Positions 1 through 64,000 of a DNA stretch of 64,000 bases are shown piece after piece. The translations under genes and the position numbers were made by a program. Numbering within the stretch: position 1 is the first letter of the stretch; the number at the start of each line of letters is the position of its first letter. This DNA comes from Stenomitos rutilans HA7619-LM2 (lineage in GTDB: Bacteria > Cyanobacteriota > Cyanobacteriia > Leptolyngbyales > Leptolyngbyaceae): the NCBI GenBank assembly GCA_019358945.1, contig JAHHIE010000004.1:124001-188000 (forward strand), written 5' to 3'. The notes under the pieces were generated by a model that saw only the letters and a program-made list of their open reading frames with translations, made no database searches and was not told the origin of the DNA.

Positions 1-515
1 ACTTTCAGCAAGCCGTGATTGAACAGCAAATTGTGCAGAACCGGGCGCAAGTGTACCCTTACGCGGCTAAAAGTAGCTCTGGCGCAAAAATGCATCAGGG
101 TTTTGTGGATGCTTACTTCTCTGTGCGAGAGCAAATTCACACCTACTTGCGCGATCATCCGACGACCCGTGTCACTGTGACAGGGCATAGCCTGGGTGGC
201 GCTCTGGCGACTCTCTGCGCCGTTGATGTACAGTACAACTTTTCGTCGATCGCGATCGAGCTTTACACGTTTGGCGCGCCCAGAGTCGGCAACAGCGGGT
301 TCTGCAAATCGTTTAACGAGCGCGTACCCAAGAGCTATCGGTTTATTTATGGTATGGACATTGTGCCAGCCTTGCCCAGACCGTGGCAGGGCTATAGCCA
401 TGTGGATGCTGAATACAGGCTTGGCCCGCGTCTCAGCCTCAACTTTTTGACCCAACGCTTCAAAGATCACGCCATCTCAAATTACCTGGATGCCTTGAAA
501 AAACAGGCCACCTGA
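1..515 (+). CDS. Class 3 lipase-like alpha/beta hydrolase, 5'-truncated by window edge
   Basis: The frame is open to the first bases of the window, so the N-terminus lies upstream and the GTG at 15 is not a convincing start. Visible is the C-terminal catalytic half of a lipase_3 fold: the nucleophile elbow GHSLGG, the strand-6 segment TFGAPRVGN, a catalytic Asp in MDIVPALP and a late His in YSHVD. Together these form a complete Ser-Asp-His triad. Family knowledge: such enzymes hydrolyse acylglycerol or phospholipid esters; the substrate cannot be read here. Whether a signal peptide exists is unknown because the start is missing. Confidence 0.85.
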   Translation, partial: FQQAVIEQQIVQNRAQVYPYAAKSSSGAKMHQGFVDAYFSVREQIHTYLRDHPTTRVTVTGHSLGGALATLCAVDVQYNFSSIAIELYTFGAPRVGNSGFCKSFNERVPKSYRFIYGMDIVPALPRPWQGYSHVDAEYRLGPRLSLNFLTQRFKDHAISNYLDALKKQAT

Positions 516-975
516 TCACCCTCGATCCAGATCCTATTGATCAGCCTTCAAGGGCTGCGATCGCCTTTGAGGTTAAGATGCCAGGCTTTGTGCCTACCGA
601 GAATATCTGGGCATCGTCTTTAACCCTTGTGCCGACCTTCAGGCATCCATCATCGGCATGAACAGGCTGAGAGTTCAAAGACTTTGTGTCACAGGCTTCT
701 ATACGTCCCTCAGAGGATGTCTGAGAAGCGGAAAGATGCTGCCTTTGCCCCCTCAATCTCCCGAATTTGGGGGACTTTCCAGCCAATTTCCCCCAAATTT
801 GGGGGGCTAGGGGGGCGATTTGGGCGACAATCCTGACTTTTAAGACATCCTCTCAAAGTTAAGGGACTGACGATCGCTGTTTTAGGGACTTGCTGGGAAA
901 TGACATCCCACCGCTCATCCACTCATCTACCCATTCACCCCCTTCAGCCTGGGATTTTATTTGTTACCAGTTCCC
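516..975. other. Intergenic region between lipase and topA (convergent), contains a MITE-like element
   Basis: No credible gene. The right half holds the MITE-like element at 713-852, listed separately. The left half (516-712) shows no ORF with coding character and no clear hairpin followed by a T run. The two flanking genes converge on this region. Confidence 0.6.
713..852. mobile_element. MITE-like element, GAGGATGTCT terminal inverted repeats
   Basis: Perfect 10-bp inverted arms GAGGATGTCT (713-722) and AGACATCCTC (843-852) enclose about 120 bp. The core is built of short palindromes of the type cccccAAATTTggggg (around 770-812). It has no coding capacity. The same C-run/G-run core design recurs in the elements at 15.8, 28.8, 38.0 and 46.8 kb, although their terminal arms differ. 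I infer a non-autonomous element mobilised by a transposase elsewhere; a target-site duplication was not identified. Confidence 0.55.
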
Positions 976-3168
976 TTACTGCACTAAATCCAACTTCAGC
1001 GTCCCAAACTTTGGTGACCAGAAGCCATCGTGCCCTTGAAAGAACGCGACCTCTTTGCATTTGCCACGACGATGCTCCAGCAGTGAACAGCGCAACATGA
1101 CTTTTTCCTTACCCTCTTTGGTGTAGCGGTACCGCTCTAGCAACGCCCCACAAACGGGACAGGGCAAATCTGTAAAGGCTTCTGGATCGGGCGATCGCTG
1201 AGCATAGGGCAACTCATAGCGCTTCCCTTGAGGATTCCAGAACATCACCGTGCCACAGCCTGTCGCTCCACATTTGAGAAAATGATTTGCCTTCAGCTTC
1301 TTGGATTGCGATGGGACTTTTTGCATGGCCTCGCCACACTTGGGACAGGGGGTTTTTGTTACCGTTGCCTGCGCTTTGGAAGGGGTGGCAGTGGACGTTT
1401 GTGCAGTGGCTCCTTGTGAGCGTCGTACTCCATCGACAGGCAACCCTTGAGCGCTTTGGGTGTGCAGCAGTTGACTGGCCTTCGCCAACGCGGGCGCAAA
1501 GTAGGTGTGGTGCCAATCGGTTAAATAGGCCTGCCAGTCTTGTTTACCCTGGGCGATCGTGTCCAGGGCTGCTTCCATTTGTGCGGTAAACTCCGGCTGA
1601 ATCAACTCTGGCAGTAGGGTTGCCAACGCCTCATCCAGGGCTAATCCCAGGGGAGTCGGCTGTAGCGTTGCTTTCTCTACCTGCACATACGCCCGATCTT
1701 TCAGCGTCTTGATCGTCGGCGCATAGGTGCTAGGTCGCCCGATGCCTCGGCGTTCCATCAACTGCACCAGCTTGGGTTCGGTATAGCGCGGTGGGGGTTG
1801 GGTTTGTTTTTTGTCGGCGGTGGCCTGTTTCAGGGTGAGTGGCTGTCCTTGTTGCAATGCAGGCAGTTGGGTATCGGCACTCAGGTTATTCCAGTAGCGC
1901 GTGTAGCCCGGAAACTCGACTACCTGTCCTTTCGCTTCCCATTGCACCGAGCCAGAGGTCGTGACGACGCGTGTTTTCCGCAACCGGGCAGGGTAACATT
2001 GAGAAGCCACGGCACGATTCCAAATCAACTCATACAGTTTGGTTTCGTCGGCACTCACGGTCAGTTGTGCAGGTAGGTGCGTCACATGTGTGGGACGAAT
2101 CGCTTCATGTGCTTCCTGGGCACCTTTGACGGCTCGATGTCGGGTTGTTTTGCTGGGTACATTGGTGGGATCATGCTGCTCCAGGTATTGCCGCACGGCA
2201 GCACAAAAGGGTGCAGCTAAGGTCACGGAGTCGGTGCGCATGTAAGTAATATGGCCTGCTTCATACAGCGATTGCGCCACTTTCATCGTTTTGTCGGGGC
2301 TAAAGCGCAGTTTGGCTCCAGCGGCCTGTTGCAGGGATGAGGTAATGAAGGGTGGAGGTGGGGCTTGCTGTGCGACTTTGCCTTCGACGGTGGTCACGTG
2401 ATGCGGATGGGTACGCGCGATCGCCACTAACCGATCGGCCTCTGCCTGAGTGGTCACGCGATCGGATTCCTGCCCATCCCTGCCTTCTTTGGCATCATCG
2501 GGGGTTTCTCGATCGGCTGACGCGTTGGCCTTTCGCTTTGCTTGATAGAACGCCTTGAACCCTTCTTGATACTCCACCCAAACGCTCCAGTAGTCCTGAG
2601 GCTTAAAGGCTTGAATTTCTTTTTCGCGCACACACAGCAGATGCAAGGTGGCGCTCTGCACTCGCCCCATCGATTTGGCACCAATGTTGAGCCGCCACAC
2701 CACATGCTTGCTGCCCTTATAGCCCACCAGCTTATCGAGGCAATCGCGTGCACGCCCAGCCGCAATGAGGGCCTGATCGAGACTACGAGGCTGGGCGATC
2801 GCGGCTTTCACAGCCTGGGGTGTAATTTCGCTGTAGACTACTCGGCGCGGCTGTTTGAGTTTCAATGCCTGTTGCAAATGCCAGCCAATGGTTTCGCCTT
2901 CACGATCGGGGTCAGTGGCAATGTAGACAGCATCCGCTTGCTTCACGACTTGCCGCAGATCTGCTAGCACCTTTTGACCTCTGGCATCCCTCGGCTCGTA
3001 GCGACACTCAATGCGTTGGTCGAGCAGATCAAAGCCCAGCGCATCTTCGCCATCGTTTGCCAACTCCCGCACATGCCCCATGCTGGCTTTCACAATCCAA
3101 CCGGGGCCAAGAATCTGACTCAGTTTTTTTGATTTGCCCGGACTCTCAATCAGCAGCAGGTTTGCCAT
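976..3168 (-). CDS. topA: Type IA DNA topoisomerase I
   Basis: A 730-residue type IA topoisomerase that relaxes negative supercoils by single-strand passage. The N-terminal TOPRIM domain is clear, with IESPGKSKK at the start and DPDREGETIGWH near residue 86. The active-site tyrosine is Tyr309 in the motif ITYMRTDS. A charged, low-conservation insertion lies around residues 215-245. The C-terminal region carries at least two topoisomerase zinc fingers: CPKCGEAM near 608 and CPVCGALL near 669, each followed by a second Cys pair. It is shorter than the roughly 850-residue or longer main TopA of many bacteria, so it may be a second paralogue. The ATG at 3168 directly precedes the conserved start. 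Confidence 0.93.
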   Translation of the reverse strand: MANLLLIESPGKSKKLSQILGPGWIVKASMGHVRELANDGEDALGFDLLDQRIECRYEPRDARGQKVLADLRQVVKQADAVYIATDPDREGETIGWHLQQALKLKQPRRVVYSEITPQAVKAAIAQPRSLDQALIAAGRARDCLDKLVGYKGSKHVVWRLNIGAKSMGRVQSATLHLLCVREKEIQAFKPQDYWSVWVEYQEGFKAFYQAKRKANASADRETPDDAKEGRDGQESDRVTTQAEADRLVAIARTHPHHVTTVEGKVAQQAPPPPFITSSLQQAAGAKLRFSPDKTMKVAQSLYEAGHITYMRTDSVTLAAPFCAAVRQYLEQHDPTNVPSKTTRHRAVKGAQEAHEAIRPTHVTHLPAQLTVSADETKLYELIWNRAVASQCYPARLRKTRVVTTSGSVQWEAKGQVVEFPGYTRYWNNLSADTQLPALQQGQPLTLKQATADKKQTQPPPRYTEPKLVQLMERRGIGRPSTYAPTIKTLKDRAYVQVEKATLQPTPLGLALDEALATLLPELIQPEFTAQMEAALDTIAQGKQDWQAYLTDWHHTYFAPALAKASQLLHTQSAQGLPVDGVRRSQGATAQTSTATPSKAQATVTKTPCPKCGEAMQKVPSQSKKLKANHFLKCGATGCGTVMFWNPQGKRYELPYAQRSPDPEAFTDLPCPVCGALLERYRYTKEGKEKVMLRCSLLEHRRGKCKEVAFFQGHDGFWSPKFGTLKLDLVQ

Positions 3169-3325
3169 GCGGTCAATGCCAGATCAGTCCTTCTATAGTA
3201 CAGGTATTTTATAGTACAAACGATCTAAATTAAAAGGACATGACCCATTTTGTGGCCGATCGAAGCCTCAAGCTTTGGCACATGCCCTCGATCGTCAGCA
3301 GGTGCAAGGAAGATGTTGCGGTGGC

Positions 3326-4678
3326 TTAGTGCGTTGCTATGCGCTTTGTGAGCCGAACGGTAATCCCTGCTTTTGGGCGCAAGGTCATAGATGGCAACGG
3401 TGCCAGCAGTTGATCAGGCAACAGGGTGAGCTGCCATTTTTGGGCGATCGTGGCGAGCAACAAGACGGCTTCCATCAAGGCAAAGCTCTTACCCATGCAA
3501 ACACGCGGCCCATCACCAAAGGGAAAGTAAACGCCTTTAGGCAACTGTTTTTCCAAATCGTGTTCCCATCGTTCAGGCTGAAATTGCAGTGGATTGGTAA
3601 AGTAACGCGCACTGCGATGCATGACCCAGGGGCTAAAGAGAAGAATGTATCCGGTTGGAATGTGATAGCCATCCAGGTCGTAGTCTTGAATGGGAGAACG
3701 CGCCAAGGAAAAGAGCGGTGGGTAAAGGCGCAAGGCTTCTTTGATGATCTGCTCGGTGTAACGGAGCTGGGGCAGATCGGCCAGGGTAGGGCTACGATCG
3801 CCCAGCACGGTTCCCAACTCACCCATCAGCTTGCGTTCGACAGGCGGGTTTTGTGCCAATAGCATCCAGACCCACGACAAAGCATTCGCGGTTGTTTCAT
3901 GTCCTGCCAGAATCAAAGTGGACAGTTCGTCTCGCAGTTGGCGATCGCTCATCCGGCTACCGTCTTCATCTTGAGCCTGCAACAAAAGGGAAAGCAGATC
4001 GCCTGGATTGTCCCCACTCTGGCGACGTTGTTGAATCAGAGCATAAATGGCCTGATCCATCGTTTGAAGTGCCTGTTTGTAGCGACGATTGATCGGTGTC
4101 GGCAACCCGGTGAGCGGCAGAAAAGCTTGTTGTCGCCGACTGCTAAACCATTCCATCGCCACTTCTAGGGTCTGTGCGATGGTTTGTGCGGTTGCCCCAG
4201 CCATATCCACATTGAACAACGTCTTGGTGACAATGTTTAACGTTAATTGCATCATGGCTTGATGGATATCGCATACATCGCCCTCTTGCCATGTCTGAAG
4301 CATACGATCGGCATACAGCACCATCGTTTCACCATAGGCGGCAATGTGCTGTTGATGGAATACAGGCTGCATGAGTCGGCGTTGACGAGACCAAAACGAC
4401 CCTTCGCTCGTCAGCAAGCCATCACCCACTAGACTGCGAACCGCTTGCCACGCTGGTGTATTTTTCGTAAACAGTTCTGGGTGTTTCAATACATGCTCAA
4501 TGTGCTCAGGTTGAGTGAGCAGGCAGGCAGACGAGAAGAGAAAGCGTAAGGGCACAAGTTCCCCGTAGTCTTCAGCGCAGTGGGTCAGAAAGCCAAGGGG
4601 ATCTTTTGCAAAATCAAAGGTGTTGCCCAGTAATAGTGAGCCTTTGGGTCGGGGAAACTGGTGTAAACCGTTGCTCAT
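3326..4678 (-). CDS. Cytochrome P450
   Basis: A 450-residue soluble P450 monooxygenase. Seen: proline-rich N-terminus (FPRPKGSLLLGN), I-helix oxygen-activation motif AGHETTANAL, K-helix ExxR in EALRLYPP, the PERW motif, and the haem-binding loop FPFGDGPRVCMG with the thiolate ligand at Cys394. No membrane anchor is evident. The second P450 in this window (53.7 kb) is clearly different in sequence, so they are not a recent duplication. Substrate is unknown: cyanobacterial P450s act on fatty acids, alkanes, terpenoids or carotenoids. No ferredoxin or reductase gene is adjacent. No strong Shine-Dalgarno was seen before the ATG at 4678. Confidence 0.92.
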   Translation of the reverse strand: MSNGLHQFPRPKGSLLLGNTFDFAKDPLGFLTHCAEDYGELVPLRFLFSSACLLTQPEHIEHVLKHPELFTKNTPAWQAVRSLVGDGLLTSEGSFWSRQRRLMQPVFHQQHIAAYGETMVLYADRMLQTWQEGDVCDIHQAMMQLTLNIVTKTLFNVDMAGATAQTIAQTLEVAMEWFSSRRQQAFLPLTGLPTPINRRYKQALQTMDQAIYALIQQRRQSGDNPGDLLSLLLQAQDEDGSRMSDRQLRDELSTLILAGHETTANALSWVWMLLAQNPPVERKLMGELGTVLGDRSPTLADLPQLRYTEQIIKEALRLYPPLFSLARSPIQDYDLDGYHIPTGYILLFSPWVMHRSARYFTNPLQFQPERWEHDLEKQLPKGVYFPFGDGPRVCMGKSFALMEAVLLLATIAQKWQLTLLPDQLLAPLPSMTLRPKAGITVRLTKRIATH

Positions 4679-5136
4679 GGCAGTAGAGATGCCTGGAGTG
4701 GTGACTCTTGCACTTTACCGTATCGGCAACTCCAGATTGAGTGGTTTTCCAAAGAGGTTGTTTTCGTTTGTAGGAACGTTACCCGCAAGGTTCCTACGGC
4801 AAATCAACTGTAGCGATCGCAACATTTTTATATCACAACTAAAAAATCACCCTGATGGGTACCTTCAATCGCTGTAATCACAGTTACGTTGGGTTGGACG
4901 AAGACCGTTTGACGATATTGGCTGCAACCCATTTGTTGAAAACCCCATTTGTTGAAAACCATTGTGGCACCCATCGTTGAGTTGTTTGCTATGCTCTCGC
5001 ACCGTTTTTTTCGAGGTTTCGTGTGGTTACGCGGCAACGTTAAGCATCGGGTATGAGGCTTCATCAGGATTCAGAACAAGCTGCTGGATCAACTACGTTC
5101 GATCGCTGCAAATCTGTCACACAGGAATAATCAATC
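4679..5136. other. Divergent intergenic region upstream of P450 and copper oxidase
   Basis: 458 bp with no convincing gene; promoters of both divergent genes must lie here. A small hairpin, gtaggaac (4770-4777) pairing with gttcctac (4790-4797), is present. A direct repeat of about 16 bp (catttgttgaaaac core) sits at 4926-4959. No specific operator is recognised. Confidence 0.5.
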
Positions 5137-7569
5137 ATGGCAAACGCCTTTGTTAACATCCCAAACTGGGAGTCGTTTGAAAATCAGGGAGCGAACGTTG
5201 CGGTTGCAGATTTAGGCAACACTGGGCAGAAAGACCTGATCGTATTGAAAGTGGACAATCCACAGGGCAAGAATCAAGGCTTTTATCGCGTTGGTAAGGG
5301 ATTGAGTGCAGCCGACCAGGTGGCTGGCTGGGGAAATTGGATCGCGATTCCTGATTGGTTTTCGTTTGAAAATCAAGGGGCAGGGTTGGCGATCGCGGAT
5401 GTCAACAAAAACGGCAAATTGGATCTGGTTGTGTTCATGGTGGATAATCCACCGGGCAAAAATCAGGGGTTTTATAAAATCGGTCGGGATTTGGACGGCA
5501 ATGGCAATGTGACGGGTGGCTGGAGTAATTGGATTGCTGTGCCTGATTGGTTTTCGTTTGAAAATCAGGGGGTGGGCATTGCCATTGCTGACCTCGATAA
5601 AAATGGCACCCCCGATCTGGTGGTGTTCACGATCGACAATGCACCCGAACTGAATCGCGGCCTTTTTCGGATTGGTAAAGGGTTAGACGCTAACGGCATT
5701 GTGACGGGTGGTTGGACTGATTGGATCGATGTGCCGGATTGGTTCTCCTGGGAAAATCAAGGCGCAGGGGTTGCGATCGCCGACCTGGAAAACACAGGCA
5801 ACCTTGATCTCGTCATCTTCCACATTGACAATGCGATCGGGCAAAACCAGGCGTTTTATCGCGTTGGGAAACGGCTGCAAGCCAATGGGGCGATCGCGGG
5901 TGATTGGGGCAACTGGCAGGGCATTCCCAACTGGTTTGGCTGGGAAAACCAGGGTGGCGGTATTGCGGTGACTGCGATCGGTGGCAAACACAAATTGGTG
6001 ACCTTAATGGTGGACAATCCACCAGGTTTAAACGCAGGTCTCTACCAGGTTTTGGATCTCGACCCCGATCCCACAGCACAAGGGAAATGGGAATTGTTGC
6101 CTTTCCATTCAGGCGTTCTAGCGGTGCATGCAGCCTTACTGCCGACGGGAAAAGTGCTCTTCTTTGCGGGGTCTGGTAGTAGCGCCGTTCGGTTTGCTAG
6201 CCAGGACTTTGGCAATGAAGCAAAAGGCATTTTCACCAGTGTGGTGTGGGATTGGGAAGCGGGCGCGAGCTTTGCCCATCCCAAAACAATTCGGGCTGCC
6301 AACGGTAAACCCTTCGACTTTTTCTGTGGTGGCGATGCGTTTTTACCCGATGGGCTGCTGCTTTCAGCGGGTGGTACCTCCCACTACAACCCCTTTATGG
6401 GTCGCAATGATGCCACGGTGTTCGATCCGCAGACGCAGCAGTGGGCGTTTGTCAAACCAATGGCTCACGGACGCTGGTACCCAACCCTGACCAATTTGGG
6501 CGATGGACGCGTGCTTGCCACAACGGGCTTAAACGAAGCGGGGAACGATCACAACCAGGCGTTAGAAATCTACTCTGGTACGACCAATACCTGGCAGGTG
6601 AAGCATTTTGCACCCGGATTCCCTGGACTACCGCTCTATGCGCACCTGTTCTTGATGCAGGATGGCCGGATTTTCTTCTCCGGTGGTCGCATGGATGACC
6701 CCATGGAGGTAGAGCCGTGCATTTTTGACCTGACCAAAAATCCGGTACCGACTCAGCCTGTTCCTGACTTGCTTGACCCTGTGCTGCGGAACCAGTCAGC
6801 CAGCGTGCTGTTGCCTCCAGCGCAGGATCAGAAGGTGATGATCATTGGCGGTGGCCCCGTTGGGAAGGAAGACAAGACCGATGCTACTGATAAAGTGAGC
6901 ATTGTCGATTTGAAGGCAGCAAAGCCAGTTTACAAAGCGGCGGCTCCGATGCAGCTGCCCCGACTGCACTTGAACGCGGTGCTGTTGCCCGATCGCACCG
7001 TTTTTGTTACAGGCGGCTCGCTTAAACAAGAAGACACACCGCTGGCACGACTACAACCAGAAATCTACGACCCAGCTACCAACACCTGGAGTTTGATGGC
7101 AGAAGCGACCGTTCCTCGCCTGTACCACTCCACTGCACTGCTGTTGCCAGATGGGCGCGTGGTGGCAGCGGGTGGCAACCCCGAAGGCGGCAAATCGGTT
7201 ACCTGGGAACCCCCCGATGAAGAAGAGGAAATGCGGTTAGAAATCTTCAACCCGCCATACCTGTTTAAAGGGCCACGACCGACGATCGCCCCTCCACCAA
7301 ACGAGTGGAAATACGGGCAAACCCTGACGCTGCAATCGCCTCAAGCTGGCAACATTCGCTGGGTCAGCCTGATCAAAAACGGTGTCACCACCCATTCGTT
7401 TGATAGCGGTCAACGCCTGGTAGATGTCGAGATCCTGTCTCAAGCGGGTGGAACCCTGCAAGTGCGCGTGACCAATAACCCGAACCTGGCTCCTCCGGGC
7501 TGGTACATGCTGTTCCTCACGGATCGGAACGGTGTGCCGTCGATCGCACGCTGGGTACATCTCACTTAA
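5137..7569 (+). CDS. Copper-radical oxidase (galactose/glyoxal oxidase-like) with N-terminal FG-GAP/VCBS-type repeats
   Basis: An 810-residue two-part protein. Residues 8-305 hold five repeats of about 64 residues, each beginning IPDWFSFENQ or a variant, with Asp/Asn-rich turns typical of FG-GAP/VCBS beta-propeller blades. Residues 320-700 form a kelch-type propeller (LLPDGRV blades), and the C-terminus matches the galactose-oxidase early-set (DUF1929) domain. All copper-site residues of the family appear present: Cys397 (FFCGGD), Tyr448 (GRWYPT), Tyr663-His664 (RLYHST) and His753 (TTHSFD). Cys397-Tyr448 would form the thioether radical cofactor. Family reaction: oxidation of primary alcohols or aldehydes to aldehydes or acids with release of H2O2. 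No classical signal peptide is visible at the MANAFVN start, so the secretion route is unclear. Confidence 0.85.
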   Translation: MANAFVNIPNWESFENQGANVAVADLGNTGQKDLIVLKVDNPQGKNQGFYRVGKGLSAADQVAGWGNWIAIPDWFSFENQGAGLAIADVNKNGKLDLVVFMVDNPPGKNQGFYKIGRDLDGNGNVTGGWSNWIAVPDWFSFENQGVGIAIADLDKNGTPDLVVFTIDNAPELNRGLFRIGKGLDANGIVTGGWTDWIDVPDWFSWENQGAGVAIADLENTGNLDLVIFHIDNAIGQNQAFYRVGKRLQANGAIAGDWGNWQGIPNWFGWENQGGGIAVTAIGGKHKLVTLMVDNPPGLNAGLYQVLDLDPDPTAQGKWELLPFHSGVLAVHAALLPTGKVLFFAGSGSSAVRFASQDFGNEAKGIFTSVVWDWEAGASFAHPKTIRAANGKPFDFFCGGDAFLPDGLLLSAGGTSHYNPFMGRNDATVFDPQTQQWAFVKPMAHGRWYPTLTNLGDGRVLATTGLNEAGNDHNQALEIYSGTTNTWQVKHFAPGFPGLPLYAHLFLMQDGRIFFSGGRMDDPMEVEPCIFDLTKNPVPTQPVPDLLDPVLRNQSASVLLPPAQDQKVMIIGGGPVGKEDKTDATDKVSIVDLKAAKPVYKAAAPMQLPRLHLNAVLLPDRTVFVTGGSLKQEDTPLARLQPEIYDPATNTWSLMAEATVPRLYHSTALLLPDGRVVAAGGNPEGGKSVTWEPPDEEEEMRLEIFNPPYLFKGPRPTIAPPPNEWKYGQTLTLQSPQAGNIRWVSLIKNGVTTHSFDSGQRLVDVEILSQAGGTLQVRVTNNPNLAPPGWYMLFLTDRNGVPSIARWVHLT

Positions 7570-7582
7570 GTAGGACTAACGC

Positions 7583-7651
7583 AAACCTCGGAGATTTGAA
7601 CCAGGAAGCAAGCATTGTCACCAGATGCGGTCGCTTAAACCTCCGAGGTTT
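7583..7651. repeat. Long-range hairpin (aaacctcggag inverted repeat) downstream of the oxidase
   Basis: Perfect 11-bp arms aaacctcggag (7583-7593) and ctccgaggttt (7641-7651), separated by 47 bp. Just upstream lies aggactaacgcaa, a one-base variant of the AGGACTTACGCA arm seen in the MITE-like elements at 15.8, 28.8 and 38.0 kb. It is probably a decayed member of that repeat class. Confidence 0.5.
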
Positions 7652-7663
7652 TGATTCAAAATG

Positions 7664-7703
7664 AAACCACCTGTTTTTCGACACATCGGAAAGCAGGTGG
7701 TTT
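7664..7703 (+). terminator. Candidate intrinsic terminator after the copper oxidase gene
   Basis: Perfect 10-bp stem aaaccacctg (7664-7673) with caggtggttt (7694-7703), loop of 20 nt, ending in tttt at 7700-7703. It lies about 95 bp after the oxidase stop codon. Confidence 0.5.
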
Positions 7704-7951
7704 TGTATCGCAAATCTGGTCAATTTAAACTCTCTATACCATTTCCTTTCATTGAGCTACAGATGATGCACTTCAACCAGCGATGCTACGCAGGTGCGGA
7801 CACTCAAAACTCTCTAGCTTGTCGGCGCATTCACGAAGTGGCTCCTTCGGAGCTAGCGCTACTCAAAATTCAAAACTTAAAACTGGTATTAGTTGGGCCG
7901 AAGTAGACATAAACTAAATCTTGCACCGATGAAAGGGGTTGCCCTGTAGAG
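7704..7951. repeat. Intergenic repeat copy upstream of the stressosome operon
   Basis: Positions about 7799-7880 contain actcaaaactctctagc ... gctagcgctactcaaaa. In reverse complement, the same arrangement recurs inside the GT9-GT9 coding sequence at about 33,115-33,180. This is therefore a dispersed repeat. The remaining sequence before the RsbR start should contain the operon promoter, but no box is clear enough to name. Confidence 0.5.
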
Positions 7952-8806
7952 ATGATGAGCGGAAGCAAAATACCCGAAATACTGGAAACCTATGAAGCAG
8001 ATTTGCTGGCAGAGTGGCACCAGGAGTTAGCCGCGAGCAACGCTCGGAAAGGGTTGATTAAGGAGGCCGAGTTACAGGAAGAGTGCCGTGAATTTCTCAG
8101 GCTGCTTCGCATCGCCGTGCAGCAGGGCGACTTGACCAATGTGCAGGCAACCGCTTGGAAAGAAGTACGGGAAATGCTGATGAGCGTCTCGCGGACGCGA
8201 TCGCAAAAAGGCTTCACCCCGTCTGAAACGGCTGTCTTCGTCTTTTCGTTCAAGCAACCGTTATTTAAGCGCCTGCGGCAGCAGTTGCAAGACCCGATTG
8301 AACTGGGTGACGTGATTTGGGAAGCAACCGTCTTGCTCGATCAGCTTGGCTTACTGACGGTGGAAGCGCATCAGAAGACACGGGAGGAAATTATTCTGCG
8401 GCAGCAGGAAGAGATGATGGAATTATCGACGCCCGTTGTGAAGCTTTGGGACGGTATTCTCGCACTGCCCATCATTGGCACGCTGGATAGCGCCCGTACT
8501 CAGGTGGTCATGGAGTCGTTGTTGCAGAAGATTGTTGAAACGGGGTCAGCGATCGCCATTATTGACATTACTGGAGTCCCAACGGTCGATACTCTAACGG
8601 CTCAACATCTGCTCAAAACGGTGACAGCCGCCCGCCTGATGGGAGCCGATTGCATTATCAGCGGCATTCGTCCTCAAATTGCCCAGACGATCGTGTATCT
8701 CGGTATCGATTTGACGGGGGTGATTACCAAAGCGACCCTGGCTGATGCCTTGCTGGTAGCACTCAAGCAAGTGGGAGCGGCCATCAATCGCTTACCCGCC
8801 AAGTAA
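7952..8806 (+). CDS. rsbR: RsbR-like stressosome scaffold/sensor (STAS C-terminus)
   Basis: A 284-residue protein: an alpha-helical sensory N-terminus (about 1-140, RsbR N-terminal type), a linker helix, and a C-terminal STAS domain (about 160-280). The STAS part contains IDITGVPTVDTLTAQHL and GIRPQIAQT, matching the two phospho-acceptor regions of RsbR proteins; Thr214 and Thr246 are the likely acceptors. Family role: with RsbS it builds the stressosome, and stress makes RsbT phosphorylate it. First gene of a tight plus-strand run, 15 bp before rsbS. An adjacent ATG-ATG pair begins the frame, so the start is uncertain by one or a few codons. Confidence 0.9.
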   Translation: MMSGSKIPEILETYEADLLAEWHQELAASNARKGLIKEAELQEECREFLRLLRIAVQQGDLTNVQATAWKEVREMLMSVSRTRSQKGFTPSETAVFVFSFKQPLFKRLRQQLQDPIELGDVIWEATVLLDQLGLLTVEAHQKTREEIILRQQEEMMELSTPVVKLWDGILALPIIGTLDSARTQVVMESLLQKIVETGSAIAIIDITGVPTVDTLTAQHLLKTVTAARLMGADCIISGIRPQIAQTIVYLGIDLTGVITKATLADALLVALKQVGAAINRLPAK

Positions 8807-8821
8807 GGACAGGAGAAACGA

Positions 8822-9232
8822 ATGGAGCGCATTCCTATACTGCAAATTGGCGAATTCTTGCTGGTCACGATTCAGGTCGATATGCATGACCAGCTTGCCA
8901 TGTCTTTGCAGGATGATCTGACCAATCGCATTACGCAAACCTATGCTCACGGGGTGTTAATTGATATTTCGGCGCTAGAAATTGTGGATTCGTTTATCGG
9001 TAGAATTTTAGGTAATATCGCTAAAATGTCGCGGGTGCTGGGCGCTGAGACGGTTGTAGTCGGTATGCAGCCTGCGGTAGCGATCACGCTGGTAGAACTG
9101 GGGCTGACGCTGACAGACATTCGCACCGCGCTCAACATGGAGAAGGGCATGGCGCTGTTGCGATCGTCATTGGGTGACAGCACCCATCAGGTCGCCGCTC
9201 AAGGAGATGCAGATGACGATGGAGAAGCTTGA
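8822..9232 (+). CDS. rsbS: RsbS-like single-domain STAS antagonist
   Basis: A 136-residue lone STAS domain. The strand-helix junction LIDISALEIVDSFIGRIL places Ser57 at the position phosphorylated by RsbT in B. subtilis RsbS. A good Shine-Dalgarno (ggacaggag) lies 8 nt before the ATG. Its 3' end overlaps the rsbT start by 20 bp. Role by family: co-scaffold of the stressosome that holds the RsbT switch kinase until Ser57 is phosphorylated. Confidence 0.9.
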   Translation: MERIPILQIGEFLLVTIQVDMHDQLAMSLQDDLTNRITQTYAHGVLIDISALEIVDSFIGRILGNIAKMSRVLGAETVVVGMQPAVAITLVELGLTLTDIRTALNMEKGMALLRSSLGDSTHQVAAQGDADDDGEA

Positions 9233-9617
9233 AAACATGAGCATCCAGTCGTCGGGAGACGTGGTTTTAGTAAGGCAAGCCGTGCGGCAGGTTGCGGTTG
9301 CGCTCGGTTTCAGCCTGGTAGACCAAACCAAAATTGTGACAGCCGCTAGCGAGTTAGCCCGCAACACGTTGGATTATGGTGGTGGCGGTTTAATGAAGCT
9401 AGAAACCCTTCAAGAAGGGAGCCGCCGGGGCATTAGACTCACGTTTGAAGATGAGGGGCCGGGGATTCCTGACCTTGAACTGGCGCTTAAGGATGGGTAT
9501 ACCACAGGGGGCGGCCTGGGGATGGGGCTGAGCGGTGCCAAACGTCTCGCCAACGAATTTGAGCTTGAGTCCGCTGTGGGAAAAGGCACACGGGTCACGA
9601 TCGTCCGCTGGAAGTGA
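9213..9617 (+). CDS. rsbT: RsbT-like serine/threonine switch kinase
   Basis: Start placed at the ATG at 9213, because AAGGAG (9201-9206) lies 6 nt upstream; the frame stays open further upstream to a GTG at 9174. The resulting 134 residues match the family length of about 133. GHKL-type ATPase motifs are clear: N box SELARNTLDYGGGG, G1 DEGPGIPD, and G2 GGGLGMGLSGAKRL. Role: phosphorylates RsbS/RsbR, and when released it acts on a downstream partner. It overlaps rsbS by 20 bp, so translation is probably coupled. No rsbU, rsbV, rsbW or sigB is nearby, so the output is not the Bacillus sigma-B route. Confidence 0.9.
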   Translation: MTMEKLENMSIQSSGDVVLVRQAVRQVAVALGFSLVDQTKIVTAASELARNTLDYGGGGLMKLETLQEGSRRGIRLTFEDEGPGIPDLELALKDGYTTGGGLGMGLSGAKRLANEFELESAVGKGTRVTIVRWK

Positions 9618-9727
9618 CGGGAAGTAAAAGAGATGCGGCATTAGAGGGATGAGCAAGCAGGCAAACTCGGTCTATGATCGATAGCGTACATAGTTAAGTG
9701 TTTTGAGGGATAAGCGATGACTAATAC

Positions 9728-10735
9728 ATGAAAGAATCGATCGCCATTGCCATTACTGAATCAAGTCAAATAGGCGAAGCCCGACGCGCAGCGCTGGTGT
9801 TGGTCGCTCACCTTGGCTTCAATGCATTAGAGCGGGGCAAAGTGAGCCTTGTAGTCACTGAGCTTGCGAACAATCTCGTACAGCATGGGGGCGGCGGTAT
9901 GGTCTTACTCCAAGCGATTGAGCAACAGTCCATCCTTGGCATCGAGATCTTAGCGCTCGATCAAGGCCGGGGAATGATCGATGTCGATGAGTGCCTGAAA
10001 GACGGCTTCTCTACTAATGGCACCGCAGGCAATGGGCTGGGTGCGGTTCATCGCCTCTCTAGCTTCTTTGAGATCTATGCCCCTCCCACGCAGGGAGCAG
10101 CTATCCTGGCCCAACTTTGGGCAGATGCAACCCACCATCCGTCCGAGAAGGCTCTAGAGGTGAGTGGCGTGTGTCTACCAAAGCGGGGCGAGACGGTTTC
10201 GGGCGATGCCTGGACGTGCCAGGGAGAGCATCACCGTTGTTTGCTGTTAGTAGTCGATGGCCTGGGGCATGGGCCTGCTGCTGCCAGCGCTGCGGCTGCC
10301 GCCTTGAGAGTATTTCAGGAGCAGCATCACCGATCGCCCCATCTGATGATTGAAGCCGCCCACGCGGCTCTACGCAGTACCAGGGGTGCCGCACTGGCGA
10401 TCGCTGAAATCAATTTTGAGCACCAGTCGGTTCGCTTTGCTGGCATTGGCAATATTGCAGCGAGTTTGTCTTCTCCCACGGAGCACCGCAGCTTAGTCTC
10501 TCACAATGGTACAGTCGGGCATGAGGTGCGTAAAATTCAAGAGTTTACCTACCCCTGGTACGAGCAGGGACTTTTGATTATGCATTCTGATGGTTTGGGC
10601 ACTCAGTGGAAGCTCGATCGCTACCCAGGCTTGAGCCAAAAACATCCCAGCCTGATCGCTGGGGTGCTGTACCGAGACTTTCACCGAGAGCGCGACGATG
10701 TGACCGTAGTAGTCGCCAAAGGAAAGGGCCTATGA
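9728..10735 (+). CDS. RsbT-like ATPase fused to SpoIIE/RsbX-like PP2C phosphatase
   Basis: 335 residues in two domains. Residues 1-130 are a GHKL switch-kinase-like domain (VTELANNLVQHGGGG, DQGRGMIDVD, GNGLGAVHRL). Residues 140-335 are a SpoIIE-type PP2C phosphatase with metal-ligand motifs SGDAW, VVDGLGHGPAAA, SDGLGTQ and RDDVTVVV. By comparison with RsbX it would dephosphorylate the stressosome STAS proteins and reset the module. Its fused ATPase domain could dock it there. It starts 110 bp after rsbT, and its stop overlaps the next start as ATGA. Confidence 0.85.
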   Translation: MKESIAIAITESSQIGEARRAALVLVAHLGFNALERGKVSLVVTELANNLVQHGGGGMVLLQAIEQQSILGIEILALDQGRGMIDVDECLKDGFSTNGTAGNGLGAVHRLSSFFEIYAPPTQGAAILAQLWADATHHPSEKALEVSGVCLPKRGETVSGDAWTCQGEHHRCLLLVVDGLGHGPAAASAAAAALRVFQEQHHRSPHLMIEAAHAALRSTRGAALAIAEINFEHQSVRFAGIGNIAASLSSPTEHRSLVSHNGTVGHEVRKIQEFTYPWYEQGLLIMHSDGLGTQWKLDRYPGLSQKHPSLIAGVLYRDFHRERDDVTVVVAKGKGL

Positions 10736-12876
10736 CAACCCTCTTCACCCTTACCGTGCACTATGAACAGGATGTGGTGCAGTCTCGGCAGCGAACGCGC
10801 GAACTTGCCGAGCAGTTGAGCTTTGAAACTCAAGACCAGGTGCGACTGGCAACCGCTGTGTCAGAGCTTGCCCGCAATGCGTTTCAGTATGCGGGTGGCG
10901 GCACCGTTGCCTATAGCGTAGAAGGCGATCCGCAAATGTTTCTGGTGCGGGTGCAAGATCAAAGGGTGGGCATTCCCCATCGTGATGACGTTTTGGAGGG
11001 GCGCTATGCCTCTTCCACAGGAATAGGTGTGGGCATTGTCGGCACTCGCAGACTCGTAGATTTCTTTGAGATTGAATCGCCGCCAGACGAGAGAACGACC
11101 GTGATCGTGGGTAAGTGGTTGCCAAAGCAGGCACCCATTTTAACCGCTTCACACTTGCAGCAGCTTCGAGAGGCGGTGATGGCGCGATCGCCCCAAAACC
11201 CCTACGACGAAATTCAGCGGCAAAACCAGGAACTGCTGCGGGCAATGGCAGATTTGCGGAAGCGAGAAGAAGAACTGACCCAGCTCAATCAAGAATTAGA
11301 AGACACTAATCGCGGCGTGGTGGCTCTGTATGCCGAACTGGATGAGAAGGCCAACGCCCTGCAACAGGCCAATGAGCTAAAAACCCGCTTTCTCTCCAAT
11401 ATGAGCCATGAGTTTCGCACACCGCTTAACTCTGTCCTGTCGCTCTCTCGGATGCTGCTGGCTCGGATGGATGGCGACCTGACCGCAGAACAAGAAAAGC
11501 AAGTCACCTTTATTCAACATGCGGCAGATGGCCTGTCGGAACTGGTGAACGATCTGCTGGATCTGGCTAAGGTCGAGGCGGGCAAAACCGAGGTGCGTCC
11601 CAGTGCCTTTGCAGTCAGCGATTTATTTGGCACCTTGAGAGGTATGCTGCGCCCCTTATTGGTCGAAGGCGCATCGGTAGCGCTCATCTTTGAGGAACCC
11701 GATGGCTTGCCAACGCTCTACAGCGATGAGGGCAAAGTCGCTCAAATTATCCGGAATTTTATCTCCAATGCGCTCAAATTTACGGAGCAGGGAGAGGTGC
11801 GAGTGAGCGCCCGAAAGACCGACCATCTGATCACGCTCTCGGTGTCTGATACCGGAATTGGGATTACGCCTGACGATCAAGAGCGCATTTTTGAAGATTT
11901 TGTGCAAATTGAGTCTCATCTGCAAAAGCAGGTGAAAGGGACGGGATTGGGCTTGCCGTTGTCTCGGAAGCTGGCAGAGCTGCTGGGTGGCAGTCTTTCG
12001 GTGCGTAGCCAGCCAGGGCAGGGGTCTATGTTTGCCGTGACGCTGCCGATCGTCTACCCCCATGTAACGGAGCGCCCTCCTCTGCAACCACCCACCCCGC
12101 TCAAAGCAACCCATCTACCCATTCTCGCCGTTGAAGACCATACCGAAACGCTCTTTATTTACGAGAAGCATCTACAAGAGTCACGCTATCAGCTCATTGC
12201 AGCGCGAACGCTAGCAGAGGCGAGGCAAGCCCTACAGCAACTGCGCCCGGCGGCGATCGTGCTCGACATTCTGCTTGATAGGCAAAACGGCTGGACATTT
12301 TTGCGCGAACTCAAAAGCGATGACGCCACTCGCGCGATTCCTGTCCTGGTTATTACAGTCGTTGATAACGAGAAGCAGGCGCTGGCACTGGGAGCAGATG
12401 GCTTTTTAATTAAGCCTGTAGAGAGATTGCCCTTGCTCAACAAGATCAATACGCTAGTTAAGCAGGGCAACGCCCAAACGCTCTTACTCATTGATGATGA
12501 TCCAGCCTACCGATATGTGGTGAAACAGGTATTGGCAAGCACTCCCTTGCAGATTTTAGAAGCCGCAAACGGACAGGAAGGGTTGGCGCTGGCAGAACGC
12601 GAACAGCCAGAAGCCATTTTGCTTGACCTCGAAATGCCAGATGTGAATGGACTGGCTGTCCTCGATCGCCTTAAGGAAACCGCCACGACTCGATCGATTC
12701 CCGTGATCATTCACTCCTCTATACAATTGGATGCAGAGCAGTTGGATGCAGAAGCGCAACGTCGCTTAGCGGCACAGAGTATTGCCATTCTGTCAAAAGA
12801 AACGACTGCTCAGGCAGGCGCAACAACACCCCTTCGAGCGGCGCTGGTTAGGGCAGGACTCGTTTTAGATGCGTAA
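10732..12876 (+). CDS. RsbT-like/histidine kinase/double receiver hybrid protein
   Basis: Start chosen at the ATG at 10732, which overlaps the upstream stop as ATGA, giving 714 residues; the frame is open to 10606 but that would overlap the phosphatase by 130 bp. Domains: switch-kinase-like GHKL ATPase (1-125; N box VSELARNAFQYAGGG, degenerate G1 DQRVGIPH), coiled coil (about 160-220), HisKA with His226 in NMSHEFRTPLN, HATPase_c (about 330-445), receiver 1 with Asp512, and receiver 2 with Asp632 (LLDLEMP). No membrane segment, so cytoplasmic. An RsbT-like module joined to a phosphorelay kinase suggests the stressosome signal is handed to two-component chemistry. Confidence 0.85.
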   Translation: MTTLFTLTVHYEQDVVQSRQRTRELAEQLSFETQDQVRLATAVSELARNAFQYAGGGTVAYSVEGDPQMFLVRVQDQRVGIPHRDDVLEGRYASSTGIGVGIVGTRRLVDFFEIESPPDERTTVIVGKWLPKQAPILTASHLQQLREAVMARSPQNPYDEIQRQNQELLRAMADLRKREEELTQLNQELEDTNRGVVALYAELDEKANALQQANELKTRFLSNMSHEFRTPLNSVLSLSRMLLARMDGDLTAEQEKQVTFIQHAADGLSELVNDLLDLAKVEAGKTEVRPSAFAVSDLFGTLRGMLRPLLVEGASVALIFEEPDGLPTLYSDEGKVAQIIRNFISNALKFTEQGEVRVSARKTDHLITLSVSDTGIGITPDDQERIFEDFVQIESHLQKQVKGTGLGLPLSRKLAELLGGSLSVRSQPGQGSMFAVTLPIVYPHVTERPPLQPPTPLKATHLPILAVEDHTETLFIYEKHLQESRYQLIAARTLAEARQALQQLRPAAIVLDILLDRQNGWTFLRELKSDDATRAIPVLVITVVDNEKQALALGADGFLIKPVERLPLLNKINTLVKQGNAQTLLLIDDDPAYRYVVKQVLASTPLQILEAANGQEGLALAEREQPEAILLDLEMPDVNGLAVLDRLKETATTRSIPVIIHSSIQLDAEQLDAEAQRRLAAQSIAILSKETTAQAGATTPLRAALVRAGLVLDA

Positions 12877-12887
12877 GGAGAACGGTT

Positions 12888-15362
12888 ATGCCTGAGCCAC
12901 AGTTAACCATCCTGCACGTTGATGACAACGAGGCCAATCGGTATGTGGTTACGCGGATTTTGCAGCAGGCAGGCTTTGTCGTTGTGGAGGCCGCAACCGG
13001 GGCCGCAGGGTTGGCCGCGATCGCCGAGCATCAGCCAGCCTTAGTCATTCTGGATGTGAAATTGCCCGACTTAGGCGGCTTTGAAGTGTGCCGCCAGATC
13101 AAAGCTAACCCTGAAACAGCTTTTATCCCAGTGCTGCACCTTTCGGCTACGTTTACCCAAAGCCATGATAAAGCCCAAGGCTTAGATAGCGGTGCAGATG
13201 CCTATCTCGCGCAGCCCGTTGACCCCATTGAACTGGTCGCTACGGTGCGATCGCTGCTCCGCATTCGTCAGGCAGAGGAGTCGGCTCTGTCATCTGCACG
13301 AGGCTGGCAAACTACGTTTGACTCGATCAATGACAGTGTATGCCTGGTTGACCAGGCAGGTAAAATTCTACGCTGCAACCAGGCCATGAGCCAATTGTTC
13401 TGCAAGCCTTGCGATGCCCTCTTAGGTCAGGTTCACTATGAGTCAATGGCAGCAACGCTAGGTATGGGAAGTGGTACCTGCTTTCGCCTCGCCAAAGAAA
13501 CACAGCAGCGCCAAGTTGTAGAATTTCAGGCGCAAGGACGATGGTTTGCCAAAACAATGGATCCCGTTTTGGATGAGCATGGTACCTTTACTGGAGCTGT
13601 TTTTATCCTGACAGATATTACCGATCGCAAACAGGCCGAAGCGGCGTTGCGAGAAAGTGAAGAACTGAAGCAACGCATCCTCGATAGCAGTAAAGACTGC
13701 ATTAAAGTTTTAACGTTTAACAGCGAAATTACCTATATCAATGCAGGCGGACTATCGCTTTTGGAGATTGAAGACCCAACACTCATTTTGGGCGCTCCCT
13801 GGCTTGACTTTTGGCAAGGCGAGGATCATGAAAAGGCGAAGACGGCGATCGCGGCAGCTAGAGCAGGCCATACCGGACAGTTTCAAGGCTACCTCCCTAC
13901 TCACAAGGGCATACCCAAATGGTGGGACAGCATTGTCACGCCCGTGCAGAATGCCTCTGGACAGGTAACTCAACTCCTGGCAATCTCGCGCGACATCACA
14001 AAGCAAAAATACGCAGACGCTGAACGTGACCAATTGCTGGCGCGTGAGCAAGCTGCCCGTGAGCAAGCTGAAACCGCCAATCGGATCAAAGATGAGTTTT
14101 TGGCGGTATTGTCCCATGAGCTGCGATCGCCCCTCAATCCCATTTTGGGTTGGGCCAGAATTTTGCAAACAAGCCAGCAGGACGAAGCCAGAACGCAGTA
14201 CGCCCTGGAGACGATCGAGCGCAATGCCAAACTACAGGCACAACTCATCGAAGACTTGCTGGATGTCTCCCGCATTTTGCAAGGCAAGTTGAGCTTAAAC
14301 AAAGGTTCAATCAGTTTAGCGGTTACCATCAGAGCGGCGCTTGAAACGGTGCGCCTTGCGGCTGAGGCAAAAAACATTCAAATCCACACCATGCTGGAAC
14401 CAGAGGTTGGGCAAGTATTGGGCGACTCCAGCCGTCTGCAACAGGTTATGTGGAATTTGCTTACCAACGCCGTAAAATTTACCTCTCACGGAGGTGACAT
14501 TGAGGTACGGCTAGAGCAGGTCGAGGTCGAGAATGCACAAGAGGCTATCAGCATGGGGCAACGGGTGGGGGAACACGGAACGTTACATGTCACCCACCCT
14601 GATGCATTCGGAGCCGCTACGCAAACGTCCCCCCACTCTCCACTCCTCACCCTCCACTCCCTTTCCTACGCTCAGATCACTGTCAAGGATACGGGAAAAG
14701 GCATCGCTCTCAACTTCTTGCCTTACGTCTTTGACTACTTCCGCCAAGCCGATAGTACAACGACGCGCAGCTTTGGCGGCTTAGGGCTGGGTCTCGCGAT
14801 CGTGCGTCATCTGGTTGAGCTACACGGTGGTACTGTTTGTGTCACCAGTCCTGGAGACGGCCAGGGCGCAACGTTCGTCGTCCAGCTTCCCATTATGACG
14901 GTGGCAAAACTACATCCAGAGCATACCGTGTCTCATCATGACTCCCATCTGGATCTGCATGATTTGAACGTGCTGTTTGTCGATGACGATCGCGATTCGC
15001 GCGAGTTAATTACCTTTTTGCTCAGACAATATGGAGCCAGCGTGACGGAAGTTGCCTCAGCTAGTGAAGCCCTGAGTAGCTTGAGAGACACCACCTTTGA
15101 TTTGCTGATTAGCGATATTGGAATGCCTACAATGGACGGTTATGCTTTAATGCGTCAGATTAGAGCGCAAACGGCTGAGCAGGGCAGTAGCATTCCCGCG
15201 ATCGCGCTCACGGCCTATGCAGGCGAAATTGACCAGAAGCAAGCGCTTGCCGCTGGCTTTCAGCAGCACCTGACGAAACCCGTGGAGCCAGAACTCCTGA
15301 TGCAAACGATCAGGACGTTTATGGAAACGCGTGGCAAGGTTCGTACTGTGGAATACTCCTAG
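12888..15362 (+). CDS. Receiver-PAS-PAS-histidine kinase-receiver hybrid
   Basis: 824 residues, starting 11 bp after the previous gene behind AAGGAG. Order: N-terminal receiver (Asp56 in ILDVKLPD), PAS (about 140-250), second PAS (about 255-375), HisKA with His410 (LSHELRSPLNP), HATPase_c (about 515-680) and C-terminal receiver (Asp743 in ISDIGMP). The N-terminal receiver could accept phosphate from the preceding hybrid kinase, making a relay. Odd feature: a Pro/Ser/Thr/His-rich insertion of about 40 residues (DNA about 14,530-14,670) interrupts the ATPase domain between the N-box region and KDTGKGI. It reads like intergenic repeat DNA. Confidence 0.88.
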   Translation: MPEPQLTILHVDDNEANRYVVTRILQQAGFVVVEAATGAAGLAAIAEHQPALVILDVKLPDLGGFEVCRQIKANPETAFIPVLHLSATFTQSHDKAQGLDSGADAYLAQPVDPIELVATVRSLLRIRQAEESALSSARGWQTTFDSINDSVCLVDQAGKILRCNQAMSQLFCKPCDALLGQVHYESMAATLGMGSGTCFRLAKETQQRQVVEFQAQGRWFAKTMDPVLDEHGTFTGAVFILTDITDRKQAEAALRESEELKQRILDSSKDCIKVLTFNSEITYINAGGLSLLEIEDPTLILGAPWLDFWQGEDHEKAKTAIAAARAGHTGQFQGYLPTHKGIPKWWDSIVTPVQNASGQVTQLLAISRDITKQKYADAERDQLLAREQAAREQAETANRIKDEFLAVLSHELRSPLNPILGWARILQTSQQDEARTQYALETIERNAKLQAQLIEDLLDVSRILQGKLSLNKGSISLAVTIRAALETVRLAAEAKNIQIHTMLEPEVGQVLGDSSRLQQVMWNLLTNAVKFTSHGGDIEVRLEQVEVENAQEAISMGQRVGEHGTLHVTHPDAFGAATQTSPHSPLLTLHSLSYAQITVKDTGKGIALNFLPYVFDYFRQADSTTTRSFGGLGLGLAIVRHLVELHGGTVCVTSPGDGQGATFVVQLPIMTVAKLHPEHTVSHHDSHLDLHDLNVLFVDDDRDSRELITFLLRQYGASVTEVASASEALSSLRDTTFDLLISDIGMPTMDGYALMRQIRAQTAEQGSSIPAIALTAYAGEIDQKQALAAGFQQHLTKPVEPELLMQTIRTFMETRGKVRTVEYS

Positions 15363-15407
15363 CGCGTAGCAACGTCGAAGCTCGATCGATCGCCTGACAT
15401 TGAACCT

Positions 15408-15716
15408 CTACCGATCTTGCTGTGTCTTTAGATCTGCCATGAGAAGGTTGATGCGCTCTGCCACATCCGCCCGCCCATCGGGGTCAGCTTCACGAAGAAA
15501 GACATCCAAAAGAAACCAGCGACACAGATCGGGATCGGTCTGCACCAGACGAAGAATCACCCCGTTAATGACTTCTGTGGTCAAGGCACTGGGCAGTCGC
15601 TGTAATTCATCTCGGATCACCAGAGCATTGTCCAAGTCCTGAGTTTGATAGGCACTCACGATCGCCTTAACGACGGTATCAATCAAATCATCAAGCTTTA
15701 GCTCTACATCATCCAT
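15408..15716 (-). CDS. Conserved-looking small helical protein, unknown function
   Basis: About 102 residues if the ATG at 15716 is used; the frame also extends to a TTG at 15734. Predicted all-helical and acidic, with DxLDNALVIRDELQRLP and a C-terminal helix rich in Leu and Asp. It is not recognised as a known family. It sits antisense between two hybrid kinases, facing the end of the receiver-PAS kinase gene. It could be a helical adaptor for these kinases, but nothing in the sequence proves this. Confidence 0.5.
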   Translation of the reverse strand: MDDVELKLDDLIDTVVKAIVSAYQTQDLDNALVIRDELQRLPSALTTEVINGVILRLVQTDPDLCRWFLLDVFLREADPDGRADVAERINLLMADLKTQQDR

Positions 15717-15768
15717 GTTGCTGGTCGGGGGCAAAAGACGTTCTCTTGAGAATGGTACAAGATTTAAG

Positions 15769-16008
15769 TTCAGGACTTACGCACATTCTCGCAAAACTGC
15801 CCCTACCCCCAACTTTGGGGGAGTAAGCACTTAAAGTCCCCCAGAATTGGAGGCTTAAAGCCCTTTGGGCATACAAGAAAAGGGGGTAACTGCGTAATAC
15901 CGATTTAAAGAATGACGGCTACAGATCAATCGGTGGGTAGGGGCAAGGCAATGCCTTGCCCCTACAGGATGTGTCGCATTTTCAATTCAAATTGGTATAA
16001 GTCCTGAA
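15769..16008. mobile_element. Composite MITE-like repeat, AGGACTTACGCA family
   Basis: Outer 11-bp arms ttcaggactta (15769-15779) and taagtcctgaa (15998-16008) are perfect inverted repeats. Inside, aggacttacgca (15772-15783) is answered imperfectly by tgcgtaatac (15891-15900). The core has the shared C-run/G-run modules and ccctttgggcatacaa. It is followed by a 14-bp palindrome gtaggggcaaggca/tgccttgcccctac (15937-15965). The core segment around 15,855-15,885 is nearly the same as the reverse complement of the element at 46.8 kb. It lies in the shared upstream region of the small helical protein and the poly-HAMP kinase. Confidence 0.6.
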
Positions 16009-16189
16009 GTTAACCAATCGCCATCTATCCTCTACCTTAAGACAGACCCCCTTCGAGATACACCTCAACCATAATGAGTACTTATCATGCTTCCTGCGGT
16101 TCTGCCCCAGGTTGATTGTTGCTCTGCCATTGGCACACATGATTGCCAGCATTCGTAACAGCCATCTCTCCTGTGAAAAGGATTTTGCC

Positions 16190-19100
16190 ATGCCCACTGC
16201 ACAAGTACCTGCCAATACAGATAATCTCGACCCAAAGCAGCTCTTAAATATTCTGACAGAGATTAAAAAAGGTAATTTTTCAGTCCGCATGTCGATCGAC
16301 CAGACAGGGATTGCGGGCAAAATTGCCGATACGCTCAATGACATCATTGATATGAATGAGCGACTCACCAGCGAGCTAGAGCATATTGGTACGGTGGTGG
16401 GTAAAGAAGGCAAAATCAATGAACGCGCCTCTCTGGGCAGTGCGAAAGGCTCCTGGAAAGCCAGCGTTGATTCTGTGAACACGCTCATTAGCGACCTGGT
16501 GCAGCCGACCGCAGAAACGGCGCGGGTGATTCGGGCGGTAGCGAATGGGGATTTGTCACAGACGATCGCCACCGAAATCGATGGCAGACCCTTGCAAGGG
16601 GAGTTCCTCCAAACGGCACGCATTGTCAATACGATGGTGGATCAGCTCAACTCCTTCGCCTCTGAGGTCACGCGGGTCGCACGCGAAGTGGGTACGGAAG
16701 GCAAACTGGGTGTACAGGCAGAAGTAAAAGGCGTGGCGGGCACCTGGAAAGACCTCACCGATAGCGTGAACTCGATGGCAGGCAACCTGACCGCACAAGT
16801 CCGGAACATCGCCGAAGTGACGACCGCTGTAGCGAACGGCGATTTGTCCAAAAAAATCACGGTGGATGTCAAAGGTGAAATCCTGGAGCTAAAAGACACG
16901 ATCAATGTGATGGTGGATCAGCTTAACTCTTTCGCCTCGGAAGTCACCAGGGTCGCGCGCGAGGTAGGCACGGAAGGCAAACTGGGCGTGCAGGCAGAAG
17001 TAAAAGGCGTGGCGGGCACCTGGAAAGACCTCACCGACTCCGTGAACTTGATGGCAGGCAACCTGACGGCACAGGTGCGGAACATTGCCGAAGTGACCAC
17101 GGCTGTAGCGAATGGCGATCTGTCCAAAAAAATCACGGTCGATGTCAAAGGCGAAATTCTAGAGCTGAAAAATACCGTCAACATCATGGTGGATCAGCTC
17201 AACTCTTTCGCCTCTGAGGTGACGCGGGTGGCGCGCGAAGTGGGCGCAGACGGTAAGTTGGGTGGTCAGGCACAAGTCCGTGGGGTGGCTGGTACGTGGA
17301 AAGACCTGACGGACTCCGTAAACTTCATGGCAGGCTCCCTAACGGCACAGGTACGGAACATCGCCGAAGTGACCACCGCCGTAGCCAATGGCGATCTGTC
17401 CAAAAAAATTACGGTGGATGTGAAAGGTGAGATTCTAGAGCTAAAAAATACCATCAACACAATGGTGGATCAGCTCAATTCCTTTGCCTCGGAGGTCACA
17501 CGGGTCGCGCGAGAAGTGGGTACGGAAGGCAAACTGGGCGTGCAGGCGGAAGTCCGAGGCGTGGCAGGTACCTGGAAGGATTTGACGGATAACGTGAACT
17601 CGATGGCAGGCAACCTGACCGGACAGGTGCGAAATATTGCAGAGGTGGCAACGGCGATCGCCAACGGTGACCTCTCCAAGAAAATTACGGTGGATGTCAA
17701 AGGTGAAATTCTAGAGCTAAAAAATACCATCAACATCATGGTGGATCAGCTCAATTCCTTCGCCTCGGAAGTCACTAGAGTGGCGCGAGAAGTGGGTTCC
17801 GAAGGCAAGCTGGGTGGTCAGGCCGACGTGAAAGGCGTAGCAGGCACCTGGAAAGACCTGACGGACTCCGTGAACTTCATGGCAGGTAGCTTAACGGCGC
17901 AAGTGCGGAACATCGCCGAAGTGACCACCGCTGTAGCCAACGGCGACCTCTCCAAAAAAATCACCGTGGATGTGAAAGGTGAAATCCTGGAGCTAAAAGA
18001 CACCATTAATGTCATGGTGGATCAGCTCAACTCCTTTGCCTCGGAAGTCACCAGAGTGGCGCGCGAAGTGGGTTCCGAAGGAAAGCTGGGTGTACAGGCC
18101 GACGTGAAAGGCGTAGCAGGCACCTGGAAAGACCTGACGGACTCCGTGAACTCAATGGCAGGCAACCTGACGGCACAGGTACGAAATATTGCGGAAGTGA
18201 CGACCGCTGTAGCCAATGGCGACCTCTCCAAGAAAATCACCGTGCAGGTAAAGGGCGAGATCCTGGAGCTAAAAGACACCATCAACGTCATGGTGGATCA
18301 ACTCAGTTCCTTTGCCTCTGAGGTAACGCGGGTCGCGCGCGAAGTGGGTACGGAGGGCAAGCTGGGTGTGCAGGCAGAAGTACGCGGCGTAGCAGGCACC
18401 TGGAAAGACTTGACCGACTCCGTGAACTCGATGGCAGGCAACTTGACCGCCCAGGTACGGAACATTGCCGAAGTGACGACCGCTGTAGCCAATGGCGACC
18501 TCTCCAAAAAAATCACGGTGGATGTGAAAGGCGAAATTTTAGAGCTGAAAAACACCATCAACGTCATGGTGGATCAACTCAGTTCCTTTGCCTCTGAGGT
18601 AACCAGGGTGGCGCGCGAAGTGGGTTCCGAAGGGCGACTGGGCGTGCAGGCCGATGTCCGTGGGGTTGCAGGCACCTGGAAAGACCTGACGGATTCGGTG
18701 AATTTCATGGCAGGCAGTTTGACCGCCCAGGTACGGAATATTGCGGCGGTCACGACGGCAGTTGCGAACGGTGACCTGTCGAAGAAAATTACGGTAGATG
18801 TGAAGGGCGAAATTCTGGAGCTGAAGAACACCGTCAACACGATGGTGGATCAGCTTAATTCCTTCGCTTCTGAGGTGACACGGGTGGCGCGCGAAGTGGG
18901 AACGGAGGGCAAGCTGGGCGTACAGGCCGAAGTACGCGGGGTTGCAGGCACCTGGAAAGATCTGACGGATTCCGTGAACTTTATGGCAGGCTCACTCACC
19001 GCACAGGTACGAAACATTGCGGAAGTGACGACCGCTGTAGCCAATGGCGACCTCTCCAAAAAAATCACGGTGGATGTGAAGGGCGAAATTCTAGAGCTGA

Positions 19101-22100
19101 AAAACACCATCAATACAATGGTGGATCAGCTTAGTTCCTTTGCCTCTGAGGTAACCAGGATGGCACGCGAGGTGGGTACGGAAGGGAAGCTAGGCGTGCA
19201 GGCGTATGTGCGAGGCGTAGCGGGTACCTGGAAAGACCTTACCGACAACGTAAACTCAATGGCGGGGAACCTCACAGCGCAGGTGCGAAACATTGCCGAA
19301 GTGACGAAAGCGGTAGCCAACGGCGACCTCTCTAAAAAAATTACGGTGGATGTGAAGGGCGAAATTCTCGACCTGAAAGACACCATTAACGTGATGGTGG
19401 ATCAGCTTAACTCCTTTGCCTCTGAGGTAACGCGGGTGGCGCGAGAAGTGGGAACCGAAGGGATTTTGGGTGGTCAGGCAGAGGTACGCGGGGTCGCAGG
19501 CACCTGGAAAGACCTGACCGACTCGGTGAACTTCATGGCAGGCAACCTGACAGCGCAGGTGCGAGGCATCGCCAAAGTCGTGACCGCTGTAGCAAATGGC
19601 GACCTGAAACGGAAGCTGATGCTGGAAGCAAAGGGTGAAATTGAAACCCTGGCGGATACGATTAACGAGATGATTGACACGCTGGCGACCTTTGCCGATC
19701 AGGTGACAACGGTGGCCCGTGAGGTGGGCATTGAAGGGAAGCTGGGTGGTCAGGCAAAAGTGCCGGGTGCATCAGGAACGTGGCGTGACCTGACCGACAA
19801 CGTGAACGAGCTGGCGGCAAATCTCACCACTCAGGTGCGCGAAATTGCAGAGGTGGCAACCGCGGTGACGAAGGGTGACCTGACCCGATCGATCTCCGTG
19901 GCAGCCGAAGGGGAAGTCGCCATCCTGAAGGACAACATCAACCAGATGATTGCCAACCTGCGGGAAACAACTCAGAAGAACACCGAGCAAGACTGGCTCA
20001 AAACCAACCTGGCGAAGTTCACCCGAATGCTTCAGGGGCAACGAGATTTGGAAGCCGTTTCCAAGCTGATTCTGTCGGAGCTGGCACCGCTGGTTTCGGC
20101 ACAGCACGGGGTCTTCTACCTGATGGAAAGCAGCGAACTCCATCCCCCATACCTCAAGCTGCTCAGCACCTATGCCTACCGAGAGCGTAAGCATCTGGCG
20201 AACCAGTTTCATTTAGGTGAAGGGCTGGTCGGACAGTGCGCGTTGGAAAAAGAGCGCATTCTCATCACCGAAGTGCCCAGCGATTACATCAAAATCAGCT
20301 CTGGTTTGGGTGAAGCCACTCCATTGAATGCCGTCGTTCTACCTGTGCTGTTTGAAGGTCAGGTCACGGCGGTCATTGAACTGGCCTCCTTCCGACGCTT
20401 TAGCGAAATTCACCTGACGTTCTTTGACCAACTGACCGAAAGTATCGCGATCGTCCTCAACACGATCGCCGCCAGTATGCGAACCGAAGAACTCCTGAAG
20501 CAATCGCAATCCTTGGCAGAAGAACTGCAAACCCAGCAGAAGGAACTCACCGAAACCAACCAACGATTGGAGCAACAGGCACAATCCCTAACCGCATCGG
20601 AAGAACTGCTTAAGAACCAGCAAGATCAGCTCCAGCAAACCAACGAAGAGTTGGAAGAAAAAGCCGAACTGTTGGCAATGCAAAACCAGGAAGTAGAGCG
20701 CAAAAACCGAGAAATTGAACAAGCCCGACAGTCTTTAGAAGAAAAAGCCACGCAGTTGGCAATGACCTCCAAGTACAAGTCTGAGTTTCTGGCAAATATG
20801 TCCCACGAGCTACGCACGCCGCTCAACAGCCTGTTGATTCTGGCGCAACTCCTGGGCGACAATAGTGATGGCAACTTGACCACTAAACAAGTTGAGTATG
20901 CCCGCACTATTCATGCCTCTGGTGGCGACCTGCTCACCCTCATCAACGACATTCTCGACCTCGCAAAAATTGAGTCGGGCACCATGTCGGTAGAGATTGA
21001 CCAAACCCTCTTTACCGACCTCAGCAAACATATGGAGCGTACCTTCCGTCAGGTGGCGCAAACCAGACGGCTGGATTTCCACATTCACCTGGATGAATCG
21101 CTGCCCCGCTTCATGTACACCGATTCAAAGCGTCTTCAGCAGGTGTTGAAGAACTTGCTGGCAAATGCATTTAAATTTACTGAGCAAGGGGATGTTAATT
21201 TACAAGTCAGCGTGGCTACGCACGGTTGGAGCCAAGATCAGAAACTGCTAAATCAGGCAGAAACGGTGATTGCGTTTGCGGTGCGCGATACAGGTGTGGG
21301 CATTCCATTAGCGAAACAACGGGTCATTTTTGAAGCCTTCCAACAGGCTGACGGCACGACTTCCCGTAAATATGGCGGAACAGGCTTAGGGCTATCCATT
21401 AGCCGTGAGATTGCGCAACTGTTGGGTGGTGAGATTCAGCTAGAAAGTGAAGCAGGCAATGGCAGCACGTTTACGCTATATCTACCGCAGTCTTATGTTG
21501 CAGTTGACGATCGCACTGAACCGTTTGCCCCTTCCCAGGCAGAGCTGGCTGACTTTAGGATACAACCTGGTAACCTGGTAAAACCGTCGGCCTGGCAGCC
21601 TACGCCATCTTTTGAAGACGGACAGCTATCGGTGGCACTAGAGGAACCGCTTCTCACGTCCCTCCTTGCTGATCCCACGATCGACGACGATCGCGACACT
21701 ATTCAACCCAGTGATTGCGTCCTCCTCATCATTGAAGACGACCTTACGTTTGCTCAGATCCTTCTAGACATGGCGCGCCAGCAAGGTTTCAAGGGATTGG
21801 TGGCCGTTCGGAGTGATGTGGGATTGGCAATGGCGCAAGAGTTGAAACCAACGGCCATCATGTTGGATGTGCGATTGCCCGTCATGACAGGCTGGGCGGT
21901 CTTAGATCGGCTCAAGCACAACCCTGCCACGCGACACATCCCTGTCCATATGATGTCGGTTGAAGAGGGGCAGAAGCGTAGTCTCCAACTGGGTGCGATC
22001 GCCTTCATGCAAAAACCTGCTAGCAGCGAAACGCTCTCACAGGCTCTCAGCGACATCAAAGGTTTTGTTGAACGTCCAGTTAAGCATCTCCTGGTGGTTG

Positions 22101-22885
22101 AAGATGATGAAACTCAACGCCACAGTATTGTTGAGCTTATTGGCAACAGTGACGTGAGAAGTACAGCCGTCGGTACGGGTGCAGATGCCTTAGAAGCACT
22201 TCAGTCAGGTCATTTTGACTGTTTAGTTCTGGATCTCGGACTGCCTGACGTAACGGGCTTTGAGCTGATTGAACAAATCAAACAAAGACCAAATCTTCAG
22301 CGCCTCCCCATCATCATCTACACGGGCAAAGAACTCACCGCTCAAGAAGAGACCGAACTGCGACGTCTTTCCGACACCATTATCGTGAAAGATGTGCGAT
22401 CGCCCGAACGTTTGCTGGAAGAAACGGCGTTATTCCTGCATCGGGTGCAGGAAAATCTGCCTGCGTCACAGCGTTTGATGCTGGAGCAACTCCAGAAAAC
22501 CGATCCCGTTCTCGCGCAGAAGAAAGTGCTGATTGTGGATGACGACGTGCGCAACATCTTTGCACTCACCAGCATGCTGGAACGCTATCAAATGCAAGTG
22601 GCGTATGCCGAAAATGGACGTGATGGCATCACCATGCTGCAAAACGACCCTGACATCAATCTAGTCTTGATGGATGTCATGATGCCAGAGATGGACGGCT
22701 ATGAAACGATGCATGCCATTCGCCAGCTAGAGGCGTTCCGCACCTTGCCCATGATTGCCCTCACGGCTAAAGCCATGAAAGGCGATCGCGAAAAGTGCAT
22801 CGAAGCTGGTGCATCCGATTACATCACAAAACCCGTTGATATGGAACAGTTATTGTCACTCCTGCGGGTTTGGCTCTACGAATAG
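16190..22885 (+). CDS. Soluble poly-HAMP hybrid histidine kinase (14 HAMP, GAF, kinase, three receivers)
   Basis: Start at the ATG at 16190, preceded by aaaagga at about 7 nt; the frame is open further upstream. 2231 residues without a membrane segment. Residues 15-150 hold two divergent HAMP units. Residues 149-1252 are twelve tandem units of exactly 92 residues, most containing [20 protein letters not shown] and [13 protein letters not shown] domain (about 1270-1420), a Gln/Glu-rich coiled coil (to about 1520), HisKA with His1539 ([11 protein letters not shown]), HATPase_c and three receivers ([21 protein letters not shown]) follow. Poly-HAMP kinases of this type are known in fungi (group III, osmosensing) and bacteria. 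The HAMP chain probably acts as a long two-state rod between input and kinase. Confidence 0.93.
16634..19945 (+). repeat. Twelve tandem 276-bp units encoding HAMP domains
   Basis: Each unit begins at an ATGGTGGATCAG-type codon run; positions 16634 + n x 276 were checked at unit 12 (19670) and at the end (19946). Units 1-10 encode almost the same 92 residues, differing at a few sites (S/F/L before MAG, GVQ/GGQ, KDT/KNT). Units 11 and 12 are diverged. The antisense strand carries open frames with the same 276-bp period; these are a by-product of the repeat. Confidence 0.95.
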
Positions 22886-23703
22886 CAACGTCAGCGTTCG
22901 TGATAGAGCCTCGAAGACTCATTGTTAGCAGAAGTCGCGCTGCTTTACGTCTAAAACCGTACTGAACTCGCTGCTAAGGTCAGCTATTTTGTTAGTATGC
23001 AGCCTTGTCCGAAAATCAGCTCTCGATTCTGTCCAGTGGTTTATCTATATCAAGTTACTTGACTGATAAAGCTCTTGAAACCCTTGAGGTTTATAGGTTG
23101 GTTTGGCGCAGTCGGTCAATCAATCCATCAAGAGGTTAATAGAGAGGATTATTTGCTCTCGCTGCTAGCGTCTGATCGAGAGCAATTTCTTGCTTGCCAT
23201 CATTCACGTCAGCAGCAGCAAACATTACATAGCAGTTCTAAATCAGTTGTGAGATTGAGAGGCTCTGTGAGAAAAGACTTCTGCGTAAAGCCTTGCTCAC
23301 AATTCAAATTAGATCGCTATATAGAGCCTGTTCTTATGCTGTTATCATCATTTTTCTGCGTCAAATTTATTGATCACGATTAGCGTTACAGCGAAAGCAC
23401 TGTCCGCACTTTTAGATTGAGCTTTTGCCTTACTAACAAGTGACATTAATTGCTAAATGTGGACGACTATAGACTCTTGTGAAAAACCAAAATTAAAACA
23501 ACCAAAACCCATTCCTTTAGGCCTTGATTGAAAGGCATTGCATTAACGTCATCTTTCCACCTTCCTGATGTGGAAGAGGGCAAAAACAGCCGCTAGTACA
23601 CTCCAGTAAGATTGCGATCGAAAGACGTTCTTTCTATGTCTTCAGAGAGTGTAATTATGTATGGCGCAGGACTATTGTTTAGCCAGTACAAAGCAAGCAA
23701 GAT
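22886..23703. other. 818-bp intergenic region, no recognisable gene
   Basis: A plus-strand open frame at 23075-23383 begins with TTG, has no Shine-Dalgarno and no coding character, so it is not called. No strong terminator hairpin with a T run was seen after the kinase stop. The composition is more AT-rich towards 23,280-23,520. It presumably holds the promoter of the PAS-Crp regulator, but no box is certain. Confidence 0.5.
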
Positions 23704-24903
23704 ATGAGCAATCTCATTTCTCTTAAACGACGTGCCCAATTAGCCAGTGAGCGATCGTCCGAATTATGCCGATCTATTCATGCGTCTAACTCGGTTTCAC
23801 CCGAACTCTTAGCAAAAGCGCTCATAGAGCTTGGCGTTGTATCTGAAGCGATGGGGGCGGCGATCGCGGAACTTACTCAAAAATCAGAGCAATTAGCAAG
23901 CGCTCAGATGGAGTTAGACACTGAACGTCAACGCTACTTAAATTTATTTGAGTTTGTTACCGATGGGTGCCTAGTGACAGACGCACAAGCGGTCATTTTA
24001 GATGTCAATCCAGCGGGCGCTACTACCCTTGCACAGTCTCAAAGTTTGATTGGCAAACCTCTAACAAGCTTGATTTATTCAGAAGATTTACCACTGTTCC
24101 AGGTCAGACTGTCTCAAGTTTTGCTAAAGTCTCAAGTCGGCAACGGCATCAACTTCTCGGTTCGACTCTATCGACAGACAGGTAGTCTTTTTCATGCAAC
24201 CCTGACGGCAAATGTACGGCGTCATCACAACGGCGAAATCTTGTACATACAGTGGTTATTGCGGGACAATACTGAACGCAAGCGCGCCGAGGCCGCTCTG
24301 GATGATCCTCACTACAATCCTGGTCTCGATCGTCCGTTGGTGCATTACAGTAAGGGCGAAAATGTTCCTCTAGAACCTCATATTGTCTGGCTCATAACCG
24401 ATGGAGTGGTTAAAGTGACGACGCTCTCTGAGCGGGGCGAAGAGATGCTTGTTGGGCTGTTGGGAAAACCAATGGTGTTTGGGTCTAGTCTGACGGCGTT
24501 GCAAACTTATCAGGCGATCGCATTGTCAGACGTAAAACTAGCTGCCATTCCACTTTCAGAGGTTGCTCAATCGCCTCAACTTGCTCAGGCTTTGTTGCGA
24601 TCGTTAAAGCAACGGCTCCAGCAGACAGAAAGCCTACTTGCTATCAACGGACATATTCATGTGGAAGAAAGACTAACGAGTCTTCTGACGCTGCTTAAAC
24701 GAACGCTGGGGCAACCTATAGAACAAGGTATTCGCTTGCAGGCACGCCTTACTCACCAAGACTTTGCTCAGGCCTGCCGAACAACCCGCGTGACGGTAAC
24801 TCGTGTACTGGGCAAATTGCAAGAACAAGGCAAACTGCTTCAAGATGACAAAAACCATCTGATATGGAAGGATGCCTGTTCAAAATCGAAGCGGCTCAAC
24901 TAA
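23704..24903 (+). CDS. PAS domain-containing Crp/Fnr family transcription regulator
   Basis: 399 residues. An N-terminal helical segment (1-75) leads to a PAS domain (about 80-200; FEFVTDGCLVTD, IGKPLTSL, LRDNTERKRAEAAL). A Crp-type beta-roll follows (about 215-305; ITDGVVKVTTLSERGEEMLVG), then a C-terminal Crp winged helix (about 325-390; LTHQDFAQACRTTRVTVTRVLGKL). The usual cAMP-pocket Arg is not obvious, so the effector may be sensed through PAS. Lies 53 bp upstream of the DUF2993 gene on the same strand, so the two may be cotranscribed. Confidence 0.88.
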   Translation: MSNLISLKRRAQLASERSSELCRSIHASNSVSPELLAKALIELGVVSEAMGAAIAELTQKSEQLASAQMELDTERQRYLNLFEFVTDGCLVTDAQAVILDVNPAGATTLAQSQSLIGKPLTSLIYSEDLPLFQVRLSQVLLKSQVGNGINFSVRLYRQTGSLFHATLTANVRRHHNGEILYIQWLLRDNTERKRAEAALDDPHYNPGLDRPLVHYSKGENVPLEPHIVWLITDGVVKVTTLSERGEEMLVGLLGKPMVFGSSLTALQTYQAIALSDVKLAAIPLSEVAQSPQLAQALLRSLKQRLQQTESLLAINGHIHVEERLTSLLTLLKRTLGQPIEQGIRLQARLTHQDFAQACRTTRVTVTRVLGKLQEQGKLLQDDKNHLIWKDACSKSKRLN

Positions 24904-24956
24904 AGTAGGCTGCCGCTAAATCTCAATACGTAACGGAAACGGTAGGAGTTTAATAC

Positions 24957-25697
24957 ATGGCAGAAGGGAATGCTGACTTGGGAGAAAAAGCACTCAGCAA
25001 AGTTGTTGAAGTCGGCTTGTCAAGTCAACTGGATCATGCTGAAGCAATGGATGTGGATATTCGAACCGATCCAGGAAAATTAATGCAAGGAAATGTTGAT
25101 TCGGTTGCGATCGTGGGCAAAGGTCTGGTGATGAAACGAGATCTACGGCTTGAGACTCTAGAAATCAATACTGATCAAGTATCCATCAATCCTCTGCACG
25201 CTGTGTTGGGCAATGTCGAGCTGACCCATCCAACCAATGCTGAAGCACGCTTTGTTTTGCTAGAAAGTGATATGAATAGGGCCTTCAGCTCTGATTATAT
25301 CCGGGCAAAATTACGTGGCTTAAAAATGCAACTGGAAGGTAAACCGGTCACGATGAGTGTGGAGAAAGCAGAAATTGAACTACCAGGAGACAATCAAATT
25401 ATTGTGAATGCCGATTTTCTGCTACTTGAGCCAGGCGAAAACAAAAAACTCGTTGCTACCGCTGTTCCAAGGGTTGAAGAGGATGGACAATGCATTGTCT
25501 TAGAAATATTATCGGCTGAAGGGCAGGATGTAACGCAGGAACTTATCACCGCCATTTTTGAGCAGGTTACGCATCTGTTAGATCTACGGAACTTTGATCT
25601 ATCAGGCACTTCAATGAAACTTCAGACGTTGGAAGCTCAGAAGGATAAATTAGTCATTCATGCACTGACAGAAATTGTACAAATCCCTTCTGTGTGA
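24957..25697 (+). CDS. DUF2993 (LmeA-type) lipid-binding-like protein
   Basis: 246 residues beginning MAEGNADLGEKALSKVVEVGL behind TAGGAG. Family hallmarks of DUF2993: long beta strands, LETLEINTDQVSI and the ESDMNRAF segment leading an amphipathic stretch (about 100-125). LmeA of mycobacteria binds phospholipids; the cyanobacterial homologues are numerous and uncharacterised. Unlike LmeA, no signal peptide or transmembrane helix is seen here, so a cytoplasmic or peripheral membrane location is likely. The gene ends at a strong bidirectional hairpin. Confidence 0.82.
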   Translation: MAEGNADLGEKALSKVVEVGLSSQLDHAEAMDVDIRTDPGKLMQGNVDSVAIVGKGLVMKRDLRLETLEINTDQVSINPLHAVLGNVELTHPTNAEARFVLLESDMNRAFSSDYIRAKLRGLKMQLEGKPVTMSVEKAEIELPGDNQIIVNADFLLLEPGENKKLVATAVPRVEEDGQCIVLEILSAEGQDVTQELITAIFEQVTHLLDLRNFDLSGTSMKLQTLEAQKDKLVIHALTEIVQIPSV

Positions 25698-25727
25698 CCT
25701 ATACGTAGGGGCGAATATATGCCCCAG

Positions 25728-25775
25728 CAGGCTTGAGAGCCCGTTAGGCACTGCCTAAACGGACTCTCAAGCCTG
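25728..25775. terminator. Bidirectional terminator hairpin between convergent genes
   Basis: Arms caggcttgagagcccgttaggca-type (25728-25750) and its complement (25752-25775) form a stem of about 23 bp with one mismatch and one bulge and almost no loop. It lies 30 bp after the DUF2993 stop and 28 bp after the end of the minus-strand gene, so it suits both. Confidence 0.65.
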
Positions 25776-25803
25776 TCTTAACTTAAATGCGTTGATGAAC
25801 GCG

Positions 25804-26178
25804 TTAGCTAGGATCTACTGCGTCTTGAACAGAATCTACCGCACGTCCAAAAGCGCCACGAGTATTTTTGCCAATGTTTTTAGCCGCTTGCTTAGGGCTA
25901 TTCGTTTGATCATACGCCTGATCATTTATGGGGCTACGGCGACCGCTAGTAATGTCCGTTCGGAAGTCTTCCCGAAACTCCTGAGCCGCATCTTGCAGGT
26001 TATGGTAAGACCGATTCACATTGCTGCTATCACCCTTGAAGTTAGAAATTTCGTTTGTTTCGTGGGTGTCGCCTGCTAAAGCGCTAGGCACTACGTGGCT
26101 GAAGGCTGTGCTCATTAACAGCGCCACAGCAAGTAGCAAAACAGTAAAAAACTTGCGTAATTGAGCAATACGATTCAT
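25804..26178 (-). CDS. Small exported helical protein, sister of the next gene
   Basis: 124 residues from the ATG at 26178; the frame extends upstream, but alignment with the adjacent paralogue (also 124 residues, MIRVTQLRK against MNRIAQLRK) sets this start. An N-terminal signal peptide (about 1-36, ending near SALAGD) is followed by a hydrophilic Asn/Asp/Arg-rich part with NSPKQAAKNIGKNTRGAFGRAVDSVQDA. This amphipathic helix resembles LEA-like or stress-inducible periplasmic proteins. No enzymatic motif. A tandem duplication with the gene at 26266-26640 is evident. Confidence 0.7.
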   Translation of the reverse strand: MNRIAQLRKFFTVLLLAVALLMSTAFSHVVPSALAGDTHETNEISNFKGDSSNVNRSYHNLQDAAQEFREDFRTDITSGRRSPINDQAYDQTNSPKQAAKNIGKNTRGAFGRAVDSVQDAVDPS

Positions 26179-26265
26179 GATTTTGTCCTGTAACATGATG
26201 TTGTCCTGTAAAGAAGTAGAAATGGAGTTTGTTTCAAACGTCACGGTGATGAAGCAACCATGCAC

Positions 26266-26640
26266 CTATGGCTTGATATCATTCAAGAAATCTTTGGTGC
26301 TTTGAGGCACGGGTTCATCCAGATTGAGCTTGTCTCGAACGTTATCAGCCGCACGTTCCAGAGCATTCTTAGTGTTTGCAGTTGCGTTCCTGGCAGCTTG
26401 CTTTGTATAGGCCGAGTCGTCTCGCAACTCTTTTTTGTAGTTCTGAGCTTTCTGCTCAACCCTTGCATGAGCTTCATCCGGACTGTTGGCTTGATCAATT
26501 TCGTAGGCAGCCGCTTCAGGTGTCAACGGTGCCGCGATCGCCGCAGGCTGAAAAGCAAACAAACCGATAGAGCCTAGGAGCAGTACGACAGCAACTAAAA
26601 CAGCGCTAAGATGCTTGCGTAATTGAGTTACACGAATCAC
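26266..26640 (-). CDS. Small exported helical protein (paralogue of the downstream gene)
   Basis: 124 residues starting at a GTG at 26640 with GGAAGGAG 8 nt upstream. Signal peptide about 1-37 (VVLLLGSIGLFAF ... AIAAPL), then a charged helical region with NSPDEAHARVEQKAQNYKKEL and KQAARNATANTKNALERAAD, the same motif order as the neighbour. Function unknown; the LEA-like composition points to an envelope stress protein. Ends 87 bp before the start of its sister. Confidence 0.72.
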   Translation of the reverse strand: MIRVTQLRKHLSAVLVAVVLLLGSIGLFAFQPAAIAAPLTPEAAAYEIDQANSPDEAHARVEQKAQNYKKELRDDSAYTKQAARNATANTKNALERAADNVRDKLNLDEPVPQSTKDFLNDIKP

Positions 26641-26708
26641 AAAAATGCTCCTTCCTGAAAAATTTAAGATTTGAAACGGGTTACTTAGCAGTTAGAAGAA
26701 AGACCCTT

Positions 26709-27425
26709 TTAACCGTTCATCTGGTTTCTGCCAGATGGTTGACCTTCGGTAGTGGCAATCTCGCCTGCTTCCATCAACTGCTTAAAGAGGTTGAGTTCAT
26801 CACCGATCTGCTGCTCTGGTTCTTCGCCAAAGAGTTTGGCAAGTGCAGCGCCCAAAACACCGCCGGGAGGGTTATATTCTGTGACAACTTTTACCTTTGT
26901 ACCCCGATCAGCAGGAGCAGGTTTAAAACGGACAAAGCCAGAGTGATCAACATCTGCACCTTCGATCGAAGCCCAGGCAATTAACTCATTTGGTCGATCA
27001 TCGATAATATCGGCATCCCATTCGATACTTTGTCCCATCGGTGCTTTTGCAACCCAGTGCGATCGCCGCTGATCCACTACCTGAATCGATTGAATATGCT
27101 TCATAAAAGCGGGCAGTTTCTCAAAGTCGTGCCAATAGCTGTAAAGCTCTTCAGCAGGCTTGTTGATCGTGACAGTTTTTTCAGCCCGAATAACTTTGTT
27201 CAAACCAACGGCTTCACCGACGGCATCTGGAATGCTTTTTTCACCCTGAAGACCATGATAAGCAAGGCTTCCTCCGGCTATTGCGGTAAGCACGCCACGC
27301 AGCGATCGCTGCTGCAACCCAAACAAAACTAGAGCACTGCCACCAATGACAGATGCCCAACGCTCGGCATCACTTGGCGTAGAAGTTGATGGTTGGGAGT
27401 TTTGTACTGTTGTAACTTCTTCCAT
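26709..27425 (-). CDS. SRPBCC-fold protein with N-terminal membrane-associated segment
   Basis: 238 residues behind AGGAGG. Residues 22-62 contain two short hydrophobic glycine-rich stretches (ASVIGGSALVLFGLQQ, LTAIAGGSLAYHGL) of the DUF2892/YgaP-like type. Residues 80-215 form an SRPBCC (START-like, polyketide cyclase/dehydrase) domain with KTVTINKPAEELYSYWHDFE and the WDADIIDDRPNELIAW strand. It probably binds a lipophilic ligand at the membrane. Same orientation as the two small exported proteins downstream and the SDR upstream, consistent with a stress-related unit. Confidence 0.82.
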   Translation of the reverse strand: MEEVTTVQNSQPSTSTPSDAERWASVIGGSALVLFGLQQRSLRGVLTAIAGGSLAYHGLQGEKSIPDAVGEAVGLNKVIRAEKTVTINKPAEELYSYWHDFEKLPAFMKHIQSIQVVDQRRSHWVAKAPMGQSIEWDADIIDDRPNELIAWASIEGADVDHSGFVRFKPAPADRGTKVKVVTEYNPPGGVLGAALAKLFGEEPEQQIGDELNLFKQLMEAGEIATTEGQPSGRNQMNG

Positions 27426-27533
27426 GCTTTAGAATCCTCCTGCAATCAGTATTCCATTTGTTGAAGGATTTGATTTGAGGCAATGAGAACAGTCATCGTG
27501 TTCTGATTTGTCACGGCCTCAAGAACCTTCACG

Positions 27534-28553
27534 CTACATATCACCATTGAACGCTTGTGCAGCTAACATCGCTAAAACTGCTGCTCCTACAGCCGTGCCA
27601 GCAACGCCCCAGCCAATCGCAGGGTGGCGATCGAGCCAATCTGTAACGCTGGGTACTTCAAGATTGCCAAAATCACCCTCGACGCGATCGTGTTCTGGTA
27701 CTGGCTCATAAAGATTATGAGGTGCATCTTCTGACTTCAATTCGTTGGTCTTCTGACCTTGAAAGCCTGCTAGCACCAAAAAGGAATCAACCAGTGCAGG
27801 TGAAAGTCGTTGCAAAATATCCAGGATCTTGCCCACATCGCCCACAATGAAATCGCGTGTAGGATGCTCGGCGGTATAAAGTACGGCATCAGCAACTAGG
27901 CTTGGTGCGTAATAGGGTGGCAGTCCGGTTGGCTTGACACCCAATTTAGTCAACGCATTGTTATAAAATGGGGTATTGATGACTGCTGGTTTAATGCTGG
28001 TGACGCTGACTTCGCTGCCTTCATGCTGTAGCTCAACCCGTAGCGATTCAAGGAACCCTTCTACGCCATGTTTTGCTGATGAGTAGGAGCTTTGCAGAGG
28101 CAGTGCCCGCCGTCCTTCCATTGAAGAAATATGGATTAATGCACCTCGTCCTTCACGCTTGAGATGGGGCAACGCGACCATTGCACCATAGACCTGTCCC
28201 AGCAACGTCACTTCAATGACTCGTTTGAATTCTTCTGGAGTCACTTGCTCAAAGGGCGCGAGAACAGCCGTTGCAGAGGAATGAACCCAGGTGTCCAGCC
28301 CCCCATAGACGGCAATAGTTTTATCCGCGATCGCCTGTACCTGCTCGAAATCAGAGACATCAGCTACGACTGCGGTTGCATCTCCACCGAGCTGATGGAT
28401 TTCATTTACGAGTGAGTTTAAACCTGCTTCACTTCGTGCTGACACTACAACTTTGGCACCGCGTTGTGCAAAACGAAGCGCCGCTTCACGTCCAATACCA
28501 CTGGAGGCTCCAACGATCGCAACAACCTGCTGCTCTATTGGCTTTAGTTGCAT
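27534..28553 (-). CDS. Membrane-tethered short-chain dehydrogenase/reductase
   Basis: 339 residues behind AAGGAG. Classical SDR Rossmann domain (1-250): VGASSGIGREAA, ISSMEGRR with catalytic Ser, and YSSAKHG. The usual NNAG motif is replaced by HSSA, which is unusual but occurs in this subgroup. The C-terminal extension ends in one glycine/alanine-rich hydrophobic helix (about 310-335), probably a membrane tether. Substrate unknown. Lies 108 bp upstream of the SRPBCC gene. Confidence 0.86.
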   Translation of the reverse strand: MQLKPIEQQVVAIVGASSGIGREAALRFAQRGAKVVVSARSEAGLNSLVNEIHQLGGDATAVVADVSDFEQVQAIADKTIAVYGGLDTWVHSSATAVLAPFEQVTPEEFKRVIEVTLLGQVYGAMVALPHLKREGRGALIHISSMEGRRALPLQSSYSSAKHGVEGFLESLRVELQHEGSEVSVTSIKPAVINTPFYNNALTKLGVKPTGLPPYYAPSLVADAVLYTAEHPTRDFIVGDVGKILDILQRLSPALVDSFLVLAGFQGQKTNELKSEDAPHNLYEPVPEHDRVEGDFGNLEVPSVTDWLDRHPAIGWGVAGTAVGAAVLAMLAAQAFNGDM

Positions 28554-28990
28554 TTCAGCTCCTTAATTTTTTAACCTTAACGGCTCTGGTCATAACCGTT
28601 CTTAGCGATCAGTTCCAAACAAACACGTTAAAGCGTGTTCACTCATGCGATTTCCTCTTAAAGCTACTGACAATGAATGTCCCATCCGTCCATCATGAGG
28701 CAGAACCTTATACGTCAAAAGAGAGAGCCTCTATTAAGGTTATTGGTATTGACGTTATAGTGGGCACTGACGTTCACCAAAGTCAATTAAATAGGACTTA
28801 CGCATTTGCCCTCAAAGCCCCCAGAATTGGGGCTTTAATTGACTCGGTTCCCCTAGAATTGGGGTTAGGGGGCAAAAGATGGCCGCTTTTACGTAAGTCT
28901 CATTAAACTTCCTTGACAGACATAGGGTCTATCAAGATTGAAAGGCTGCATGCTGTATGAATCGAAGATTGATAGAGATGTATTTCAGCT
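28554..28990. other. Divergent intergenic region with a MITE-like element
   Basis: 437 bp between the SDR and the GT4 gene, transcribed away from each other, so two promoters are expected. The element at 28793-28900 occupies the middle. The rest shows no ORF with coding character. Confidence 0.5.
28793..28900. mobile_element. MITE-like element, AGGACTTACGCA family
   Basis: Arms aggacttacgca (28793-28804) and tacgtaagtct (28890-28900), inverted with two mismatches, enclose C-run/G-run modules (cccccagaattgggg, cccctagaattgggg). The flanks attaaat on the left and cattaaa on the right could be a decayed target duplication. No coding capacity; length 108 bp, the same as the element at 37,968 (109 bp). 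Confidence 0.62.
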
Positions 28991-30127
28991 ATGGCACTGT
29001 TTGAATCAAGTGCATATTCTTCACTTCAGGTGATGGTGTACACCGATGCAATGGGGATTGGTGGCGCAGAGCTTAGCCTTGGGCATCTTATTGCCAATGT
29101 ATCGAGTGACATTGCTGTAACTGTTGTCGGTGTTTCACCGCAGGTTGTAGACGCGATCGCCGCTCAGCGCCCCTGTACAGAAAGAATTGTGCTGCCTGAA
29201 ACGGGTTTTCAATCATTGGTTGCGCACATTGCAACATTTCATCGATTGAAACCAGAAATTGTCCACTTCAACCTCTGCACACCGTGGGCTTGTGCGATCG
29301 GTCTTGTTGCAGCGCTCTCGTTACCCAACTCACGAGTGGTGCGGGTGGATCAATTACCTTTACGCACTACTGATGCGATCGAACTTTGGCGGACGCGAGC
29401 TTTATCATTGCGTGTGGATGCCCATGTTGCAGTGGGAGACGCATCGGCAAGGCGAATGGAAGACTTTTATGCCCTGGGTCGCCACACGGTTTTATCCGTG
29501 CCAAATGGGGTACCGGAGCCATCCATGCACGAGATAGCAACAACCAGGCAACCCGATGGAACGCTTTTAGTCGGGAGTGTGGGACGGTTGGACGCGATGA
29601 AAGCCCACGATGTTTTATTGAGGGCGATCGCGCAGGTCGAAGACGTGTGGGTTGAAATTTTGGGTGAAGGGGAGCAACGCGCCGCTTTAGAAACACTGGC
29701 TGTTGAGTTGGGCATTGGCGATCGCGTGAGCCTGCCAGGATGGATTGAGCAACCACGCGATCGCTTGCCCAACTATGACCTTTTCGTCTTACCGTCTCGG
29801 TCTGAAGGCTTTCCACTGGCGATCGTTGAAGCCATGTTAGCGGCGCGACCAGTGATTGCTACGCGGGTCGGTAGCATTGCCGAGGCGGTCATTCACGGTG
29901 AAACGGGACTATTGATCGAAAAAAGTGATGTTGATGGATTGGCGGCTGCTCTGCGTTCCTTAAAGGATGATCCTGCCCTGCGCGATCGCTTGGGTCAACG
30001 TGGACGTGATGTGGCAATGGCGGAGTTTACAGCATCACAAATGGCGAAGCGGTATGAAGAGATTTGGCAAAAGGTTTTGTCCATTCCACGATCGCCTCGC
30101 TTATCCATCCCACGCCCCCGTGATTGA
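28991..30127 (+). CDS. Glycosyltransferase family 4
   Basis: 378 residues of GT-B fold. The N-terminal half has MGIGGAELSLGHL, the acceptor-side glycine loop. The C-terminal half has VGSVGRLDAMKAHDVLLRA and the retaining GT4 nucleotide-sugar motif EGFPLAIVEAM, followed by a GETGLLIE segment. The C-terminus is a short Pro/Arg/Ser tail. The gene is the only plus-strand member at the edge of the glycan cluster and faces the minus-strand operon. Sugar specificity cannot be read. Confidence 0.9.
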   Translation: MALFESSAYSSLQVMVYTDAMGIGGAELSLGHLIANVSSDIAVTVVGVSPQVVDAIAAQRPCTERIVLPETGFQSLVAHIATFHRLKPEIVHFNLCTPWACAIGLVAALSLPNSRVVRVDQLPLRTTDAIELWRTRALSLRVDAHVAVGDASARRMEDFYALGRHTVLSVPNGVPEPSMHEIATTRQPDGTLLVGSVGRLDAMKAHDVLLRAIAQVEDVWVEILGEGEQRAALETLAVELGIGDRVSLPGWIEQPRDRLPNYDLFVLPSRSEGFPLAIVEAMLAARPVIATRVGSIAEAVIHGETGLLIEKSDVDGLAAALRSLKDDPALRDRLGQRGRDVAMAEFTASQMAKRYEEIWQKVLSIPRSPRLSIPRPRD

Positions 30128-30145
30128 TGATACCAAGACGAGAAA

Positions 30146-30182
30146 CTGCCAGCATCCATCCAATAAGGGTTGATGCTAGCAG
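30146..30182 (+). terminator. Candidate hairpin terminator after the GT4 gene
   Basis: Stem ctgccagcatc (30146-30156) with gatgctagcag (30172-30182), one mismatch in 11 bp, loop 15 nt. No strong T run follows, so confidence is modest. Confidence 0.35.
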
Positions 30183-30230
30183 GGGTTATAGCTTGCTTGG
30201 AAACTGAGAGTAGTGACAAGTAGAAACGCT

Positions 30231-30437
30231 TTATGGAGCCAAGTGCAGTAGGCGAACGACACTATAGCCAGCGAGATCCCATAGCAGGTATGCGACAAAA
30301 CCAATCATAGCTAGTCGTCCGTTCCACAATTCGGCTTGAGGTGTAAAGCCAAACAAGAAAGCGTTTCGATCTTTGCCGTTATATGCAGGCGCGGTTGTCG
30401 TGGCATCTAAAATTGCTTTTTCAGAGGGTGATTGCAT
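30231..30437 (-). CDS. High light-inducible protein (one-helix LHC-like)
   Basis: 68 residues with the Hlip signature ELWNGRLAMIGFV at about 36-48, whose Glu-Arg pair and Asn bind chlorophyll, in a single transmembrane helix (about 38-58). Family role: binds chlorophyll and carotenoid, protects photosystem II assembly and dissipates energy under high light. It is a hallmark of oxygenic phototrophs and so supports the cyanobacterial assignment. AAGGA precedes the ATG by 9 nt. It sits beyond the end of the glycan operon and is probably transcribed on its own. Confidence 0.92.
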   Translation of the reverse strand: MQSPSEKAILDATTTAPAYNGKDRNAFLFGFTPQAELWNGRLAMIGFVAYLLWDLAGYSVVRLLHLAP

Positions 30438-30585
30438 GAATGTATGTCCTTCAGTTCATGCCATTACTGTAACGATTGATAAAGTATGGCTACTCTGTCG
30501 AAAGGGACAGATCATTCCATTGTCAGCCACGCCCTTCGTAAGAACGATCGAGATGCTGCATAGTAAAGTGCATCACAGTGTTTCA

Positions 30586-31815
30586 CTATTTCACCGCATT
30601 GAATGTGAGCAACGTTGATTGGTAGATCTCTAAATGTGTAGTTGCAATCGCGTCCCATCCCATTGTTTGAACCAAGGAAAGACCTGCCTGACACAGTTGC
30701 TCTCGTTTTGCACGATCGTTCAAAAGCTTGGTAAGCGCGATCGCTAAACCATTCACATCACGGGGAGAAACAAGCGACAGGCAATCATCTAGTTCGCGAT
30801 CGGATGGCTTTGCTTGGGTTGCCACGACAGGTAACGCATGTGCTAGAAGCGCCAATAGTGACCCACTTTTTAGTGTGACCCCATGATTGAATGGAAGTAC
30901 ACCCAAATTGGCACCTGATAAATAATGAGATGCTGTTTCTGCATCCGCATATCCTGTGAAATGCACCGTTGCATCTAGCTCTAAAGTTTCAACTAGCGTA
31001 TGTAATGTCTGCCAATAATGAGTTGCTTGTTCACCGACCAGCGCTAAGCTTTCCACACCTCCAATCAGCAGTAATCGGGCGTGTGGATGCTCCACCAAAA
31101 CTTGTTTGAAAGCCGCTAGCAGCGTCTCTAATCCCTTGACGGGATGTAAAAAACCGAAGAAGGCAATCACGGCCGTATCGTCTGCCCAGCCACAGAGCTG
31201 ACGCAAGCCTTGGTGGGCAGTGATTTTGTCAATCGGCGCAACATCAATATTAGGCGCGATCGCCAGACGATGGATGCGATCGTGAAAGGTTGGCAACCGC
31301 TCATGTAAAGCTTTTTCGGCATCGCCATTGGTCGTGATGATGGCATCGCTAAGGGTCAGCAAAAAGCCATCTTCTCGATCCCACCAGCCGCGTTGCTGTC
31401 CCCATTGCTTCAGCCATTCTAAGAACGATGCTGGCAGCCAACGGGGTTGCCATTCCCACCAGCCGTACTCATGCACGGTGATGACGATCGGCTTACGCCA
31501 ACCCGTTAGCCGCAATAGCAACGGCAGCAAAAAGATCGCCCGTTCAAAACCATAGGTGCCTGCTGCATGCTGGATGTGCAGAATATCTGTGGTCATCTGG
31601 AGCGATCGCACCAGTGGTATGAGTGCTGCCAAGCGCCAATTCTGTACAGCCCCGATAATATCTGACTGACCCGCCGTTTTTGCAGCAGGGTGTGTCGTCA
31701 GCACCGTTGATTGCACACCCACTTTGTCAAGCTGCATGCGGAGGCGATCAGTATAGTGGGCCACACCACAACGGGTCGGCTTATAAGTGCCTGCAATCAG
31801 CGTGACGTGAAACAT
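30586..31815 (-). CDS. Glycosyltransferase family 4 (GT-B)
   Basis: 409 residues. Start MFHVTLIAGTYKPTRCGVAHYT, with the CGVAHYT glycine-acceptor loop typical of GT4 enzymes. Residues 195-260 give IAFFGFLHPVKGLETLLAAF, and the donor-site region GVLPFNHGVTLKSGSLLALL replaces the usual EGFG-E motif, as in the mannosyl-type subgroup. Last of the glycosyltransferase genes in the minus-strand run; 83 bp separates it from the GT9-GT9 fusion upstream. Product role: adds a hexose-type unit to the cluster's glycan (inference). Confidence 0.87.
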   Translation of the reverse strand: MFHVTLIAGTYKPTRCGVAHYTDRLRMQLDKVGVQSTVLTTHPAAKTAGQSDIIGAVQNWRLAALIPLVRSLQMTTDILHIQHAAGTYGFERAIFLLPLLLRLTGWRKPIVITVHEYGWWEWQPRWLPASFLEWLKQWGQQRGWWDREDGFLLTLSDAIITTNGDAEKALHERLPTFHDRIHRLAIAPNIDVAPIDKITAHQGLRQLCGWADDTAVIAFFGFLHPVKGLETLLAAFKQVLVEHPHARLLLIGGVESLALVGEQATHYWQTLHTLVETLELDATVHFTGYADAETASHYLSGANLGVLPFNHGVTLKSGSLLALLAHALPVVATQAKPSDRELDDCLSLVSPRDVNGLAIALTKLLNDRAKREQLCQAGLSLVQTMGWDAIATTHLEIYQSTLLTFNAVK

Positions 31816-31898
31816 AAGGATTACGAGACGGGTGAATCTCTAGAAAGCATACATATTTCCCTTCATTCAGCAACATCGCATAGCAGCCAGCCATACTC

Positions 31899-34802
31899 TT
31901 ATTCGAGGGGCGTGGGGGAGTTAGGCCTCCACATGGCGGGGGCGCGGGGGGAAGTCCCCCGATCAGGACTAGCAACGAAGCTCGATCGTGCGTACACGAT
32001 CGAGGTTTGTAGCAGCGCTAAGCCAGCTTCAACCACCTGCTCCGGTGCAATATCCAAGCATTCCAGATTGAAAGGGCAGGTAAACGCATAGCAGGGGCTA
32101 CAGTCCGTTGGTTGCCGCAGTAGCCGTGCAGCCGTATGACGCGGTTGCCACTGGCATTCGTATTCTGTACCCGCAAACAGAATTACGCTAGGAGTCCGCA
32201 TCGCATCAGCAAGATGCATTGTAGATGTATTATTGCTCACCATCAATCTTGCCTTGTCAATCAGCGCGGCTAGCTCCGCAAGATTAGTCTGCCCAATGAG
32301 GTCGATCACACCTGAACCCAAGTATTCCATTAAAGAAGCACTCTGAGCACGATCGCCAGCAACCCCTGTGACCACAATGCGATAGCCCGTCTGCTGCGCC
32401 AGTTTTTGGGCGGCGATCGCAAAACGCTCCGTCGAGTAATTGCGTGACTGGCAGCTTGTCCAGGGATTGAGCACGATATACGGCTCATGAGGTTTTAATC
32501 CCTGTTCCAGTAGCTTTGCGGCGGCACTGTGTTGAGCAGCGGTAGGTATGTGAATTCCCAAGCTGCGATCGCGTACAGGAAAACCAACCGCTTCGACGAG
32601 GCGCAAATTTCGCTCGACCTGATGCATCGTGTCGAGTCCTGATCTGACCTCGGTTGTGAATACAGAGCCACCCCATTCTTTGGACTGCCCCAATCGCAAG
32701 GGAATGCCTGCCAGATAACACAGATAGCCTGCTGGATGGGGCGTTTGGCTAAAGCTGGTGAAAATAATGGCTGCATCAAACTGGCGATCGCGCAGGGTTT
32801 GGATCAAGGATGCTTCTCGATTGGGATCAAAAGCCAGCTTACCCAAGTCTTGCCACAGTGCACGGCAGGGTAAAACCTCATCCACCCAGGGCAAGAGTGC
32901 AGCGGCCTGTGACCCACCGGGACTTGCCATGAGCGTTAAACGAGCGGTTGGCAGAGCATCTTTAATGGCACGCAGGGCAGGACTAGTCATTAAGACATCG
33001 CCAATGTTGTCCAGGCGCATGACTAGAATGTTGCGGGCGAGTGACCAAGGGGGAGAGAGGGTGTGGGGTGTATGGTGTGGGGCGCGCGGGGAGAGGGGAG
33101 GGGGGAGGGAAGTTTTGAGTTTTGAGTTTTGAGTAGCGCTTTGCGCCGCTACGCTAGAGAGTTTTGAGTTTTGAGTTTTGAGTTCGGAGTCCGGAGTTCG
33201 GAGTTCGGAGTCTGATTGTTTAAGCTCCAGGCTTGGCGGGTTTGGTTTCAAGCTCGATCGTTCAAACTTGGAGGTTACATAGTGGAGTTCTGAGCTTGAC
33301 AGTTCGAGGTTTAAGCTTGGTATTCCGAGTTCTAAGCTTGACAGTTCGAGTGCAGAGGTCGAGTGATGGAGTTCTAAGCTGGAGGGTTCGAGTTCAGAGC
33401 TTGATGGTTTGAGTTTTAAGCTGGGCGTTTCGAGTGCAGAAATAGGATGAGTGAGTTCTGAGGTCAGATGAGTGAGTTCTGAGGTCAGATGAGTGAGTTC
33501 TGAGCTAGGTACACTGAGTTCTGAGGTCAGATGAGTGAGCTCTGAGGTGGGATGGGCTACTTCTGAGCTAGGTGCGCTGAGTTCGGAGATGGGTGCGCTG
33601 AGTTCTGAGGTCAGATGAGTGAGTTCTGAGGTCAGATGAGTGAGTTCTGAGCTAGGATAAGCGACTTCTGAGCTAGGTGGTTTGAGTTTGGAGGTGAGGT
33701 GAGCGACTTCTGAGCTAATTCGTCTAGGTTCGGGGATGGATTGACTCCACTCTGAGCTAAGTGATTCATGTTCAGAGGACGATCGATGACTAGAGGCTGA
33801 AGCTTGTAGAACGGGAGCGGCAGCAGCCAGAACTTGAGCGGGTGAGATATTTTCCAGACAGGTTTGCCAGCGATCGAAGGGACATGCGCCGCTATACCAA
33901 CAGTGCTGTGTGGTGAAGTTGCTGATATTGCGCTCAGGGCAATCGGGATAGCCCTGGAGATTGATATGCGGGGCAGGTTGCCCGTAGCGATCGTGCCAGG
34001 AGGGGCCAAAGAGTGTGATGGTGTGTGTGTGAAGTGCGGCTGCAATCCGGGCAGGGCCGGTGTCCGAGGCAATCACTAACGCGGCGTTTGCCATAAGTCC
34101 CGCCAGTTCTCGCAAGGTACCCTGTGCCCAAACCGTTGCAGTACCGCCGATTTCTTCAGCAATCTGTGTGGACTGTTTTACATCAGCACCAACAGGCACG
34201 ACGATCGTGGCGTTGTAATGTTGCTGCAACGCTTTGCCAACCTGCACAAAGTTTGCTGTTGACCAACGTTTAATCGCCATGCCCGCATCGGGATACAGAA
34301 TCACCAACGGCTGAGCCATACCGTCAAGCTGTTGTCGAGCGGCTTCACGTTCAGCAGGCAGGAGATGAAGCTGTGCGGGTGCAATGTGATCAGGCGTAAT
34401 CAATCCTTCGGCTTGCAGAATGTGCAAGAAGCGATCGCTGACTTTCTCATGCGGCGGTGGCGATCGCCAGAGGTTGGTGATGACTCGCGGCGTATGGCTC
34501 TGCTCAATCAAAGCATCAATGCCGTCATAGGTTGTATCCGACACGATCAAGTCGAAGGGAACGCGTTCGAGCAGGGCTTCAATGACATTACGGGCGGCGT
34601 GAGGCACCTGTTTTTGTTCAGGAGGCATACTTATCACGGTATGGATGAGGGGATCATGCTGAAGGAGTTCTCCCCCCGGTGCAAAGGTTAAAACCGTGAG
34701 TTTTGCCTGGGGATACGCACGTCCCAGTGCCTGGATTGCGGATAGAGCAATCAGCACATCCCCAAGGCCGCCTAGCAACTCAATGAATAAAATCGTTTGC
34801 AC
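31899..34802 (-). CDS. Tandem GT9 (heptosyltransferase-like) fusion with a repeat-derived linker
   Basis: Start placed at the GTG at 34802 behind AGGAGG, 7 bp after the GT2 stop; the frame is open to 34937. 967 residues. Domain A (1-335): FIELLGGLGDVLIALSAIQAL and ASDTGPARIAAALH. Domain B (595-967): VMRLDNIGDVLMTSPALRA and NNTSTMHLADAM, close to the separate GT9 encoded at 35637-36872. Between them (about 336-594) lies a Ser/Leu/Glu/Thr-rich linker of heptad units such as THLTSEL, encoded by 21-bp DNA repeats. Domain B has its own Met595, so independent initiation is conceivable. GT9 enzymes transfer heptose from ADP-heptose. Confidence 0.85.
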   Translation of the reverse strand: MQTILFIELLGGLGDVLIALSAIQALGRAYPQAKLTVLTFAPGGELLQHDPLIHTVISMPPEQKQVPHAARNVIEALLERVPFDLIVSDTTYDGIDALIEQSHTPRVITNLWRSPPPHEKVSDRFLHILQAEGLITPDHIAPAQLHLLPAEREAARQQLDGMAQPLVILYPDAGMAIKRWSTANFVQVGKALQQHYNATIVVPVGADVKQSTQIAEEIGGTATVWAQGTLRELAGLMANAALVIASDTGPARIAAALHTHTITLFGPSWHDRYGQPAPHINLQGYPDCPERNISNFTTQHCWYSGACPFDRWQTCLENISPAQVLAAAAPVLQASASSHRSSSEHESLSSEWSQSIPEPRRISSEVAHLTSKLKPPSSEVAYPSSELTHLTSELTHLTSELSAPISELSAPSSEVAHPTSELTHLTSELSVPSSELTHLTSELTHLTSELTHPISALETPSLKLKPSSSELEPSSLELHHSTSALELSSLELGIPSLNLELSSSELHYVTSKFERSSLKPNPPSLELKQSDSELRTPDSELKTQNSKLSSVAAQSATQNSKLKTSLPPPLSPRAPHHTPHTLSPPWSLARNILVMRLDNIGDVLMTSPALRAIKDALPTARLTLMASPGGSQAAALLPWVDEVLPCRALWQDLGKLAFDPNREASLIQTLRDRQFDAAIIFTSFSQTPHPAGYLCYLAGIPLRLGQSKEWGGSVFTTEVRSGLDTMHQVERNLRLVEAVGFPVRDRSLGIHIPTAAQHSAAAKLLEQGLKPHEPYIVLNPWTSCQSRNYSTERFAIAAQKLAQQTGYRIVVTGVAGDRAQSASLMEYLGSGVIDLIGQTNLAELAALIDKARLMVSNNTSTMHLADAMRTPSVILFAGTEYECQWQPRHTAARLLRQPTDCSPCYAFTCPFNLECLDIAPEQVVEAGLALLQTSIVYARSSFVASPDRGTSPRAPAMWRPNSPTPLE
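33110..33790 (-). repeat. Coding simple-repeat tract inside the GT9-GT9 fusion
   Basis: On the plus strand the tract reads as gagttttgag heptamers (33110-33215), degenerate gagttctaagctt-like units (33215-33450), and near-perfect 21-bp units of the form gagttctgaggtcagatgagt (about 33450-33720). The first part includes gagtagcgctttgcgcc ... ctagagagttttgag, which is homologous in reverse complement to intergenic DNA at about 7799-7880. The tract stays open for the full length on the minus strand. Confidence 0.85.
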
Positions 34803-34809
34803 GCCTTTT

Positions 34810-35640
34810 TCACCTCCTGGAAACCGACTGCACGCTTGACCAGTCGATCGCATGATCGGCCGCCACTGCGCGATCGCGAATGGTTGTTGGCACTTCCTGG
34901 TGATACGCACCGGATGGAATGATACCGCAGCCACCATAGCGTGCCATTAATAGAAGCTGAACCCGTACATCTTCGCCCCCGTGTGCTGGTGGCAGGTCGC
35001 GCCAAAAGTTAAACCCGCCAATGCTGCGAAGTTTTTCCAGGTCGTACAGCACGCAGCCTGCCACCCAGGCAACTTTGTATGTTTGCGGATCAGCCGCCGC
35101 TAACCCTAAGCGCTGCTGCACATGGTAGAGGTTTGCAGCGTTATGCAGTCGCCATCGTTCCCATTGAGGCGTGTCTGGTTTCACCACTTCTGGCTGTACT
35201 GCTCCCTGCCAGAACTCGATCGCCTGCTCGTGAGAGCGCACATCGCAACGAAAGCTCAGTCCATGAGGCGCACTGCCCACAAACCCACAGCCTTCAGTTT
35301 GAATGGTTCTGACTAAATGCTGGGTGAGATTTGCTTCTAGAATTAAATCATCATCCAGATAAAGCACATAGGTCGCTGATGCCTGATCCAGAAGGAACTG
35401 ACGCTGCTCTGCAATCCCCAAACGCGGTAAGTGTTTGTGCAGCACAACCTCATGTCCATGCGCTGCCAGCACTCGCAGCACTGCCTGCACTTCACCCGTT
35501 TCTAACGGATTGGTATCCTCTGTTTGGTCAGAAATAATAATGCGAAAGTTCTGAAACGTCTGAGCAATTAAGCTGGTGAGCGTCACTGCCAGAGCAGTAG
35601 GACGGTTACACGTTGGAATCAACACATCAACAGCGGTCAT
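34810..35640 (-). CDS. Glycosyltransferase family 2
   Basis: 276 residues if started at the ATG at 35640, which overlaps the upstream GT9 stop as ATGA and follows AGAGAGG; an ATG two codons earlier (35646) is also possible. GT-A fold: VDVLIPTCNRPTALAVTLTSL at the N-terminus and the metal-binding DxD in LYLDDDL at about residue 100. HGGEDVRVQLLL carries the late Glu/Asp typical of the catalytic-base region. No membrane helices. Translationally coupled member of the heptose/glycan operon. Confidence 0.88.
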   Translation of the reverse strand: MTAVDVLIPTCNRPTALAVTLTSLIAQTFQNFRIIISDQTEDTNPLETGEVQAVLRVLAAHGHEVVLHKHLPRLGIAEQRQFLLDQASATYVLYLDDDLILEANLTQHLVRTIQTEGCGFVGSAPHGLSFRCDVRSHEQAIEFWQGAVQPEVVKPDTPQWERWRLHNAANLYHVQQRLGLAAADPQTYKVAWVAGCVLYDLEKLRSIGGFNFWRDLPPAHGGEDVRVQLLLMARYGGCGIIPSGAYHQEVPTTIRDRAVAADHAIDWSSVQSVSRR

Positions 35641-36872
35641 CCCCATACCTCTCTTGCTGATGGCCTTGCTGATGGAATGACTGCTGACGGGTACTCCTGA
35701 CCAGAAGCGATCGTCAACGCTGGTTGTGTGAAGACATCTGCCACTGGCTCTAAAGCGATCGCGGATGTATTGCTGTGATCCAACAGTTCACAGGCCGCTT
35801 TGAAGACTGCATCGGGTGTCACCAACTCTAAACAGTGATGATGGCCTTCAGGGCAGAGGCTCTTGTAGCAGAACTTGCACGGCACATCATGAAATAGCAC
35901 GCGACTCGGCACGCCCCAGGGTGTGTGCTGTGGGTTGGTCAACGCATACAGGTCAACCACAGGCGTACCAACAGCCGCCGCAAGATGCGCTGGCCCTGTA
36001 TTATTAGCAATGAGAAGGGGCGCGATCGCCAGCAGCGCAGCCATTTCCGCCAGATCCAGTTTACCCACTAGAGAGAAAGATGCGGCTCCCATCGCTGCTT
36101 GAATGCTTTCGACCAGCGATCGCTCTGGTGCCGTCCCTGTAAACACCACCTGGCAATTGGCATCCATCAACAAACGACGCGCCACAGCCGCAAACCCATC
36201 TGCCGGATACCGCCGTGATAGTGCTGTAGCACCAGGATGAATGACCACCCACGGTTGCTCAATCTCAAGGCCAAGCGTGTGTAGCTGATGAAACACGCGT
36301 TGATAGGTGCTGTCGGGTACTTGCAAGGAAAGACGTTCATCTTCAAGACGACATCCAACTGTTGCGACCAAATCTAACTGGCGGCGTACTTCATGACGAA
36401 TACCGCTGCTGGGTTCGGGATCAAGCACCCAACTAGTGAGAAGTTGATAGGGATTTTCGTGACAGTGAGCCAGCCGCAGTGGAATGTCTGCCAAATAGCA
36501 CATCAGGGCGGACGGCAAAGGGTTTTGACTGAACACCGTAAAAATCACGGCTGCATCAAAATTGCCTTCACGCAACGTTTCAATCATTGCCAATTCAGGG
36601 CCACTGTCTAATCTGGGTGTCGTTGCCTTCATCCAGGGTGGATCGTAGGTCATCACCCGATCGATCTCTGGCACTAACGCCGCTACTTCGGCTCCTGAAC
36701 GGGATGTCAGTAGAGTAATGTGACGATCGCCTGACTGCTTCAATGCTTTGATTGCCGGAGTCGTCATCAACACATCACCGATCGCATCCAGGCGGATACA
36801 CAGAATCCTTTTGGCTTGCTGCCATTGATTCAGTTGATCAGTATCAAGTGCATTTGTGACATGAGACATCAT
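35637..36872 (-). CDS. GT9 heptosyltransferase-like glycosyltransferase
   Basis: 411 residues. N-terminal Rossmann with CIRLDAIGDVLMTTPAIKAL; C-terminal donor-site segment ANNTGPAHLAAAVGTP; a Cys-rich loop near residue 340 (PCKFCYKSLCPEGHHHC) that may bind metal. The last 30 residues are low-complexity. Start ATGATG at 36872 overlaps the kinase stop as ATGA and has GGAGG upstream. Very similar in layout and local sequence to domain B of the fusion at 31899-34802, suggesting duplication. Expected donor is ADP-heptose, in keeping with the adjacent heptose kinase. Confidence 0.88.
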   Translation of the reverse strand: MMSHVTNALDTDQLNQWQQAKRILCIRLDAIGDVLMTTPAIKALKQSGDRHITLLTSRSGAEVAALVPEIDRVMTYDPPWMKATTPRLDSGPELAMIETLREGNFDAAVIFTVFSQNPLPSALMCYLADIPLRLAHCHENPYQLLTSWVLDPEPSSGIRHEVRRQLDLVATVGCRLEDERLSLQVPDSTYQRVFHQLHTLGLEIEQPWVVIHPGATALSRRYPADGFAAVARRLLMDANCQVVFTGTAPERSLVESIQAAMGAASFSLVGKLDLAEMAALLAIAPLLIANNTGPAHLAAAVGTPVVDLYALTNPQHTPWGVPSRVLFHDVPCKFCYKSLCPEGHHHCLELVTPDAVFKAACELLDHSNTSAIALEPVADVFTQPALTIASGQEYPSAVIPSARPSAREVWG

Positions 36873-37942
36873 GCAACCTCCTGTGTTGATGGATTGCCTT
36901 CAGCATCGTTGTTCCACACAGATGTAGGTATCCTGTGCATCATCGGTGTGTTCAGTATTGTCTGTAGTTCCTCAGCAGAACACGTTTCGGTGCCTTCCTT
37001 CGCAATCACCACAGCCGCAGCCGTGACTGCCAGTTCAGCCGCGATCGTCACCGGAGCATGGCTTGCCAATGCCAGTGTCAACGCACTAATGAAGGTATCA
37101 CCCGCACCTGTCGCTTGCCTGCACGTTGTGGGTTTCGCCTGAATCCGCTGTGGTGCTTGCTGTCGCTGCAAAATCACGGCACCCTCGGTATCCAGCGTCA
37201 CAATCACCATGTCGGCTCCGGTCAAGTTTAGGAGTTGTTCACGATGCCGCGCCATAAACTCAAGCCGAGTTTCCACAGCCGTTGTCAATGTTGTTGCTGG
37301 ATCAGCTAACAGGCGACAGGCTTCCTCATAGTTGGGTTTGACCACCGTAGCACCCAGTGATCGATAGCTTGCCAACCGCTTAGAATCGACCACCAGTAAT
37401 TTTGGTGCGGTGGCTTGCAGTGCGGCGATCGCGTCCAGCACACGCGGAGTCAGCAGGCCATAGCTGTAATCCGAAATCACGATCGCATCACAAGATGGAA
37501 CCAGTTTGTGCAGTCGGTCAATGAGTTGCTGTTCCATCTCAAGCGCGATCGCCTCAATGCTGCCCTGATCCAACCGCACAACCATTTGGGACGCTGCCAT
37601 GATGCGTTGTTTCACCAACGTTTGCCGATCGGTCTGCACGAGAAGATCATCTATTTTCACCCCACAGTGTGCTAACGCTTGTCGTAAGCGATCGCCATTC
37701 TCATCTTCCCCAACAACCGAGAGAAAGGACACTTGCGCTCCTAATGCGCGAAGATTAACCGCAACATTCGCCGCTCCACCCGGAACATCCCGGCGATCGC
37801 TCAACGTCACCACCGGAACAGGTGCTTCCTGACACAGGCGATCAGCACTACCCATCAAGTAGCTATCCAGCATCGCTTCACCCAGCACCACCACACGGCG
37901 ATCGGTAAAAGAATGAACTAAGGCAGGCAGAGTCATTTCCAT
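36869..37942 (-). CDS. D-glycero-beta-D-manno-heptose-7-phosphate kinase-like PfkB kinase (HldE N-terminal domain type)
   Basis: 357 residues of ribokinase fold. Start region VVVLGEAMLDSYLMGSADRL matches HldE/RfaE domain I. PfkB signature 1 is GGAANVAVNLRALGAQVSFL; signature 2 with catalytic Asp is ATGAGDTFISALTLAL. The C-terminal cytidylyltransferase-like domain II of bifunctional HldE is absent, and no free-standing copy is in this window. Reaction: heptose 7-phosphate to heptose 1,7-bisphosphate, the substrate of the nearby GmhB. It overlaps the downstream GT9 by ATGA; a MITE-like element lies 25 bp upstream of its start. Confidence 0.88.
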   Translation of the reverse strand: MEMTLPALVHSFTDRRVVVLGEAMLDSYLMGSADRLCQEAPVPVVTLSDRRDVPGGAANVAVNLRALGAQVSFLSVVGEDENGDRLRQALAHCGVKIDDLLVQTDRQTLVKQRIMAASQMVVRLDQGSIEAIALEMEQQLIDRLHKLVPSCDAIVISDYSYGLLTPRVLDAIAALQATAPKLLVVDSKRLASYRSLGATVVKPNYEEACRLLADPATTLTTAVETRLEFMARHREQLLNLTGADMVIVTLDTEGAVILQRQQAPQRIQAKPTTCRQATGAGDTFISALTLALASHAPVTIAAELAVTAAAVVIAKEGTETCSAEELQTILNTPMMHRIPTSVWNNDAEGNPSTQEVA

Positions 37943-37967
37943 GAAAGCTTTTTTAGTTGTTAGTTGT

Positions 37968-38076
37968 AGGACTTACGCAAATTCTCGCAAAACTAGCCCC
38001 CAACCCCCAAACTGGAGGCACAAGGACTCAAAGTACCCCAGGATTGGGGGATTCAGGGAGCGACTGCGTAAGTCCT
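37968..38076. mobile_element. MITE-like element, AGGACTTACGCA family (best-preserved copy)
   Basis: Perfect 12-bp terminal inverted repeats aggacttacgca (37968-37979) and tgcgtaagtcct (38065-38076) around a core of C-run/G-run palindromic modules. 109 bp, no coding capacity. It sits in the gap between the heptose kinase and the phosphatase genes, directly upstream of the kinase start, so it separates two parts of the operon and may carry or disrupt transcription signals. Confidence 0.7.
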
Positions 38077-38117
38077 AAGTCGTTAGTTTTTAACTCCGAG
38101 CATGATATTCGTGGTCA

Positions 38118-38753
38118 TTAAAAACCTACCAATTTTGCCTCCCGACTCCTGTAGCTTGCTTCTGCTTTGCGGTATTCCGACTTCTGACTTCTGACTCCTA
38201 CCTTCTCAATCACTGCTGCCGCTTCAGCCAAATCCGCCGTCATGTAATGAGGTACGCGATCGACTGATAGTAGCCACTCCGTCTCATTCCCATTATTCAG
38301 CAGCACCGTCTGACAACCAGCATTACGACCCGCTTCCACATCGTTGAGAATATCGCCAATAAACCAGGAAGCAGTTAGATCAATCCCATGATCACGAGCC
38401 GCTTGCATGAGCAAGCCAGGGGCAGGTTTACGGCATTCGCAGGCGATCGCATAGTCCATCACAGTACCATCTGGATGATGAGGGCAGTAATAAAAGCCAT
38501 CCAACGACACATCAAACGGTGCCAACAACGCCTGCAAACGCTGTTCTACTTCTGCTAACGCCGATTCAGAAAAGTAACCGCGTGCCACACCAGATTGGTT
38601 AGAGATGACAATCAGTTGATATCCCATCTGATGCAACTGTTGTAGTCCTATCCCTGCACCTGCCACTAAACGCATCTGTGCCGGATCAACGTTGTATGGA
38701 ACATCTTCAATCAACGTCCCATCCTTATCCAAAAACACCGCTTGATTCATCAT
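38118..38753 (-). CDS. gmhB: D-glycero-beta-D-manno-heptose 1,7-bisphosphate 7-phosphatase (HAD-IIIA)
   Basis: 211 residues. HAD motif I FLDKDGTLIEDVPYN, motif II VISNQSGVARG, zinc loop CPHHPDG...CECRKP (Cys-His-Cys-Cys), and motif IV FIGDILNDVEAG are all present, as in GmhB. It removes the 7-phosphate from heptose 1,7-bisphosphate, feeding nucleotidyl transfer. The last 26 or so residues (after VIEKVG) are not family-like and are encoded by gaagtcagaagtc-type intergenic repeat DNA, so the C-terminus appears extended by readthrough into a repeat. Two adjacent ATGs start the gene. Confidence 0.9.
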   Translation of the reverse strand: MMNQAVFLDKDGTLIEDVPYNVDPAQMRLVAGAGIGLQQLHQMGYQLIVISNQSGVARGYFSESALAEVEQRLQALLAPFDVSLDGFYYCPHHPDGTVMDYAIACECRKPAPGLLMQAARDHGIDLTASWFIGDILNDVEAGRNAGCQTVLLNNGNETEWLLSVDRVPHYMTADLAEAAAVIEKVGVRSQKSEYRKAEASYRSREAKLVGF

Positions 38754-38931
38754 CGTCTTGCATTCATCCCCATCTGCATTCCACCCATTTCATCCTTCAT
38801 CCCTCACTTCAGCTATCAGCCATCAGCGTAGAGTTTCCTCCTGACTCTTGACTTCTGACTTCTAAAAACTCACAACTCACAACTAAAAACTCACAACTCT
38901 CCCCATGCCTCACCCCTTACGCCTCACCCCT
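38754..38931. repeat. Intergenic simple repeats (gacttct / aactcaca type)
   Basis: 178 bp between gmhB and the SDR. Positions about 38,830-38,905 consist of ttgacttctgacttct and aactcacaactcacaact-like tandem heptamer-type repeats, a kind common between genes of filamentous cyanobacteria. Confidence 0.6.
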
Positions 38932-39660
38932 CTAAGGCCAGGATGATTCTTGCATCGGCAATACCATCACTTCAGGAATGACCGTTCCATCGGGTTGAGA
39001 CAGCACATAGCGAATGGTATCGGCAACATTTTTAGGATCTTGAAGTTTGTCTAGGGGCGTATCGGGAAAGCGATCGAGAATAAAAGGTGTTTGCATCCCA
39101 CCCGCAATGACAGCCGTGACTTTAATGCCATGCGGTCTGGCTTCCACATGCAGAGCATGGCTAAAGCCTAAAAGCCCCCATTTGCTTGCATGATACGCAG
39201 AGGCATTTGCCCAGGTACGCTTTGATGCAGTGGAAGCAATGTTGACAATATGTCCCCGGCCTTGTTGCTGCATGGTGGGTAACACCTGCTTTGAGAGGAC
39301 AAAGGGCGCACGCAAATTGACGGCTAGAACGCGATCCCACTCTGCGATCGTCAATTCATCGACGGGCAAGGTCACATCAGTTCCCGCGTTGTTAATCAAA
39401 ATATCCAGATGCCCAAATTCCTGAATAATTTGCTCAACAGCGGCGTCTACCTGCTGTTCATCGCAGACATTTAACCGTAAGGCTTTGGCTTTGCCACCAT
39501 CGGCCTGAATTTCTGATGCAACGGTTTCGGCCAGTTCTTCACGCAGATCCGCCACGATCGCGATCGCGCCTTCAGCACCCAGCATGCGACAAATGGCTTC
39601 ACCCAACCCACGCGCACCACCCGTCACTAAAGCAACTTTTCCGGTTAATTCGTTCATCAT
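38932..39660 (-). CDS. Short-chain dehydrogenase/reductase
   Basis: Start chosen at the ATG at 39660 behind GAAGGA; the frame extends 10 codons further upstream. 242 residues of classical SDR: TGGARGLGEAICRML cofactor loop, LINNAGTD, catalytic Ser in VNIASTAS, and SAYHASKWG (Tyr-Lys). The sequence is of the 3-oxoacyl-ACP reductase/glucose dehydrogenase class. It lacks features of the extended SDR epimerase HldD, so it should not be read as the ADP-heptose epimerase. It lies 26 bp after the GT4-GmhA fusion and is cotranscribed by position. Confidence 0.88.
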   Translation of the reverse strand: MMNELTGKVALVTGGARGLGEAICRMLGAEGAIAIVADLREELAETVASEIQADGGKAKALRLNVCDEQQVDAAVEQIIQEFGHLDILINNAGTDVTLPVDELTIAEWDRVLAVNLRAPFVLSKQVLPTMQQQGRGHIVNIASTASKRTWANASAYHASKWGLLGFSHALHVEARPHGIKVTAVIAGGMQTPFILDRFPDTPLDKLQDPKNVADTIRYVLSQPDGTVIPEVMVLPMQESSWP

Positions 39661-39686
39661 GTCGGTTCCTTCACTAGTCATGCTTG

Positions 39687-41633
39687 TCAATAGCCAATTG
39701 AGGCTGAGAATTGATCCGGCGCGATCGCCTTACCAAGCTGCCTTTCCACTGCCTCAAAAATATGAGGTGAAGGCTGATGGTTTACAACCGTTGATGGTTC
39801 TGTGATAAACCATTCTTCCACCAACTCACAGAGAAGGTGAATCATCACAATATGTACCTCTTGAATGTGTTGCGGTTCTGACGATGGCACCAACAGGCAG
39901 TGATCTACCAGCGATCGCACGTCACCACCATCTCCACCCAAAAGGGCAATTGTATGCATTCCCTGTACTTTCGCAGCCGCAACCGCCTGCACGATATTCT
40001 GCGATCGTCCGCTGGTGCTAATGCCAATCAGCACATCACCCGCTTTACCAAAGGCTTCCACCTGACGCGCAAAGACGTTTTCATAACCCACATCGTTTGA
40101 CCAGGCCGTTAACACAGCGCTATCTGCCGTCAACGCCATTGCTGGAAAGCCCGGTCGCTTCTGGCACTTAAAGCGACCCACAAACTCTGCTGCACAATGT
40201 TGAGCGTCTGCCGCACTGCCCCCGTTTCCGCAAAGCAGCACTTTATCGCCCCGCTGAAAGCACTCACTTAACAGGGCGGCCGCCTCTAAAATGGAACCCT
40301 GTAGTGTTTGTCGAGAGGTTCGCAGTGCCGTTAATGCTCCATCGAAGCCGCGATCGATCAATGCTAATGCATGAGTAGCATACTGCTGCTCTGGCTGGTT
40401 TTCAACAATGACGCGCTCATAAAGACTTGCCATTGCGGTTGCAACCGTTTGCCAGGTGAACAGTTCATTGGCACGCTTAATGGCTTGCTGCCGAAAGGTC
40501 GCGAGCAATTGAGGCTGTTGATATAGATACGCCAACCGTTCTGCGATCGCGGTCGGCTCGTTGGGTGGCACCAGATATCCCGTTTCGCCATCCCGCACGG
40601 TGAATTTAATGCCCCCCACATTCGCACCAATCACGGGTGTGCCACACGCCATTGCTTCGATCGGCGTAATGCCAAATGGCTCGTACCAGGGCGTGGTGAT
40701 AAACACATCCGCTGCGCTGTAGTAGTACTTCAGCACCTCGCGGCCCTGACGACCCACAAACGTAACGCGATCGGCCACTCCTGTTTCAACGGCGATCGTT
40801 TTCAACCGTGTTACTTCGGTCGTAATGCGCGAGTCAAAATCGTTTGCGTCGCCCCCGACAATAATTAATTGTGCAGGGGTTTGGTGTTCCTGAATTAAAT
40901 ACGCCAGACTTCGAATGACGGTATCAATTCCTTTGCGAGGCACCATACGACCCAATTGCAAAATGACACGCTCATCGGCAGGCAATCCTAAAGCAACACG
41001 GGCTAATGGCTTACTGAGCGGCTCAAACTCCATTGGATTGAAACCACAGGGAATGATGACGATCTTATTGGGATCAGCCTGGTAAAGACGACATAAATCA
41101 TCCTCATCTTGAGGGCATTCGGCAATGATGGCATCCGCTTCAGCCGCAATCCGGTCTTCAATCGCAAAGCGCTCATCGGGAAATTCATCCGCTTTGCCTT
41201 GATGCAAACGCCGCACTCGTCCCAGAGCATGAAACGTCATCACAAAGGGAATGCCTAGCTGTTGCTTGACATCAGCCGCCACCAAGCCCGACATCCAAAA
41301 GTTGGCATGGATGAGGTCATAGGGTGTTGATTGGCGCTTGCAAAACTGAAGCACATACGCCGTGAACTCTGCTATATAGGGCAACAAGTCTTCTTTTCGA
41401 ACATGCGTTGCTGGCCCCGCAGGCACATGAATTAAGCGCACGCCATCAACCCAATCAGCCACGTCTGGCAAGAGCGTATGATCGCGTCGTGTAAAGACAT
41501 CCACTGCGTATCCCATTGTAGCTAGATGCTTTGCAAGCTGCCCAACATAGACATTCTGCCCACCACTGTCCACACCACCCAGCACACCAAACGGGGAAGC
41601 GTGCTCACTAATCAATGCAAGTCGCCTTTTCAT
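39687..41633 (-). CDS. GT4 glycosyltransferase fused to GmhA-type sedoheptulose-7-phosphate isomerase
   Basis: Start at the ATG at 41633, overlapping the upstream stop as ATGA; the frame is open further upstream. 648 residues. Residues 1-415: GT4 domain of the sucrose-synthase-like class (LGGVDSGGQNVYVGQLA, LQLGRMVPRKGIDTVI, PWYEPFGITPIEAMACG with the E-x7-E pair). Residues 445-615: SIS domain with the GmhA hallmark CGNGGSAADAQHCAAEFVGR, TADSAVLTAWSNDVG, GISTSGRS and EPQHIQEVHIVMIHLLCE. The isomerase makes heptose 7-phosphate from sedoheptulose 7-phosphate, the substrate of the kinase in the same cluster. Joining it to a transferase couples the first and a later step. Confidence 0.9.
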   Translation of the reverse strand: MKRRLALISEHASPFGVLGGVDSGGQNVYVGQLAKHLATMGYAVDVFTRRDHTLLPDVADWVDGVRLIHVPAGPATHVRKEDLLPYIAEFTAYVLQFCKRQSTPYDLIHANFWMSGLVAADVKQQLGIPFVMTFHALGRVRRLHQGKADEFPDERFAIEDRIAAEADAIIAECPQDEDDLCRLYQADPNKIVIIPCGFNPMEFEPLSKPLARVALGLPADERVILQLGRMVPRKGIDTVIRSLAYLIQEHQTPAQLIIVGGDANDFDSRITTEVTRLKTIAVETGVADRVTFVGRQGREVLKYYYSAADVFITTPWYEPFGITPIEAMACGTPVIGANVGGIKFTVRDGETGYLVPPNEPTAIAERLAYLYQQPQLLATFRQQAIKRANELFTWQTVATAMASLYERVIVENQPEQQYATHALALIDRGFDGALTALRTSRQTLQGSILEAAALLSECFQRGDKVLLCGNGGSAADAQHCAAEFVGRFKCQKRPGFPAMALTADSAVLTAWSNDVGYENVFARQVEAFGKAGDVLIGISTSGRSQNIVQAVAAAKVQGMHTIALLGGDGGDVRSLVDHCLLVPSSEPQHIQEVHIVMIHLLCELVEEWFITEPSTVVNHQPSPHIFEAVERQLGKAIAPDQFSASIGY

Positions 41634-42622
41634 ACGCCACCTCGTACTAACGTCTGGACTGTTGAGGCAAGTTGCCGTTCTCCCTGCCCGGTCACTAGCG
41701 CAAAAGCAGCATTCCACTCACGCGTAAAGCGCTGGATGTTGAACCGTGCTTCCGCATAATGACGAGCACCCTGGCTCAAACGGTGCGCCTCTGCTGGATC
41801 GTCCAGCAATTGCTGCATTTTCTCTATTAGACGATCGACGTTTGTATCCACATAGCCAGAAACACCGTTTTCAACCACCGTGACCATCTCAGTCGTCGCT
41901 AAACCGACGATCGGCATGCCAATCATCATGGCTTCACAGACCGCTAACCCCAGACTCGTATACCGAATGGGATTAAAGAAGAACCGATACTGCGCTTGAA
42001 ACGCATGCAATTGAGCGTGGGGAATTTCACCCAAGCCATCACCCTGGGTGCCCATGCCGACTAAATCCAGGGGCACCTGCTGTCGCACACGCTCGAAAAT
42101 ATCTGCACCCAACCGACGACCGCGCGATCGCAGCCCATTGACAATGACTAAACCGCGATCGAGTTCACCCGTATACGGCACCTCTGGCACCATAACTCCA
42201 TGTTCAATTACACAAGTGGGTGTGCGACCGCTATCCCACATCAAGGCATTAAACGGTGTGACGTGAACCAATAGGACGTTTGGATCATCAACTGGATGGC
42301 GTGTGTTCGTGGGATGTTCCTGCGGAGGATCGTGCTCTAAATAAAGACGCGGAAGCTGACGTTGGGCTGCCGAGAGAATGTCGTACTGATCCTCCTGATA
42401 GTTTTTGCGCGATTGAAACAGCACACAGTCAAACTCCAGATCACGTACTGCTTCAGCAGGCACATTATGCACCGTGTCAGACCACGGAAAGCCTGCTAAG
42501 CGCCCACCGTAACCTTCGGGATAACCTGGCTTTACAGGCAAATAAAATTGATGATGGGATTGAGTCAAATAGTAAAGATAGCTCCCATGTACATGCCAGA
42601 TTAAAATGCGTAGTGGGCGCAT
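41630..42622 (-). CDS. Glycosyltransferase family 4-like
   Basis: 330 residues from the ATG at 42622 (MRPLRILIWHVHGSYLYYL); an in-frame ATG at 42640 gives six more residues and cannot be excluded. GT-B fold, with the donor-side segment YTSLGLAVCEAMMIGMPIVGL (E-containing GT4 motif) and MVTVVENGVSGYVDTNVDRL. Short N-terminal domain. First gene of the coupled set that continues into the GT4-GmhA fusion, with ATGA overlap. Substrate unknown. Confidence 0.85.
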   Translation of the reverse strand: MRPLRILIWHVHGSYLYYLTQSHHQFYLPVKPGYPEGYGGRLAGFPWSDTVHNVPAEAVRDLEFDCVLFQSRKNYQEDQYDILSAAQRQLPRLYLEHDPPQEHPTNTRHPVDDPNVLLVHVTPFNALMWDSGRTPTCVIEHGVMVPEVPYTGELDRGLVIVNGLRSRGRRLGADIFERVRQQVPLDLVGMGTQGDGLGEIPHAQLHAFQAQYRFFFNPIRYTSLGLAVCEAMMIGMPIVGLATTEMVTVVENGVSGYVDTNVDRLIEKMQQLLDDPAEAHRLSQGARHYAEARFNIQRFTREWNAAFALVTGQGERQLASTVQTLVRGGV

Positions 42623-42713
42623 GAATGTCATCCAAATCAATAATTGTTGACTTTAAAGGCAGGGCGAACCGCAGTTGATCCGTCACCAAACCTCACTGCA
42701 TAGTTCATCGTTA

Positions 42714-43988
42714 CTATTTATGATGAACGGCTGCATGACAAGATTCATCGGATGTTTGCCCAAGATACGAGTGATCCCAGTGTTCAACGACTGTGCATTT
42801 GCACAACTTGCTAGCATCACCCTGAAACGATCGCAAAAAAAGCGCCAAACGAATTTGCATAGCATCATCAAAACGACGTGGATCAAGCCCGGTAAGCGAG
42901 GTAATTTTTTCTAAGCGGTAACTCAAGGTATTGCGGTGAATTGTCAGCCGACTTGCTGTTGTGGAAAGACAACAATTTTCAAAAAAGAAGACATCCAACG
43001 TTTCAAGCAGCTCCATTTCTTGATCAAGCGGACTCAGCAGGTATTTAGCCAGATCAATTTTGGTACGTTCGTGGGAAAGACCAACAAACGCTGCAATGCC
43101 TAAGCCATCTAAGCAATGAACCTGATTTTGACCAGAGAACCGCTTTCCCAACGATAAAGCCGCTCGTGCATCCTGGTATGAAGCTGCCAACCCTTTCAAT
43201 GTGGGATGATAACGACCAATCCCAATATTGATGGTGGTTTGCGTCTCACCGCGCAAGCGATCGAGTAAAGCCGCTCCAGCCCGTTTCAACGCAATAAGAT
43301 TGGCCCAGGATGGATCGACGTGCTTTGGCTCATCGTCACGACTCGTCCATGCAGCTAAATCTTGCGTACTGCTAGCTTTCAGCACAGCAATTTCGCCATC
43401 CCCAATGTACGCACAAATGGTGTCGTTGGGTAGGTGAAAAAAGCGCACGATGCTACTGATGACAAGCTGTGCCCGTCGCAAAATTTGGGCTGATGGTTCA
43501 AACTCTCTGAGCGCGATCGTAGACAGAATGTAGTCTGCAGCATCAATTAGAATGACAGCACGCGGACGAGAGAGATCCATCCCCAGGATTTGCCCCTCTC
43601 GCAGCAGATCCATTTCACTAGCGTTTGACCCACGTAATAGATCATGAATAAATTTATTTTTAAGCTCATGCTGATTGAGTTGCGCTGTTGTGGTCACTTG
43701 GCGAAGCATCAACTCTACTAACATCTGCGCCGGACGAAACGAAATGGCTTCACTTTCTGCCGAAGGGGTAATGAGTACCTTCCCCTCCTGCCCGTTGAAA
43801 TGAATGGGAATGCACAGAGTATTGACGTCCTTAGTGGCGACGATCGTATGAGGTGAACCTAACAACTCATTGGGTTTGCTGGTTGTCACAGTTTCACCTT
43901 GAGCATTCAACACTGAAACTTCTGCTGCTAAGAGTTGAGCTAACCGTTCTGCAATGGCAGTTGCAACTTGCTCAAATGGAGGAGTCAT
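42714..43988 (-). CDS. CdaR/PucR-family transcription regulator
   Basis: 424 residues. N-terminal sugar-diacid-recognition-like domain (about 1-120; VATAIAERLAQLLAAEVSVLN), central GGDEF-like domain (about 140-290; NIGIGRYHPTLKGLAASYQDA), and C-terminal PucR-type helix-turn-helix (about 325-390; TASRLTIHRNTLSYRLEKI). Start ATG at 43988 has AAGGAG 8 nt upstream and overlaps the GT9 stop as ATGA, so the regulator is translated with a glycosyltransferase. It is likely to respond to a small carboxylate or sugar acid and to control the cluster, including itself (inference). Confidence 0.87.
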   Translation of the reverse strand: MTPPFEQVATAIAERLAQLLAAEVSVLNAQGETVTTSKPNELLGSPHTIVATKDVNTLCIPIHFNGQEGKVLITPSAESEAISFRPAQMLVELMLRQVTTTAQLNQHELKNKFIHDLLRGSNASEMDLLREGQILGMDLSRPRAVILIDAADYILSTIALREFEPSAQILRRAQLVISSIVRFFHLPNDTICAYIGDGEIAVLKASSTQDLAAWTSRDDEPKHVDPSWANLIALKRAGAALLDRLRGETQTTINIGIGRYHPTLKGLAASYQDARAALSLGKRFSGQNQVHCLDGLGIAAFVGLSHERTKIDLAKYLLSPLDQEMELLETLDVFFFENCCLSTTASRLTIHRNTLSYRLEKITSLTGLDPRRFDDAMQIRLALFLRSFQGDASKLCKCTVVEHWDHSYLGQTSDESCHAAVHHK

Positions 43989-45082
43989 ACGGATACTCCT
44001 TTGTTCTGTTCCAGGTGTGATGCTGTAGAAGGGGAATTCCTAAAAACAGACGACCGTTGTAAAAGTATTTCTGCCTGAACAATCGCATCTTCCAATGTCC
44101 CACCGTTAGAAGTGTCGATCACCCGATGCTGAGTACGATCTAATGGTGCCCACCGCTTTGGATCAGAAGCTGTAAAGATTACCACGCTAGGTACTTGAAG
44201 CGCTGCTGCCAGGTGTGAAACGCCTGTATCATTGCAAACCAACAAGCAAGCCCCTTTGAGTAGAACAGCCAGCGCACCTAAGCTGGTACAACCTGAAACA
44301 TTAATCGACGCAGCTTGCATAAACCTGGCAACTGCTTGCGTTAATGGCAATTCTTCTGACGATCCAGTCAGCACAATTTGATACCCTCGCCGCGCCAATA
44401 CATCCGCCAGCAGCGCAAATCGTTTTGGAGACCAACGACGATCGGCAGTACTGGCACCCGGATGAATGCAGATGTAATGGCCCTGACGAAGTAAAGCAAT
44501 TGATTCGATCGCAGCCATTGCCCGATAATCATCCTCGTCGAGTGGAAATTCTAACGCTTCACCCTGAGAAGGGAAGCCCAAAAAATCCATTAACCGCACA
44601 TAACGCCGTGCTTCTGACTCGTTGTCAACATACGGCAAAAAGCTCTTTGGATCAGGGCAATATTGATCAGGCAGAAAAAAGCCAGCCGTATGCTTTGCAC
44701 CAAGCAAGACGGTCAATGGATTCGTAATCAGGCCACTACCATGCAGTTGTAGCGCCAGGTCGAAGCGTTGATTTTGTGCTGCTGCAAGGAACGATGGAAG
44801 CTGCTGAAGGTGAGGTGTTTGCTCTGGCAAGCCTGGGTATCCCGGAAAAGCCAGCAAGGCATCAAGATACTGATGAAAACGATGCACCAATGCTTGCGTC
44901 TGTGGCAATCCCACTAGCGTGATGTGTGCTTGTGGCAAAGCAGCACGCAACGATCGCAGCGCCGGGATCAAACAGAGGAAATCACCCAGGCCCTCAAGCG
45001 ATCGCACCACTGCAATACGTCTAAAATTAGCAAGAGCATCGCTGTTGAAAACTGCGCCTCTTGAAGGCATTCGATAGGGCAT
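43985..45082 (-). CDS. GT9 heptosyltransferase-like glycosyltransferase
   Basis: 365 residues from the ATG at 45082; a TTG at 45097 and an ATG at 45070 are alternatives. N-terminal VVRSLEGLGDFLCLIPALRSL, inter-domain IHPGASTADRRWSPKRFA, and donor-site CNDTGVSHLAAALQVPS. All are typical of GT9 enzymes, though it is more distant from the other GT9 domains in the cluster. It heads the minus-strand run, so the operon promoter probably lies in 45,083-45,310. Confidence 0.86.
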   Translation of the reverse strand: MPYRMPSRGAVFNSDALANFRRIAVVRSLEGLGDFLCLIPALRSLRAALPQAHITLVGLPQTQALVHRFHQYLDALLAFPGYPGLPEQTPHLQQLPSFLAAAQNQRFDLALQLHGSGLITNPLTVLLGAKHTAGFFLPDQYCPDPKSFLPYVDNESEARRYVRLMDFLGFPSQGEALEFPLDEDDYRAMAAIESIALLRQGHYICIHPGASTADRRWSPKRFALLADVLARRGYQIVLTGSSEELPLTQAVARFMQAASINVSGCTSLGALAVLLKGACLLVCNDTGVSHLAAALQVPSVVIFTASDPKRWAPLDRTQHRVIDTSNGGTLEDAIVQAEILLQRSSVFRNSPSTASHLEQNKGVSV

Positions 45083-45245
45083 AATCGCTTTATTCAATTC
45101 AATTCATTCGCTAGATGTTCAGCAGCTTAGCGGTTTCACGGGGTTTTCACATCTATCTGTAGATTTAAATTTGATGGATGCGGACGATTGAAACGTGCTT
45201 AGTGATCAGCAAAGGCAAGCCCAGTCACATCTGTTTATGATAAAT

Positions 45246-45269
45246 CGCCAGGAAACAGCTTTCCTGGCG
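45246..45269 (-). terminator. Candidate terminator hairpin after the DUF2231 gene
   Basis: Perfect 9-bp stem cgccaggaa (45246-45254) with ttcctggcg (45261-45269), 6-nt loop, 42 bp beyond the DUF2231 stop. Only a weak T-rich tail (gatttat) follows on the minus strand. Confidence 0.5.
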
Positions 45270-45310
45270 ACTAATGAGTTGAGTTTTGTCAGCCAGACTG
45301 AAGTCGATCG

Positions 45311-45832
45311 TTAAGGTCTGTGCCTACTGCCATAACCGATCACAGCAACCTTGTGGCGATAAACCAGTTCAGCACCGTACCAACCAGTAATACCAATCAA
45401 CGTTGCTACAAATAGTGAAATGACAAGCCCTGTCGGAAGAATTGCTCCTGTCTGGTTGCCCCACCGCAGAGCAAAACTCGCCAGTGATAAGGCAAGCACA
45501 GCTACATTGCCTACCATGTGTACCCAACCTGCCTGATGTTCGCGGACACGATCAATCTTCAAAAAATCTAGCATGCCTGTTGCGGCCGCTAAAAGACCTG
45601 TAACAATACCTGCACCAATGAGCCAAAACGATGCACGTGCCCAAAAAGCATCACCTGTAAGCCAGTAGCCAACGTCAGTTCCCAAAGCACCCGTTAAAAA
45701 CGCTATGGGAAAGGTAACAATTAATGGATGAAATGGATGTCCTGCGATCGCCACTGTGCTGGGCACACCGCTATCACGATATTCCTTTTCATCGCTTTCA
45801 ATCACAGGCGGAATGTTCGGTGTTTGGGTCAT
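45311..45832 (-). CDS. DUF2231 family membrane protein
   Basis: 173 residues. GHPFHPLIVTFPIAFLTGAL is the DUF2231 signature (conserved His-Pro pair preceding the first helix). Four transmembrane helices are apparent (about 34-56, 63-88, 100-120, 130-155). Family function is not established; members are frequent beside stress or haem/copper-related genes. First of a row of small stress-type genes. Confidence 0.85.
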   Translation of the reverse strand: MTQTPNIPPVIESDEKEYRDSGVPSTVAIAGHPFHPLIVTFPIAFLTGALGTDVGYWLTGDAFWARASFWLIGAGIVTGLLAAATGMLDFLKIDRVREHQAGWVHMVGNVAVLALSLASFALRWGNQTGAILPTGLVISLFVATLIGITGWYGAELVYRHKVAVIGYGSRHRP

Positions 45833-45944
45833 AGTTCTACCTCAAAGAATCGCGATCGGGTTAAAAACTGGCCTCTTCAGGTTCCGGCCTCAAAGCTCTT
45901 ACTCCTAAAGGGGATTACCTTTAGAAGATGTGGTTTCAGGGTAA

Positions 45945-46595
45945 TTAATTAACTGCACGAGCAGCCGCGTTAACCGCATCATCTGCCTTATCTTGGGCGT
46001 ATTCACCTGCGCGATCAAGTACTTTGTCAGCTTTGTTGACGGGTTCCTTAACACCACGAGAAACGTCATCACCGGCTGCTTTCACGTTTTGTTTAGCCTG
46101 GTCAAACGTGCGTGAAGCCTGTCCAGGTGCGCTCTTTACATTGCGCTCAAGGTTCTTAGAGCCACGCTCCCCAACCTCTTGCAGGCTTTCTTTAACATCA
46201 GCAGCAGTTTTGCCTAAGTCTTTACCGATGTTCTCAACACGCTCATTGATGGGTGTACCACTGCGATAGTTTTTAACGTATTGCTCAGGGCTGTCAATGC
46301 CCCTCTCGTTGATGTTACGTTCTACTTGATCCTTTAACGCTTTTGCTTTTGCATCAACGCTGCTTTTATCTGAACGGGTGGGATCAACATCATCAAAGTT
46401 GTTCATTCCACCTTTGTAAGGCTGCACTTGCCCAGGAGGATTGGGACTAGAACCGCTCGGAGCTTTTACTGATGCGGCATCAGTCGCAGTGGCACGGCTG
46501 CATGCAGTACTAAACAGCATCAGCACACTAACCGCTGCAGTTATCAAAATCCGTTCCAACTGGATATCCTTAAAGAAGGAAAAACCCTTGTTCAT
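45945..46595 (-). CDS. LEA-like lipoprotein
   Basis: 216 residues from the ATG at 46595 with TGGAG 7 nt upstream; the frame extends 12 codons further. Lipoprotein signal with lipobox LFSTAC (acylated Cys about residue 32). The mature part is hydrophilic: a Pro/Gly/Asn-rich stretch, then long Lys/Asp/Glu/Ala amphipathic helices (RTFDQAKQNVKAAGDDVSRG, DKADDAVNAAARAVN) as in LEA/apolipoprotein-like stress proteins. The start MNKGFSFFKDIQLERI aligns directly with the damaged paralogue at 46890-47428. Likely an envelope-attached desiccation or osmotic protectant. Confidence 0.78.
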   Translation of the reverse strand: MNKGFSFFKDIQLERILITAAVSVLMLFSTACSRATATDAASVKAPSGSSPNPPGQVQPYKGGMNNFDDVDPTRSDKSSVDAKAKALKDQVERNINERGIDSPEQYVKNYRSGTPINERVENIGKDLGKTAADVKESLQEVGERGSKNLERNVKSAPGQASRTFDQAKQNVKAAGDDVSRGVKEPVNKADKVLDRAGEYAQDKADDAVNAAARAVN

Positions 46596-46725
46596 TCTGT
46601 CACTCCATTGTTTGTTAATCATGCTGGTCAATGTTTACAACTGGTACTGAGTCAACCATCCTTAACAGCGTGGAAAAATTGTCCGTGAGCCTTTACATTA
46701 CGCTGTTAAAAGTGCAATGAAAACG

Positions 46726-46893
46726 CTAGGCGGTGTTTTAAAACCTCAATCGTTTCATTGCTGATAGCTTCTGCCCCCTTTCCTTGTATGCCCAAAGGGC
46801 CTTAACCACCCAATGCTAGGGGACTTTGAAGCTGGTTTGTAGGCTCCAAAATTTGGGAGTTGGGGGCTTCCGAGGGTTTTAAAACCGCCCTAG
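46726..46893. mobile_element. MITE-like element with ctaggcggtgttttaaaacctc-type inverted ends
   Basis: Left arm at 46726-46747 and right arm at 46872-46893 are inverted over about 20 bp with two small differences (core ggcggt-ttttaaaacc). The core shares ccctttgggcatacaa and the C-run/G-run modules with the element at 15.8 kb, in reverse orientation. The right arm supplies the stop codon of the frameshifted lipoprotein frame (cta at 46890-46892). No coding capacity. Confidence 0.65.
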
Positions 46894-47428
46894 TGGTTCA
46901 AATCTTGCTGTACCGCTCCTGATTGCTCAATTGACTGATCGGTTGAACCTGCTAAATGCTTAGAAGCTTCTTCAAATGTTCGGCCTGTCTTCTCCAAAAT
47001 CCTTTCATTTAGATTACTTCGATCAATGACCGTCTGAGGCTGCTCAGGTATTTGCCTCGCCTCTTTCAGTGGATCTCTATTTATATTTCTGGAGAAGGTT
47101 CCAGTTACATCTAAACCTTGGGCGTCGCGATCTGAAAATGAGCGCTCATCATCAGAGATTGAATCAACTGACCATGTTTTGAAGCGCTAGCACGATCGCG
47201 CTTAGTAACAGCAGGATCAGTAGACATCTGATACTCGCTATAGCCATCACCACCAACTTTGTGAGGATTATTCTGTCCTCCCATTTGAACAGGTGGGTTA
47301 TTAGGGCGAGCACCAACCGCATTTCCGTTACTACAGGCGGCATTTAGAAGTAGAACAAAGCTTGCTGCAAGAACGGCAAAAATTCTACCGAGATGTATCT
47401 TTTTACAAAAAGAGACTAGCGCATTCAT
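46890..47428 (-). pseudogene. Frameshifted LEA-like lipoprotein, paralogue of the neighbouring gene
   Basis: The intact-looking 5' frame (47111-47428, MNALVSFCKKIHLGRIF, lipobox LLNAAC) ends early, after ASKHGQLIQSLMM. In another frame, from about 47,160 down to 46,893, an uninterrupted charged helical sequence continues (SDDERSFSDRDAQG ... SNLNERILEKTGRTFEEASKHL) with no start codon of its own. Together they would give about 180 residues, of a similar kind to the 216-residue sister. The simplest reading is a one-base frameshift near 47,140-47,175, followed by MITE invasion at the 3' end. An assembly error could also produce it. Confidence 0.65.
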
Positions 47429-47443
47429 GAAATCGTTTCCCAT

Positions 47444-48004
47444 TTCTACACTTAAGTTAAACAGCTAAATTGAAAAGCAGGCGATTCAAATCGACTCTAC
47501 CTTTCAAATAGCTCATCTGCCTTAGTTAACCCATCCAGCACAACATGATGCGATAAGCACAAAACTTTGCCGACAAATTACTTTTCTAGCACTACAGAGA
47601 ACGGGAAAATAAGAAAGCAGGCGAGGCGATGTATGACTATTGCATGACATATAAATGGGTGAGCAGTCTAAAGTGTCTATAAACAACGAAATAAGCACTC
47701 GCGTTAACCGCACTCCAAAAAGTCGCATCGTCTACATTTCCGAACCTTACAGTTCAAATACGTTTGCTACCTCTCACTCAAGTTAGATGTTAAATTAAGT
47801 GAGGTTGTGCCCTAACTGTGGAGACCAGTTACTTAGGTGAGATGCAGAGTTAGACACGATTGGGCACATGTCAGACCTCTTACAAAGCCCTTAACGATCG
47901 CTGCAATTTACAAGGTAATCATTGTAGATTACCTTGTAAAAGGCTAGTAAAAGAGCGTTGAGTCGCCAGTCGCTTCCTGCTCAGCATAACGGAGTATGTG
48001 TACT
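47444..48004. other. Intergenic region between lipoprotein pseudogene and rhodanese gene
   Basis: About 560 bp without a credible gene: a 68-residue minus frame at 47522-47728 has unusual Cys/Ser-rich composition and no Shine-Dalgarno, and is not called. It contains the strong hairpin at 47907-47940. The upstream region of the lipoprotein should hold its promoter. Confidence 0.5.
47907..47940 (-). terminator. Strong hairpin terminator after the rhodanese-like gene
   Basis: Perfect 14-bp stem tttacaaggtaatc (47907-47920) with gattaccttgtaaa (47927-47940), 6-nt loop, 65 bp beyond the minus-strand gene end. Confidence 0.6.
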
Positions 48005-48475
48005 CTATTTGTGCTGAGTTTGCTGATGGTGTGCAAGACGAGAAACGACGTTATAAGCCTCAGAACCAGGATGGGAAATTTCCTCTGTACCTTCAGTAGA
48101 ACCAGCGATCGCTTTCCAAGCTTCAAGGCCACCTTTCAGCTTTGCCACATTGCGAAAACCTGCTTCGCTCAGCCTTGAGGCTGCTTGTGTGGTAGCTTCT
48201 TCTGTCTCGCCGTAGACATAAATGTCGCGCACTTTGTCAATAGTTTGTGCGCCGTCAATTAACCGATCTAGAGGCATGGGCATTGCTCCCATAATGTGAC
48301 CTTTGTTAAACGATTCACGATCGCGAACATCGAGAATCGTTAATGCAGGCTCACCCCATTCCAAGCGAGATTTTAGATCATGTGCGGAAGACTCAGCCTT
48401 CAGGCCAGGTGGTGTAGGCGTAACGTTTGGCAGTGCGTCTTTTGCGTCTTTAATCGTATCTTGGATATTTTCCAT
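48005..48475 (-). CDS. Rhodanese-fold protein lacking the catalytic cysteine
   Basis: 156 residues from the ATG at 48475 (GGAG about 9 nt upstream). Rhodanese domain about 35-135: LTILDVRDRESFNKGHIMGA and SRLSEAGFRNVAKLKGGLEAW are canonical. Where active rhodaneses have Cys-x-x-G in the loop, this protein reads IYVYGETEEATTQ, so the sulfur-accepting Cys is absent. A binding or regulatory role is therefore more likely than sulfurtransfer. The N-terminus MENIQDTIKDAKDALPNV is a short amphipathic helix. It sits in the stress gene row. Confidence 0.83.
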   Translation of the reverse strand: MENIQDTIKDAKDALPNVTPTPPGLKAESSAHDLKSRLEWGEPALTILDVRDRESFNKGHIMGAMPMPLDRLIDGAQTIDKVRDIYVYGETEEATTQAASRLSEAGFRNVAKLKGGLEAWKAIAGSTEGTEEISHPGSEAYNVVSRLAHHQQTQHK

Positions 48476-48766
48476 GATGTTCTCCAACTTTTAACTTATG
48501 GCATCACTGATGAATGTAACAAAAAAACCACAGCGACTTTGTCTTCCTATGGAATGAAGCGCTTTTAGGATATGCATTAAAAGCATATAAATTCTCAAGC
48601 TAAGTGTTTCTTTAAAACAAAGCTATGTATTGCTAGATACCTTAATGTTTTACATTAGGTCGTGCTCTATCACTAAATTGGCTGATGAGAAAGTGGTTAG
48701 CCATCATTACGATAATCTTGTGCAACTACGATCGCACAACAAGCTCATAAAATCCGTATCTATTTA

Positions 48767-48796
48767 GGCTGGTAAGATATACCAGCCTATTTTTTT
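48767..48796 (+). terminator. Intrinsic terminator hairpin with T run, orphan
   Basis: ggctggta (48767-48774) pairs with taccagcc (48780-48787), loop agata, followed by TATTTTTTT (48788-48796). This has the form of a good intrinsic terminator on the plus strand, but no plus-strand gene precedes it within 23 kb of same-strand annotation. The rhodanese gene start is 290 bp upstream on the other strand. Confidence 0.55.
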
Positions 48797-49069
48797 GAAA
48801 TACGACTTTTGACCAAAGTTTTCATCGGCTAGTGATTTTCAGTAAAAAAACTAAGGCACTTTAAAAACTCTTACGCTAGGCTTACTTGCTCTAGCTGGTT
48901 GATTGACAAAATTTTTAGCGATCACCTACCCTGCAATGAAAATGCGGGCTAACAAAACGGGTTTCGCACCATTAGCTCGGATTCTAATCACGAGCGGATG
49001 AGTAATGAAGCCATCAGCCTTTCAAGACCTTTGTCAGCCAATCAGCGTCAGATCTTTGATTGCCAGGTT

Positions 49070-49175
49070 AATGGAAAGTTACCCAACTGTTCAAAGTCCC
49101 CCTTTTGAAGGAGAATTTAAAGAGGATTCACCATCGGTCAAGGAAATACCCTAAAGACTTTAAAATACTGCCTAG
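49070..49175. repeat. Dispersed repeat, copy 1 (partner at 52504-52670)
   Basis: Contains tcccccttttgaaggag, cggtcaaggaaa, and an end reading tactgcctag at 49166-49175. The same order (cctccctttaaagggag, cggtcaaggaaa, cactgcctag) is found at about 52,590-52,670 on the same strand. The left end is not clearly defined. Confidence 0.5.
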
Positions 49176-49210
49176 CTCATTCAGAGTATCAAAATAAAGC
49201 TAATGCTTAC

Positions 49211-49239
49211 AAAAACAGGACGAACTCAAGTTCGTCCTG
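49211..49239 (-). terminator. Intrinsic terminator of the hemerythrin gene
   Basis: On the minus strand, caggacgaactt pairs with aagttcgtcctg-type arms (49216-49239, nearly loopless in print, 12-bp palindrome), followed by TTTTT (49215-49211). It lies 39 bp after the stop codon. Confidence 0.75.
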
Positions 49240-49278
49240 CTAGTTAATTGATTGAATAGCCGCTAAGCTATTGAACCG

Positions 49279-50322
49279 CTAGTTAAGTTCAGCCTTGAGC
49301 TGATCTTGCAATTTGCTTTTTGCCGCTTTAAACTGACTTGCTAACTGCTCGCTTTGTTCACTGCTACAGTTATTGCGAATTGCAGCAAACATTGTACTTT
49401 CTTCTTGTCGAACGTGATCCATCACAATATCTTTCAATTGATTGACTTTGGTTTTGAACTCAGCGTTAGCAGGATCGATGCTTTTGATTTCGTTCAATAA
49501 GGTAGCCATCTCAGCTTGCTCATCGTAGAGTTCCTGGGTGTTGTCATCACCGTAGAAGGGACGAACAGCAGGATAAACAACTTGTTCTTCTGCTTTCGCA
49601 TGAACAATTAAGTCCTTGTAGATTTGCCCAAAGTATTCTTGAATCTTTTGAGAATCGTTTGAGTTATTGATTTCAACAAACAACGCGTTCACTTTTTGGT
49701 GATCCATACGAATCACGTCTTGAACATTCATGTCAGATTTGTTGGAGCTTTGAGTGACGGCGCTACCAGCAATACCCGTGACAGCCGCTACAGCATCTTG
49801 CACTCGTGCCCACAGTCCTTGATCAGCTTCCTTCCCGGTCAATTCGCGCACACCCAAAACCTCAAGGACTCCCTTTAGCTGTTCTTGATGGGCGCGATTT
49901 TCAAAGTTAACTGTGTTAAGCGGAGTAATCGCAGCCTCAACATCTGCACCAACTTTTTGTGCTGCTTTATGAACAACGACTCCACTCATAACTTGCTGAT
50001 GCTTAAGCAGCTCATGCTGAAACACTTTCTCGTATAAGGACAGTTCTGAGCCTGCAATCAATTCTTTTGCTTTCTTGATAAACTCAGTGACAGTCTTCTT
50101 TGGTTCCTCTTTGTTGCCATACTGAACGATAACCGTATTTAAAACACCCAAGTTTTTTTGATCGTCTTCTAGCATCTTCTGAAGTCGCTCACGCACCTCA
50201 GCGTCCGAAACCTCAGAAATCAGTGTTTGCTCGTTGCTAATCAGTAGCTCCTGGATTGCTTTGATGCTAGCAAGCTGCATACCGATCGCGCTGCGCTTTG
50301 TGTCGTTTAATGTTGATACCAT
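49279..50322 (-). CDS. Hemerythrin (HHE) domain protein with N-terminal helical domain
   Basis: 347 residues; AGAGAGG precedes the ATG. Residues 1-190: all-helical ferritin/DUF892-like region, low in aromatic residues. Residues 200-335: HHE hemerythrin domain with iron ligands spread as DHQKVNALF, HAKAEEQVVYPAV, and DHVRQEES, the expected H...HxxxE...HxxxE pattern. Family roles: binding of O2, NO or iron and protection from oxidative stress. No signal peptide, so cytoplasmic. It ends at a strong terminator and is monocistronic. Confidence 0.88.
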   Translation of the reverse strand: MVSTLNDTKRSAIGMQLASIKAIQELLISNEQTLISEVSDAEVRERLQKMLEDDQKNLGVLNTVIVQYGNKEEPKKTVTEFIKKAKELIAGSELSLYEKVFQHELLKHQQVMSGVVVHKAAQKVGADVEAAITPLNTVNFENRAHQEQLKGVLEVLGVRELTGKEADQGLWARVQDAVAAVTGIAGSAVTQSSNKSDMNVQDVIRMDHQKVNALFVEINNSNDSQKIQEYFGQIYKDLIVHAKAEEQVVYPAVRPFYGDDNTQELYDEQAEMATLLNEIKSIDPANAEFKTKVNQLKDIVMDHVRQEESTMFAAIRNNCSSEQSEQLASQFKAAKSKLQDQLKAELN

Positions 50323-50562
50323 GTGTTCCTCTCTGTTAAACAGGATTAAAAGGTTTGAATTTGCAGAGTTTGAGTTTGCAATGTTTGAACTTGAAAAGTG
50401 TGCAGGTAGGCTTTCTAATCTGTAAGACCTGGTGAATAAAGCTCATAAGAAAGTGGCGATTTGCCAAAAGCGCCGAGTGCCAGACATAACTGGTGCTCCA
50501 TACGCTGGTAACATCACAAATGGCTTTCTTAGTAGGGGGGGTAGAGCATAAGCCACAAACAC

Positions 50563-51207
50563 CTACTGTTGAACGGTCGTGGTGGTGGTTGTCCGATGTG
50601 TCCGAGTTCCAATGGATGCACCCATCAGCGAGGCTGCTAACCCTAGTAAGGAGCCGATCGCAAACGACCAGCCAACCTTAGCTGCATTTCCAGCAATGTC
50701 ACGCGTTTGTTGAGCTGTCACATTTGGAGAAGCCGCTGGATTAGGAATACCAGCTCCACTTTGCTGCGCTTGATTGATCACTTCACCAGCGTTTGATGCT
50801 GCGATACCAAACGCTCCTGAAACACCACTGGAAATCAACCAGGCGCTAATGGCTAACGTCGTTGCCCAGAGAATAGCGCCGTTCAGTAAACCTGTACTGC
50901 GGTTCATGGGTCCGCAGGCACGAGTTGTCGTCCAGCCGCCCAGAAAAAGCGAAATCAGCAAGCTAATGATTGCCCAAATGCCAACAGCGGAGCCAATATT
51001 ATCTGCGTCACTGCGAGGGGCCCCTGAACCAGAAAGGCTGGTCAAGCCAATCGCAGCACCCAACGCACTTAAGACTAATTGAGTGCTCAAAGCAACCACG
51101 AGTCCGGCAATGATTGGACCCCATCGGACACGGTCGTGATAATCAGCTACAGGAACGGCCGTCGATCGCTCCACAACATTATTGATTGGTCTGTCTGCGT
51201 ATGCCAT
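50563..51207 (-). CDS. Multi-pass membrane protein, YrzE-like, unknown function
   Basis: 214 residues with about four transmembrane segments (about 31-55, 74-95, 108-130, 178-200). Glycine/alanine/serine-rich helices (GPIIAGLVVALSTQLVL, VGIWAIISLLISLFLGGW). The N-terminus is short and charged, and the C-terminus is a Thr-rich tail (THRTTTTTTVQQ). The GPIIAG start is typical of bacterial proteins annotated as YrzE or TIGR04086-like, which have no known function. It diverges from the PRC-barrel gene, 269 bp apart. Confidence 0.75.
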   Translation of the reverse strand: MAYADRPINNVVERSTAVPVADYHDRVRWGPIIAGLVVALSTQLVLSALGAAIGLTSLSGSGAPRSDADNIGSAVGIWAIISLLISLFLGGWTTTRACGPMNRSTGLLNGAILWATTLAISAWLISSGVSGAFGIAASNAGEVINQAQQSGAGIPNPAASPNVTAQQTRDIAGNAAKVGWSFAIGSLLGLAASLMGASIGTRTHRTTTTTTVQQ

Positions 51208-51476
51208 TGTTTATGCCTTTAACTCAATTTTCCTACGCTCATCGAAAGCGACTAGAGCGGGAAATATGTAAGAAGATTAGGCAACGGCTCGATCGCTTAC
51301 CCCTATCTATAGGAATAAACCATGCAGCAAGTTTGTAAGCATTACTTGTAAAGCTGTTGACATACCTCAGAAGATAAAAAGATCTTAAATATCTCGTATC
51401 TTCTTTTAGAGAGAGGTAGCCCAAAAGTCTACTTTTTATATTGAAGTTGTTCACGGCATTACGGAAGGACAAAAGC

Positions 51477-52394
51477 ATGGCTCTCTATAAAATAAAAGAC
51501 TTTGATCCGGCCTATCGTCAGCATTTTGACAACCAGGATTTTTTGAGCTTTGATCTTTACAACGGTAATGAGAAAGTTGGTTCAGTCAATAATCTTTTGG
51601 TGGATGAAGATGGCAGTTTTCGCTATTTTGTAATCAACACTGGTCTTTGGGTTTTTGGCAAAAAGGTATTGCTCCCGATCGGTCGTGCACGGATTTCTTA
51701 TCCGGAGCATCGAATTTATGCAGACAACTTGAGCCGCTCTCAAGTGGAAAGTCTTCCTGAGTTTGACGAAAACTCAACCGTTGATTATGAGCATGAAGAA
51801 AGAGTTCGTGGGACTTATCGCTCCGGTGCTTCCGCTAGTAGCAGTGCTAGTAATGCTGCCGTTGATCGCTCTGCTGCAATCGGCGATGCGCCGCTCGAAA
51901 ACTCAGCTCATGCTGCTGCGTATAATCGTGATACCTACAGCTACGATCGTGATCCCGATCTTTACAACTTCAATGAGCGTGACCAAAATCTCAAGCTTTA
52001 CCAAGAGCGGCTGATTGCTAATAAGACACGTCAGAAAACTGGAGAGGTTACTGTTGGCAAACATGTAGAAACTGAGACCGCTCGTGTTTCAGTACCTGTT
52101 GAAAAAGAGCGCGTTATCATTGAGCGCACGGCTGGAGATAACGTTGGAACTCCGGTTGATGCGGCTAGTGCTGATTTCCGTGAAGGTGAAGTCGCCCGTA
52201 TGGAGGTTTACGAAGAGGTGCCTGATATTCACAAGGAAACGATCGTTCGTGAGAACGTGAGCGTTCGCAAAGAGATTGATCGTGACACGGTTGAGGCCCA
52301 AGAGGAGCTTCGTCGCGAAGAGTTGGATGTCAATACCCAAGGTCATCCAGTCATTGATCAAACACCCAATCAACGATCTAATAAACGACGCTAA
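51477..52394 (+). CDS. PRC-barrel and DUF2382 domain stress protein
   Basis: Start at the ATG at 51477 with GGAAGGAC 8 nt upstream, giving 305 residues. PRC-barrel at about 12-100 (FDLYNGNEKVGSVNNLLVDE). A Ser/Ala-rich spacer (about 115-150) follows. DUF2382 at about 175-290 (LKLYQERLIANKTRQKTGEV, VPVEKERVIIERT, ERLI/VEKE alternating Glu-Arg strands). DUF2382/PRC proteins are abundant in desiccation- and radiation-tolerant bacteria. The neighbouring gene has a second DUF2382. Confidence 0.86.
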   Translation: MALYKIKDFDPAYRQHFDNQDFLSFDLYNGNEKVGSVNNLLVDEDGSFRYFVINTGLWVFGKKVLLPIGRARISYPEHRIYADNLSRSQVESLPEFDENSTVDYEHEERVRGTYRSGASASSSASNAAVDRSAAIGDAPLENSAHAAAYNRDTYSYDRDPDLYNFNERDQNLKLYQERLIANKTRQKTGEVTVGKHVETETARVSVPVEKERVIIERTAGDNVGTPVDAASADFREGEVARMEVYEEVPDIHKETIVRENVSVRKEIDRDTVEAQEELRREELDVNTQGHPVIDQTPNQRSNKRR

Positions 52395-52784
52395 GGAACA
52401 AGCATTCAATAACTTCGGCATTTCTCGTAGGGGCGCATGGCCGCACCTACCTGCAAAAAAGTTGTCGGTTTTATTTAGTCCACGATTCTAAGCCAATGGT
52501 TTTCTAGTGCGTGCTTTGAAACTTTCAATCCTCCTCAACCCTCGCGCTCCGCGCTGCTAACGTTGGTAAAAAGGAGGGAGCCAAACCGTTCAATGTCCTC
52601 CCTTTAAAGGGAGATTTGGGGATCACTAGCGGTCAAGGAAACAACCCAAAGGCTTTAACGCACTGCCTAGAACTATTGGCGCAGTGATGAACAGATAGAG
52701 CATACGAGTGCAGGTAAAGTTAGACAATCTTTACCTGCACTTTCTTCAAATTAAGTCATACGTGTACAAAGAAGCTTTAGAAAT
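52395..52784. repeat. Intergenic region with dispersed repeat copy 2
   Basis: 390 bp between two plus-strand DUF2382 genes. The repeat at 52504-52670 runs from ctagtgcgtgctttgaaac to ctttaacgcactgcctag, roughly inverted ends, with cctccctttaaagggag in the core; it partners the copy at about 49,070-49,175. A terminator-like hairpin follows at 52708-52740. Confidence 0.55.
52708..52743 (+). terminator. Terminator-like hairpin upstream of the second DUF2382 gene
   Basis: Perfect 12-bp stem gtgcaggtaaag (52708-52719) with ctttacctgcac (52729-52740), 9-nt loop, then ttt at 52741-52743. It probably ends the PRC-barrel transcript; it lies 41 bp before the next start. Confidence 0.55.
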
Positions 52785-53504
52785 ATGCCGCCTACAAACT
52801 CTAATCATCCCAATCATTTCACGTCTCTAAATTCTACGCCGCTAGAAGCGTCTGCCCCGCTAGAAGCATCCGCCCCGTTAGACTTTAGGGATGAGGTAGA
52901 CACTGAGAATGAGGCAACGGTAGTACCACCAACCAATCCTCCAGTTGCAACACCATTCTCGGATACTGCTCAACCTCAACCTCAAGAGGCGATCGTGGAG
53001 CGCGATTATAGTAAGCAGGCGGCAATACCAGTAGAAGCACCGCCTGCGGCCTATTACAGGCAAGAAAACTTATCTTTAGGGAAGAGGACGCCTTCTACAT
53101 CGCCCCAAGTGGCAGAAGAAAAAGTCATTCCACTATTTGAAGAGCGTCTGGTTGTCGATCGCAAACGGCGTAAAGTTGGCGAAGTGATTGTACGCAAAGA
53201 AATTGAAACGCAGGTAATCGAGGTACCTGTGCGTCGTGAAAAACTCATCGTTGAACAAATTGGCTCAGAAACAAAGCAGTTGGCGACGATCGATCTGGGG
53301 CACTCCAATCTTCAATCCGCTCTTGAGGGTGAAGACGTAGTACATTCAGCACCGCAACGAATAATTAGCGGTGAGTTCGCATCCATTAAAGCAGCCATTC
53401 AATTTTTGGAGACACTTGCGTCTACTCAACCTTCTGGAGAAAATCAGGCAATGCAGATAAAGGTTCTAGTGGAAAACGTAGAACCGAAGGAGATTTATCG
53501 ATAG
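52785..53504 (+). CDS. DUF2382 domain protein
   Basis: 239 residues. The first 110 are disordered, Pro/Ala/Thr/Glu-rich, including a small tandem repeat (LEASAPLEASAPLD at about 17-31). DUF2382 at about 118-175 (PLFEERLVVDRKRRKVGEV, EVPVRREKLIVEQ). Tail with AAIQFLETLAST and a final beta-type segment. It shares the DUF2382 module with the upstream PRC-barrel protein; function in the family is unknown but stress-linked. AT-rich upstream region with no clear Shine-Dalgarno. Confidence 0.82.
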   Translation: MPPTNSNHPNHFTSLNSTPLEASAPLEASAPLDFRDEVDTENEATVVPPTNPPVATPFSDTAQPQPQEAIVERDYSKQAAIPVEAPPAAYYRQENLSLGKRTPSTSPQVAEEKVIPLFEERLVVDRKRRKVGEVIVRKEIETQVIEVPVRREKLIVEQIGSETKQLATIDLGHSNLQSALEGEDVVHSAPQRIISGEFASIKAAIQFLETLASTQPSGENQAMQIKVLVENVEPKEIYR

Positions 53505-53653
53505 TGAGTAGCTCATCAATCTACGGCAAGTCATCAATTAAGCTCAACACCCTTGAGTATCATCACAAAATAACAACCTTTACTTAATCCAAAGCACAAA
53601 ATCAAAACTAGCGAACCCTAGCACGAATGCCAAAAGCTCCAGTGCCAGTAGCG

Positions 53654-55078
53654 TCATCGAGAAGTGTGAATGCCGTTTAGATTTCCGGCTGACTCAGGCG
53701 GTGTCTCTAGCGCTGGCAATACCTGGGAGCGATCGCCAACTTTTCTGATCTGAACACTGCCTTTTGGTGCGAGCGTACCACCTCGGCGTTGAGGTTTCAC
53801 AGCTTTTGGCTCTGCTAGTTGCAGTTCACATTGACTCAAAATGGTTCGCAAAACCAACGTCATTTCATACATTGCAAGTGCGGCTCCAATGCAGCGGCGA
53901 CTGCCTCCACCAAAGGGCAAAAACTCAGAGGGAGAAAACTGTCGCTCTAAAAACCGTTCAGGCTGAAACTCGTGAGCATTGGGATAAAGTGCTTCGTTGT
54001 GATGCACCAGATAAATACAGCCCAACAGTAAGGAACCCACCTCAAGGTCGTATCCCATTAACTGCATCGGCTTTTCCACCCGACGAGGTAACGTCACCAT
54101 AGCAACAGGATAAATCCGCAGGGTCTCGCTACAGACTGCTGTGAGATACGGTAAACGCGAAATTGCCATCAGATCAGCCATGTCGCTCGACTGTTCTAAC
54201 TCCGCCGTCAACGTTTGGTGTACCTCCGGGCGATGATGAATCCAATACAGTGCCCAAGCAAGCGCTGTCGCGGTGGTTTCGTGTCCAGCAACCAATAGCG
54301 TCATGAGTTCATCGTGGAGTTCTTCATCAGTAAGGCCTTTACCATCAGCATCTTTAGCGGCGAGTAGGAGAGAGAGAACATCCGTGCGATCGACATTAGG
54401 TTGGGCACGTCGCTCTCGAATTTCGGCATACAAGAGTTGATCGGTCTCTTCAACTAGTCGCCGTACCCGTCCACCAATGCTCCAGGGGCCTAAATCAACC
54501 GTTAGTTGTGGAAAAAAGAGCAGAACAGAGCTGAGAGGCGTACTGATGAGATTGAGTCGTTCAGCTAGGAGGTATTCAAGCCGTTGATAGCGATCGCCTT
54601 CATATAGGCCAAAGACAGCTTGCAAAATAACCTGCATCGTAATTTTCTGCATGGCTTCACGCGCACAAAATCGTTGCCCTACTTGCCATTGATCCATAAC
54701 TTCTTGGGTAATCGCGCAAATCAAATCGCCATAAGCTTTCATCCGCTCGCCGTGAAACGGAGGCACCATCAACTGTCGTCGCTGACGATGTTGTTTACCG
54801 CTTAGAAGTAGAAGCGAGTTTTCACCAAAGAGTGGTTTGAGCAATGCGTTGACTTCTCCCGGTGCCGACAGTTCATCGCTATTGTCCTGGGAAAGGAGAG
54901 ACTGAATGGCCTCTGGGTGATTCACAAAGACAATGGGTTCAGGATTGACGGGCGATATTTCTGCTCTGAAGAAACCACCAAAGCGCTGAAAATTTTTCTC
55001 CATGTAGCCCACCGGATCAAACACCCATTGCAGCGTCTGTACAAGAGCGAACGTTTGAGAGTGTGGAATTGCAACCAT
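53654..55078 (-). CDS. Cytochrome P450, CYP110-like
   Basis: 474 residues from the ATG at 55078 (a TTG two codons upstream is possible). Features: WVFDPVGYMEKNFQRFGGFF start typical of cyanobacterial CYP110, GKQHRQRRQLMVPPFH, I-helix VAGHETTATALAW, ExxR in SETLRIYP, PERFLER, and haem loop FLPFGGGSRRCIGAALAM with Cys396. CYP110 enzymes oxidise fatty acids, alkanes or related chains. The C-terminal tail (RSQVLPALETPPES) is low-complexity. No redox partner gene is adjacent. Confidence 0.92.
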   Translation of the reverse strand: MVAIPHSQTFALVQTLQWVFDPVGYMEKNFQRFGGFFRAEISPVNPEPIVFVNHPEAIQSLLSQDNSDELSAPGEVNALLKPLFGENSLLLLSGKQHRQRRQLMVPPFHGERMKAYGDLICAITQEVMDQWQVGQRFCAREAMQKITMQVILQAVFGLYEGDRYQRLEYLLAERLNLISTPLSSVLLFFPQLTVDLGPWSIGGRVRRLVEETDQLLYAEIRERRAQPNVDRTDVLSLLLAAKDADGKGLTDEELHDELMTLLVAGHETTATALAWALYWIHHRPEVHQTLTAELEQSSDMADLMAISRLPYLTAVCSETLRIYPVAMVTLPRRVEKPMQLMGYDLEVGSLLLGCIYLVHHNEALYPNAHEFQPERFLERQFSPSEFLPFGGGSRRCIGAALAMYEMTLVLRTILSQCELQLAEPKAVKPQRRGGTLAPKGSVQIRKVGDRSQVLPALETPPESAGNLNGIHTSR

Positions 55079-55368
55079 GCTCAAGACCTACAGGACGAAT
55101 CTTCTTCATCTTAAGCTTTGCTAACGAATTAATGCTTCTTCTTGAAAGATGTCTTACAGCCGTTGCCGTTGCCTTCACCACACTGGATATCCCACACCCT
55201 GCATCCATCTTCAATAGGCTGCAGCTTACGCAAGTAATAGAGAATGTGTCGCATTCTCAATTTATCTGGTACGAGAATACGCTCAATATCATTAGGTCAT
55301 ATGTTGCTTGTAGCAGACAACGCGGTAGAGTAGTGAGACAGTAAGATCAACGCTGGATACAGTGCCCT

Positions 55369-55593
55369 ATGGAAAATCTTCAAGACATTTTGACCCTTGC
55401 TGCCACTGTGGTGGAATATTTTTTCTTTGCGTATCTGGCTGTTGCCTTTATGGTCTATTCGCTGAAGTCGCCTGGCACAGCATTGCAAGTACGCTCAGCG
55501 GCAGTATCCTCAACACGCTCAGTGGCAGTACCTTACAAGACATGGAAGCAATCGGCTACGTCAGGTGCATCGCTAGCAGGGATGGCATCATAA
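55369..55593 (+). CDS. Small single-helix membrane protein, hypothetical
   Basis: 74 residues starting at an ATG at 55369. One hydrophobic helix (about 8-32; ILTLAATVVEYFFFAYLAVAF) after an amphipathic MENLQD start; the tail is Ser/Ala-rich. No Shine-Dalgarno is clear, and the downstream half has little coding character. It may be a real small membrane protein or chance; a different frame on the same strand is open across the same region. Confidence 0.35.
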   Translation: MENLQDILTLAATVVEYFFFAYLAVAFMVYSLKSPGTALQVRSAAVSSTRSVAVPYKTWKQSATSGASLAGMAS

Positions 55594-55640
55594 GCCGTCA
55601 GGAGTTTAGCTCTTCTCCACTATTGCAACCGTTGCAAGTG

Positions 55641-56924
55641 TCAGGCTGATGTTCCTAACGTCATTAAAAGCCTGGTAAGAAGGTAAAGTCGTGGTGCAAT
55701 ACGATCCACGTCGATGTATTCCTCAGGACTATGGGCACCGCCACCAACAGGGCCAAGTGCATCCAGGGTAATGGTGCCCACTGATGCTGCATAGTTACCG
55801 TCAGTGCCGCCGCCACTACCCTCTACGCCAAGCTGAAGTCCAATTTCTTGATAAATGGCTTGCGCTTTTTTCACGAGCGCATCGGTTTGAGGATTAGGTG
55901 GAAAGGGTGGACGACCTTGTTCAGCCCGCACGTTGATCTTTGTGCAGGGCAATAGCTTCGTTGTAGCTAAGCGCGTAAAGTCACGGGTGAGGCGACTGTA
56001 TTCTTGGGCATCCAACACCCGCACATCGGTTTGTACGGTAGCAAAATCTGGAATCGTATTGGGGCGATCGCCTGCCTGAAAAACCGTAACATTAACCGAT
56101 GTTTGCTTGCTTGGATTGCCCAGTTTGCTAAGCCTCAGAGTTTGGTAAGCGGCTTCTAGTAAGGCATTACAACCCTTTTCTGGTTCTGCACCTGCATGGG
56201 CAGCTCGACCTTTAACCTCTAGCCCATAATACCCAATGCCCTTGCGCCAGGCAGTTACTTTGTCCTCTGGTGAGCCAAATTCTAACACCAATGCCACGTT
56301 ATGCTTTTTAGCGGTTGCTTTGATGAGGTCGCGGGAACCAAACGAGCCTTTTTCTTCATCGGGATTGATCAAAAAGGTAATGGTGCCGAAGTCCTTAAAA
56401 TTCTGTTCTTTTAAGATTTTGAGTGCTGCGATGCCGAGCAAAATACCGCCCTTGTCATCCATCACTCCGGGGCCATAAGCTTTGCCATCAACAACCTTAA
56501 AGGGTCGCTGTGTGGCGGTGCCCTCTTTAAAGACTGTATCGGTGTGGGCTAAGAGAAGAATCTTACCCTTACCAGTGCCTTGTAGAGTTGCAAGAATTGT
56601 CCGTCCCACGCTGGGTGTTGCCGCGACGGTCTGCACCGTTGCACCGATCGCTTGAAGTTGCTCGATAACCAGCTTTTCAACCTGAGTCAGACCCGTTTGA
56701 TTACCCGTCCCAGAATCAATATTGACTAGAGTTTCCAAGGACTTAAGAAAGCTAGTTTGCACTTGCTGAGCCTGCTTATACAGTGCAGCATCAGGAGCAG
56801 TAGTCGCTACAACCGTTGGCGGTTTGAGCAGCACGATCGCCACCATTAAACTCAGCAATCCTCCGATGAGCGAAAGAAGCCATGCTCTCATTGCCATGCG
56901 TTTGTTGTCATGCTGCGCATTCAC
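55641..56924 (-). CDS. M20 family metallopeptidase (glutamate carboxypeptidase-like), membrane-anchored or exported
   Basis: 427 residues from a GTG at 56924 (an ATG at 56897 would also keep the signal region). N-terminal hydrophobic helix (about 13-33) indicates export or anchoring. Dizinc site motifs: LLLAHTDTVF, GVMDDKGGIL (bridging Asp and following ligand), NPDEEKGSFGS with the catalytic Glu-Glu, LEFGSPE, and GGGAHSPEE with the last His. Dimerisation lid domain GRAAHAGAEPEKG. The pattern is that of carboxypeptidase G2, which removes C-terminal Glu from folates or peptides. Confidence 0.88.
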   Translation of the reverse strand: MNAQHDNKRMAMRAWLLSLIGGLLSLMVAIVLLKPPTVVATTAPDAALYKQAQQVQTSFLKSLETLVNIDSGTGNQTGLTQVEKLVIEQLQAIGATVQTVAATPSVGRTILATLQGTGKGKILLLAHTDTVFKEGTATQRPFKVVDGKAYGPGVMDDKGGILLGIAALKILKEQNFKDFGTITFLINPDEEKGSFGSRDLIKATAKKHNVALVLEFGSPEDKVTAWRKGIGYYGLEVKGRAAHAGAEPEKGCNALLEAAYQTLRLSKLGNPSKQTSVNVTVFQAGDRPNTIPDFATVQTDVRVLDAQEYSRLTRDFTRLATTKLLPCTKINVRAEQGRPPFPPNPQTDALVKKAQAIYQEIGLQLGVEGSGGGTDGNYAASVGTITLDALGPVGGGAHSPEEYIDVDRIAPRLYLLTRLLMTLGTSA

Positions 56925-57233
56925 ACCGTTGCACCCTTGTCACTTGCACTGAACCCATAGAGCAATGCTATTCTGCCATTGCAGCCCTAACGACAAGTTC
57001 AAACCTTGCGATTACATCACCCATCAATCAACTTTGACACCCAATCTAAAGCGCTAAACATGCCCCTTGCATAGTTGGGCAGTCTCCTCTTACAGCCAGT
57101 TTCATTTGCCTTCACGCTCCTATACCCTAAACTCACTACCCGTCTTCATGAGACTACGGCTGATTGAATTGAAAACCGCTGCAAAGCTATACTCTGTATG
57201 CACGTCTAGTTATGTCGTCAATGCAGTATATCA
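56925..57233. other. Divergent intergenic region (peptidase / MFS exporter)
   Basis: 309 bp between divergent genes; no ORF or hairpin of note was seen. Promoters for both genes are expected here. Confidence 0.5.
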
Positions 57234-58445
57234 ATGAATCGTAGTTTTTGGATTACAACGTTTATTGCTTTTGTCAACTCAATCAGTTTTACAATTCTCA
57301 TTCCCATTCTTTACCCGTATGGCAGACACTTTGGGTTGACTGATTTTCAAACAAGCTTACTGTTTGCAACGTATGCAGGTGCTCAATTTTTAGCTACACC
57401 TGTCATTGGGAAGTTATCCGATCGCTACGGGCGAAAACCGTTACTACTCATCAGTCTAGCAGGAACAGTTATTGCTAGCTTTATAGCGGGTACAGCTCAC
57501 AGTGCAATGGTTCTCTTTTTTGCACGGTTTTTTGATGGCATCACGGGTGGAAATGCGTCTGTCTCGCAAGCGATCGTATCGGATGTTGTATCTCCGCAAG
57601 AGCGAGCTAAAGCCTTCGGCATTTATAGTTCGGCGACGTTTGGCCTGGGTTTTATTTTAGGGCCAGCAAGTAGTTTGATGGCTCAGCAAGTTTCTTTGGG
57701 TGCCAGCTTTTTAATATCAAGCGGACTTGCTTTCATTGCACTGTTGGTAACATGCTTCTTCCTGCCAGAAACATTGCAGGTAAAAGCAGAGAAAGCAACA
57801 AATATCTTTGATGTCGGCCTGGGTAATTTAGTGAAAGGGCTGGCTCTACCGCGAGTAGGTATTCTGCTAATCATCAACTTTCTGATTGGTACCACATTTA
57901 CAATTTTTACCTTTGCTTTTCAGCCTTACTTTATGCATGTACTGGGTCAAAATAGCCAGTCACTCACGCTGATGTTTATGCTGTTTGGTACGTTGATTCT
58001 CATCATGCAAGTTAAAGGCATTCCGTTCCTTACAAAACGGTTAAGTCTGGTGCAAATCTTGCTTCTATCACTGCTGGTTCGTAGCCTCTCGTTTGGTGTA
58101 ATGCCAATTGTACCCAGCTTGGCTTATTTTGTTGGTGTAAGCATCCTTTTTTCACTATTTAATGCTTTGGTGCAGCCGATGGTTACGACATTAATTTCGC
58201 TTAACTCTAAGCCGGATGTACAGGGCACTGCGATGGGTCTTAATGCTTCTTATTTGAATGTGTCTAATGCGTTTGGGCCTGTGATTGCTGGTAGCCTCAT
58301 TCATCAGGAAAACCCTGTCACTTACACGTATCCGCTTTACTTGGCTGGCATTCTTACCTTTCTAGTGGGGCTGCTTGCGATCGCTACTCGTCAACAATAT
58401 ACGCCTCAACCTGCTGATAGTAATTTGAAGGACAGGACGGCTTAA
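57234..58445 (+). CDS. MFS transporter, TetA-like drug:proton antiporter class
   Basis: 403 residues, about 12 transmembrane helices. Loop 2-3 motif A is GKLSDRYGRKPLL, and motif C-like GFILGPASS lies in helix 5, the signature of drug:H+ antiporters. Substrate unknown. The SDR gene starts 4 bp after its stop, so the pair is cotranscribed. Confidence 0.9.
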   Translation: MNRSFWITTFIAFVNSISFTILIPILYPYGRHFGLTDFQTSLLFATYAGAQFLATPVIGKLSDRYGRKPLLLISLAGTVIASFIAGTAHSAMVLFFARFFDGITGGNASVSQAIVSDVVSPQERAKAFGIYSSATFGLGFILGPASSLMAQQVSLGASFLISSGLAFIALLVTCFFLPETLQVKAEKATNIFDVGLGNLVKGLALPRVGILLIINFLIGTTFTIFTFAFQPYFMHVLGQNSQSLTLMFMLFGTLILIMQVKGIPFLTKRLSLVQILLLSLLVRSLSFGVMPIVPSLAYFVGVSILFSLFNALVQPMVTTLISLNSKPDVQGTAMGLNASYLNVSNAFGPVIAGSLIHQENPVTYTYPLYLAGILTFLVGLLAIATRQQYTPQPADSNLKDRTA

Positions 58446-58449
58446 AGCG

Positions 58450-59115
58450 ATGGGAATTTATTTGGTAACGGGTGCAAATCGGGGCATTGGCTATGAATAC
58501 TGTCGTCAACTGCAAGCACGAGGCGAGACGGTCGTCGCGGTCTGTCGCGCTGCATCTGAGGCGTTGCAACAGCTAGGAGTGCAGGTCGAAGAAGGGATTG
58601 ATTTAACGTCAGAGGCTTCGGTGGCGACTTTGCAATCTCGCTTGGGCGAGAGGGGTATTGATGCGCTGATCAACAACGCTGGCATCCTCAAGCGTGTGAC
58701 GCTCGAAAACCTGGATTTTGACTGCATTCGAGAACAGTTTGAGGTGAATGCTCTTGGCCCTTTACGAGTCACTCAGGCACTGTTACCTAATCTCAAGGCA
58801 GGTTCCAAGCTGGTGTTTATGACGAGCCGCATGGGGTCGATCGCGGACAACACCTCTGGCAGTTCCTATGGCTATCGCATGTCGAAGGTCGCGTTGTCGA
58901 TGGCAGGAAAGTCACTGGCACATGACCTGAAACCGCGTGGCATTGCCGTTGCCATCCTCCATCCCGGTTTAGTGCAAACGCAAATGACGAACTTCACAAC
59001 GGGCGGCATGACGCCAGAGGCTTCTGTGAATGGATTACTACAGCGAATTGATGCCCTGACACTAGAGAACACAGGTACATTCTGGCACGCGAATGGAGAG
59101 GTATTGCCGTGGTAG
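58450..59115 (+). CDS. Short-chain dehydrogenase/reductase
   Basis: 221 residues. Cofactor loop TGANRGIGYEYCRQL, LINNAGIL, catalytic Ser in FMTSRMGSI, and YRMSKVAL (Tyr-x3-Lys). C-terminal region LHPGLVQTQM. Of the short, C-factor-like SDR subgroup. It follows the MFS gene by 4 bp, which suggests the two act on related compounds (inference only). Confidence 0.9.
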   Translation: MGIYLVTGANRGIGYEYCRQLQARGETVVAVCRAASEALQQLGVQVEEGIDLTSEASVATLQSRLGERGIDALINNAGILKRVTLENLDFDCIREQFEVNALGPLRVTQALLPNLKAGSKLVFMTSRMGSIADNTSGSSYGYRMSKVALSMAGKSLAHDLKPRGIAVAILHPGLVQTQMTNFTTGGMTPEASVNGLLQRIDALTLENTGTFWHANGEVLPW

Positions 59116-59237
59116 AGAAGTTTTTACTCTAGTCGTGAGGAATGTACTCCGAGTATTGCTATGTTGATGTGCTGCGTCATATCGCCTGTGCTAATCTCAG
59201 CGTTAGTTTTTACACGATCGCGGGTGGATAGTTGCTT

Positions 59238-59498
59238 ATGGGTAGCCAATCGACTGCCAAAACTATTTTTCTGCTCGCCTCAATGGTGGGTTGGCTCATC
59301 GTTGGCGCAGCCTTGATGTATCTCTTTCCCTTCTTTGCCGATCGGCTAGTTGGCTCTGAGGTGACCCATCTATGGATGAAGAATCTTGGCAAGAGCGGCT
59401 ACGATCCTACATCGGCTTGGATTGGAGGCGGCGTTGCTTTGGTCATTACCACTTTGGGCAATATCATCTGGTATCAGCGGTTTGAGGAGAAGCGTTAG
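59238..59498 (+). CDS. Small two-helix membrane protein, unknown function
   Basis: 86 residues from the ATG at 59238 (a TTG two codons upstream is in frame). Two transmembrane helices: about 9-31 (FLLASMVGWLIVGAALMYLF) and about 62-80 (GGGVALVITTLGNIIWYQ), joined by a short charged loop. No recognised family. It starts 122 bp after the SDR. Confidence 0.65.
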   Translation: MGSQSTAKTIFLLASMVGWLIVGAALMYLFPFFADRLVGSEVTHLWMKNLGKSGYDPTSAWIGGGVALVITTLGNIIWYQRFEEKR

Positions 59499-59521
59499 CT
59501 CTGGTCGTTTCAGCAGGCGTC

Positions 59522-59683
59522 GTCCTTACCTCCACACAAGCCGTCCTTACTGCTGCACAACCTGTCCTGACGCCCGCTCATCGTGTCGTTAGGAATGGAG
59601 AAGCTGTCGTTACTCCCACTCATCCTGTCGTTAGTAATGATGAAGCTGTGGTTACTAACGGTGAAGCTGTGGTTACTAACGAT
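59522..59683 (+). repeat. 21-bp degenerate minisatellite (seven units plus a partial eighth)
   Basis: Units begin at 59522, 59543, 59564, 59585, 59606, 59627, 59648 and 59669, each of the form gtcgttactNNNNNNgaagct. In one plus frame it is fully open (59486-59686) and would encode heptads such as AVVTNGE; no ATG, GTG or TTG start serves it, as the upstream codon in frame is a TGA at 59483. Unit drift is by codon-sized substitutions. Confidence 0.8.
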
Positions 59684-59781
59684 TAAGCAACGGTAAAGTT
59701 TATGTCGAAAGCGATGTTAAACGATCGTGCTGGTTCCGATGTAAAGCCAGAGATTCTGGGCGATTTCAATCACTCACGGCA

Positions 59782-59960
59782 CTAGAGCGTGTCGAGCTGT
59801 GCGTCTGATAATCCCAACAGTTGATCGACTTGCGTGCGTTCCGCTCCGGTTGCCAGTAGGTTGCGGGCTGCTTGTAGCACTTGCGCTTCGGCTTGCTCGG
59901 TATCGGTTAGGAACCACTGATTCTCTGCCCTTCTAACGTCCCTACGGATGGGTTTCAGGT
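59782..59960 (-). pseudogene. Open minus-strand tail without start, possible gene remnant
   Basis: A frame running from the end of the asparaginase gene to a TAG at 59784-59782 reads as normal, helical protein: NADLKPIRRDVRRAENQW, then QVLQAARNLLATGAERTQVD and LLGLSDAQLDTL. The last part resembles C-terminal tails of Rpn/PD-(D/E)XK-type transposase-like proteins in cyanobacteria. There is no ATG, so this is probably the 3' remnant of a lost gene. Confidence 0.4.
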
Positions 59961-59966
59961 CGGCGT

Positions 59967-61127
59967 TTAGTACGTGTAAAACATGTCTTGTAGCGCTTTG
60001 GTGTCGTTTGTGATGATGAGGCCCAGCATCAGCAAAATGCGAGCTTTCTGTGGGTTCAGATTATCTGCCACGATGAAGTCGTACTCGTCGTCTTTCTCTT
60101 CGCCATTGCGTACAACCCGACCCGACCCTGCGCGTGCACTCCGGGCAATAATGACCCCTTTTTTGCGGGCCGCGATCGCCGCTGGTTCTAACTGGACTGA
60201 GATGCTGCCATCACCGACACCTGCATACACAATGCCTTTGGCACCATCGGCAACTGCCGCATTGAGCAGCACCGGGCTGTTGTTGCCATAGCCGTAGATA
60301 ATGTCAACCTGGGGCAATTTTGTAGTGGGCGTGACGGTGAAGGGGGTTGCGGTCGTGTGTTTGCGCGTGGAGGTGCGGTAGAAGTAGGGCTTGCCTAATT
60401 CGACATAGCCCAAGTAGCCCAGATCAGGTGACTGAAAGGTGTTGAGGCTGGTTGTATTGGTTTTGGTCACTTCACGAGCCGCTGAGATCTGGTCGTTGAG
60501 GCTGACCAGCACGCCTTTGCCCACGGCTGCGGGGCTACCTGCGATCGCCACCGCATTATAAAGATTGAGCGGCCCATCGGCACTGAGAGCGGTGGCGGGG
60601 CGCATGGCTCCTACAATCACCACAGGCTTTTCGCTTTTGGTGACGAGATTGAGAAAGTAAGCGGTTTCTTCGATCGTGTCAGTGCCATGCGTGATCACGA
60701 CTCCATCAACATCCGGTTTTGCCAACACCGCATTCACGCGATCGGCCAACTTTAGCAACCCCTCGTTGGTCATGTTTTCGCTGGCAATTTGCAGCACCTG
60801 CTCACCCGTCACGTTGGCAATGTTCTTTAGTTCTGGTACCGCGTTGATGAGGGCTGTCACAGGAAGTTTAGCCGCTTGATACCCAGCAGTGGTGGTTGAA
60901 GTCGCCCCCGTGCCTGCGATTGTGCCTCCTGTTGCCAATAGCACCACGTTAGGTCGCTTAGCAGTGGGTGCCGTCGGCACTTGTGCAATCATGTCAGACG
61001 ATCGAGATTGCAACATAGCCGTTGATGTGACGTTACCTGGCAAAACTTGCGCGAATATTGGTAGGGTCATCACCGTCGCTAAAGTCAGCGCAAACAGAAG
61101 GGCAAACGTGGCGTAACGTTTTCGCAT
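59967..61127 (-). CDS. ansB: Type II L-asparaginase, exported
   Basis: 386 residues with a signal peptide (about 1-27, FALLFALTLATVMTLPIFAQ) followed by a spacer. Catalytic motifs of bacterial asparaginases: ATGGTIAGTG (nucleophile Thr near residue 68), VITHGTDTIEETA (Thr-Asp-Lys relay partner) and VGAMRPATALSADGP. Hydrolyses L-asparagine to aspartate and ammonia in the periplasm. The length after signal removal fits the family (about 330). Divergent from the TVP38 gene. Confidence 0.93.
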   Translation of the reverse strand: MRKRYATFALLFALTLATVMTLPIFAQVLPGNVTSTAMLQSRSSDMIAQVPTAPTAKRPNVVLLATGGTIAGTGATSTTTAGYQAAKLPVTALINAVPELKNIANVTGEQVLQIASENMTNEGLLKLADRVNAVLAKPDVDGVVITHGTDTIEETAYFLNLVTKSEKPVVIVGAMRPATALSADGPLNLYNAVAIAGSPAAVGKGVLVSLNDQISAAREVTKTNTTSLNTFQSPDLGYLGYVELGKPYFYRTSTRKHTTATPFTVTPTTKLPQVDIIYGYGNNSPVLLNAAVADGAKGIVYAGVGDGSISVQLEPAAIAARKKGVIIARSARAGSGRVVRNGEEKDDEYDFIVADNLNPQKARILLMLGLIITNDTKALQDMFYTY

Positions 61128-61314
61128 GCGATCGATACCTGAGACGGAGCTAACGATTGAGGCTCAATATAGCCCAGAATGATCACCGACTTCGTAGTCC
61201 CAGAAACAAGCCAGGAATGTCATGGGTCAGCGCCAGTAAACACCAGGGTACAGGCTAGACTATTGGCGGTTGGGAACGGATATCCTTCACGTTCTCTTTA
61301 ATGGCTCTTGTCTC

Positions 61315-62022
61315 ATGGCTTCGCCTGTGCCGCATGTTAAGACTCGCGTTTTTCTAATCGCTCTCGGCTGCATTGCAGTGACGGCGATTATTGCGTATGG
61401 GTTAGGCGGACTTAACCCAGCACAGCTACAAGGTTGGTTGCGATCGACGGGCGTTTGGGCACCGCTGTTCTATGTCTTGCTCTACACGATCGCCACCGTG
61501 CTGATCATGCCCTCTACTCCGCTGAATTTGCTGGGAGGCGCGCTGTTTGGCCCCTGGTTTGGCACATTGTGGACGAGTGCAGGAGCGATGCTGGCCGCGA
61601 TCGTGGCTTTTGCGTTTACCCGCACGCTGGGACGCAAGGCGATCGCCCGTAGGCTGTCTGGACGCTGGCAAACCTTGGATGCAGAAGTGCGGCGTGGCGG
61701 CTTGCCCTACATGATTGCCATTCGGCTCGTCCCCTTCATGCCCTACGGGTTGCTCAATTTTGCAGCAGGGTTGACTTCAGTGAGCTATCGAGACTATCTT
61801 CTCGGTACCCTGGTAGGGACAACGCCGGGGATTCTGCCCTATGTATTGCTAGGCAGCTCTGGTTTAAGAGCGCTGCGGACAGGTGACGTGCTGCCCTTTG
61901 TCGGTGCTCTAACACTGACGGGGCTTTTCATTGGTGGCACAACGTTGTATCGCCGCCAGCGATCGCGCCGTTCTAAAGCCAGTCTATCCATATCTGATGA
62001 GACTCATCCACCAGCAAAGTAA
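61315..62022 (+). CDS. TVP38/TMEM64 family (DedA-related) membrane protein
   Basis: Start at the ATG at 61315; the frame extends upstream only to a TTG. 235 residues, five to six helices: LIALGCIAVTAIIAYGLG, VLLYTIATVLIMPSTPLNLLGG, and a conserved loop with FAFTRTLGRKAIARRL and the re-entrant MPYGLLNFAAGLTSV plus GTLVGTTPG. These are the SNARE-associated Golgi (PF09335) hallmarks. Family members act in lipid scrambling or undecaprenyl-phosphate recycling, which would fit a glycan-rich neighbourhood. The C-terminus is basic. Confidence 0.88.
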   Translation: MASPVPHVKTRVFLIALGCIAVTAIIAYGLGGLNPAQLQGWLRSTGVWAPLFYVLLYTIATVLIMPSTPLNLLGGALFGPWFGTLWTSAGAMLAAIVAFAFTRTLGRKAIARRLSGRWQTLDAEVRRGGLPYMIAIRLVPFMPYGLLNFAAGLTSVSYRDYLLGTLVGTTPGILPYVLLGSSGLRALRTGDVLPFVGALTLTGLFIGGTTLYRRQRSRRSKASLSISDETHPPAK

Positions 62023-62186
62023 TGGGTGACAATAAAACGTCGGCGGTCAGTGGTTAGCGGTCAGCCTTTTACCTTCTGCCTTTTCAAGTTTCAGTTTGAT
62101 AATATCCATTTATTGAATTACCCAAAAGCTGACCGCTGAAAGCTATCGATCCTTTCTTCTTTCGCAAGTCTCTACCTCGATATCCC
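62023..62186. repeat. Intergenic inverted repeat agcggtcagc
   Basis: Arms agcggtcagc (62056-62065) and gctgaccgct (62128-62137) are perfect inverted 10-mers, 62 bp apart, within agcggtcag/cttctgcctt-type cyanobacterial intergenic repeat DNA. It lies between two plus-strand genes. Confidence 0.45.
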
Positions 62187-63200
62187 ATGCAGCCTACTTA
62201 TTCCTTCATTGTGCCCGTGTTTAATGAGGAAGCCACGCTGGTGGAACTCTATCGTCGCCTGAGTGCGGTCATGGATAGCATGGATGGGACGGTGGAACTG
62301 GTGCTGGTGGATGATGGTAGCCACGATCGCTCCCTATCCATCATGCGCGATTTACGGGAACGCGATCGTCGCGTGTGCTATCTCAGCTTTGCGCGCAACT
62401 TTGGGCATCAAGTGGCCGTGACAGCGGGGCTGAATTTTGTGCGAGGGCAGGCGATCGTCGTGCTAGATGCCGATTTGCAAGATCCGCCAGAACTCATTCC
62501 AGACCTGGCAGATAAGTGGCGACGGGGTTATGACGTGGTGTATGCCCAGCGAGTACAGCGCCATCAAGAAAGCTGGTCTAAGCGCTTGACGGCTTATGTC
62601 TTCTATCGATTGCTGCGTCAGCTTGCCGATGTGGAGATGCCCACTGATACGGGCGATTTTTGCCTGATGGATCGACGGGTGGTGGATGCCCTTAACGCCA
62701 TGCCAGAACGCAATCGCTATATTCGGGGGTTGCGATCGTGGCTAGGGTTTCGGCAAATCGCCATTCCCTTTGAGCGCGATTCTCGGTTTGCAGGCGAGGT
62801 CAAGTACACGTTCCGCAAATCGCTGGCACTGGCAATCGACGGTCTCGTATCGTTCTCCAGAGTGCCGCTCCGCATTTCGACCTATGTAGGGCTGTTTGCG
62901 GCGGTAGTGGCAATCATCATGGCGATTCTGGTGCTCTACTGGCGCTTTTTCTCACCTGTTTCACCGCTTACAGGGTTTGCAACGATCGCAGTTGCCATCT
63001 TTTTTCTAGGAGCGGTACAGCTTTTTAGCATCGGCATCTTGGGCGAATACATTGGGCGCATTTACGAAGAGGTTAAAAATCGTCCCGTTTACATTCTTGG
63101 AGAAGTGAGTGGTTTTGAGCCTCCCATCACCCCACGGCAAGGCACGCCGTTGAACACAAGCAAAGACCCTGTTTCAGAAGCTAGACGAAGAAATTCCTAG
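62187..63200 (+). CDS. GT2 glycosyltransferase with C-terminal membrane helices (GtrB/DPM1-like)
   Basis: 337 residues. GT-A domain 1-225: [39 protein letters not shown] (DxD), and [14 protein letters not shown]. Two transmembrane helices at about 233-253 and 268-292, then a cytosolic tail containing [12 protein letters not shown]. The layout matches polyisoprenyl-phosphate glycosyltransferases such as GtrB, which load a sugar onto bactoprenol at the inner face of the membrane. About 165 bp after the TVP38 gene. Confidence 0.92.
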
Positions 63201-63244
63201 CGCAGAGCCCGCACGTGCAGAACCGTATTTCTCCCTTCTGCGCT
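63199..63244 (+). terminator. Weak hairpin after the GT2 gene
   Basis: 8-bp arms agcgcaga (63199-63206, overlapping the stop codon) and tctgcgct (63237-63244), 30-nt loop, with no T run after it. Weak support. Confidence 0.3.
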
Positions 63245-63380
63245 GGAAATTTGCTGTGAAGTGCATCGCTGTACAATGAGGGATGTGCGTAAATGGGAAG
63301 ATGCATTGATTGATACTGCGGCAGCAGATCATTTTTAACCGTAAGGTTAAGCTGTTTAGGTCATCGGAGGGAGTGAAGGC

Positions 63381-64000
63381 GTGCCAAAATCCGCAAGATA
63401 TTTATTGGTGGGATCGACCGAAGCATACAGCGGTAAGTCAGCAACCGTGCTGGGCATGGCTCACCAGTTAAAAGCAAAGGGACTGGATCTCGCCTATGGT
63501 AAGCCGCTAGGCACTTGTTGGAATAGCGACACAAACGACGTTGAAGAAGATGTTCAGTTTGTCGCCGAAGTGTTGAAATTACCTGCCGATCGCCTTCAGC
63601 CCACCATTCTCGCACTCGATGAACCCACCATCCAACAGCGAATTTTGGGGGACGATCGCGTGGATTATCCGCAGGCACTCAAAAAATATCTCCAGATGCG
63701 TGGCCCCGATCTGGTACTGCTGGAAGGGCCAGCCAATCTTGAGGAAGGCAGTCTGTTTGACCTCTCGCTGCGGCAGGTGGCTGAAGGCGTGAATGCCAAA
63801 ATCTTGCTCGTCGCACGGTTTCACTCGCTGTTGATTGTCGGTGCGTTGATTTCTGCCAGACGACGTTTGGGCGATCGCCTGTTGGGTGTGTTGATTAACG
63901 ACATTCCTGAAGACCGTCTGGAAGAAGTCAAAACTACCGTACAGCCCTATTTAGAAGAACGCGGCATTCCCATTTTTGGCTTGTTACCCCGCAGTGCTCT
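63381..64000 (+). CDS. BioD-like/phosphotransacetylase-family P-loop protein, 3'-truncated by window edge
   Basis: The frame begins at a GTG at 63381 (VPKSARYLLVGSTEAYSG) preceded by GGAGG at 63366-63370 and stays open to the last base; about 206 residues are visible. The variant P-loop GSTEAYSGKSAT, GTCWNSDTNDVEEDV, and LLEGPANLEEGSLFDLS match the AAA-type BioD-like N-terminal domain found ahead of a DRTGG domain in cyanobacterial proteins annotated as the phosphotransacetylase family. Function of these is not established; the DRTGG part would lie beyond the window. Confidence 0.8.
   Translation, partial: MPKSARYLLVGSTEAYSGKSATVLGMAHQLKAKGLDLAYGKPLGTCWNSDTNDVEEDVQFVAEVLKLPADRLQPTILALDEPTIQQRILGDDRVDYPQALKKYLQMRGPDLVLLEGPANLEEGSLFDLSLRQVAEGVNAKILLVARFHSLLIVGALISARRRLGDRLLGVLINDIPEDRLEEVKTTVQPYLEERGIPIFGLLPRSA

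Follow-up and report, generated by a model that had tools for sequence, protein, structure and literature searches.

Links between stressosomes and two-component genes are known. The rsbRSTX genes of Vibrio vulnificus, together with VvD1/VvD2, share with the locus described here rsbR-S-T, a PP2C gene, then two-component genes and no sigma-B (PMC9237108 and PMC10014275, in the portions available). According to the accessible parts of PMC12143880 and PMC9237108, histidine kinases with an RsbU_N domain encoded in rsbT operons are likewise thought to be controlled by the stressosome via their N-terminus. In the Moorella thermoacetica stressosome, which has the GGDEF output MtG, output has likewise been swapped away from sigma-B (PMC12143880, available portion).

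Gene content and kinship of the Stenomitos rutilans locus

The window, i.e. the whole 64,000-nt stretch of Stenomitos rutilans HA7619-LM2 analysed (window positions are used throughout; all features are on the + strand), encodes the RsbRST stressosome gene set in one operon: sensor-plus-STAS RsbR, STAS protein RsbS and RsbT. rsbR (7952..8806; RsbRD_N sensor domain, PF14361, 95.7 bits, and STAS domain, PF01740) is followed after 15 bp by rsbS (8822..9232; single STAS domain, PF01740; phospho-acceptor Ser57, corresponding to Listeria Ser56), which overlaps by 20 bp rsbT (9213, ATG, to 9617), encoding a stand-alone GHKL switch kinase (Pfam HATPase_c and HATPase_c_2). After a 110-bp gap, TX (9728..10735) encodes an RsbT-like domain fused to a SpoIIE/PP2C phosphatase (HATPase_c_2, PF13581, plus SpoIIE, PF07228) and runs through an ATGA overlap into TK (10732..12876); a sixth gene, for a receiver-first hybrid kinase (12888..15362; Pfam REC-PAS-PAS-HisKA-HATPase_c-REC), begins 11 bp beyond TK. 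The initial annotation had listed these genes in this order, with rsbR, rsbS and rsbT overlapping or nearly abutting, and ORF coordinates and Pfam matches bear out every junction (the P0003 sequence as used has one extra leading residue). RsbR-S-T-TX-TK order is kept in 10/10 relatives found within the order, so the arrangement is not due to chance.

TK consists of an RsbT-like N-terminal domain (NTD; residues 1-132, 10732..11127), a predicted long helix (AlphaFold secondary structure; residues 157-243, 11200..11460) leading from the NTD into the histidine-bearing helix and carrying a TNRGV motif (11305-11319), HisKA with phospho-acceptor His226 (PF00512; 11380..11583), HATPase_c and two receiver domains (PF00072, two stretches; 12121..12831, limits of the second approximate). 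Pfam matches are HATPase_c_2 (residues 15-126), HisKA (217-284), HATPase_c (332-440) and two Response_reg stretches, with no RsbU_N among matches at E ≤ 0.001. With HisKA bearing the phospho-His (invariant in 50 rows), HATPase_c and receiver, TK is a hybrid histidine kinase. TX has a PP2C of the RsbX/RsbU type, i.e. a SpoIIE-type domain (PF07228) with conserved Asp residues (D160, D177, D288, D323 and D324, invariant in 11/11 rows), which presumably have a metal role; its function would be RsbX-like. The N-box, G1 and G2 residues tested are invariant in RsbT (96/96 rows) and nearly so in TX (96 rows). In alignments across loci, the RsbS phospho-acceptor position is Ser in 90/90 rows and positions 209 and 241 of RsbR (Listeria numbering) are Thr in 90/90; Listeria Thr209 is B. 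subtilis Thr205 (PMC9237128, accessible part). At the position of Listeria Thr175 (probably B. subtilis Thr171, from the numbering offset) Thr is not kept, being replaced by Ser in the window copy and in 88/90 rows.

A profile (HMM) of the TK NTD scores 111 bits against Listeria RsbT vs 20 bits against RsbW from the same Listeria operon, in agreement with the original view of this domain as RsbT-like and not a plain RsbW anti-sigma kinase. As a single sequence, TK residues 1-143 gave no match in PDB, while the NTD profile found SpoIIAB. SpoIIAB is also the closest solved structure by fold (AlphaFold model), with RsbW weaker, but since none of the PDB matches listed is named as RsbT, this ranking cannot favour RsbT. 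A plain RsbW-type anti-sigma kinase fused to a histidine kinase and regulating a sigma factor could draw on these structural neighbours and on Pfam, which gives only the broad HATPase_c_2 family, but the profile scores and the lack of a linked sigma-B-type factor make it highly improbable. All 11 SigBFG matches in the whole genome are below the family cut-off, and the only one on the contig of the window maps upstream, some 98 kb from the window; the remark that no sigma-B pathway is nearby thus holds for the window. Among the 30 genome matches to HATPase_c_2 listed, RsbT, TX and TK account for all that fall on this contig.

In trees of NTD, RsbT and TX sequences (window plus 28 loci, all of them free of ATP-site erosion; the outgroup, of three rows, and T_L199 were excluded), TK NTDs with an intact ATP site form one group (support 100/99), as does TX (100/100), while RsbT is not one group (2 changes). 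When included, the long-branched outgroup rooted inside the TK group, so that TK there does not occupy one side of a branch. Next to rsbS/rsbT, the NTD occurs on kinase cores of other kinds as well (L245, L246).

Distribution and linkage of the fusion

The main set comprises 92 distinct fusions (one of them, L158, doubtful, being counted on a 14-bit NTD match): 89 in an RsbR-S-T-TX-TK operon, two at contig ends and one unlinked. Two further unlinked copies lie beyond this set, the unlinked fusions being those of Rariglobus (L140) and second copies in a Massilia genome (L277) and in G508. Loci were ranked by similarity and fall into kinship clusters, and the sample leans towards close relatives, because the main search confirmed 561 candidates, of which the best 80 were kept; L097, on the same contig as L075, was left out as a duplicate. 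Fusions occur in at least 11 phyla and complete operons in at least nine (phyla by record title), so the fusion is confined neither to this genome nor to cyanobacteria. The covalent link between stressosome and phosphorelay noted initially is therefore present here but not special to this locus, belonging instead to a recurring gene set; the fusion, although widespread, does not occur widely without rsbRS, as 89/92 lie beside rsbRST-TX. By start coordinates 84/89 operons are in order; rearrangement in the other five was rejected, as stop-to-stop frames start early and end coordinates are in order.

In genome surveys, scoring was restricted to the best 6 to 16 first-look candidates of each genome. 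Of 386 cyanobacterial genomes, 13 have TK, and these same 13 have strong RsbT; of 250 genomes from the order to which a Noviherbaspirillum belongs (Burkholderiales), seven have a TK core, and it is these same seven that have strong RsbT. In 4/7 of these Burkholderiales genomes the TK core lacks the NTD, as it does in six operon copies (L157, L165-L168, L170). Because close kinases at the same operon position have no NTD, the covalent link is not indispensable.

ATP site and putative docking face of the RsbT-like domain

The window TK NTD keeps N49, D76, G80 and G101, but codon 78 (10963..10965) encodes Arg at a nearly invariant G1-box Gly position (Gly in 10/10 order relatives; in a wider set, Gly in 74/93 rows and Arg in 6/93). 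All four ATP-site residues tested are kept in 68/92 TK NTDs and at least two are lost in 23/92, including 15/15 actinomycete and 7/21 betaproteobacterial copies. These eroded NTDs score low against the NTD profile (14-112 bits), and the two tested against Pfam gave no match. They nevertheless retain Arg19 (22 of 23), Arg23 (23), Glu45 (23; 92/92 in all TK NTDs) and Ser44 (22-23). Mean conservation of alpha-1 is 0.70 in NTDs with an intact ATP site vs 0.68 in eroded ones, compared with 0.64 vs 0.21 for the G1-G2 stretch. Arg19 and Arg23 align with Arg19/Arg23 of Listeria RsbT; R19, R23 and N24 of B. subtilis RsbT have been implicated in RsbU binding (PMC12143880, accessible text), and Arg20 of SpoIIAB is described as close to the STAS partner site (PMC10345196, portion available).

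The switch-kinase identity first assigned to the NTD thus survives as an RsbT-like fold, but some copies probably have no switch-kinase activity, given loss of the ATP site in 23/92 copies and the G1-box Arg of the window copy. The best reading of these sequence patterns is that the NTD would serve as a docking handle and not in catalysis, although catalysis may matter in some copies, as 68/92 keep all four ATP-site residues. These intact copies, and universal Glu45, are what would be expected if the NTD were catalytically active as a second Ser/Thr kinase acting on RsbR/RsbS, through which the phosphorelay would feed back into the stressosome rather than read it; erosion in all actinomycete copies and a third of betaproteobacterial ones, and Arg in the G1 box of the window copy, make this improbable. 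Neutral domain shuffling, with the operon inherited together and the NTD having no coupling role, would account for operons in which the NTD is missing or eroded, but we consider it very doubtful, since erosion falls mainly in the ATP-binding stretch and spares Arg19, Arg23, Ser44 and Glu45.

A possible route from stressosome to phosphorelay

Recurrence of the gene set in many bacterial phyla makes a direct stressosome-to-phosphorelay link likely. How it might work is more tentative, and we give a little under an even chance to a six-gene module in which the TK NTD is a docking handle that holds, then releases, a histidine kinase. RsbR and RsbS would form the STAS scaffold, with RsbT as putative switch kinase, and the NTD would bind this scaffold via its alpha-1/N-box face, the one with which RsbT contacts its own partners, preventing the histidine kinase from adopting a productive arrangement. 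On stress, phosphorylation of RsbS/RsbR by RsbT would free TK, allowing the long TNRG helices to pair and the HisKA domains to autophosphorylate. Phosphate could then pass to the receivers of TK itself, perhaps also to the receiver-first output protein of the sixth gene, and RsbS/RsbR would be reset by TX, a PP2C that likewise carries an RsbT-like handle. Docking, release, signal direction and phosphate path are all inferred, and docking by the NTD would not be essential, given the operons and genomes with NTD-less TK cores.

A TNRG[VI] motif was found in the linker of 89/92 fusion loci (the unlinked L140 and L277 fusions lack it), in 7/9 TK cores without the NTD and in 0/85 other nearby kinases (82 without two TK gene fragments, L101 and L118, and the duplicate L097; window outside the count). 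Its retention in NTD-less cores, six of the nine in operons keeping RsbT, would suit an arrangement in which freed RsbT binds and stiffens the TK TNRG linker in trans, as with the RsbU linker, the NTD being a dimerisation or accessory element only. RsbT has been modelled as binding both the N-terminal domain and the linker of RsbU, with the linker becoming a coiled coil (PMC12143880, accessible part), and the RsbU_N kinases reported from rsbT operons (PMC12143880; PMC9237108, portions available) provide a parallel. This arrangement gives no reason for the kinase to retain an RsbT-like NTD that has the RsbT face, even in copies lacking an ATP site, and we regard it as rather unlikely.

A same-strand REC gene follows TK in 73/91 loci, with REC first in 71/73; in 14/91, no such gene was identified by profiles, although the sequence continues. 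The output of this gene varies (HK, PP2C, HD-type phosphodiesterase), and the first REC of its product may be a partner of TK. Simple phosphotransfer to this receiver is uncertain, because the usual Lys is absent in 72/74 rows.

The presence of an RsbT-like domain on a kinase offers a route that is both concrete and widely conserved, and whose residues can be named (Arg19, Arg23, Glu45 and the TNRG linker). It is possible, if leaning towards the doubtful side, that in many phyla the stressosome has as its client a histidine kinase held through a captive RsbT copy, which in at least two lineages has decayed to a pseudokinase and mere handle; if so, the stressosome would be a scaffold storing and releasing histidine kinases as well as RsbT. 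Natural variants (ATP site intact or eroded, NTD absent) make the route testable, also in tractable Deinococcus radiodurans.

No description of an RsbT-like/HisKA fusion was found in the available portions of the literature searched; Pane-Farre 2005, Makarova 2001 and the 2017 stressosome chapter may contain one. D. radiodurans DR_RS15570-15595, on plasmid MP1, has the same six-gene order (R-S-T-TX-TK-REC/HK), although its TK, unlike that of the window, has no receiver match with the profile. From gene order these genes appear to be DR_B0024-29, of which DR_B0028 and DR_B0029 are thought to be co-regulated with an antisigma-factor-regulation operon (PMC6501615, accessible part); nothing on the mechanism of the TK operon was found in the accessible literature searched. 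In V. vulnificus the PP2C is reported as single-domain, and the available text (PMC9237108; PMC10014275) does not mention an RsbT-like domain on the kinase. M. thermoacetica MtG, unlike TK, is a diguanylate cyclase with RsbU_N (PMC12143880, same portion). In RsbU_N kinases the N-terminus is a receptor for RsbT in trans (PMC12143880 and PMC9237108, as accessible), whereas the N-terminus of TK is itself RsbT-like.

Operon structure and distribution of the fusion kinase

ORF analysis of the window (C83:124001-188000, in a 7.28 Mb genome) returned the same six genes and junctions as the initial annotation (7952-15362). By Pfam, the first three encode RsbR (RsbRD_N+STAS), RsbS (STAS) and RsbT (HATPase_c/HATPase_c_2), the fourth (TX) HATPase_c_2+SpoIIE, the fifth (TK) HATPase_c_2+HisKA+HATPase_c+two receivers, and the sixth REC-PAS-PAS-HisKA-HATPase_c-REC. 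Upstream, 5137-7569 encodes a protein resembling galactose oxidase, with FG-GAP as well as Kelch repeats. Just 3′ of the operon lies a 108-aa ORF (15408-15734, - strand) for which neither Pfam nor NCBIfam gave a match within the limits set. At 16112-22885, a tandem repeat with a 276-bp period (10.8 copies, 82% matches) specifies ~12-13 HAMP units of a large hybrid kinase, which continues with GAF, HisKA, HATPase and three receivers.

In the window's order, the RsbT-like/HisKA fusion was found in 11/42 genomes (the window's own included), and the gene order RsbR-S-T-TX-TK is kept in 10/10 relatives. A sample of 386 cyanobacterial genomes gave 13 with TK (E <= 1e-40, window's own included), the same 13 that carry RsbT at ≥214 bits; three more have a weaker RsbT (91-143 bits) and no TK. 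Named genomes were also scanned and the best 80 of 561 loci taken, giving 101 loci in all (10 + 80 + 11). Counts in the rest of this section include these best 80 of 561. The fusion is present in 92/101 loci and has RsbR, RsbS, RsbT and TX beside it in 89/92, the others being two contig ends (L096, L105) and one unlinked locus (L140). Whether the fusion is common without rsbRS was checked on 92 distinct fusions (one duplicate removed, the window added), 89 of which lie in complete operons. By record titles, the fusion occurs in Pseudomonadota, Actinomycetota, Acidobacteriota, Cyanobacteriota and Myxococcota, and in one MAG record each from Spirochaetota, Planctomycetota, Nitrospirota, Rokuibacteriota (contig end) and Verrucomicrobiota (unlinked). 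With Deinococcota added through D. radiodurans MP1, at least 11 phyla have the fusion and at least nine the complete operon; L158 (Bacillota), a 14-bit match only, was left out of this count.

Kinship and residues of the TK N-terminal domain

A profile of the TK N-terminal domain (NTD), built from nine domains (window plus eight relatives), scored 111 bits against RsbT and 20 bits against RsbW of one Listeria sigma-B operon, upholding the RsbT-like assignment over the RsbW alternative; an RsbT profile gave 124 and 0.4 bits, respectively. In an AlphaFold2 model of TK residues 1-296 (50 sequences; mean pLDDT 85.5, pTM 0.58), this domain is followed by a helix (157-243) leading into the histidine-bearing region. 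Foldseek against PDB placed SpoIIAB at ranks 1-6, with GacS and RsbW next. In an 89-row tree, which contained no eroded NTD (defined below), TK NTDs form a single group (support 100/99) and TX NTDs a separate one (100/100), while RsbT rows do not; the TK group was split in a tree that included a long-branched outgroup.

The N-box, G1 and G2 residues tested are invariant in 96/96 RsbT rows and, except for G-to-A in two, in 96 TX rows (these and the following counts of 92 and by taxon include the best 80 of 561 loci). N49, D76, G80 and G101 are all kept in 68/92 TK NTDs, one is lost in unlinked L140, and at least two are lost in 23/92, here termed eroded: Actinomycetota 15/15, Betaproteobacteria 7/21, and L158. 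Most come from related species, so the 23 reflect a small number of events. Scores against the NTD profile are 14-112 bits for eroded NTDs, and the two tested (L139, L144) have no N-terminal HATPase_c_2 match in Pfam. Arg19, Arg23 and Glu45 are found in 22, 23 and 23 of the 23 eroded NTDs, and in 68, 62 and 69 of the other 69. Mean conservation in intact versus eroded NTDs is 0.70 versus 0.68 for alpha-1, 0.81 versus 0.67 for the N-box helix and 0.64 versus 0.21 for the G1-G2 stretch. In the window's TK, Arg replaces the nearly invariant Gly78. In the alignment, Arg19 and Arg23 fall on the Listeria RsbT residues of the same name and number; PMC12143880 implicates R19, R23 and N24 of the B. subtilis protein in RsbU binding. 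For SpoIIAB, PMC10345196 places Arg20 near the site of the STAS partner, describes Asn50 as binding Mg2+ and assigns the role of catalytic base to Glu46.

Linker motif, downstream receiver and core phosphosites

A TNRG[VI] motif, within the predicted long helix, was identified in 89/92 fusion loci, in 7/9 TK cores lacking the NTD and in 0/85 further ORFs for histidine kinases in these loci (82 after dropping two TK fragments and one duplicate), all including the best 80 of 561. Of the three fusion loci lacking it, L154 and L155 have near forms (TNKG, TNQG) and the unlinked L140 has none; the unlinked Massilia copy L277, outside this count, lacks the motif too. Its Gly195 is invariant across 50 aligned rows. 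RsbU linkers are described as flexible alone and as a coiled coil with RsbT (PMC12143880); by analogy, TNRG may be a comparable hinge.

A same-strand receiver gene lies downstream of TK in 73/91 loci (including the best 80 of 561), with the receiver at the front in 71/73. Profiles found none in 18/91, four of them at or near a contig or locus edge (L071, L100, L124, L129) and 14 away from one. Among ten representatives, the REC is joined to a histidine kinase in seven, to a SpoIIE phosphatase in two (both actinomycetes) and to an HD-type phosphodiesterase in one. In the first receiver (12888-13290 in the window), the phospho-Asp is kept in 72/74 rows (including the best 80 of 561). The receiver is unusual because Lys occupies its usual position in just 2/74 of these rows (Q in 33, E in 24), and phosphotransfer to this receiver is a guess.

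RsbR and RsbS were aligned in 90 rows (88 loci drawn from the best 80 of 561 and others, the window and Listeria). The RsbS phospho-Ser position is Ser, and the RsbR Thr209 and Thr241 positions (Listeria numbering) Thr, in 90/90. The Listeria Thr175 position, in a TLDS motif at the STAS start in the window, is Ser in 88, Thr in one and a gap in one. Going by the numbering offset, this residue would correspond to B. subtilis Thr171, which reportedly has to be phosphorylated before RsbS can be (PMC7522486); the Ser could still be phosphorylatable.

Exceptions, D. radiodurans and comparison with known stressosomes

TK cores without the NTD were found in 9/101 loci (including the best 80 of 561). 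Six lie inside complete RsbRST-TX operons (L157, L165-L168, L170) and one at a contig end (L164); L162 and L163 are planctomycete paralogues with no rsbRST in the locus, from genomes with a linked fusion on another contig. The latter two (MAGs) have a different N-terminus of ~200 residues, with no Pfam family match at E <= 0.01, and a receiver protein next. A second survey covered 250 genomes of the order of Noviherbaspirillum G432 (Burkholderiales), a genome picked for having TK. Seven have a TK core and the same seven a strong RsbT (≥163.9 bits); the NTD is missing in 4/7, and two others, with no TK, have an RsbT that scores lower (112-136 bits).

The unlinked Rariglobus fusion (L140/L278) has its genome's rsbRST on another contig. 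Unlinked second copies of an RsbT-like/histidine kinase fusion occur in Massilia (L277, 6904-8247; no rsbRST match in the 16 kb around it) and, as an orphan, in genome G508 (C1:502180-503040). In Sphingomonas and Paraburkholderia plasmids (L245, L246), a kinase encoded next to rsbS and rsbT has a TK-type NTD on a core that is a poor TK-core match (28.6 and 30.4 bits); the NTD looks movable.

D. radiodurans plasmid MP1 (L243) carries the operon RsbR-S-T-TX-TK-REC/HK, whose annotation goes no further than STAS, anti-sigma regulatory factor and ATP-binding proteins. From gene order, we infer that DR_RS15590 is DR_B0028. PMC6501615 lists DR_B0028 among proteins raised after vacuum exposure and describes DR_B0028/29 as presumably co-regulated with an antisigma-factor-regulation operon, and PMC7143949 names DR_B0026 sigma B regulator RsbT. 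No description of an RsbT-like/HisKA fusion was found in the sections and passages covered (from PMC9237108, PMC12143880, PMC10014275, PMC9237128, PMC7522486, PMC10345196, PMC2887360, PMC6501615, PMC8363230, PMC7143949, PMC12189002). The fusion operon is real and well conserved, and is a suggestive pointer to a mechanism; its novelty is that of a variant stressosome output, not of a new kind of system.
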